DNA from: a virus
Strand: one strand, 5' to 3'
Virus record (IMG/VR): IMGVR_UViG_3300031951_000964
Span: 1-27,899 of that record
Length of the DNA: 27,899 nucleotides
A program made the translations under genes and the position numbers. The notes beneath the pieces were generated by a model. It saw only the letters and a program-made list of their open reading frames with translations. It did no database searches and was not told the origin of the DNA. How positions within the stretch are numbered: position 1 is the first letter of the stretch; each line of letters begins with the position of its first letter. Below, piece after piece: positions 1-27,899 of the stretch.

Positions 1-703
1 CACAGGGTTTCAGTTTTTTAATTGGGCAAGCAATACAGCTTTAATTAGTAATGACGGGAACGCTACCAAAAAAGCAATTTACGCTTTTAGCCGCGCCCCT
101 AGCTATCTTGATGTAGTTTGCTATACCGGGACTGGTGCAAATAGAACAATAGCGCATAACTTGGCGGCAGTGCCTGAGTTAATGCTTGTTAAGCGAAGAA
201 GTACGGCTGACGCATGGGCCGTTTATTTTGGTGATCCAACTGATTATTTGCGATTAAATGACCCTCAAGCCGCTGTTGACGAAATCAGCAGGTGGAATGA
301 CACCGCCCCAACATCTACGGTATTTACTGTGGGGACGGACACGGAGGTTAATACATCTGGACAAACATACGTTAATTATTTATTCGCTACCTGCGCTGGT
401 GTTTCTAAAGTAGGAAGTTATACAGGAAATGGCTCAACACAAACAATCAACTGCGGTTTCACAAGCGGTGCAAGGTTTGTTCTCATCAAACGCACAGATG
501 CAACTGGTGATTGGTACACATACGACACAGCCCGTGGTATGACAGTATTGACAGACCCATATTTGCGTTTAAACAGCACAGCGGCTGAAGTAGCAACGCT
601 TGGCTCTGTTACAACAGTTTCAACAGGCTTTGCTTTAGATGCAACCGTATTGGCGGCAATCAATGCAAGTGGCGGCACATATATCTTCTTGGCTATCGCA
701 TAA
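1..703 (+). CDS. Tail fibre-like protein, DUF7483-type repeats (5' partial)
   Basis: The frame is open from base 2 with no stop, so the gene is cut by the window edge; the TTG at 161 is internal, not a start. Two similar modules of about 100 residues are visible. Each has a strand such as YTGTGANRTIAHNL or YTGNGSTQTINCGF, then a PELMLVKR or ARFVLIKR strand, a DW/AW..Y segment, YLRLN, and an ending like ASGGTYIFLAIA. This pattern matches the DUF7483 repeats I know from phage tail fibre proteins. It precedes a tail chaperone-like gene, which fits a distal tail role. Receptor specificity cannot be read from the fragment. Confidence 0.75.
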   Translation, partial: TGFQFFNWASNTALISNDGNATKKAIYAFSRAPSYLDVVCYTGTGANRTIAHNLAAVPELMLVKRRSTADAWAVYFGDPTDYLRLNDPQAAVDEISRWNDTAPTSTVFTVGTDTEVNTSGQTYVNYLFATCAGVSKVGSYTGNGSTQTINCGFTSGARFVLIKRTDATGDWYTYDTARGMTVLTDPYLRLNSTAAEVATLGSVTTVSTGFALDATVLAAINASGGTYIFLAIA

Positions 704-712
704 GGAAAAATC

Positions 713-1195
713 ATGCAAATCAGAGTCAGACAATCAGGCGCAGTCATGTACGAAAGTGAATTTCGTGCATATCAAAAAGCCAATGGTGGCCCATCATGGG
801 AGACAACAACAACTGAAGTTTTAGAGGCTTTGGGTGCTGATGTAGTCTTAGAAGGCGCACAAGCTACTGGTGGAACTGTTTATCAATACTCTCAAGCCTC
901 TGGTGTTGAGCAGATTGATGGCAAGTGGTTCACAAAGTATGTGCTTGGCCCAATCTTTACTGATGGCGAAACAACTGCCGCAGAACAAGAAACCGCTTAC
1001 AAAGCCATCAAAGACGCTGAACAAGCCTCTGCTGTGCGTAAAAGCCGTGGCGAGAAGTTGGCAGATAGCGATTGGACACAAGTGGCTGATGCGCCTGTGG
1101 ACAAAGCTGTTTGGGCAACATATCGCCAAGCCTTGCGTGACATTACCACTCAAGAGGGTTTTCCTTGGACTGTCACATGGCCTGATGCCCCATGA
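713..1195 (+). CDS. Tail fibre assembly chaperone-like protein (Phage_tail_APC C-terminus)
   Basis: A 160-residue protein with an AAGGAAA ribosome site. The last 50 residues carry the signature of the Phage_tail_APC family: R..RGEKLADSDWTQVADAP, then WATYRQALRDI and FPWTVTWP at the end. The family is found next to tail fibre genes and is thought to assist fibre folding. The N-terminal part (residues 1-100) is unassigned. The position directly behind the fibre gene supports the role; the stop overlaps the next start as ATGA. Confidence 0.75.
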   Translation: MQIRVRQSGAVMYESEFRAYQKANGGPSWETTTTEVLEALGADVVLEGAQATGGTVYQYSQASGVEQIDGKWFTKYVLGPIFTDGETTAAEQETAYKAIKDAEQASAVRKSRGEKLADSDWTQVADAPVDKAVWATYRQALRDITTQEGFPWTVTWPDAP

Positions 1196-1503
1196 AATTT
1201 GTTTGGAAAATTTCCGAATTGAAGGGTGATGACAAAGCCATATTTCAGGCTAAATATCACCTTGCTTTAATTGAAGATGATCTACGAATTGAGACAGAAG
1301 GATATTGGGACTTTGACCCTAAAAAGGCAACAATTCCAACATCCCAAGTGACCGAGGAAATGGTTGCAAATTGGATTGATCAAGGCACTACCCAAGACGG
1401 TGTAAGTAGCATAAAATCAAGGCTAATAGAGCAACTTGAAGCGGTAAAAAAACAGCAAGAAATTGCTTTGCCTTGGAAGCCGCCAACATTTAGATTAAGT
1501 TAA
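1192..1503 (+). CDS. Conserved-looking hypothetical protein, 103 aa
   Basis: The start overlaps the previous stop (ATGA), so translation is probably coupled. The protein is hydrophilic with many aromatic residues (KFVWKISEL, EGYWDFDPK) and a C-terminal helix rich in Glu and Lys. I do not recognise a motif. Its place between the fibre chaperone and the gp4-like gene suggests a tail-associated or assembly role, but this is position only. Confidence 0.6.
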   Translation: MKFVWKISELKGDDKAIFQAKYHLALIEDDLRIETEGYWDFDPKKATIPTSQVTEEMVANWIDQGTTQDGVSSIKSRLIEQLEAVKKQQEIALPWKPPTFRLS

Positions 1504-1512
1504 GGAATCACT

Positions 1513-2493
1513 ATGGCTGTGCCTTATGACATTGTTAGCAGAGCGCTAAAAGACATTGGTGCATTGGAAGCTGGTGAAACCCCTACTCCAGACGCGGCAC
1601 TTGATGCGTTTGAGATGATGAACGACATGATTGACCAATGGTCAAACGAAAACATGATGGTTTTCAATGTCACAGAGATTATTTGCCCCGTGATACCGGG
1701 TCAAACCCAGTACACAATTGGCCCTAACCCATCCACTCAGAACTTTATTGGCGCTTCTTTTACAGGCTCAATAACAGGCAACATCTTGACCGTGACAGGC
1801 ATCTTGTCTGGTGCTTTGGCTCAAGGTCAGACGTTAAGTGGTACAGGCATCACAGCGGGAACAAAGATTACGCAGTTTTTGACGGGTGCTGGTGGCAACA
1901 TCAATGAAGTTGGCACATATCAAGTCAACATCAACCAAACTGTTGCCTCTACTACTATCACGGGCTACTACCAAAAGCCTTTAAACATTGATTCAGCGTT
2001 TGTCAGGGTCAACACTACCGCTAATGGCCAGCCCATTACGGGTGGTGGCTTGGACTACCCAATGTCTGTTTTGGAACTGCACAGCTATCAAATGATCGGT
2101 TTAAAGACGCTGAGTGGCCCGTGGCCAAAAGCGGTTTACTTTAACCCCGGTGCGGATACGGGCAACTTGTTTATCTGGCCAAGCCCATCACAAGGTGAAC
2201 TGCATTTGTTTGCTAACACCTTGTTTAGTAGCTATAACTCATTGTATGAGGATATAGCGTTGCCACAAGGCTATGCAATGTGCCTTAGATGGTGTTTGGC
2301 AGAGCGTTTGATGCCCATGTATGGCAAAGCCTCACCAACGCAAATAACGATGATTCAGACGTTTGCAGGGCAAGCTAAAGCTACCCTCAAGCGCACAAAC
2401 ATGGCCCCTTTACAGACTGCACGTTACCCTGACGCTTTGTTGACGGGTAAGGCAAAGGATGCGGGTTGGATTCTTACTGGCGGCTTTATTTAA
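1513..2493 (+). CDS. P22 gp4-like head-to-tail adaptor with an inserted repeat domain
   Basis: The N-terminal 70 residues ([20 protein letters not shown], then [19 protein letters not shown] and [11 protein letters not shown]) and the C-terminal helices ([20 protein letters not shown]) follow the tail accessory factor type that binds under the portal ring. At 326 aa it is about twice the length of P22 gp4 (166 aa). Most of the excess is an insertion at residues 81-151 ([18 protein letters not shown] through [18 protein letters not shown]), plus a longer C-terminal region. The same domain occurs twice in the next gene. It is followed by the gp10-like gene, the order seen in P22. Confidence 0.75.
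1753..1965 (+). repeat. Inserted Gly/Thr-rich domain, copy 1 (in gp4-like gene)
   Basis: Protein pattern: G..LTVT...SG.L..GQ.LSG.GI..GT.IT, then a Gly-rich turn, GTY.VN..QTVAS. Shares this pattern with two copies in the next gene (2896-3312). Confidence 0.75.
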
Positions 2494-2502
2494 GGGGCTA
2501 CC

Positions 2503-4503
2503 ATGCCAGATTTTGGTTTTGTTGGTTCATCTTATGAAGCACCGAGCATTTATCAAGATGCTCAAGAGTGCATCAACTTTTTCCCTGAAATTGATCCTGT
2601 AAAACAGCAGGGTGAGCGCGGGGTGATTGCGCTTTACCCAACGCCTGGTCTAACTTTAAAAGCCCTGTTGCCCAATATGCAAGAGGTGCGCGGACTTCAT
2701 GCAGTCTCTGGCGGTGAGCAAATGATTGCCATTTGCGGCTCTTATGTTTATGCGCTAACAGCTAATTTTGTCCCCGCGGTTATTGGCCAACTTAATTCCA
2801 GTACAGGAATAGTGCGAATTACCGACAACGGCATCAATGTTTACATTGTGGACGGTGCTTATCGTTACACATGGTATATCTCAAGCCCTGCGTCTGCTGT
2901 GTTTACGGGTTCTACAAGTGGCACAACATTAACTGTTGAAAGCGTTTCTAGCGGCACAATTACTGTTGGACAATCTTTGTTTGGCATTGGTGTATTGTCA
3001 GAAACCGTGATTACTGCGCTTGGCACAGGAACTGGCGGGATTGGTACATATACCATTAACAGAAGCCAAACTGTTGCAACGGCAGTATTAAATTCTGCCG
3101 CTGTGGGTGCTGTGGTAACTGCCACTATTTCTGGCACAACCATGACTGTTTCTGCGGTCACATCAGGCGTTTTACACGTTGGTCAGACTATTAGTGGCGT
3201 TGGCGTAACCCTTGGCACAATTATTACGGCTTTGGGGACGGGTACAGGCGGGGCAGGAACTTACACGTTAAGCGTGGCAAGCACCGTAGCCTCTGGCGTG
3301 ACCATGTATGGTTTGAACTTCTCTGTTCTTCCCTCTACTGATGGTGCATTTAGCGGTGCAAACACGGTTGACATTATTGACAACTACTTTGTCTATAACA
3401 ACCCAACAACTCAACAATTTGGCGCTAGTGATCTTTTGTCGCCTATTTCACCAACATTGAGTTTTTCATTGAAAGATGGCGCACCAGACGATTTGGTGGC
3501 TTTGATTGTTGATCACCGTGAAATTTACTTGATGGGTGAAATTTCGTCTGAAGTGTGGACAGACGTTGGCGCTGTGCCGTTCCCGTTCCAGAGAATCCCC
3601 GGCACTTCTACCCAACACGGTATTGCCGCACCGTTTTCAATTTCTCGACTTGGTAACTCATTTGCTTACGTTTCCCGTAACAACCGTGGTCAATCACAGA
3701 TTATGCAAATGCAAGGGTATATCCCACAACGCATTTCCACTCACGCTGTTGAAAACACTTTAGTTAACAAATACGTTGGTGATGCTATTTCTTGGACTTA
3801 TCAACTTGAAGGCCATGAGGTTTTTGTTGTCACTTTCCCATCACTTGAATTGACATGGGCTTTTGACGCAACCACTCAAATGTGGCACAAATGGCTTTAC
3901 ACGACAGATAAGAACGAATATCAGCGCCATCGTGGTAATTGCTGTGCGGTGTTTCAAGGATTGGTCATTATTGGTGACTATGAGAACGGCAAACTGTACG
4001 AATTGGACAAAAACAATTACACAGACGATGGCCAGAATATCCGCAGATTGCGTAGAGCGCCACACTTGGTGACTGAATTTCAACGTCAATATTTTGAGGA
4101 ATTGCAGATTCAGTTCCAGCCGGGCGTGGGGACAACGGGTATTTCTGGCGCTGAACAAGTTACTAATACAAACACCATTTATTTGGGTGATACATATACA
4201 ATTACGGCAAGTGCAACTTTGACCATTGAGCCTGAAAAGACTTACATTCTTGCAACTCAGCAACCCGTAATAACTACAACTACAAACAACCCTCAAGCAA
4301 TGCTTAGATGGTCAAATGATGGCGGTTCTACATGGTCAAACGAGCATTGGACAAGCGTTGGTCAACTTGGTAAATACACAAATCGTGCCATTTGGCGCAG
4401 ATTGGGAACAGCGCGAGACAGAATTTTTGAAGTTTCTGTCAGCGATCCTGTGAACTTTGTCATTATTTCGGCAAATCTTAAAGTACAAGGGGCAGAAAAC
4501 TGA
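2503..4503 (+). CDS. P22 gp10-like packaged DNA stabilisation protein with two inserted domains
   Basis: The N-terminus ([46 protein letters not shown]) is typical of the Phage_stabilise family, which plugs the tail after packaging. Later segments such as [18 protein letters not shown] and [20 protein letters not shown] also fit. The protein is 666 aa against 472 in P22 gp10. Two tandem copies of a Gly/Thr-rich beta-type domain (residues 132-198 and 203-270) account for most of the extra length. The stop overlaps the next start by one base (TGATG). Confidence 0.85.
2896..3312 (+). repeat. Inserted Gly/Thr-rich domain, copies 2 and 3 (in gp10-like gene)
   Basis: Copy 2 spans about 2896-3096 and copy 3 about 3109-3312. 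Both contain [14 protein letters not shown] and end near TVA. They differ at many third and some second codon positions, so the duplication is not recent. Confidence 0.8.
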
Positions 4504-4742
4504 TGGCTACTTCAGGACTTTCAAGTACACAGCAAGTCAACCCCTATCCACAAGCACCGTTTTTGGATGGAACGACTAACCGTCCCTCACGGTCATGGCA
4601 ACAGTTTTTTATTAACTTGTTGAACTTTAGTTCTGCTGATACTGCAACGGCAGGGTCTGCAACGCTTCCCGCAAATCCCGTGGGATTTATGAATGTCACA
4701 GTAAATGGGCAGACCTACAAAGTGCCTTACTACAATGTTTAA
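4503..4742 (+). CDS. Small tail-region hypothetical protein, 79 aa
   Basis: It begins inside the gp10-like stop codon. The visible pattern is SRSWQQFFINLL in the middle and LPANPVGFMNVTVNGQTYKV near the C-terminus. I associate this arrangement with short conserved proteins in the tail block of podoviruses, but I know no function. It sits where P22 carries its tail needle gene, yet it is far shorter and has no long coiled coil, so I do not call it a needle. Confidence 0.65.
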   Translation: MATSGLSSTQQVNPYPQAPFLDGTTNRPSRSWQQFFINLLNFSSADTATAGSATLPANPVGFMNVTVNGQTYKVPYYNV

Positions 4743-4755
4743 GAGAGCCTAAATT

Positions 4756-6930
4756 ATGGACAACCTAGTAAATTCATTAGTTTCTCAAACAATAGCTACT
4801 GGCGGTACTGCTGGAAGTGCTAATGCAAATGTCATTGATAAACTAACCAATCAAATTTTGGCAACAAGTGACCCAACAAAATGGGCTGGTCAAGGCAAAG
4901 GTTCAGCGCAAGCTAATGCGGCTGATATGGCAAAAATTATTGCCGATACAGGCGTAACTGACATTAGCCAGTTTGGACAAATAGAAAAAACAGTTTTTGA
5001 TGAAAATGGTAATAAATCAATTGAAAAAACTTATGGTAATAAAGTAACTGGTCAAGAAGTAGGAAGCACTTATGGTGAACGTCAAACTGGAAATGCCTTT
5101 GGTGGAACATTTGACGGTAAAGGTAACACAGGTTATCGAGTAGAGTTTGATGCTTCTGGTAAACCTATTTTTTACACAACTGGTGCGTCAAGTTCTGATG
5201 TGCCTAGTTGGGTAAAACCTGCTTTAATTCTTGGCGGTGCTTATCTTGGATTAAATGCCGCGGGTTTGTTGGGTGGCGGTGCATCAGTAGCGGGATCAGC
5301 GTTTGAATTAGCTAACGCTGGTGCTGGTGCTTTTGGTGGCGGTTCTACGTTAGGAACACTTGGCGCATTAGGAAATGCAAGCGCTATGGGCGCTTTAGGT
5401 GGCGAGGCGGCACTAGGAACAGGTTTGACAGCGGCTGGCGGTGGCACAGCGGGTCTTGGCGGTGCAATGAGCGCTTTAGGCGGTGAAGCCGCTTTAGGTT
5501 CTGGTTTAACTGCCGCTGGAACGGGCGCTGGAACAATGAGCGCTTTAGGTGGTCAAGCGGCATTAGGTACGGGCGTAGGCGCTGGCGTTGGTGGTATGGC
5601 CGCGGGCAATTCTTTGCTTGGCAATGCGGCATTAGGATCAACTTTAGCTAATACAGCCACAGGATTAACTGGTACGGCATTAAATAGTTTAGGTGGTGCT
5701 GGCGGTTCATTGTTAAATGCTGGTGCGGGTGCTGGTTCTGCTTTAGGAACAACTTTAGGTCAAGGTTTGGCTTTAAATGCTCTTGGTAGTGGTCTTGGTG
5801 CTGTTGCAAATCAATCTGGCATTTCTAATGCTAGGGATTTGATTAGCCAATACGGTAACACGGCAAACACTCAACTAAATACCGCTTACACAGACGCTAA
5901 AGCCTTAAATGCGGCAAATAACACAGCGTTGGCTAACAACTACACAAATTTAAACACTAGCCTAAATAATAATTTGGCTAATCAAGTTGGCGCGTACAAC
6001 ACAGCCAATACCAACATTAACGCAAACGCAAACAACCAATTAGGTTTGTTGGCAAATACTTATCAAGGTCAAAAAGACCAAGCCGCGGCAAATGCAAATG
6101 CTTTAAATGCAAATTATGCAAATTCCCGTGGTGATTTATATGACATTTACAATCAACAAGTTGGAATTCAACAACCTTATCAAGATGTTGGTCAAGCTGG
6201 TTCGCAAGGTTTAATTAACAACCAAGGTTACTTGACCCGTCAGTTTGGCGCAGGGGATTTGAATGAACAGTTAGCCCCTAACTACGCATTCCAACTGCAA
6301 CAAGGTCAAATGGCCAACCAACGTGCCGCCAACATGGGTGGTGGCAGTTTGGGCGGTAATGCTTTGAGAGGATTGCAAGACTACACGCAAAACTATGCCT
6401 CTGGTGCATACCAAAATGCGTTTAACAACTTCAACACACAACGTCAAAACATTTACAGCACATTGTCTGGAATGGCCAACATCGGCACAACTTCAGGCGG
6501 TCAATTGGCAAGCCTTGGCAATACCTTGGGTGGTAATTTAGGTTCATTGTCCAATACTCTTGGAAGCAACCTTACAAGCAACACAGGCAACCTATTGGGT
6601 GCTGGAAATGCTTACGGCTCTAATACTTCAAGTGTGACAAATAATTTGAATAATGTGTTGTCATCTAACCTTGGACAAATGCAAGGCGCTTACAACCAGT
6701 ATGGAAGCAATATAACTGGCGCTTCTAATACTTATGGTGGAAACCTTACAACAGGCGCAGGGCAAGGAATCAATGCGGCTAATTTATACGGTGCTAATTC
6801 TGCTAATCTTGCCACAGGCATAGGTTCAGCATTGGCAGGGAATGCTTCTGCTAGTGGCGCAAATACTGCAACTGCTTTAGGCAATCTTGGCAATCTTGCA
6901 TTAGTAGGCTCTATGCTTAAAGCGACATAA
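4756..6930 (+). CDS. Gly/Ala/Asn-rich ejection-type (internal virion) protein
   Basis: A 724-residue low-complexity protein. Residues 155-350 are rich in Gly and Ala with a hydrophobic start (VKPALILGGAYLGLNAAG) and tandem units beginning MGALGGEAALG, MSALGGEAALG and MSALGGQAALG. Residues 360-480 are Asn/Ala-rich helical heptad-like sequence, and the C-terminus again has SLGNTLGGNLGSLSNTLG-type repeats. It is followed by two more large helical proteins, as the gp7/gp20/gp16 ejection set of P22 is. I infer that it leaves the head with the DNA and may enter the host envelope; sequence homology to gp7 itself is not visible. Confidence 0.6.
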   Translation: MDNLVNSLVSQTIATGGTAGSANANVIDKLTNQILATSDPTKWAGQGKGSAQANAADMAKIIADTGVTDISQFGQIEKTVFDENGNKSIEKTYGNKVTGQEVGSTYGERQTGNAFGGTFDGKGNTGYRVEFDASGKPIFYTTGASSSDVPSWVKPALILGGAYLGLNAAGLLGGGASVAGSAFELANAGAGAFGGGSTLGTLGALGNASAMGALGGEAALGTGLTAAGGGTAGLGGAMSALGGEAALGSGLTAAGTGAGTMSALGGQAALGTGVGAGVGGMAAGNSLLGNAALGSTLANTATGLTGTALNSLGGAGGSLLNAGAGAGSALGTTLGQGLALNALGSGLGAVANQSGISNARDLISQYGNTANTQLNTAYTDAKALNAANNTALANNYTNLNTSLNNNLANQVGAYNTANTNINANANNQLGLLANTYQGQKDQAAANANALNANYANSRGDLYDIYNQQVGIQQPYQDVGQAGSQGLINNQGYLTRQFGAGDLNEQLAPNYAFQLQQGQMANQRAANMGGGSLGGNALRGLQDYTQNYASGAYQNAFNNFNTQRQNIYSTLSGMANIGTTSGGQLASLGNTLGGNLGSLSNTLGSNLTSNTGNLLGAGNAYGSNTSSVTNNLNNVLSSNLGQMQGAYNQYGSNITGASNTYGGNLTTGAGQGINAANLYGANSANLATGIGSALAGNASASGANTATALGNLGNLALVGSMLKAT
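5386..5607 (+). repeat. Tandem Gly/Ala coding repeats
   Basis: Three units starting at 5386, 5467 and 5536 encode MGALGGEAALGTGLTAAG, MSALGGEAALGSGLTAAG and MSALGGQAALGTGVGAG, about 23-27 residues each. DNA identity is high in the first 30 bases of each unit, so slippage or recombination is a likely origin. Confidence 0.8.
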
Positions 6931-6939
6931 GGATAAATC

Positions 6940-8565
6940 ATGGCTGACTTTTCAATGAACGTAAATTACGCCAAACCCCAAGCTACAAGTCTTGGGGATA
7001 TGTTGGGCATGGCTTCTGGAATTCAAAACTTCCAACAAGCACAGCAATTAAATCCTTTGGCTTTGGAAAAAGCACAAATTGAAAACCAAGTGTTGCGCCA
7101 GAAAAATGATGAGCGTTTAAAACTTCAAGAGTTCACAAGCAACCCTGCAAATTGGCAGACCAATGGTCGCATTGACATGGACAAGATCAATGCGGTCATT
7201 CCTAAGATTGCCCCATTGACAGGCGCTGATGTAATTAGTTCATTAAGTGGATTGCACAAAAGCCAAACAGAAGCGGCTAAAGCAAAACAAGATTTGACAC
7301 AAACTGAGAGAAACATTATTGGTAATGTTGATCACTCACTTGGTTTGATGGGCATTAACGATCCAAAACAAATTATCAAAGCCTATCAAGGATTGATTCA
7401 AAACAATCCTGATAACCCATCTTTGGAACGCATGATCAATTCAAGAATTGAATTGTTAAACAAAGCGCAAGCTGGCCCTGCTATTACAAAAGATTTGTTG
7501 GCTGAGTCTGCATCGTTGTTGTCTATTCCTGAACAACGTAGTCAATTTGCGCCTAAAGTAAGTTTGACCAATACTGGTGGACAACTGCAAGAAACATTGA
7601 CTACGCCAATGAGTCCTACAGGACAAGCGCCTAACATTCAAATGACGGGACGGGGACAGCCGTTGACGATGGCCCCCGGCTCTCAGTTTGTGCCAACAGG
7701 CAGAACTGACCAAAACAACAACCCAACGGCTATCCAATATGGGCCAAATGGACAGATATTGGGTGAAATTACTATTCCCGCTGGTGTATCGCCAAACATG
7801 ATGCAAGGCGCACAACAGCCGGGCGCAATGCCGCCACAAGGCGCAATGCCACAACAGGGTGGTGGTATGCCACAAGTTGGCGCACCCCAAGCCCCTGCAA
7901 TGCCCTCTAATGCCCCTGTGAGGATGCGCCCCGGTGAGAACGCTGACACCCTGCGTGATGCTCAAGCTATTCGCACAAGGGCAAATGCTTCAGCCGCTAA
8001 TGTGCCTAACCAACAATTTAACAGCAACCAAATTATTAAAATTGCTGATGATGTGATTTCTGGTAAAGGCGCTGGCGCTATTGCTAACCTAACGGGTGGT
8101 TATGCCGCTTTGCCTTTTGGTGGTGACAACGCAACCAACTTGCAACAGCTTGGTCATTACATGGCGCTTCAGACCGCTGAATTGTCAAAATCTTCTGGTT
8201 TAAGTGGTACTGATGCGGCTAACCAAATTGCGGGTCAGATTGCTGGAACAACCGATTGGACAGCGCCAGCCATCAAACAGACCGCCCGTGTTAATCGTGC
8301 TTTGTCAACTGCAACAAGTTTGTTCAACCAAGGTGTTGAAAACGAATTTGCTAAGACAAAAGACCCATTTGCGGCAAGAGACTTCCAAAATAAATGGGGT
8401 CAAATTGCTGACGTAAATGCGATTCGTCTTTATGATGCAATGAGAAACAACGACAAAGAAGGCATGAAAGAAGTTGTCAATGCCGTTGGTGGCCCTGATT
8501 CTATTGGCTACAAAAATCTGCTGACTAAAATCAAGTTTATGAGTACGCTTGTTAAGGGGCAATAA
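6940..8565 (+). CDS. Ejection-type (internal virion) protein, gp20-position
   Basis: A 541-residue protein with a helical, Gln-rich N-terminus (FQQAQQLNPLALEKAQIENQ), which I see at the start of many podovirus internal proteins. A Pro/Gln/Met/Gly-rich linker lies at about residues 287-329 (MMQGAQQPGAMPPQG), followed by a helical C-terminal half. There is no enzymatic motif. The role as a DNA-ejection protein is inferred from composition, size and its place as the second of three large genes. The stop overlaps the next start (TAATG). Confidence 0.6.
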   Translation: MADFSMNVNYAKPQATSLGDMLGMASGIQNFQQAQQLNPLALEKAQIENQVLRQKNDERLKLQEFTSNPANWQTNGRIDMDKINAVIPKIAPLTGADVISSLSGLHKSQTEAAKAKQDLTQTERNIIGNVDHSLGLMGINDPKQIIKAYQGLIQNNPDNPSLERMINSRIELLNKAQAGPAITKDLLAESASLLSIPEQRSQFAPKVSLTNTGGQLQETLTTPMSPTGQAPNIQMTGRGQPLTMAPGSQFVPTGRTDQNNNPTAIQYGPNGQILGEITIPAGVSPNMMQGAQQPGAMPPQGAMPQQGGGMPQVGAPQAPAMPSNAPVRMRPGENADTLRDAQAIRTRANASAANVPNQQFNSNQIIKIADDVISGKGAGAIANLTGGYAALPFGGDNATNLQQLGHYMALQTAELSKSSGLSGTDAANQIAGQIAGTTDWTAPAIKQTARVNRALSTATSLFNQGVENEFAKTKDPFAARDFQNKWGQIADVNAIRLYDAMRNNDKEGMKEVVNAVGGPDSIGYKNLLTKIKFMSTLVKGQ

Positions 8566-10823
8566 TGGCTGTTGTTGATGATTTTGATTTAGATTCGGTC
8601 AGCAAAGCGGTTAATTCTGCGTTTGGCCGTAAATCTGCGCCCCCTGCAAATATTCAATCCTCCCGTGACCAAGAGGCTTTACGAGTATTGCAAGCTGAAT
8701 TTGAAAGAGAAAGCAAACTTGCCGCGGGTGGTAATGCCGCCTCTGCCCGTAATTTAGAGGCACTTCAACGAGAAATGAAGTTAAAAGGCGGTGCGCCAAC
8801 AACCGCACAGACGCAAAGTGATGACTTCAGCATTGACGCAATTGGCGCGGCAGTTCAAGATGCTTTTAAAACCGCCAAAACTGACAAGCCAGTAGCAAAA
8901 ACTAAGATCGATCAAGCAATTATCAATCTGCAAAGATCGCGTGAAATGTATGGCCAAATGGGGCGTGACTTTGGCGCTAGTGCGGCATCATTGGCTGACA
9001 CTACCATTGGCGGTATTTTGCCTATGGCTGGTCAAGTGGTTCAAGCCGCTTCCCGCCCATTTACCACACCCGAAAAAGCACAGGAATATGGTCAAGCTGT
9101 TACAGGCGCATTAGAAAAACCATTTGGTAAGACTTTTGGCGTTACGCAAAGCCCTGCTTATCAGGGTGAGGCTTCACAAAGACTGATGAACTTTATTGGT
9201 GAAAACGTCAATAAAGGCGCTGAGTGGATTGCCCAAAAAACAGGCTTGCCACTTCCTGATGTGCAAAACATGATGGGAACGGCAACAATTGCCGCACCAG
9301 CGTTATTGGCTAAACCTTTGGCTACGGTAGCTAAACCTTTGGTTAAGGGCGCTGAAACCGTTAGTCAATGGGGCAATGAAATTCGCGCTGGCGCACCTAG
9401 CCAGCTTGAGCAACAGTTTCAGGCCAGAGGTGGTAAACAAAGCGCTGGTGCGGCCGCTACTGAAGTCAAGACACAACTTGATGCCGCTATTGCACAAGCA
9501 AAGCCAGAGTTAGCCGCTGATCTGAAACTGTTAAACCCTGCTGAAACAAACATAGAAGCTATCAATCGTTTGGTGGATGCAGATTCTTTAGATGTGCCAG
9601 TACGTTTGACCCGTGGTCAGGCTTCACAAAACCCAACACTTATTTCCCGTGAGCGAAATGAAAGAGGATTTAAAGAGCAATTTGTTGATCGTTTTAATGA
9701 ACAAAACAAAGCGCTAAAAGAAAATGTGACGTTGGTTAAAGAACGTGCCGCACCTGATGTTTTTGCGCCTGACTATGTGTCTAATGCTCAAGGTGCAATT
9801 GAGCAAGTTCGTGAAAAGATTGACGCATTCAAAGCTGAAAAACAACAAGCATATAAAGACCTTGCAGACTTTGGCGCGGGTAAATTAGAAGTTGACAGCA
9901 AGACATTTGCACAAAATGCAATGAATGCGTTGACTAAGAATGAAGATATTGATTTCTTGCCGCCTACGATCAAAACTAAAGTTGATCAGTACATTGCAGG
10001 GAAACCAATGAACTTTGACCAGTTCCAAAATTTAGCAACGCAAATTGCCCGTGAAACAAGAAAAGCACAAAAAGCCGATGATGGCAACGCAGTTTATGCT
10101 TTAGGTTTGGTTCGCAATGAATTAGAAAGTTTACCGCTTATTGGTGAGACAGCAGAAGCTAAAGTGTTTGCTGACAAAGCCCGTGGCTTGGCTAAACGTG
10201 AGTTTGATTTGATTGACAAAAACAGACCAACTTACAACGCTGTTTATGCAATGGTTGAAAATGGCGGTGCTGATACTAAGAACTTTATTCAAAATAATGT
10301 GTTCAGTTCTAAGAATCAAGACTTTGCCAAGATGATTGATTTAGTTGGCGACAACCCACAAGCCATTCAAAACTTGAGGGCTGGCACTTTAGACTATATG
10401 TTGCGTAATTCTACTGATGCAAGCGGAAACTTTTTAACTGGTAAGTTTGCAAAAACTGTTGCTGATTTAGATGTCAACAAAAAGCTAGATGCTTTGTTTG
10501 GCGCAGAGGAAGCCAGCCGTTTACGCAAGATTGCCAACGCTGGCACATTGATTGAAGCTAGACCTAAAGGCGCTTTTGTCAATGAATCAAACACAACGGT
10601 TTCTGCGGGACAAATTGCTAAAAATTATCTTACTGGTGTTTTAGAAGAAATTCCTGTTGTTGGATCGGTTGTCAAGCCAGCAACCAATCTTTACACGCAA
10701 AGTAAAATGAAAAAAGAGATGAAAGAGTCATTGCGCCCTGCCGCTGGCACTAAACTTTCTGATGTAGGCAAACCCCAAACACCCGTAAAAATTGATTTGT
10801 CGGGAATGGCTAAAAAGGATTAA
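8565..10823 (+). CDS. Ejection-type (internal virion) protein, gp16-position
   Basis: A 752-residue, mainly helical protein. The N-terminus is acidic (MAVVDDFDLDSVSKAVNSAF) and a similar short motif recurs near residue 85 (DDFSIDAIGAAVQDAF), suggesting an internal duplication. A hydrophobic Gly/Ala stretch follows at roughly residues 143-165 and another near 245. I see no clear lytic transglycosylase Glu motif. Position and composition suggest the third ejection protein. The start follows the previous gene as TAATG. Confidence 0.6.
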   Translation: MAVVDDFDLDSVSKAVNSAFGRKSAPPANIQSSRDQEALRVLQAEFERESKLAAGGNAASARNLEALQREMKLKGGAPTTAQTQSDDFSIDAIGAAVQDAFKTAKTDKPVAKTKIDQAIINLQRSREMYGQMGRDFGASAASLADTTIGGILPMAGQVVQAASRPFTTPEKAQEYGQAVTGALEKPFGKTFGVTQSPAYQGEASQRLMNFIGENVNKGAEWIAQKTGLPLPDVQNMMGTATIAAPALLAKPLATVAKPLVKGAETVSQWGNEIRAGAPSQLEQQFQARGGKQSAGAAATEVKTQLDAAIAQAKPELAADLKLLNPAETNIEAINRLVDADSLDVPVRLTRGQASQNPTLISRERNERGFKEQFVDRFNEQNKALKENVTLVKERAAPDVFAPDYVSNAQGAIEQVREKIDAFKAEKQQAYKDLADFGAGKLEVDSKTFAQNAMNALTKNEDIDFLPPTIKTKVDQYIAGKPMNFDQFQNLATQIARETRKAQKADDGNAVYALGLVRNELESLPLIGETAEAKVFADKARGLAKREFDLIDKNRPTYNAVYAMVENGGADTKNFIQNNVFSSKNQDFAKMIDLVGDNPQAIQNLRAGTLDYMLRNSTDASGNFLTGKFAKTVADLDVNKKLDALFGAEEASRLRKIANAGTLIEARPKGAFVNESNTTVSAGQIAKNYLTGVLEEIPVVGSVVKPATNLYTQSKMKKEMKESLRPAAGTKLSDVGKPQTPVKIDLSGMAKKD

Positions 10824-10825
10824 AT

Positions 10826-11368
10826 ATGGCAGTCAATCTTGCACCAATCGGTAACGGTTTTCAATTCTTTACCAACACAGGCATTCCCCTCAACGGTGGG
10901 TATATCTACACCTACCAAGCTGGCTCTACCACTCCCCTTGCTACATACACAACTGCAACGGGTACGATTGCCAACACCAACCCAATTCAATTGGGGACAA
11001 GCGGTCGTCCCCCACAAGAAATCTGGTTGACTGAAGGGTACTCTTACAAGTTTGTTTTAACTGACTCTGCCAATGTGCAGATTGCCACTTACGACAACCT
11101 TTATGGCATCTTGGGAACAGCCGCGGCTGTTAACCCAATTCCCTCTGGCGGCATCATCATGTGGTCAGGCTCTATTGGTGCTATTCCTGTAGGCTATTAC
11201 CTTTGCAACGGCTCTAACGGCACACCCGACTTGCGTGATCGTTTTGTGGTGGGTGCTGGTAGCACTTATGCTGTTGGCAACACGGGCGGCTTTACTTCTG
11301 CTGTAACGGGATCGGGCGGCACAGATTTGCCGCTTTATTATGCGCTTGCGTTCATACAGAAAGCCTAA
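10826..11368 (+). CDS. Tailspike head-binding-like domain fused to a short collar domain
   Basis: Residues 1-95 (APIGNGFQFFTNTGIPLNGG, YIYTYQAGSTTPLATY, IQLGTSGRPPQEIWL, YSYKFVLTDSANVQIATYDN) follow the plan of the P22 tailspike head-binding domain. Residues 104-180 (IPSGGIIMWSG, IPVGYYLCNG, TPDLRDRFVVGAG, VGNTGG) match the phage tail collar type. At 180 aa it has no room for a receptor-binding beta-helix, so it may be an adaptor for a fibre encoded elsewhere. Ribosome site AAGGA. Confidence 0.75.
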   Translation: MAVNLAPIGNGFQFFTNTGIPLNGGYIYTYQAGSTTPLATYTTATGTIANTNPIQLGTSGRPPQEIWLTEGYSYKFVLTDSANVQIATYDNLYGILGTAAAVNPIPSGGIIMWSGSIGAIPVGYYLCNGSNGTPDLRDRFVVGAGSTYAVGNTGGFTSAVTGSGGTDLPLYYALAFIQKA

Positions 11369-11369
11369 A

Positions 11370-11573
11370 ATGTCTGATATTGATTTGGTCAAATACGGGG
11401 TTCTTTGGCAAAAAGTTGAATCAATGGAAGCCAAGATTGATAAGATGGAAACTCAGTTGGAAACCCTGATTGAGTTGGCCAACAAGGGACGTGGCGGCTT
11501 TTGGATGGGCATGGTTTTTGTGTCTGGCATTTCTACTTTTTTTGGGTACGTTTCACATTACTGGTCAAAATGA
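11370..11573 (+). CDS. Small membrane protein with coiled coil (lysis region)
   Basis: A 67-residue protein starting at ATG 11370, directly after the previous stop. Residues 18-45 form a heptad-like helix (VESMEAKIDKMETQLETL) and residues 48-64 a transmembrane segment (GGFWMGMVFVSGISTFFGY). The next gene starts in its stop (ATGA). The lysis cassette context suggests a holin-like, antiholin or spanin-related function, but topology alone cannot decide. Confidence 0.7.
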   Translation: MSDIDLVKYGVLWQKVESMEAKIDKMETQLETLIELANKGRGGFWMGMVFVSGISTFFGYVSHYWSK

Positions 11574-11710
11574 GATGGTTGCTTGTGGTGTTGTTAACAA
11601 TACCGCAAGTCTCCTCTACTGAGTATCGGTGTGTTCGTTGGGCATGGACGGGTGATGTTTATAACCGCAAAGTTGTTTGCCTGAAGTGGGAAAAGGTTGT
11701 AAAGAAATGA
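11570..11710 (+). CDS. 46-aa secreted-type small protein
   Basis: Both ends are ATGA junctions with neighbours. Residues 1-16 (MRWLLVVLLTIPQVSS) look like a signal peptide. The mature part has two cysteines (YRCVRW and KVVCLKW) that could form a disulfide. There is no lipobox cysteine at the predicted cleavage site, so it is not a simple Rz1-type lipoprotein. The function is unknown; a lysis accessory role is inferred from the cassette. Confidence 0.65.
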   Translation: MRWLLVVLLTIPQVSSTEYRCVRWAWTGDVYNRKVVCLKWEKVVKK

Positions 11711-12201
11711 TAGACCCCATCACAGCGCTAGAAGGCTTACAACAAGCAATAGGACTTGTTAAGAAGGCAAGCAAGGTTGCCCATGATCTAGCGGGGCTGA
11801 CCCCCATGATTGCCAAGATGTTTGATGCCAAAAGCCAAGCGACAAGGGCAATGGTAGAGGCTAAACGGTCTGGCAACAAATCCAACTTAGGAACAGCGCT
11901 TCAAATTGAAATGGTTTTGGATGAAGCCAAACGGTTTGAGGCTGAATTGCTCATGTTATTTCAGGCCACAGGCCGAGCGGACGTGTGGCAGAAGATTAAA
12001 GAGCGCCAGCAACAAATGGACATTGAAGATGCTCATTTAGCCCGTCAAGCCAAAGCTGATGAAAAAAAACGCAAAGAAGCTGAAGCCGAACAAATGCAAT
12101 GGGCGGTTGCCATCGTTATCATTGTTATGTTTATTGGCGCAGTAGGATGGGGTATTGCTGAGATTTCAGAGGTTTGCGCCCGATCAAGGTGTGGGCGGTG
12201 A
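11707..12201 (+). CDS. Helical protein with C-terminal transmembrane segment, 164 aa
   Basis: The ATG at 11707 gives the ATGA overlap with the gene before; an upstream TTG would overlap far more. The N-terminal part (MIDPITALEGLQQAIGLVKK) resembles a family of small helical podovirus proteins. A charged helix follows at residues 105-130 (ARQAKADEKKRKEAEAEQ), then one membrane segment (AVAIVIIVMFIGAVGWGI), ending with a two-Cys tail. It is a probable inner membrane protein of the lysis block, function unknown. Confidence 0.65.
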   Translation: MIDPITALEGLQQAIGLVKKASKVAHDLAGLTPMIAKMFDAKSQATRAMVEAKRSGNKSNLGTALQIEMVLDEAKRFEAELLMLFQATGRADVWQKIKERQQQMDIEDAHLARQAKADEKKRKEAEAEQMQWAVAIVIIVMFIGAVGWGIAEISEVCARSRCGR

Positions 12202-12347
12202 ATGAGTATCAAAAACAAGCAGACAAATTTTTTAAAATATTTGCTAGACTTTATGTAGCATATTTAGTAATTGGTCTGTTACCGCATTTGCCTGACGAAT
12301 TGGCGGGAAAAATTGTCAATAAATTACTTGGAATGATTGGACTGTAA
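12198..12347 (+). CDS. 49-aa membrane microprotein, GTG start
   Basis: GTG at 12198 overlaps the previous stop (GTGA), and the TAA overlaps the next ATG (TAATG), leaving no unused base. The peptide begins MNEYQKQADKFFKIFARLYV, followed by a hydrophobic run (AYLVIGLLPHLP) and a C-terminal amphipathic helix. Without this gene the region would be a 145-base gap in a gapless operon. Function unknown; one membrane-associated helix in a lysis cassette. Confidence 0.65.
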   Translation: MNEYQKQADKFFKIFARLYVAYLVIGLLPHLPDELAGKIVNKLLGMIGL

Positions 12348-12850
12348 TGCTTTCTCTATTTTCTACCCTTGGCGGTTTGCTAATTTCAGGCTTACCCAAA
12401 CTATTAGATTTTTTTCAAAACAAAGCAGATCAAAAGCATGAACTTGCTTTGGCTAGGGTTCAAGTTGAACTTCAGCTACAAATGATGGCTCAAGGCTTTG
12501 CCGCCCAAGAGCGCATCGAGGAAATCCGCACAGACCAGATTGCCATGCAGTCTGAAGCACAAATGACTGAAGCGGCTTTAAAGCACGATGAAAAGGTTTT
12601 AGAGAGGGCTTCTCAATGGGTTGCCAACTATGTGGGAACTGTCAGACCCACAGTTACTTACATCTTTGTTTTTGAGTTATGTGCCATCAACGCATGGATT
12701 GCCTACTACATTTACTCTAGGCCAAGCCTGATAAACAACATTGATGATTTGATTCGTTTGTCAGATATTATTTTTTCTACAGACGAAATGGCAATGTTGG
12801 GCGGGATTATTGGGTTTTGGTTTGGCTCACGGGGATGGTCTAAGAAATGA
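12347..12850 (+). CDS. Holin, GTA/3-TM type
   Basis: A 167-residue protein with hydrophobic segments at about 4-20 (LFSTLGGLLISGLPKLL), 101-123 (VTYIFVFELCAINAWIAYY) and 148-162 (AMLGGIIGFWFGSRGW). A helical charged region separates the first two. The order and the ending GFWFGSRGWSKK fit the 3-TM holin family first described in gene transfer agents. The start overlaps the upstream microprotein and the stop overlaps the lysozyme start, so pore and enzyme are translated together. Confidence 0.8.
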   Translation: MLSLFSTLGGLLISGLPKLLDFFQNKADQKHELALARVQVELQLQMMAQGFAAQERIEEIRTDQIAMQSEAQMTEAALKHDEKVLERASQWVANYVGTVRPTVTYIFVFELCAINAWIAYYIYSRPSLINNIDDLIRLSDIIFSTDEMAMLGGIIGFWFGSRGWSKK

Positions 12851-13350
12851 AAGTCAGCAAGGCGGGTGAGGACTTGATGCACTTCTTTGAAGGCTACAAG
12901 AACAAGCCTTATCGTTGTTCTGCGGCTATTTGGACTGTTGGGTGGGGTCACGCTATGTACTCAGACCAATTAAACCTACCAAACGTCCGCAAAGAGGGTT
13001 ACACAGGGCTTATCAGGTCTGACTACCAACTAAAGGAAGGTGACAATCGTGTTTGGTCAAAAGAGGAACTGGTCAATTTATTCAAGATGGACATCAATAC
13101 TTTTGAACGTGGTGTTATTCGACTTAGCCCTAATCTTGTTGGTCATCAAAGTAAATTTGACGCTGTTACCAGTTTTGCTTACAACGCTGGTCTAGGCAAC
13201 TACCAAAGGTCAACCATTCGCATGAAGGTCAACCGTGGTGATTGGGAAGGCGCTTCTGAAGCCTTTATGAGTTGGACAAAAGCGGGTGGCAAAGAAGTGG
13301 CTGGATTGGTCAAGCGCAGAAAAGCCGAAATAGCTTTATTTCTTAGTTGA
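12847..13350 (+). CDS. Endolysin, GH24 lysozyme (muramidase)
   Basis: A 167-residue T4-type lysozyme without a signal peptide. Residues 13-35 contain the catalytic arrangement: Glu15 (FFEGYK), position 24 and Thr30 (WTVGWGH), with the same 9 and 6 residue spacing as Glu11-Asp20-Thr26 of T4 lysozyme. Position 24 is Cys instead of Asp, as in some phage members. SFAYNAGLGNY and LVKRRKAEIALF are later family hallmarks. With no signal or SAR segment it should need the holin to reach the wall. The 3' end overlaps a minus-strand gene by 15 bases. Confidence 0.9.
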   Translation: MKVSKAGEDLMHFFEGYKNKPYRCSAAIWTVGWGHAMYSDQLNLPNVRKEGYTGLIRSDYQLKEGDNRVWSKEELVNLFKMDINTFERGVIRLSPNLVGHQSKFDAVTSFAYNAGLGNYQRSTIRMKVNRGDWEGASEAFMSWTKAGGKEVAGLVKRRKAEIALFLS

Positions 13351-13530
13351 CTTGATAAAAGAGCCAAAACTGTCAATTGTGTCCTTTTCAAAAGGAAGCG
13401 CTACAAGGCGTTTTGCGTAATCGTCTAGGGCATCGTTCCAACCAGCGTCATAAGCCGCACATACAGCGTCTATAGAGGCTTCTTGAGCGCCTGTCATGCG
13501 TAGCAAACTAATTAGATCGTCTTTGGTCAT
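13336..13530 (-). CDS. Small hypothetical protein, 64 aa, last gene of leftward operon
   Basis: The start at 13530 has a strong ribosome site (AAAGGAG five bases upstream). The peptide is helical (TKDDLISLLRMTG, IDAVCAAYDAGWNDALDDYA). It converges with the lysozyme gene with a 15-base overlap of the 3' ends. No function recognised. It overlaps the upstream zinc-ribbon gene by 23 bases. Confidence 0.6.
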   Translation of the reverse strand: MTKDDLISLLRMTGAQEASIDAVCAAYDAGWNDALDDYAKRLVALPFEKDTIDSFGSFIKSTKK

Positions 13531-13696
13531 TTGTACTCCTTTGGTGTCTGCCTATTTTCCTAGCAATCCAACAAGATTGGCAAATCCATTTGTGGCCCAT
13601 GTCAATCCCGCCCTCTGGTGGTTTGATTTCATCACATCTATTGCAACATTTAAATTTGTGAACTGGCTGGTTGCCGTTAAGACCTAATGGGGTCAT
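13508..13696 (-). CDS. Small zinc-ribbon-like protein, 62 aa
   Basis: Cys17/Cys18 and Cys21 (KCCNRC) with Cys39 and Cys42 (ICQSC) form a plausible four-Cys zinc site. The C-terminus is basic (ARKIGRHQRS), suggesting nucleic acid binding. The start overlaps the upstream stop (ATGA), which supports it as a real gene. Precise role unknown. Confidence 0.6.
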   Translation of the reverse strand: MTPLGLNGNQPVHKFKCCNRCDEIKPPEGGIDMGHKWICQSCWIARKIGRHQRSTNDQRRSN

Positions 13697-14190
13697 TGAG
13701 AATTCCTGTCGTTAAAATTATTTCTGCGGGTTTCATCTAACTTAAAGTATTCCTTAAAGCACTCTGTAAACAAAACTTCTTTGTCGCCATAACCCATCAA
13801 TGTTCTGTTGTAAATGTAGGCTTTGTGTGGTAGTGACATTTCACCTTTAAGGTACTTAATTCCTTTATTGGTAATGCGCCAGTAGCCTGACCCGCGTTTT
13901 TCTTTGTCATCGTTTGGGTATGGCTCAATCAATCCCCAATAACGCATATTGGAAAACGTCTTAGCCCTCATAAATTCACGGGGTGCATTGTTGGCGGTAT
14001 TGACCCAACCGTGTTCATCACCGTTGTAATAAATCCAGATTAAGGCTTGAGCATTCTTTTTGGTGATAGAGAAAGCATTGTATTTGCCCGTCCTATCACA
14101 ACAGGGACAATTGCCCCCTTTGCCTTGCAAGACCTTTAAATAGTCTTTGCGTAATCTTTGCAAAAAATCATCATCAAATAAATCACCCAT
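13693..14190 (-). CDS. Putative DNA-binding protein with N-terminal Cys motif, 165 aa
   Basis: An NCPCCDRTGKY motif near residues 27-37 could start a zinc site. The middle (NAQALIWIYY, FSNMRYWGLIEPYP, SGYWRITNKGIKYL) reads like a winged-helix unit of a kind common in phages. The start has GGAG in TTTTTGGAGTAATC. It lies downstream of the SSB-like gene, separated by a 79-base structured gap. A role in early regulation or recombination is a guess from context. Confidence 0.6.
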   Translation of the reverse strand: MGDLFDDDFLQRLRKDYLKVLQGKGGNCPCCDRTGKYNAFSITKKNAQALIWIYYNGDEHGWVNTANNAPREFMRAKTFSNMRYWGLIEPYPNDDKEKRGSGYWRITNKGIKYLKGEMSLPHKAYIYNRTLMGYGDKEVLFTECFKEYFKLDETRRNNFNDRNSQ

Positions 14191-14207
14191 GATTACTCCA
14201 AAAAGGT

Positions 14208-14264
14208 GGGGGTACTAACTGCTCGTCTGCAAGCTAGGAAAATCCTTTGCACAGCTTTCCCCCC
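14208..14264 (-). promoter_or_regulatory. Possible hairpin/attenuator in the leftward operon
   Basis: This lies in the only large gap between the SSB-like gene and the 165-aa gene. On the minus strand a run of six G is matched by five C about 45 bases later. Inside are AAGCT/AGCTT and AGGA/TCCT arms around a TTT loop. After the C-run comes ACCTTTTTGG, so the RNA could end in a weak U-tract or hide the ribosome site of the next gene. This is drawn by eye and no folding energy was computed. Confidence 0.35.
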
Positions 14265-14269
14265 GTTAA

Positions 14270-14503
14270 TCAAAAATCAATGTCATCGTCTTTTGGAAAG
14301 CCTTGATCTTCTTTAGGCTTTGGCGTGTTTAGATAAGCCCAACCAGACCAGCCGCCATCCATCAAAGGAATAGTGTCCAGCTTCAACATAGGGCCGTTCT
14401 TGGTTTCAAGAACTGATCCAATGTTTGTGTAACGGGATTTTTCCACACCATCTTTGTTTTTGTATTTACCTGAAACAACGGTAATTTCGTAAAGTTTAGA
14501 CAT
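14270..14503 (-). CDS. SSB-like small protein with acidic C-terminal tip, 77 aa
   Basis: The N-terminal 60 residues are beta-rich (LYEITVVSGKYKNKDG, SRYTNIGSVLETKNGPML, GWSGWAYLNTP) and would suit a small OB-type fold. The protein ends KDDDIDF, close to the DDDIPF tip that bacterial SSB uses to recruit partners. The gene overlaps the exonuclease gene by 8 bases and follows the annealing protein, the usual set for phage recombination. The SSB-like role is inferred, not shown by a diagnostic motif. Confidence 0.55.
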   Translation of the reverse strand: MSKLYEITVVSGKYKNKDGVEKSRYTNIGSVLETKNGPMLKLDTIPLMDGGWSGWAYLNTPKPKEDQGFPKDDDIDF

Positions 14504-15122
14504 TTTTGACTTTCATAAGTTGAGCAATTTTTATATCAAGTTCATTTAAGAATTTGACGATTTCATCTTCCATTAGTCTGATATACATATTGTCCCGCGG
14601 GACACGTTTAACAAACAATTGAAGTTCCTCTGGCAGACGATTGTCAAACGACACAAAGTCACACCATTCACGATCTGTGCAAGCCATTTGGAATTGCATT
14701 TGCGTGTTGTATTTGCCCGGCACAGTCTGAGTTAACAACGTGTCAATGTGCGTGGCCGTATTTGGGCATTTGATTTCTAACAAACCATTGTCCCCAACAA
14801 GCCCGTCAGGAGAAGCGCCAGCCATGATGATTGACGGGTGAGGCACAAACCCCACTTCATCAACTAAAACGTCATAGCGAGACTCATAAGCGGCTCTGGC
14901 AAGGGGTTCTGTGTCTGTGCCATGTTGCATTGCGGCAGACGTAAAGAAATCTTCCCGTTGACCAGTTAGGCGTTCACACACCAACTGAGCCATGTAGTTG
15001 TCGCGGCTGGTGCTGTAGCCTGACTTGGTTTTGGCAAGCACATCAGCCACACGGGATGCTGTGACCTTACCAATTCGTGCCGCAAACCATTGGTCTAAGC
15101 GTTGTTCAATCATTTCAATCAT
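14496..15122 (-). CDS. YqaJ/lambda-exonuclease family nuclease
   Basis: A 208-residue member of the YqaJ viral recombinase family. Catalytic positions are visible: Asp106 in AGASPDGLVG, then Glu116 and Lys118 in LLEIKCPN, matching Asp119, Glu129 and Lys131 of lambda exonuclease. HGTDTEPLAR (67-76) and YNTQMQFQMA (138-147) are further family motifs. It should degrade one strand of double-stranded ends so that the nearby annealing protein can pair them. The start is ATGA-coupled to a 30-codon gene. Confidence 0.9.
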   Translation of the reverse strand: MIEMIEQRLDQWFAARIGKVTASRVADVLAKTKSGYSTSRDNYMAQLVCERLTGQREDFFTSAAMQHGTDTEPLARAAYESRYDVLVDEVGFVPHPSIIMAGASPDGLVGDNGLLEIKCPNTATHIDTLLTQTVPGKYNTQMQFQMACTDREWCDFVSFDNRLPEELQLFVKRVPRDNMYIRLMEDEIVKFLNELDIKIAQLMKVKNV

Positions 15123-15211
15123 CGTGGCGACTCCTCATAGTTATCAGGGTTGAACTTGGGGCGCTTTGTCCCCTTGTCCTGTGGGTTTGGAAATGGTGGA
15201 AAAGGCCACAT
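15119..15211 (-). CDS. 30-aa proline-rich microprotein between annealase and exonuclease
   Basis: It reads MWPFPPFPNPQDKG, a short basic stretch, FNPDNYEE and SPR. The ATG overlaps the annealing protein stop by one base (TAATG) and the TGA overlaps the exonuclease ATG (ATGA). The fit on both sides is strong evidence of a translated frame. The peptide could be a structural linker factor or mainly a translational relay that couples the two recombinase genes. Confidence 0.6.
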   Translation of the reverse strand: MWPFPPFPNPQDKGTKRPKFNPDNYEESPR

Positions 15212-15813
15212 TACAGTTTCGCCTTTGCTTCATCTTTGGCGGCAATGACTTTGATTTGCCAAGCCTTGTCACCATCACAAGCGGCATAAGCTACTTTGTA
15301 GGCCAACTTTAGTTCGTCCTGTGTCTTAGCGTTGTGGATGGCTAGAAACAAGTCTGTCATGCTGTTTGGGTCAATGGTTGACTCTGGTTCATCACCTTGC
15401 GGAAGATCATCACCAGCGTAGATGTATAACCCAAGGCCATGCAAGCTAAGTGCTTTGGTCATACAGCGCATGATTGCTGTGTTGACGTTGAAGCTGTCCA
15501 ACTTAGTGGTTATTTCTTTGCCATACTTGTTGACTGTGGTTGTACCCTCAATGGTGATTGGCTTGTTTGTGTTGTCCATCACAGGCAATTGACAAACCAT
15601 TGGCTTGCCAAACATAGTGGCTGTAACCCACACCATTGCTGTGCCATTGATTTCCATGTAGCACTTATCACCAAACATTTGCACAGTAAAACTTGCTTGT
15701 GGGTCAGCCTTAAGTGCTTCAGCCCATGCCCAAGCCCATGACAGATAAGTCAGATTGGCTTTCTTTTCTGTATGCTCATTGACATTCAGTTTAAGTAATT
15801 CTTGGACGTTCAT
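15211..15813 (-). CDS. Single-strand annealing protein, DUF1071/Sak type
   Basis: A 200-residue protein with the DUF1071 pattern: LTYLSWAWAWAEALKADP near the start, MVWVTATMFG in the middle, then NTAIMRCMTKALSLHGLGLY and IYAGDDLP. This family belongs to the phage annealing proteins that pair complementary single strands, and it is often encoded beside YqaJ or RecE-type nucleases, as here. The C-terminal 50 residues are helical and charged. The start is ATGA-coupled to the gene before. Confidence 0.85.
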   Translation of the reverse strand: MNVQELLKLNVNEHTEKKANLTYLSWAWAWAEALKADPQASFTVQMFGDKCYMEINGTAMVWVTATMFGKPMVCQLPVMDNTNKPITIEGTTTVNKYGKEITTKLDSFNVNTAIMRCMTKALSLHGLGLYIYAGDDLPQGDEPESTIDPNSMTDLFLAIHNAKTQDELKLAYKVAYAACDGDKAWQIKVIAAKDEAKAKL

Positions 15814-15995
15814 GCTTCTTCCTTTAAATAAGCCGTAAGGCGTTTGATTCGGTCTGAGTGGTAGTCAGCCATGCGCCTTGCATATTCTTGGGCGCTAAGA
15901 GCGTCTAACAGCTTGCGTTGGGCTGATTCCAGTTCCTTGGCGGCTATTTCTTTAGCCGATGGCAAACGAAAGTAATCTTTGATTAGGTCAAGCAT
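15810..15995 (-). CDS. Small helical protein, 61 aa
   Basis: I chose ATG 15995 because GGAGGGG lies 6-12 bases upstream and the gene before ends just two bases away; longer starts would overlap that gene. The peptide (MLDLIKDYFRLPSAKEIAAK, then ELESAQRKLLDALSAQEYAR) is one long amphipathic helix, a type common in Burkholderiales phages. It ends in an ATGA overlap with the annealing protein. Function unknown. Confidence 0.65.
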   Translation of the reverse strand: MLDLIKDYFRLPSAKEIAAKELESAQRKLLDALSAQEYARRMADYHSDRIKRLTAYLKEEA

Positions 15996-15997
15996 GA

Positions 15998-16090
15998 TTA
16001 GCCCCTCCATGCCAGTAATACGCCAATGCCGCCAAAAATGATGATGGCCAGCGTCCACTCAACAAGAGTTTGAATAATCTTAGATTTCAT
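15998..16090 (-). CDS. 30-aa single-pass membrane microprotein
   Basis: It reads MKSKIIQTLVEWTLAIIIFG followed by GIGVLLAWRG: a short basic N-terminus and one membrane helix. AAGGAA lies 6 bases before the ATG at 16090. The frame overlaps the upstream gene by 11 bases and ends two bases before the next ATG. This arrangement and the clean membrane profile argue against chance. An inner-membrane role in early infection is possible. Confidence 0.6.
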   Translation of the reverse strand: MKSKIIQTLVEWTLAIIIFGGIGVLLAWRG

Positions 16091-16352
16091 TTTGTTCCTT
16101 TAACATACGGGCATGGTGAATCTTGGTTTCAGACATGATGTGTTGAAATTCGGATAAAGGCAGATCACAAGAAATGTCATCACCCTTTAAGTTAAAGATA
16201 AACACATCGTAAATTTCTGCGTAATCTGGTGCGTGTGGGTAGTTAGTTAAAACGGGGTGGTAGTCATAACCAACCTTGACGTTTTCAAGCGTTGCGCCAT
16301 TGTCATAAGACACAACGTCATCAAAGTAATAGTGGAGTTTGAATTCAGTCAT
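16080..16352 (-). CDS. Hypothetical protein, 90 aa
   Basis: GAGGA precedes the ATG by 7 bases. The sequence is acidic and aromatic (FKLHYYFDDVVSYDNGA, YAEIYDVFIFNLKGDD) and looks like a small globular beta/alpha protein. No family recognised. Member of the leftward early operon from the promoter at 16667-16696. Confidence 0.6.
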   Translation of the reverse strand: MTEFKLHYYFDDVVSYDNGATLENVKVGYDYHPVLTNYPHAPDYAEIYDVFIFNLKGDDISCDLPLSEFQHIMSETKIHHARMLKEQNEI

Positions 16353-16361
16353 GGCGTATCC

Positions 16362-16622
16362 TCAAGCAAACTTTTTGATAAATGCGTTTAGCTGGCGAAC
16401 TTGATCACGAGCAGACTTCTGAAATTCGTCACCGTTTTCGCCAATGTAATCTTCATTGTTTAAGTGACCAGCTTCATGGAAACAGCTAAGAATGTATTTA
16501 GCTTCATGCACAATTTGTGCGTCTGTGTAATCGTTGATTTCTTTTTTATCGTCTTGAGAAATTTGCTGTAGGTTGTTAGCTAATTCGTCAATTGACATTG
16601 CTGATTTGATGATTGAGCGCAT
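16362..16622 (-). CDS. Hypothetical early protein, 86 aa
   Basis: First gene after the 16623-16696 promoter/hairpin module, with AGAGGAAATCAAA before the ATG. The protein is helical and polar (SIDELANNLQQISQDD, IVHEAKYILSCFHEAGHL). HEAGH resembles the zinc protease motif HExxH only superficially: the Glu lies correctly but no protease scaffold is visible in 86 residues. Probably an early host-interaction or regulatory protein. Confidence 0.6.
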   Translation of the reverse strand: MRSIIKSAMSIDELANNLQQISQDDKKEINDYTDAQIVHEAKYILSCFHEAGHLNNEDYIGENGDEFQKSARDQVRQLNAFIKKFA

Positions 16623-16702
16623 TTTGATTTCCTCTAAAAAGACCCCATAAATTTAGGGCATGATGAATTATAAGTTATCTTATAAAGAAGTGTCAACACT
16701 TT
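16623..16702 (-). promoter_or_regulatory. Leader module 1: promoter, 5' hairpin and RBS
   Basis: Perfect -35 TTGACA (16696-16691) and -10 TATAAT (16672-16667) with 18 bases between. A 16-base hairpin CCCTA..TGGGG spans 16658-16643, beginning about where the transcript starts. Exactly 20 bases, including AGAGG, lie between hairpin and ATG. The -35 is at the centre of the palindrome AAGTGTcaACACTT (16688-16701), a likely operator. AT-rich sequence lies upstream (16703-16730). Confidence 0.75.
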
Positions 16703-16727
16703 TTTTAAATATTTTTAAATTATTTTT

Positions 16728-16934
16728 TTAGAGAACTTCTGTTTCTTTTTTCATTGTTTCCCACTCTGTCAGACTGACAATTTTGTAGTCCTTGTGGAAC
16801 ACATGACCATGAGTGACATGGATAACAAACTTGATTGCTTGCTTTAATGTCAATGGAATGGTTTTGACTGACCATGTGTTGTCATAGTCATTGAACTGAA
16901 TTACTAACTGGTTTTTTGTCCATGATGTTGCCAT
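16728..16934 (-). CDS. Hypothetical early protein, 68 aa
   Basis: Own promoter/hairpin leader with AGGAG before the ATG. The sequence (SWTKNQLVIQFNDYDNTW, VKTIPLTLKQAIKFVIHV) suggests a small alpha/beta protein; no family recognised. It is a single-gene unit: the next gene downstream has its own promoter. The strong signals suggest high early expression. Confidence 0.6.
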   Translation of the reverse strand: MATSWTKNQLVIQFNDYDNTWSVKTIPLTLKQAIKFVIHVTHGHVFHKDYKIVSLTEWETMKKETEVL

Positions 16935-17007
16935 TTTGATTTCTCCTAAAAAGACCCCAAGAAGTTAGGGCATGGGTGAATTATAAGCGGTCTTATGGGT
17001 AAGTCAA
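16935..17007 (-). promoter_or_regulatory. Leader module 2: promoter, 5' hairpin and RBS
   Basis: -35 TTGACT (17007-17002), -10 TATAAT (16985-16980), spacing 16. The hairpin at 16970-16955 (CCCTAA, loop CTTC, TTGGGG) differs in sequence from the other two copies but pairs equally well with a U-G pair. It is again 20 bases from the start codon. Upstream, a dyad TTAGG-6-CCTAA (17019-17034) and a larger interrupted inverted repeat (16997-17031) overlap the -35. Confidence 0.75.
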
Positions 17008-17018
17008 CAATTATTTTG

Positions 17019-17034
17019 TTAGGACTTACCCTAA
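17019..17034. promoter_or_regulatory. Candidate operator dyad upstream of module 2
   Basis: TTAGG, six bases, CCTAA: a perfect 5-bp inverted repeat 11 bases upstream of the -35. A matching dyad (TAGGG-5-CCCTA) is found at the same distance from module 3, so the pair probably binds one regulator, for example the Cro-like protein at 17650. Confidence 0.45.
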
Positions 17035-17036
17035 TA

Positions 17037-17057
17037 GGGGACTAAGCCCCCTTTTTT
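17037..17057 (+). terminator. Small plus-strand terminator-like hairpin
   Basis: GGGG, loop ACTAAG, CCCCC, then TTTTTT on the plus strand. It overlaps the 3' end of the minus-strand 152-aa gene and faces the opposite way, so it would stop transcription entering from the left rather than end that gene. Short stem; activity untested. Confidence 0.4.
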
Positions 17058-17514
17058 ATTTAGCAATTTGAACTAATGGTTGACCGTGATATTTGTTTGC
17101 AATTTCGGTCATTGTTTTAATGAAATCTTCGCCCATTCTTGCGCGATTGCGATAAGCCCATTCCATAGAATTGCGGGCATTGTATTGTTGTGAAGCGGTT
17201 GCTTGTTGATATGGAATTTCTTTGCGATAAGCTGTCACAACATGAGTAAATGCTGTTTCAGGAGTAATTTCGCCTGACTTAACTTTGTCAGCCTTGGCAA
17301 TCAATTCTGGAATTTCTGCGTTAATTTGAGCAATGATTTCGTCTGTAGTTGTGCGGCTAACTTGGACAGGTGCATAGTTTCTGCCTGAACAAACACCTGA
17401 AAACCAACCTTGTTTGACTGTGTAACCATGCTTAGACATCATGCCGTTAACGATTGCTTGTTCACGACCGCAACATTGGCAGATACCGCGTGTTTGAATT
17501 TTTACTGTTTGCAT
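17056..17514 (-). CDS. Zinc-ribbon-like early protein, 152 aa
   Basis: Residues 8-50 contain ICQCCGRE (Cys12, 14, 15), KHGYTVKQGW and FSGVCSGRNY (Cys42), a pattern I know from small phage and bacterial proteins of unknown function. The rest is helical with a basic C-terminal half. It is transcribed from leader module 3, divergent from the Cro-like gene, the position of an early regulator such as lambda N; that analogy is positional only. Confidence 0.65.
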   Translation of the reverse strand: MQTVKIQTRGICQCCGREQAIVNGMMSKHGYTVKQGWFSGVCSGRNYAPVQVSRTTTDEIIAQINAEIPELIAKADKVKSGEITPETAFTHVVTAYRKEIPYQQATASQQYNARNSMEWAYRNRARMGEDFIKTMTEIANKYHGQPLVQIAK

Positions 17515-17587
17515 TTTGTTTCCTTTTTAAAAGACCCCGTTTGTTTGGGGCATGAGTGAATTATAAGGCAACTTATGCAAAGGTCAA
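17515..17587 (-). promoter_or_regulatory. Leader module 3: promoter, 5' hairpin and RBS
   Basis: -35 TTGACC (17587-17582), -10 TATAAT (17565-17560), spacing 16. The hairpin CCCC-8-GGGG is at 17550-17535, then 20 bases with AAAGGAAAC to the ATG at 17514. Hairpin length (16) and hairpin-to-ATG distance (20) are identical in all three modules. It faces left, away from the Cro-like gene. Confidence 0.75.
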
Positions 17588-17598
17588 CAATTATTTTG

Positions 17599-17613
17599 TA
17601 GGGACAAACCCTA
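17599..17613. promoter_or_regulatory. Candidate operator dyad between divergent early promoters
   Basis: TAGGG, five bases, CCCTA. It lies 11 bases upstream of the module 3 -35 and about 37-50 bases before the predicted Cro-like transcript start, so a bound protein could affect both directions. The flank ACAATTATTTTGT is also shared with module 2. Confidence 0.5.
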
Positions 17614-17636
17614 ATGTTGCTTTTATGCAAATAGTA

Positions 17637-17650
17637 TATAATTTGGCTTA
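17637..17650 (+). promoter_or_regulatory. Promoter of the Cro-like gene, likely leaderless transcript
   Basis: A consensus TATAAT at 17637-17642 stands only seven bases before the ATG at 17650. No Shine-Dalgarno sequence lies between (TTGGCTT). A -35 is unclear: TTGCTT at 17617-17622 is 14 bases away. If the -10 is used, the transcript starts at or within a base of the AUG. Confidence 0.5.
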
Positions 17651-17808
17651 TGAATAAAGAAAAGTTTATTGCACTAGCTGGCTCACAGAGTGATCTAGCC
17701 AAACTATTAGGGATAAAGCAACCAGCTATTTCCCAATGGAAGGCTGTTCCTATTGCAAGAATTTGGCAATTAAAGTTGTTAAAACCAGAATGGTTTGACA
17801 AAGGTTAA
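17650..17808 (+). CDS. Cro-like HTH repressor, 52 aa
   Basis: The peptide holds a compact helix-turn-helix at residues 13-31 (QSDLAKLLGIKQPAISQWK), with the second helix AISQW typical of Cro/YdaS-type regulators. It ends LLKPEWFDKG. At 52 residues it is near the lower limit for Cro proteins (lambda Cro 66). It is divergent from the leftward early operon, with dyads between them. It likely represses one or both early promoters. No CI-like partner was found in the window. Confidence 0.8.
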   Translation: MNKEKFIALAGSQSDLAKLLGIKQPAISQWKAVPIARIWQLKLLKPEWFDKG

Positions 17809-17814
17809 AAAAAT

Positions 17815-18228
17815 ATGTTTATAATTAAATCGTCTGAGTGGCATCGGACGATGAAAGCAATTGAGAACCCCATAGATTTCTGTGTGGTCTTGCCTGACAA
17901 CAGGCGAACTTTTGATTGCTTTCAATCGTTTGTTGTTGCTCTCGCCAAGAGCCAAGACCACAGAGCAATTTATGGGGTTTTTTGCGTTTGGCGGCTGTGC
18001 AATGCGGTACGTCGGTGGTTGCATCTAGGGATACCCTGTTACACGAGCGAACTAAAGCAGGGGCGGTGGGCGAAGGATAGAGCCGAGTGGTTTGGACGTA
18101 AGTCTAAGAAGTCTGTCCTATGCGATGCGATGACATGGCTCCGAAGGGAAGTTATCCACAAGCAAAGCGATTGCTGTTTTAGTACGGTAAGGCTTTGCTT
18201 TGCTCAAACAATCACCAAAGGGAAGTAA
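17815..18228 (+). CDS. Doubtful 137-codon reading frame over structured RNA
   Basis: An open frame with AAAGG ten bases upstream of its ATG. The composition is odd (rich in Arg, Cys and Trp). The first half covers a near-perfect long inverted repeat, so similar peptides appear on both strands (CVVLPDNRR and IYGVF on plus, CSVVLALGE and IYGVL on minus). A T-run that could terminate transcription lies inside it. I consider the RNA reading more likely, but the second half (WAKDRAEWFGRKSKKSVL) could be coding. Confidence 0.3.
   Translation: MFIIKSSEWHRTMKAIENPIDFCVVLPDNRRTFDCFQSFVVALAKSQDHRAIYGVFCVWRLCNAVRRWLHLGIPCYTSELKQGRWAKDRAEWFGRKSKKSVLCDAMTWLRREVIHKQSDCCFSTVRLCFAQTITKGK
17829..17983 (+). 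ncRNA. Cloverleaf-like structured RNA ending in a T-run
   Basis: A 27-position stem pairs 17866-17892 with 17953-17979, with two mismatches and one G-U. Its 60-base interior carries three perfect 5-bp hairpins: GCCTG-ACAA-CAGGC (17892-17905), GATTG-CTTT-CAATC (17914-17927) and GCTCT-CGCCA-AGAGC (17938-17952). Six T follow the stem (17978-17983), so plus-strand transcription would end here. A separate hairpin ATCGTC-12-GACGAT precedes it (17829-17852). The location just behind cro is that of the tR1 terminator in lambdoid phages. No known RNA family was recognised; no folding or homology search was run. Confidence 0.6.
17984..18228 (+). other. Gap before replication gene with one consensus DnaA box
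   Basis: A 245-base stretch with no confident gene. It holds a perfect DnaA box TTATCCACA at 18152-18160, possible stems GAGCC/GGCTC (around 18082-18140) enclosing GGAC/GTCC, and the ribosome site AAAGGGAAG for the following gene. It may contain the phage origin or be the end of the doubtful reading frame described at 17815. Confidence 0.4.
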
Positions 18229-18627
18229 ATGCAAGACTTATTCGGTAATGAGATACCTGAACAACAAAAGAAAACAGACGAAGGGTTTGAGGAATTCTGG
18301 TCTGCTTACCCCAAGTGTTTTAGAAAAGGTGAAAAGGCATCTTGCAGAAAGAAATGGGCTGAGTCTTACTACTTTTCTCAGAAGCACATCATTCTGAAAC
18401 ACGTTCAATGGATGGCTACCACAGCGGCATGGTTGAAAGACAACGGGGCATTTATTCCAGCCCCCAAGGTCTATTTAAACCAACAGCGATGGGACGGTGC
18501 TGACGTTCCTGATTTAACGCCCAAACCCTTGATTGACCCCGCCTTGGCAAAGATAGAAGCTGACAGCAAAAAAGCCGCACCTATGCCAGAACATATCAGG
18601 GCAAGACTTGCAGAATTAAGGAAATGA
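18229..18627 (+). CDS. DnaT-like/phage replication initiation-type protein, 132 aa
   Basis: FEEFWSAYPKCFRKGEKASC and later NGAFIPAPKVYLNQQRWDGA are the pattern of short phage replication proteins related to the C-terminal part of O-like or DnaT-like proteins. These load host helicase or the primosome. No ATPase motif is present, so it is not the helicase. It is first in the rightward operon, after a gap with a DnaA box, which fits an initiation role. Good ribosome site. Confidence 0.65.
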   Translation: MQDLFGNEIPEQQKKTDEGFEEFWSAYPKCFRKGEKASCRKKWAESYYFSQKHIILKHVQWMATTAAWLKDNGAFIPAPKVYLNQQRWDGADVPDLTPKPLIDPALAKIEADSKKAAPMPEHIRARLAELRK

Positions 18628-18821
18628 AAATGCCAATCTATTTGCCAAAAGAATTGGAAACTGAAGTTTATGGAACTGGTGACGGTTTTGTATGTATCAG
18701 TCAAAAAGACATTGATGGTCAAGAAGCAATTATTTGGTTGTCTGTACATCAGTTTTCAACAATTTTTAATCACGAAAAAACAATTGTCAGAGAGGCTGTG
18801 ACCCCTGATGACGCACCATGA
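18624..18821 (+). CDS. Hypothetical protein, 65 aa
   Basis: Starts in the ATGA overlap at 18624; a second ATG at 18630 is also possible. A beta-rich small protein (LPKELETEVYGTGDGFVC, EAIIWLSVHQFSTIF). No family recognised. Coupled at both ends in the replication operon. Confidence 0.6.
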   Translation: MKMPIYLPKELETEVYGTGDGFVCISQKDIDGQEAIIWLSVHQFSTIFNHEKTIVREAVTPDDAP

Positions 18822-19087
18822 AGCAAACAGAATTCTTGACCGAGCCAGAGAAGGGCAACAATTTAGCGAGTTTGTCATTCTCAGAGCGCTTGAACTTACG
18901 GGAGACTATGAGGGAATCGGAAGCAAGGGAATGGATCAGACGCTTCAAAAAGAAAGCGCTGGAGGAAGGCAGGGGAGAAGCCCAATACTGGTGGCAACAG
19001 ACCCTGCTGGACATTGCCAAAAAACGTGGGCAACCAGCCGCTGATGACTTACGCAAGCGCATGAACGAACAAAAGGATAAAAAATGA
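18818..19087 (+). CDS. Hypothetical charged helical protein, 89 aa
   Basis: ATGA overlap with the gene before and with the RusA gene after, which favours this frame over the competing frame at 18808. Residues 25-89 are charged helix (RETMRESEAREWIRRFKKKA, WWQQTLLDIAKKRG) as in small phage replication-region proteins. Possibly nucleic acid binding. Function unknown. Confidence 0.65.
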   Translation: MKQTEFLTEPEKGNNLASLSFSERLNLRETMRESEAREWIRRFKKKALEEGRGEAQYWWQQTLLDIAKKRGQPAADDLRKRMNEQKDKK

Positions 19088-19503
19088 TTTCAATCATGTT
19101 TACGGTGTACGGCCATCCCGTAGCCAAGGGCAGACCGCGGTTTTCCACAAGGGGAAAGTTTCCCGTTGCCTACACCCCTGAAAAAACAAAAACCTATGAA
19201 TCTGAAGTTGGGATGATGGCAAAGGCGGCAATGGGTGCTTCACAAGCCTTAGAAGGGGCATTAGAGGCGTTTATTTACGTTACCTTTCCTGTTCCCGCCT
19301 CATACTCAAAAAAACGCACAGAGGCTTGTTTAAGCGATGTTGAAAAACACACCAAAAAGCCCGATTTAGATAACGTGGTCAAAGCAATATGCGATGGCAT
19401 GGACAAAATTGTCTTTTTATCGGATTCGCAAATTACATCAATTCACGCCACAAAGGTTTACGGGGAAGTGGCAAAGGTTGAAGTTATGGTGAGGCAAGCA
19501 TGA
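19084..19503 (+). CDS. rusA: RusA-family Holliday junction resolvase
   Basis: A 139-residue protein with the RusA layout: VYGHPVAKGRPRF near the start, YTPEKTKTYE, then PDLDNVVKAICDGMDKIV and DSQI. Asp94, Asp96 and Asp114 correspond to the catalytic aspartates of RusA. It should cut four-way junctions and replicative branches, preparing DNA for packaging. It stands beside NinB, another recombination gene, as in lambdoid nin regions. Confidence 0.9.
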   Translation: MISIMFTVYGHPVAKGRPRFSTRGKFPVAYTPEKTKTYESEVGMMAKAAMGASQALEGALEAFIYVTFPVPASYSKKRTEACLSDVEKHTKKPDLDNVVKAICDGMDKIVFLSDSQITSIHATKVYGEVAKVEVMVRQA

Positions 19504-19583
19504 GAACAATATGGGCATTGATCTTTTTTTCATTGGTAGCGTTTTGGTCGGTATTTGCTTATTTTGTGAAACAATTTTTATGA
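19500..19583 (+). CDS. 27-aa membrane microprotein between rusA and ninB
   Basis: It reads MRTIWALIFFSLVAFWSVFA followed by YFVKQFL, a single membrane helix. The ATG overlaps the rusA stop and its TGA overlaps the ninB ATG, both as ATGA. Without it there would be a 76-base gap. It resembles the 30-aa membrane microprotein at 15998 in type but not in sequence. Confidence 0.6.
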   Translation: MRTIWALIFFSLVAFWSVFAYFVKQFL

Positions 19584-19981
19584 TTGTTACCTTACACAAC
19601 AGCCAGCAAGCCCAAACAGTTTTAAAAGACTTGTGGCCAAAAATCAAAGAAACCTTGCAAGCTGGCAAGCAATTGCGCTTAGAAGTTAAAAAGGCAACCA
19701 GAAGCACAGACCAAAATGATATGTTTCACGCCTTGATTGACAAGGTTTATAAGGCCATGAAAGTGGTTGGCTCAACTTGGACAGCAGACGATTGGAAGCG
19801 GCTTTTAATTGACCAATGGGCGCATGAGACAGGGCGCAAGATTGGCAAGGTTGCCCCAAGCCTAGACGGGGAAAGAGTTGTGCAGTTAGGACTACAGAGC
19901 CACAAATTCACCAAAGAGGAAGGCTCAGAGTTTATTGAATGGCTATTGTGCTGGATGGCAGAAAAAGGAATAGAAGCATGA
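19580..19981 (+). CDS. ninB: NinB family recombination protein
   Basis: The ATG at 19580 gives an ATGA junction with the microprotein; earlier starts would run through it. Family features are VLKDLWPKIKETLQAGKQL, VKKATRSTDQNDMFHALI, DDWKRLLIDQW and GLQSHKFTKEEGSEFIEWLL. NinB (lambda Orf) is a recombination mediator that helps load annealing or recombinase proteins on SSB-coated DNA. Length 133 aa against 146 in lambda. It matches the annealing protein and exonuclease of the leftward operon. Confidence 0.85.
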   Translation: MIVTLHNSQQAQTVLKDLWPKIKETLQAGKQLRLEVKKATRSTDQNDMFHALIDKVYKAMKVVGSTWTADDWKRLLIDQWAHETGRKIGKVAPSLDGERVVQLGLQSHKFTKEEGSEFIEWLLCWMAEKGIEA

Positions 19982-20184
19982 TGTGTCCAAATTGCGGGAT
20001 ACGCAAGAACAAAGTCTTAGACACAAGAGCAAGCCCAGAATTTATTCTTAGAAAGCGGGAATGCGACAACGGCCACAAGTACCAAACCAAAGAATATGCA
20101 ATATCTGAAACACCAATATGTGAGAAGCCAAAAACTGTTAAAGCTAGTAGCGGGTTTAGCCTGTCAAAGCTGTGGCATAGATAA
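19978..20184 (+). CDS. Zinc-ribbon protein resembling the NrdR N-terminus, 68 aa
   Basis: ATGA overlap with ninB. CPNCG (Cys3, Cys6), KVLDTRASPEFILRKREC (Cys29) and GH (His33) resemble the zinc ribbon of NrdR, where a DSR..G..IRRRREC segment binds DNA. The ATP-cone of NrdR is absent. Probably a small DNA- or RNA-binding regulator. The 3' end overlaps the following HNH-like gene by up to 89 bases. Confidence 0.6.
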   Translation: MMCPNCGIRKNKVLDTRASPEFILRKRECDNGHKYQTKEYAISETPICEKPKTVKASSGFSLSKLWHR

Positions 20185-20416
20185 CGGGGTTCAAGCGGCT
20201 CACAGCAATTGGGGTGGTGGCAAGGGTAAGGGCATCAAGGCTGATGACAACCTAGTGGCCGCTTTGTGCCTGAGATGCCATTACGAAATAGACCAAGGGG
20301 CGCATCTATCAAAAGATGAACGCAAAGAAATGTGGCAAAAAGCCCACATTGCTACGGTTGAGGCACTTGGGGACAGATGGCCGCCAGAAGTGCCAAAGCC
20401 TCACTTACCCTTGTGA
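20096..20416 (+). CDS. HNH-like nuclease/zinc protein, YbcO-type
   Basis: Cys23 and Cys26 (CQSCG), AAHSNWGGGKGKGIKADD with His36, then Cys58, Cys61 and His62 (ALCLRCHYEID) form the zinc and nuclease frame of YbcO/DUF1364-type proteins. These are found in nin-like regions. Start uncertain: ATG 20096 or GTG 20120, both without a clear ribosome site and deep in the preceding gene. It probably acts on branched or broken DNA with RusA and NinB. Confidence 0.7.
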   Translation: MQYLKHQYVRSQKLLKLVAGLACQSCGIDNGVQAAHSNWGGGKGKGIKADDNLVAALCLRCHYEIDQGAHLSKDERKEMWQKAHIATVEALGDRWPPEVPKPHLPL

Positions 20417-20571
20417 GCCTTGTCTAAGCCTTGAGCCTCATGGCGCTTTAGTTCTTGTTCCACAGCTTTAATGCGGGACATTTCAGCGCGATGCTCAGAA
20501 ACCTTTTCGTAGTGCATAGGCTGTTTGGGAGTGCTAGATTTAGCAGAAGTGATTTTAAAATTTGTGGCCAT
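20401..20571 (-). CDS. Small basic hypothetical protein, 56 aa
   Basis: ATG 20571 has AGGA upstream; a longer start at 20601 would run into the divergent promoter area. The peptide (MATNFKITSAKSSTPKQPMH, then a charged helix KAVEQELKRHEAQ) is a lone minus-strand gene converging on the HNH-like gene with a 16-base overlap. No family recognised. Confidence 0.45.
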   Translation of the reverse strand: MATNFKITSAKSSTPKQPMHYEKVSEHRAEMSRIKAVEQELKRHEAQGLDKAHKGK

Positions 20572-20594
20572 GACAAATCCTGTTAAAATGGTGG

Positions 20595-20626
20595 TTGACA
20601 TTGTGCCATATTGGACATAAAGTCAA
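20595..20626. promoter_or_regulatory. Promoter with overlapping dyad, rightward
   Basis: TTGACA (20595-20600), 17 bases, TAAAGT (20618-20623) point right to the gene at 20656. The same bases form an interrupted inverted repeat: TTGAC/GTCAA at the ends and TGT-CCA-TAT-TGG-ACA at the centre (20602-20617). A repressor could sit across the promoter. A weaker leftward promoter for the 20571 gene may overlap. Confidence 0.5.
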
Positions 20627-20655
20627 AACCATAAATTCTTTGCAAGGAAAATATC

Positions 20656-20868
20656 ATGGGTAAAATGGACACAACAATGGCTAAAAGCACAACTGGCGCA
20701 ACACCCCCAAAAGGTGCGGCATCTTCTGACCGTACAGGCGAACGCATGGAAAAAATGCGTGGTGGCGTTGCTATGGGTAAAGAGGACAAGATGGGTGCTG
20801 ACAAACAATTTAATACTGGCAAAACTGACGGTATTTGCTACACAAAAACTAAATCAGAGTACCGCTAA
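20656..20868 (+). CDS. Small Lys/Gly/Met-rich hypothetical protein, 70 aa
   Basis: AAGGAAAATATC before the ATG. The peptide is polar and probably disordered (MAKSTTGATPPKGAASSDR), with a conserved-looking tail (GADKQFNTGKTDGICYTKTK). I have seen this general type in podovirus genomes next to head genes, but no function is known. First gene of the rightward accessory block. Confidence 0.6.
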   Translation: MGKMDTTMAKSTTGATPPKGAASSDRTGERMEKMRGGVAMGKEDKMGADKQFNTGKTDGICYTKTKSEYR

Positions 20869-20937
20869 AAAGCGAAACCCAGACAGTCATGCACGACTGA
20901 ATGGGCTTCTAAACATCACAAATGATAAGGATTTGAA

Positions 20938-21156
20938 ATGTCTGGTTTGAATTGTAAGGCTTGTGTTTACTTTAATGACATAGGTCAGATGGGGCAATGC
21001 AGACGCTACCCCACTTACCAAAACCGTCACTACACAGAGTGGTGCGGTGAATTTGAGTTAGTTGCCATCGTCCCAACGGAGGATGTTACACCCGTCCCAG
21101 AGGCGGGTGCTTTTTCTCCAAAGAAACGTGGCAGACCAGCAAAGGCGGCAAAATGA
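20938..21156 (+). CDS. Four-Cys protein with C-terminal AT-hook, 72 aa
   Basis: Cys6, Cys9, Cys21 and Cys36 (CKACVYF, GQCRRYP, EWCGEF) could bind zinc or an iron-sulfur cluster. The C-terminus KKRGRPAKAAK (62-72) is an AT-hook, which binds the minor groove of AT-rich DNA. A linker rich in Pro and Val joins them. A DNA-binding role is likely. ATGA overlap with the GroES-like gene. Confidence 0.65.
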   Translation: MSGLNCKACVYFNDIGQMGQCRRYPTYQNRHYTEWCGEFELVAIVPTEDVTPVPEAGAFSPKKRGRPAKAAK

Positions 21157-21437
21157 ACTTGCAACCACTCAAAGACAAGATTCTGGTGCGCCCTGAACAA
21201 CGCATTCAAAGCACAATCTATTTCCAATCAGCAGAAGCTGAAAGCCGTGGAACAGTCATGGCGGTTGGCCCAGAAGCCCAAGCGGAAGGGTTAAACGTGG
21301 GTGACAAGATAGCCTTTGGCACATTCCACAAAGACTACAAAGACGAATACTTGAAGTTTGAGGAAATAAAGCACAATGACGAACGCTTACTCAAAATGAG
21401 TTGGCAGGATGTCTGTTTTGTAATGGAGGAAGAATAA
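21153..21437 (+). CDS. GroES-like co-chaperonin
   Basis: A 94-residue Cpn10 protein: LKDKILVRPEQ (6-16), a mobile-loop region (17-30), SRGTVMAVGPE (31-41), VGDKIAFGTF (49-58) and a final strand QDVCFVMEEE. It should cap host GroEL. Phage examples (T4 gp31, RB49 CocO) enlarge the folding chamber to admit coat protein; here the coat gene is about 6 kb downstream. ATGA and TAATG junctions place it in the accessory operon. Confidence 0.85.
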   Translation: MNLQPLKDKILVRPEQRIQSTIYFQSAEAESRGTVMAVGPEAQAEGLNVGDKIAFGTFHKDYKDEYLKFEEIKHNDERLLKMSWQDVCFVMEEE

Positions 21438-21580
21438 TGCCTTTAATTAAATCTAAATCCCCTGAAGCGTTTAAAAAGAACATTAAAGCTGAAGTAAAGG
21501 CTGGCAAACCAATTAAACAAGCCATTGCAATTGCTTACTCAGAAAAGCGTGAAGCCGCTAAAAAGGATAAAAAGAAATGA
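21437..21580 (+). CDS. Small basic protein, 47 aa
   Basis: The start overlaps the GroES-like stop (TAATG) and the stop overlaps the next ATG (ATGA). MPLIKSKSPEAFKKNIKAEV, then AGKPIKQAIAIAYSEKRE: a very common short phage protein pattern (DUF6496-like), function unknown. Basic and helical, possibly nucleic acid binding. Confidence 0.65.
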   Translation: MPLIKSKSPEAFKKNIKAEVKAGKPIKQAIAIAYSEKREAAKKDKKK

Positions 21581-21726
21581 TCGAGCAAGTAAAAGCCCGA
21601 ATTGCTGACCTTGAAAAGCAAAAAGAACAAATGTTGGCTAACTTTCACGCTATTTCAGGCGCTATTGCCGAAAATGAAGCATGGCTTAGACAACTTACGG
21701 TTGAAAAGCCAGCCGAAACCGAGTAA
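21577..21726 (+). CDS. Small coiled-coil protein, 49 aa
   Basis: ATGA overlap with the gene before. The peptide MIEQVKARIADLEKQKEQML continues as heptad-like helix to residue 41 with an acidic tail (EKPAETE). Small helical proteins of this type are frequent before terminase genes. Function unknown. Confidence 0.6.
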   Translation: MIEQVKARIADLEKQKEQMLANFHAISGAIAENEAWLRQLTVEKPAETE

Positions 21727-21738
21727 ATTAGTGGCACT

Positions 21739-22650
21739 ATGCCAACACTAGCCGACATATACAGCGCAATTGACTCTGCTAAACGCAAGGGGTCTGATTT
21801 CATTCGCAACCCCGGTGCAAGCCTACAGCAAATAGCTGGTTATGGAATGGACAGGGCTAACGCGGCAAGGGATCAGCTTTATGACGCTACGGCATCAGAA
21901 GGCATTGGGTACGGCCCTAAGACGCAAGCACTAGCAAAACAAATGGCTGGCGCTTATAACCCCCTTGGAATGACTGTTTGGCATGGTTCACCCCATGTGT
22001 TTCAAAGGTTTGACCTTGGAAAGATAGGCACAGGCGAAGGCGCACAAATGTATGGCAAAGGGTTATACACAGCCCAAGACCAAGAGGTAGCTAAAAGGTT
22101 TACCCCAAGAGACACTAAATTTGAAGATGCTTTGATGAAAAGGTACAATCAAGCTGAGAAAGCTGGTGATTACACATCAATGCAAGTTTACGAAGATTTC
22201 TTGACCCAAAAAACCCCTGAAGAAATTGCAAAGAATTTTAAAGATATGGGTTTTGTCGGTAAAGACCTAATGACCGCCCAAAAAGCGTTTGATACCGCTA
22301 AAAACTTATATCAGCAACAAACAGTAGGCAATCTTTACAAAGTTGACTTGCCTGACACACATATCCGCAGAATGTTGGATTGGGATGCGCCAATTAAAGA
22401 ACAACCAATGATCGTCAGAAAACTTGCCAAATCTATGGGAGTGGACATGAATGACCTTGGCGGTGATTTGCTGGCTAAAGTGGGCAAAGACGAAGCTGGT
22501 AGGCAAGTTATGCAAAATGCTGGAATTAGAGGCATCAAGTACTCTGACCAAATGTCAAATGGTCAATCTAAGAATACAAAGAACTTTGTTGTGTTTGACC
22601 CAAGCCACATGACTATTCAAGAACGAAACGCAAAACTTATAAATGACTGA
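21739..22650 (+). CDS. ADP-ribosyltransferase-like protein (ART-PolyVal type)
   Basis: A 303-residue protein. Residues 79-122 (TVWHGSPHVFQRFDLGKIGT, then GAQMYGKGLYTA) match the NAD-binding start of ART domains found in phage polyvalent proteins, with His82 and Tyr105/Tyr110 as likely H-Y positions. Later NLYKVDLPD (198-206), MLDWDAPIKEQP (212-223), GIRGIKYSD and NFVVFDP (282-288) continue that family pattern. The third catalytic acid is not certain. It is likely to modify a host protein or nucleic acid. The stop overlaps the TerS start by 8 bases. Confidence 0.7.
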   Translation: MPTLADIYSAIDSAKRKGSDFIRNPGASLQQIAGYGMDRANAARDQLYDATASEGIGYGPKTQALAKQMAGAYNPLGMTVWHGSPHVFQRFDLGKIGTGEGAQMYGKGLYTAQDQEVAKRFTPRDTKFEDALMKRYNQAEKAGDYTSMQVYEDFLTQKTPEEIAKNFKDMGFVGKDLMTAQKAFDTAKNLYQQQTVGNLYKVDLPDTHIRRMLDWDAPIKEQPMIVRKLAKSMGVDMNDLGGDLLAKVGKDEAGRQVMQNAGIRGIKYSDQMSNGQSKNTKNFVVFDPSHMTIQERNAKLIND

Positions 22651-23053
22651 AACAACCGAAAAACGCCCTGTTGGTCGCCCTACCCTTTACGATCCAAAAT
22701 ATTGTGAGGAAGTGGTTACTTTGGGCAGAATCGGCAAAAGCGTTGAACAAATAGCGGCAAACCTTAACGTTTCCTTACGCACAATGTATTCATGGCGTGA
22801 TGCCCATGAGGAATTTTTGCACGCCTTGGACGATGCCAAGACTTATGAGCAAGCGTGGTGGGAGGAACAAGCCGCGGCTTACATGGTTGAGAACAAAGAA
22901 AGTGACCGATTGAACGCAACATTGTGGTCACGGTCAATGGCGGCACGATTCCCAAAGAAGTACCGTGAAAGCACAAAGACTGAAATCACGGGTGCTGATG
23001 GAACGCCATTGCTCTCAGGCATTCAAGTTTCATTTGTGAAGCCAAGTGAGTGA
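22643..23053 (+). CDS. Terminase small subunit
   Basis: A 136-residue protein with a basic N-terminus (KRPVGRPTLYDP), then a helix-turn-helix (residues 33-55, SVEQIAANLNVSLRTMYSWR) and long helices. This is the plan of small terminase subunits that bind the packaging site. It lies directly before TerL with an 8-base overlap. The DNA recognised cannot be told from sequence. Confidence 0.8.
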   Translation: MTETTEKRPVGRPTLYDPKYCEEVVTLGRIGKSVEQIAANLNVSLRTMYSWRDAHEEFLHALDDAKTYEQAWWEEQAAAYMVENKESDRLNATLWSRSMAARFPKKYRESTKTEITGADGTPLLSGIQVSFVKPSE

Positions 23054-24329
23054 AGTAACCCAAGCAATTGCAAAGGCTGAGTTCCCACTCAAGCTAGAGT
23101 GCCTGTTCAAGCCATCACGTTATAAAGTTCTTTACGGTGGACGCGGTGGCGCTAAGTCATGGGGGGTAGCAAGGGCTTTGCTCATTAAAGGCGCACAAGC
23201 CCCGTTAAGAGTGCTTTGCGCCCGTGAATTCCAAACTTCTATCAAAGACTCAGTTCACAAGTTACTGTGTGACCAGATTGAGGCTTTAGGCTTGCTTGGG
23301 TTCTACGAAATCACCCAGACCAACATCAGGGGCAAGAATGGCTCTGAGTTCAGCTTTGTGGGTTTAAAGAACAATGTGGCCAACGTCAAGTCTTATGAGG
23401 GTGTTGATGTGTGTTGGGTTGAGGAAGCGCAGACAACCAGCCGTATGTCGTGGAACGTGCTGATTCCTACCATTCGTAAGGAAAAGTCTGAAATATGGAT
23501 AACCTTTAACCCTGAATTAGAGACTGATGAGACTTACCAGCGGTTTGTGCAAAACCCGCCAGAAGATTGCATTGTTCAAAAGGTCAACTGGTCTGACAAC
23601 CCTTGGTTTCCTGAAACGCTGAAACTTGAGAAAGATGCGCTTAAACACCGTGATCCACAGGCTTATAACGTGGTTTGGGAAGGTTTATGCCGCCAGACAG
23701 TAGATGGGGCTATCTTTGCCAGAGAAATGCAACTGGCTGAGTTAGATGGGCGCATCACAAAGGTCAACTACGATGCCACAAAGCCCGTTCACGCCATCTT
23801 TGACCTTGGTTGGTCTGATGCCACAGCAATCTGGTTCTTACAGTTTGTAGGCATGGAAACCCGCTTGATTCGTTACATTGAGGGCAATCAGCAGACCATG
23901 AGCGACTATCTAGCCAAGATGCAGACCTTTGGCTATATGTACGACACCCTCTGGCTACCGCACGATGCTGAAAACAAGACGCTGGCGGCAAACGGTAGAA
24001 GCATTGAGGAAATTGTTAGGGGTGCTGGTTATAAGACCAAGATAATTCCTAGAACGCCCATCATGGATTCAATCAATGCGGCTAGAACATTGTTTACTAA
24101 TATGTGGTTTGACAGGGAGAACTGTCACGAAGGCTTGCAATGCCTACGCCATTACCGTTACGATGTTGACCCAGACACCAAGCAATTTAGCAAAACGCCT
24201 TTGCACGACAATTATTCACATGGCGCTGATGCGTTTAGGTATATTGGTCTGATGGTCAATGAGCCTAGACAAGCCAGAAAGCCTAGACCTACCGCAAATT
24301 ATGGTAGCCAACACTCATGGATGAGTTAA
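23046..24329 (+). CDS. Terminase large subunit (packaging ATPase/nuclease)
   Basis: A 427-residue PBSX-type terminase. Walker A is GGRGGAKS (31-38), Walker B VDVCWVEEA (120-128), and NPELETDET (155-163) follows. The nuclease acids are Asp253 (FDLGWSD), Asp307 (LPHDAEN) and Asp395 (HGADAFRY). The start is GTG 23046, eight bases inside TerS; no better ATG precedes the Walker A motif. It drives DNA into the prohead and cuts it. Confidence 0.92.
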   Translation: MSEVTQAIAKAEFPLKLECLFKPSRYKVLYGGRGGAKSWGVARALLIKGAQAPLRVLCAREFQTSIKDSVHKLLCDQIEALGLLGFYEITQTNIRGKNGSEFSFVGLKNNVANVKSYEGVDVCWVEEAQTTSRMSWNVLIPTIRKEKSEIWITFNPELETDETYQRFVQNPPEDCIVQKVNWSDNPWFPETLKLEKDALKHRDPQAYNVVWEGLCRQTVDGAIFAREMQLAELDGRITKVNYDATKPVHAIFDLGWSDATAIWFLQFVGMETRLIRYIEGNQQTMSDYLAKMQTFGYMYDTLWLPHDAENKTLAANGRSIEEIVRGAGYKTKIIPRTPIMDSINAARTLFTNMWFDRENCHEGLQCLRHYRYDVDPDTKQFSKTPLHDNYSHGADAFRYIGLMVNEPRQARKPRPTANYGSQHSWMS

Positions 24330-24358
24330 AATGGCACAAAATCACTTAGGGCAACATC

Positions 24359-26440
24359 ATGGCTGATGATTACGACTCACGAATTCAGGAAGCAATTGAC
24401 TTCTTAAAGTTTGCAAACGATGCAGACACAATGAATCGTCAGGAAGCGCTTGAAGATTTGAAGTTTGGCGCTGGTGATCAATGGCCTGTAGAACTGCAAA
24501 ACTCACGCAATCTTGAATCCCGCCCTGTCATCACGGTGAACAAGGTGGACAACTATTGCCGCCAAGTCTCTAATCAGCAACGCCAGCAACGCCCCCGCAT
24601 TAAAGTCCATGCCACAAATACGCATGAGGACATGGTTGACGCACAGACAATCAGCGGCATCATTCGCCACATTGAAGTCAATTCCAATGCTGACCATGCT
24701 TATGACAATGCGTTTGAATACGCTGTTCGCATGGGTTGGGGCTATATGCGGGTCAGAACTGACTACATTTCAGAGGATTCCTTTGATCAGGAAATCTACA
24801 TTGACCCTATAGATAACCCATTCACGGTGTACTTTGACCCCAATTCAGTAGCGCCTGATGGCTCTGACGCTGACCGTTGCTTAATTACAACAATGATGCT
24901 GAAAGAGGAATTCCGCAAGCTGTACCCTGATGCTGATGATGGCGGCACAAGTTTCACACAGCGCGGCACAGGCGACTCACAGTCTGAGTGGATCACCAAA
25001 GAGGATATTCGCCTTGCTGAGTATTACTACACCGTCAGAGAAAAGGCTACGCTTTATCTTTTGAGCGATGGTTCAGCTACCTTTGCTGATGACAAAGACT
25101 TCTTTAAACGCCTTGACGCTTACGGCATCACGGTGATTGACAAGCGCGATTCATTCAAGAAAACAATTAAGTATTGCAAGATGACCGCGGTTGAAGTGCT
25201 TGAGGAACGTGATTGGGCTGGCAAATACATCCCAATTGTTCCCGTGTACGGCAGACACATTGTCATTGGTGACAAGCGCAAAAAGTTTGGCATGATTCGC
25301 TATGCCAAAGACCCACAGCGTATGTATAACTTTTGGCAGACTTCTATCACAGAAGGTGTGGCGCTTGCCCCCAAAGCCAAATGGTTGCTGGCTGAAGGTC
25401 AGGACGAAGGGCATGAGAACGATTGGTCAAATGCCAACATCAAGTCATTCCCACTTCTGCGCTACAAACAGACAGACATTGACGGTCGCCCTGCACCCGC
25501 ACCAGTTCGCCTACAGCCAGAGCCGCCACAAGCGGGAATTATGGCCGCGGCTATGGGTGTGGACAACGACATTAAAGCTATCATGGGTGTGTTTGACCCT
25601 GCTCAACTTGGTCAAGGCAACATTTCAGGCAAAGCATTGAACGGCCAGCAACAGCAAGTTGACCTGACAAACTTTGACTACTACGACAATTTGACCCGTT
25701 CAATTGCTCACGTTGGCAAGATTTGCCTTGATTTGATTCCTAAGATTTACGACACAGAGCGTGTTATGCGAATCATTGGTGACGATGGCAAGCCAGAACT
25801 GTTGACGATTAACCAGCGTGACTCTGTTGACCATGTGCTGAATGACATTAGCGTTGGTCAATACGATGTGGTGATGGAAACAGGGCCGGGCTACAACAGC
25901 AAACGCCAAGAAGCCGTGGACAATATGCTTCCCCTGCTGTCAGCCGCACCAGAATTGATGCAAGTGGCTGGAGACTTGGTGTTTAGAAACATGGATTGGC
26001 CGGGCGCGGACATCATTGCTGACCGCCTTGCCGCTTCTAACCCAATGGCTCAAATTGACGATAAATCCAAAGTGCCGCCCCAAGTTCAAATGCAACTGGC
26101 TATGTCGCAGAAACAGATTCAGGAACTTACACAGGCGCTTCAGGCTAGAGATTTGTTGCTGAAAAACCGCATGGACGTTGAGCAAATGAAGCAAGACTCA
26201 GAGACTAAGCGCACCCTGATGAAAGAGACAGGCAGGGCAAATGAGGCTGAACTGCGTGAACAAAGTGACCGTGTTGAAATGCAAATGCGTGTTGAGGGTC
26301 AGGCAAACGATACGGTTATCAATTCTCAGACAAAGTTAGAGATTGAAAGAATGAAGCAACAGATTGCTATTTTGTTGGCCACAATGCACAAAGAAACACT
26401 ACACAATGCAAGTGCAGAGACAACAGAACGGGCTATTTGA
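24359..26440 (+). CDS. Portal protein, P22 gp1-like
   Basis: A 693-residue protein close in length to P22 portal (725 aa). Family-type segments are AIDFLKFANDADTMNRQEAL, QRQQRPRIKVHAT, DNAFEYAVRMGWGYMRV and NPFTVYFDPNSV, and the C-terminal 120 residues are long charged helices that would form the barrel. It forms the dodecameric ring through which DNA enters and to which gp4-like subunits bind. It sits between TerL and scaffold, as expected. An 11-codon frame at 24331 in front looks like chance. Confidence 0.88.
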   Translation: MADDYDSRIQEAIDFLKFANDADTMNRQEALEDLKFGAGDQWPVELQNSRNLESRPVITVNKVDNYCRQVSNQQRQQRPRIKVHATNTHEDMVDAQTISGIIRHIEVNSNADHAYDNAFEYAVRMGWGYMRVRTDYISEDSFDQEIYIDPIDNPFTVYFDPNSVAPDGSDADRCLITTMMLKEEFRKLYPDADDGGTSFTQRGTGDSQSEWITKEDIRLAEYYYTVREKATLYLLSDGSATFADDKDFFKRLDAYGITVIDKRDSFKKTIKYCKMTAVEVLEERDWAGKYIPIVPVYGRHIVIGDKRKKFGMIRYAKDPQRMYNFWQTSITEGVALAPKAKWLLAEGQDEGHENDWSNANIKSFPLLRYKQTDIDGRPAPAPVRLQPEPPQAGIMAAAMGVDNDIKAIMGVFDPAQLGQGNISGKALNGQQQQVDLTNFDYYDNLTRSIAHVGKICLDLIPKIYDTERVMRIIGDDGKPELLTINQRDSVDHVLNDISVGQYDVVMETGPGYNSKRQEAVDNMLPLLSAAPELMQVAGDLVFRNMDWPGADIIADRLAASNPMAQIDDKSKVPPQVQMQLAMSQKQIQELTQALQARDLLLKNRMDVEQMKQDSETKRTLMKETGRANEAELREQSDRVEMQMRVEGQANDTVINSQTKLEIERMKQQIAILLATMHKETLHNASAETTERAI

Positions 26441-26515
26441 TTTTGTAAAGAATATGTGGTAAAAACCACTAAACCTTACCTGTGAGGGTCACAGGGTTAA
26501 ATCGTTGGGAAACGT
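26441..26515 (+). promoter_or_regulatory. Intergenic region with two perfect hairpins before the scaffold gene
   Basis: GTGGT-AAAA-ACCAC (26456-26469) and CCTGTGA-GGG-TCACAGG (26479-26495). Neither is followed by a T-run, so they are not ordinary terminators. They may set mRNA stability or control scaffold translation, whose ribosome site (GGGAAA) is weak. Scaffold synthesis is autoregulated in P22. Confidence 0.4.
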
Positions 26516-27415
26516 ATGTCCGAAAAAGAAGCAAGTCAAGTATTGACAAGCGAGAATGCGGCAGAATTTTATGCAAACAGATTAGGTTTAGCTGAATCTC
26601 CAGCGGAGACTGAGGCGGTTGAAGAAACCGAGCCAGTAGCCGAAGATGATCAGAGTGAGCCGAAAGAGGCAGAAAAGGAAGCAAACCAAGAGGGTGAGCG
26701 AAAGCAAAATCCTAAACTTGAAAAGCGGTTTTCAGAGATAACCAAGCAACGTGAGGAAGCGCGAAAAGAAGCGCAGACAGAGCGTCAAGCTAGGGTAGAA
26801 CTAGAACAGCGTTTGGCGGCACTAGAACAGCAAAGACAGCCTCAACAGGCGGTTAGTGTTGATCCAGAGCCACAACCGAGCCAGTTCAACGATGCGTTTG
26901 AGTATGCGAAGGCTCTTGCTGAGTATTCGACAGAAAAAGCGTTAGCTGAACGTGATAGGCAAATGGCACAGCAGAGAGAGCAGGAAGCGCAACAAAAGAT
27001 TATCCAATCTTGGGCGCAGAAGGTTCAGGAAGCGAAAGCCGAATTGCCCGATTTTGATGATTTGGTCGCATCTAGTGACGTAGTTGTAAACAACGCAGTC
27101 AGGGATGCAATTCTGGAGAGTGATGTAGGCCCAAAAATCCTGTATCACCTAGCTGAAAATAATGACCTAGCCAAAAAGATCGCCAGCTTGAGTCCAAATG
27201 CCGCGCTTAGAGAGATAGGTAAATTGGAAGCAAAGTTTGAGGTTAATCCTGAAACTAAGCAGACAGCCCCTGTTGTAAGAAGTAAAGCACCAACACCGAT
27301 TCAACCGATTCGCGGTGGGCAAGGCAAGGCTGATGTACCGATTTCCGCTGATGGCGAATTTCATGGTTCATATCAGGCTTGGAAAGCCGCCCGTAAAGCG
27401 GGGAAAATTCGGTAA
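26516..27415 (+). CDS. Scaffolding protein, P22 gp8-like
   Basis: A 299-residue, highly charged protein (P22 gp8 is 303). Acidic N-terminus, coiled coil at about 68-115 (EKRFSEITKQREEARKEA), helical middle, and a basic C-terminus (SYQAWKAARKAGKIR) like the coat-binding helices of P22 scaffold. It stands between portal and coat. It should guide prohead assembly and then leave. Weak ribosome site, see the hairpins upstream. Confidence 0.8.
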   Translation: MSEKEASQVLTSENAAEFYANRLGLAESPAETEAVEETEPVAEDDQSEPKEAEKEANQEGERKQNPKLEKRFSEITKQREEARKEAQTERQARVELEQRLAALEQQRQPQQAVSVDPEPQPSQFNDAFEYAKALAEYSTEKALAERDRQMAQQREQEAQQKIIQSWAQKVQEAKAELPDFDDLVASSDVVVNNAVRDAILESDVGPKILYHLAENNDLAKKIASLSPNAALREIGKLEAKFEVNPETKQTAPVVRSKAPTPIQPIRGGQGKADVPISADGEFHGSYQAWKAARKAGKIR

Positions 27416-27439
27416 ACCTAATCTTTTTGGAGAATTTAA

Positions 27440-27899
27440 ATGGCTAATAATTTATTGACGATCAGCAAGATCACCAACGAAGCGTTGATGGTCTTGGAAA
27501 ATGAGTTGACTTTCACAAGTGAAGTTGACCGCAACTATGATGACCAGTTCGCTGTTGTCGGTGCAAAGATTGGTAACACAGTCAATGTCCGCAAGCCCGG
27601 TCGTTTCATTGGTACTACTGGCCCTGCGCTGAACGTGGAAGATTTTAACGAGACTTCAGTTCCCGTTACTTTGTCCACACAGTTTCACGTTGATACACAG
27701 TTCACAACACAAGACTTGGCTTTGTCCTTGGATATGTTCAGTGACCGCGTGTTGAAGCCAGCTATTGCCGCTATTGCCAACAAGATTGACCGTGACGGTA
27801 TGTCTATGGCTACCCTGCAAACTGCCAACATCGTTGGTACTGCTGGAACACCGCCTACAGGCTTGATCACATATCTGACTGCTGGCGCTTACCTTGACT
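27440..27899 (+). CDS. Major capsid protein, P22 gp5-like (3' partial)
   Basis: The ATG at 27440 has TTTTTGGAGAATTTAA upstream, a strong ribosome site. 153 residues are visible with no stop before the window edge. MANNLLTISKITNEALMVLE, then DDQFAVVGAKIGNTVNVRKP and FTTQDLALSLDMFSDRVLKP follow the P22 coat protein family start. Its place after the scaffold gene confirms the assignment. Confidence 0.88.
   Translation, partial: MANNLLTISKITNEALMVLENELTFTSEVDRNYDDQFAVVGAKIGNTVNVRKPGRFIGTTGPALNVEDFNETSVPVTLSTQFHVDTQFTTQDLALSLDMFSDRVLKPAIAAIANKIDRDGMSMATLQTANIVGTAGTPPTGLITYLTAGAYLD

Follow-up and report, generated by a model that had tools for sequence, protein, structure and literature searches.

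A pseudoknotted noncoding RNA between the Cro gene and the replication genes of uncultured lambdoid-like phages

Introduction

The put RNA of HK022 is about 70 nucleotides (nt) in length, forms two stem-loops, and exists in two copies, putL at +1 and putR about 270 nt into the PR transcript (PMC9378689). Each of the two early operons carries one copy, putR after cro and putL at its promoter, and the RNA acts on the polymerase that makes it, suppressing termination via the beta' zinc-binding domain of RNA polymerase. The C4 antisense RNA and the P4 CI RNA are small structured phage RNAs in a regulatory region that pair with nearby leader targets for immunity, while tR1/nutR of lambda lies between cro and the replication genes with a terminator-like end. 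Large ornate RNAs found in phages and bacteria, such as GOLLD, form another group with unassigned function; GOLLD is linked to phages and several times longer than the RNA described below. ToxI, the RNA of type III toxin-antitoxin systems, contains a pseudoknot and precedes a gene, with a terminator in between; it is built as a tandem repeat, and the gene downstream encodes a toxin nuclease.

Positions 17830-17983 of the window, i.e., the whole stretch of 27,899 nt of viral DNA analyzed (IMG/VR record IMGVR_UViG_3300031951_000964), are a genuine noncoding RNA gene with a predicted product of about 152 nt, designated RNA1. RNA1 is a structured phage RNA in an early operon like put, but is different from put with respect to its size, its four helices and pseudoknot, its U-tract end, and its single locus, so that put's size, layout, and two-copy arrangement are all lacking. 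It shares with C4 and P4 CI RNA the small size and the regulatory location, but has no such leader target within 4 kb, no Rfam match to C4 (RF01695), and no sign of a temperate phage background in 20 contigs, which are possibly incomplete. The location and the terminator-like end are those of tR1/nutR, from which RNA1 differs in that a promoter of its own is predicted and its tertiary fold covaries. As in the case of GOLLD, RNA1 is ornate, phage-associated, and of unassigned function, and gave no Rfam match; in contrast to ToxI it is a single unit without repeats, ahead of replication-side genes.

Results

Location of RNA1 and its gene neighborhood

The original prediction, made from the sequence of the window, was of a cloverleaf-like RNA from 17829 to 17983 at the site where lambdoid phages place tR1. 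The predicted start is near that of the element (about 17830-17832), with a promoter just upstream, and the tR1 position is borne out by the P22-type Cro gene on one side and the replication-initiation-like gene on the other, with RusA and NinB encoded further downstream (for all coordinates see Table 1). The Cro-like open reading frame (ORF) ends about 27 nt upstream of the P1 loop in 82 of 139 loci, the other loci showing further variants. In every locus read, RNA1 and the replication gene have the same orientation, and RNA1 is present in one copy per contig (17 of 17 contigs), the reverse-strand matches representing the same palindrome. No repeated unit was found within RNA1.

Table 1. Features identified in and around RNA1 (positions in the window)
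Feature	Position	Strand	Evidence or remark
P22-type Cro gene, upstream of RNA1	17650-17808	+	PF14549, E 2.4e-10
Predicted -35 box, TTGACA	17795-17800	+	sequence; overlaps cro 3' end, 19-nt spacer to -10; perfect TTGACA as best candidate in 44/120 relatives
Predicted -10 box, TATAAT	17820-17825	+	TATAAT in 90/120 relatives; predicted start ~17832 at P1 base
Hairpin P1	17830-17851 (17830-17837/17844-17851; loop GUGGCA 17838-17843)	+	AT/TA, CG/TA, GC/CG covariation; inner seven pairs 98-100% canonical
PK5, pseudoknot 5' strand (GAAAGCAAUU)	17853-17862	+	pairs with 17914-17923; 57 distinct pair sets among 121 copies
P2 5' arm, closing stem	17867-17892	+	both-side changes in 11/24 P2 pairs
P3 5' strand	17896-17907	+	pairs with 17926-17937; covariation at three pairs, offset clearly defined
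PK3, pseudoknot 3' strand (GAUUGCUUUC), inside P3 loop	17914-17923	+	pairs with PK5
P3 3' strand (~12-bp helix P3)	17926-17937	+	covariation
Hairpin P4 (GCUCU-CGCCA-AGAGC)	17938-17952	+	GCCA present in all P4 variants seen, adjoining bases vary
P2 3' arm	17953-17978	+	covariation with 5' arm
U tract, predicted intrinsic terminator	17978-17983	+	4-9 T directly after P2 in 121/121 copies
Second module (type a), structured and noncoding, extending to the replication gene, separate from RNA1	17984-18228	+	12/33 predicted pairs with both-side changes
Replication-initiation/primosomal-like gene, downstream	18229-18627	+	phrog_9474, E 9.9e-14

Relatives and database searches

A search of viral contigs with the downstream gene yielded 80 loci, most of which carried homologous upstream DNA. 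At least 119 contigs were identified by a sequence pattern set on two loops, and more were added by patterns in which either loop was set free. After removal of duplicates, 121 distinct copies, all from uncultured phages, were analyzed (at least 121 exist). Among INPHARED phages and PLSDB plasmids, no relative of RNA1 was found beyond short chance stretches, and among 84,980 prokaryote genomes none of the 67 pattern matches carried RNA1 features. A covariance-model search of 299 Polynucleobacter-family genomes gave one weak short match (28.9 bits over 63 bases; L296).

As the original prediction had supposed, RNA1 fits no catalogued RNA family: the search of Rfam 15 with the window and 12 related loci gave zero matches at or above the gathering score, and even with E values as high as 10 allowed, the sole match was to an unrelated CRISPR repeat, on the minus strand (18.3 bits against a threshold of 45). 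No earlier description of RNA1 was found in the open-access literature.

Secondary structure of RNA1

The segment folds with a free energy of -76.6 kcal/mol (z = -9.2) for 17820-17990 and of -73.9 kcal/mol (z = -9.1) for the trimmed segment 17827-17983, and none of 200 dinucleotide shuffles was equally stable, in agreement with the order that the original prediction had expected of the fold. The long stem on which that prediction was based was confirmed; its arms, 17866/17867-17892 and 17953-17978/17979, pair over 26-27 positions, two of them mismatched, with more helices in between and a TTTTTT run behind. As for the three perfect hairpins of 5 bp proposed inside this stem, GCTCT/AGAGC was present in 121 of 121 copies, which were mostly found by a pattern set on it, whereas GCCTG/CAGGC (31 of 121) and GATTG/CAATC (16 of 121) were not conserved. 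The cloverleaf layout also had to be abandoned, because the conserved fold includes hairpin P1 upstream of the stem, the P3 helix of about 12 bp, hairpin P4, and a pseudoknot that had been missed.

The covariation of P1 and P2 was strong, and that of P3 was detected at three pairs. At outer position 6 of P2, GC, AT, TA, and CG all occur among the relatives. When the whole structure was examined on an alignment of 69 sequences, both-side changes were found in 28 of 60 pairs, with 389 such cells; the shuffled controls gave a mean of 18.7 pairs and 108 cells (0 of 500 as high), and the structures slid by 1-3 columns gave 7-15 pairs and 30-89 cells. The original prediction had named the lack of compensatory changes in the stems of related phages as evidence against it; the compensatory changes in the relatives are overwhelming. 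The covariance model scored about 160 bits on the forward strand and about 38 bits on the reverse, the difference being due to G-U pairs. Since most relatives were gathered by sequence patterns, the conservation of the loops is in part imposed; the P1 loop GUGGCA was, however, retained also in the loci collected without requiring GUGGCA.

Pseudoknot between the 5' region and the P3 loop

The sequence of the 8-10-bp pseudoknot is almost wholly different between phages, and yet the pairing is retained. In 90% of the 121 copies all pairs over a length of 8 bp were canonical, as against a mean of 4.7% and a maximum of 11.6% upon 1000 re-deals of PK3 among the loci, and a test free of alignment gave a mean of 8.2 Watson-Crick pairs as against 4.0 after re-dealing. 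Each of the central positions showed three or four Watson-Crick pair types, 98-100% canonical. Because the copies are related by descent and most were collected by pattern, the number of sequences does not equal the number of events; the pseudoknot changes are so large and varied that the conclusion withstands both shared ancestry and sampling.

In the window, a linker of about 4 nt connects PK5 with the base of P2. With such a short linker, the pseudoknot should form only if P3 folds back along P2, and the added lengths of P3 (12 bp) and the pseudoknot (8-10 bp) would roughly equal the 26 positions of P2. In this folded-back geometry a UGGC/GCCA contact could arise between the loops of P1, GUGGCA, and P4, (C)GCCA; it is suggested by the invariance of both loops and not by covariation.

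Predicted promoter and terminator

A near-consensus sigma-70 promoter is predicted to belong to RNA1. At least five of six matches to the -10 box were found in 96% of the relatives as compared with 38% in the shuffled control. The distance from the -10 box to the first paired base of P1 is mostly 6 nt (61 copies) or 5 nt (22 copies), and from this spacing the base of P1 is predicted to be the transcription start. A general promoter scanner missed this promoter on account of its 19-nt spacer. The promoter was kept in two loci (L023 and L052) in which the upstream gene is not cro.

At the other end, a GC-rich stem followed by a U tract, the mark of an intrinsic terminator, is present in all 121 copies, and from this sequence termination is predicted. 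Between the RNA1 terminator and the replication genes of the window, the promoter scan found no sigma-70-like promoter. The original prediction held the element to be more ordered than a simple terminator, and the predicted promoter together with the pseudoknot indeed places RNA1 beyond a tR1-like terminator.

Coding test

An ORF of 137 amino acids (17815-18228) is open in the window, and could be read as a translated gene; alternatively, the element could be a plain intrinsic terminator. Among 119 relatives, however, 411 of 425 alignment gaps in the RNA1 region shift the frame, and the substitutions per codon position (0.145/0.198/0.128, as compared with 0.111/0.068/0.311 for the neighboring gene) show no third-position bias; nor was any PHROG match found for the ORF. 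The protein-coding reading was rejected on the basis of the frame and the codon positions, and a conserved protein across the region, which the original prediction had named as counter-evidence, did not appear. The plain terminator was likewise rejected, because the covarying pseudoknot, P1, P3, and P4 are not needed for one. Either version of this explanation is almost certainly wrong.

Antisense and lifestyle tests

The original prediction hinted at a structured immunity RNA like that of P4. Counted over 4 kb to either side, or as much of this as the contig provides, complementary 11-mers numbered 48 and 45 for the own locus and 49 and 52 for other loci, showing no excess. Neither tyrosine integrase (PF00589), resolvase-type recombinase (PF00239), nor S24 repressor (PF00717) was found in 20 related contigs (L107, L269, L103, and others; 33-56 kb, 17 with RNA1 and three without, and possibly incomplete), with the controls being positive. 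The phage group, with its Cro-like gene order, seems to differ from ordinary temperate phages. These two results make an immunity role unlikely, and the P4 hint was not upheld.

Three similar leader units on the minus strand (16620-16683, 16926-17035, and 17506-17615) precede leftward genes in the window, each with promoter-like sequence, a GCCCC/GGGG hairpin, a T run, and a ribosome site; one arm of the hairpin complements an arm of RNA1 P2. A 17-nt complement of the P2 arm in a left-operon leader (16637-16653) was considered as a target and rejected, because it is found in one of three leaders and the general test was flat.

Occupancy of the slot and the adjacent modules

A total of 71 loci, found via the replication gene independently of the RNA, contained enough upstream sequence for examination. 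The slot upstream of the replication gene was filled in all 71, by RNA1 in 45 and by a second RNA class in 26, and no locus carried neither; the search pattern for the second class was loose, and the sequences were also inspected. Because every one of these loci, collected without regard to the RNA, is filled by either class, the phage evidently needs an RNA in this slot.

The second class, found upstream of the replication gene in L015, L018, L025, L039, L068, L070, L078, and others, includes a -10 box and a terminator-like end with a U tract, and the loop of its 5' hairpin pairs with a segment further downstream. The loop pairs covary (GUGAGAA/UUCUCAC, GUAGGAA/UUCCUAC, GUGGAAA/UUUCCAC, GUGAAGG/CCUUCAC, and GUGGUAG/CUACCAC). 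The pairing of a 5' hairpin loop with an internal segment is the same plan as proposed for RNA1; the covariance model of RNA1 gave only 16-19 bits on the second class. One member, L071, looks recombinant in that its loop no longer matches the partner.

RNA1 or the second class is followed by modules of several quite different types (a, b, c, and d), for which no Rfam match was found at thresholds. As RNA1 occurs together with several of these types, it is not tied to one downstream module. The type-a module of the window lacks third-position bias (0.162/0.171/0.189 substitutions per codon position), by which coding-like frames noticed by eye in the corresponding module of L084 were rejected. 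A DnaA-box-like sequence, TTATCCACA, in the same module was dropped as well, because it is not conserved among the relatives of the module. Near the 3' end of type-a modules a short direct repeat was observed, at about 18144-18156 and 18214-18226 in the window and also in L269, L275, L087, and L288; its sequence differs between phages but the two copies are alike, such as TGGGTCA twice in L269.

Discussion

As a covarying noncoding RNA in a constant slot, with a predicted promoter and terminator, RNA1 is on balance probably a self-contained early small-RNA gene that acts by its shape. Transcription would start at the base of P1 from the predicted sigma-70 promoter at the end of cro, and the RNA of about 152 nt would fold into P1, P3, P4, and the closing stem P2, with the pseudoknot tying its 5' region to the loop of P3 and with the loops of P1 and P4 perhaps touching each other, and the transcript would be terminated by P2 and the U tract. 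The RNA would then act most likely in trans, probably on a host protein or machine in early infection. Action by shape is suggested because the helices of the pseudoknot and P1 vary freely in sequence and yet keep their pairing strictly, the loops GUGGCA and GCCA being fixed. Stand-alone action is suggested by the lack of a local antisense target and by the combination of RNA1 with different downstream modules.

The main rival is a role in cis, in which the pseudoknotted fold controls termination at P2 and the U tract of transcripts from the cro or RNA1 promoter, and thereby sets how strongly the replication genes and the second module are expressed. Such a role is built in, since the replication genes lie in cis to the terminator and the promoter scan of the window yielded no promoter in the interval separating them. 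The terminator-like end is located directly before the replication operon in every copy, RNA1 is always co-oriented with the replication gene in the loci read, and the second class at the same slot likewise ends with a U tract. The predicted transcript start is, however, the first base of the structure, leaving no room for a separate sensor, and the pseudoknot can form together with P2 instead of competing with it, no alternative antiterminator pairing being seen. We consider this attenuator unlikely, though it is to be taken seriously. The nascent RNA could instead bind its own RNA polymerase to make it resist downstream terminators, as HK022 put does; RNA1 follows cro as putR does and starts at +1 as putL does (PMC9378689), but is about 152 nt with a pseudoknot and a single copy in 17 of 17 contigs against the approximately 70 nt, two stem-loops, and two copies of put, itself ends with a U tract, and lacks the further copy that put would require in the left operon. 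A put-like antiterminator is improbable on these grounds.

Slightly less probable again is that RNA1 and the module at 17984-18228 are one larger RNA that is processed later. Only a few nucleotides separate the two, and both are structured and noncoding, but RNA1 is joined to different module types, such modules also follow the second class, and the conserved U tract stands between RNA1 and the module. An antisense immunity RNA, like P4 CI RNA or P1 C4 RNA, would agree with the small size of this phage RNA, its location in an early regulatory region, and its hypervariable helix. The hypervariable strands, however, pair with each other, and neither the complementary 11-mers within 4 kb nor the 20 contigs searched for integrase and S24 repressor speak for it, leaving this explanation very improbable. 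The stand-alone RNA remains our preferred reading.

RNA1 represents a well-supported addition to the RNA families, with a complete secondary structure and a pseudoknot, in uncultured lambdoid-like phages, at the location where early transcription enters the replication genes. As a tentative extension, a pseudoknotted RNA that acts in trans may be obligatory for these phages between Cro and the replication genes, drawn from two or more classes that can replace each other. It would represent a new type of phage effector that acts on a conserved host machine by its shape, with another structured RNA, likewise exchangeable, following it. The testable question raised is which host or phage component reads the fold of RNA1.

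In one locus, L139, a near-threshold match to int-alpA (RF02996; 35.5 bits, threshold 35.8) was observed at 5241-5314 on the plus strand, downstream of RNA1 and the second module.
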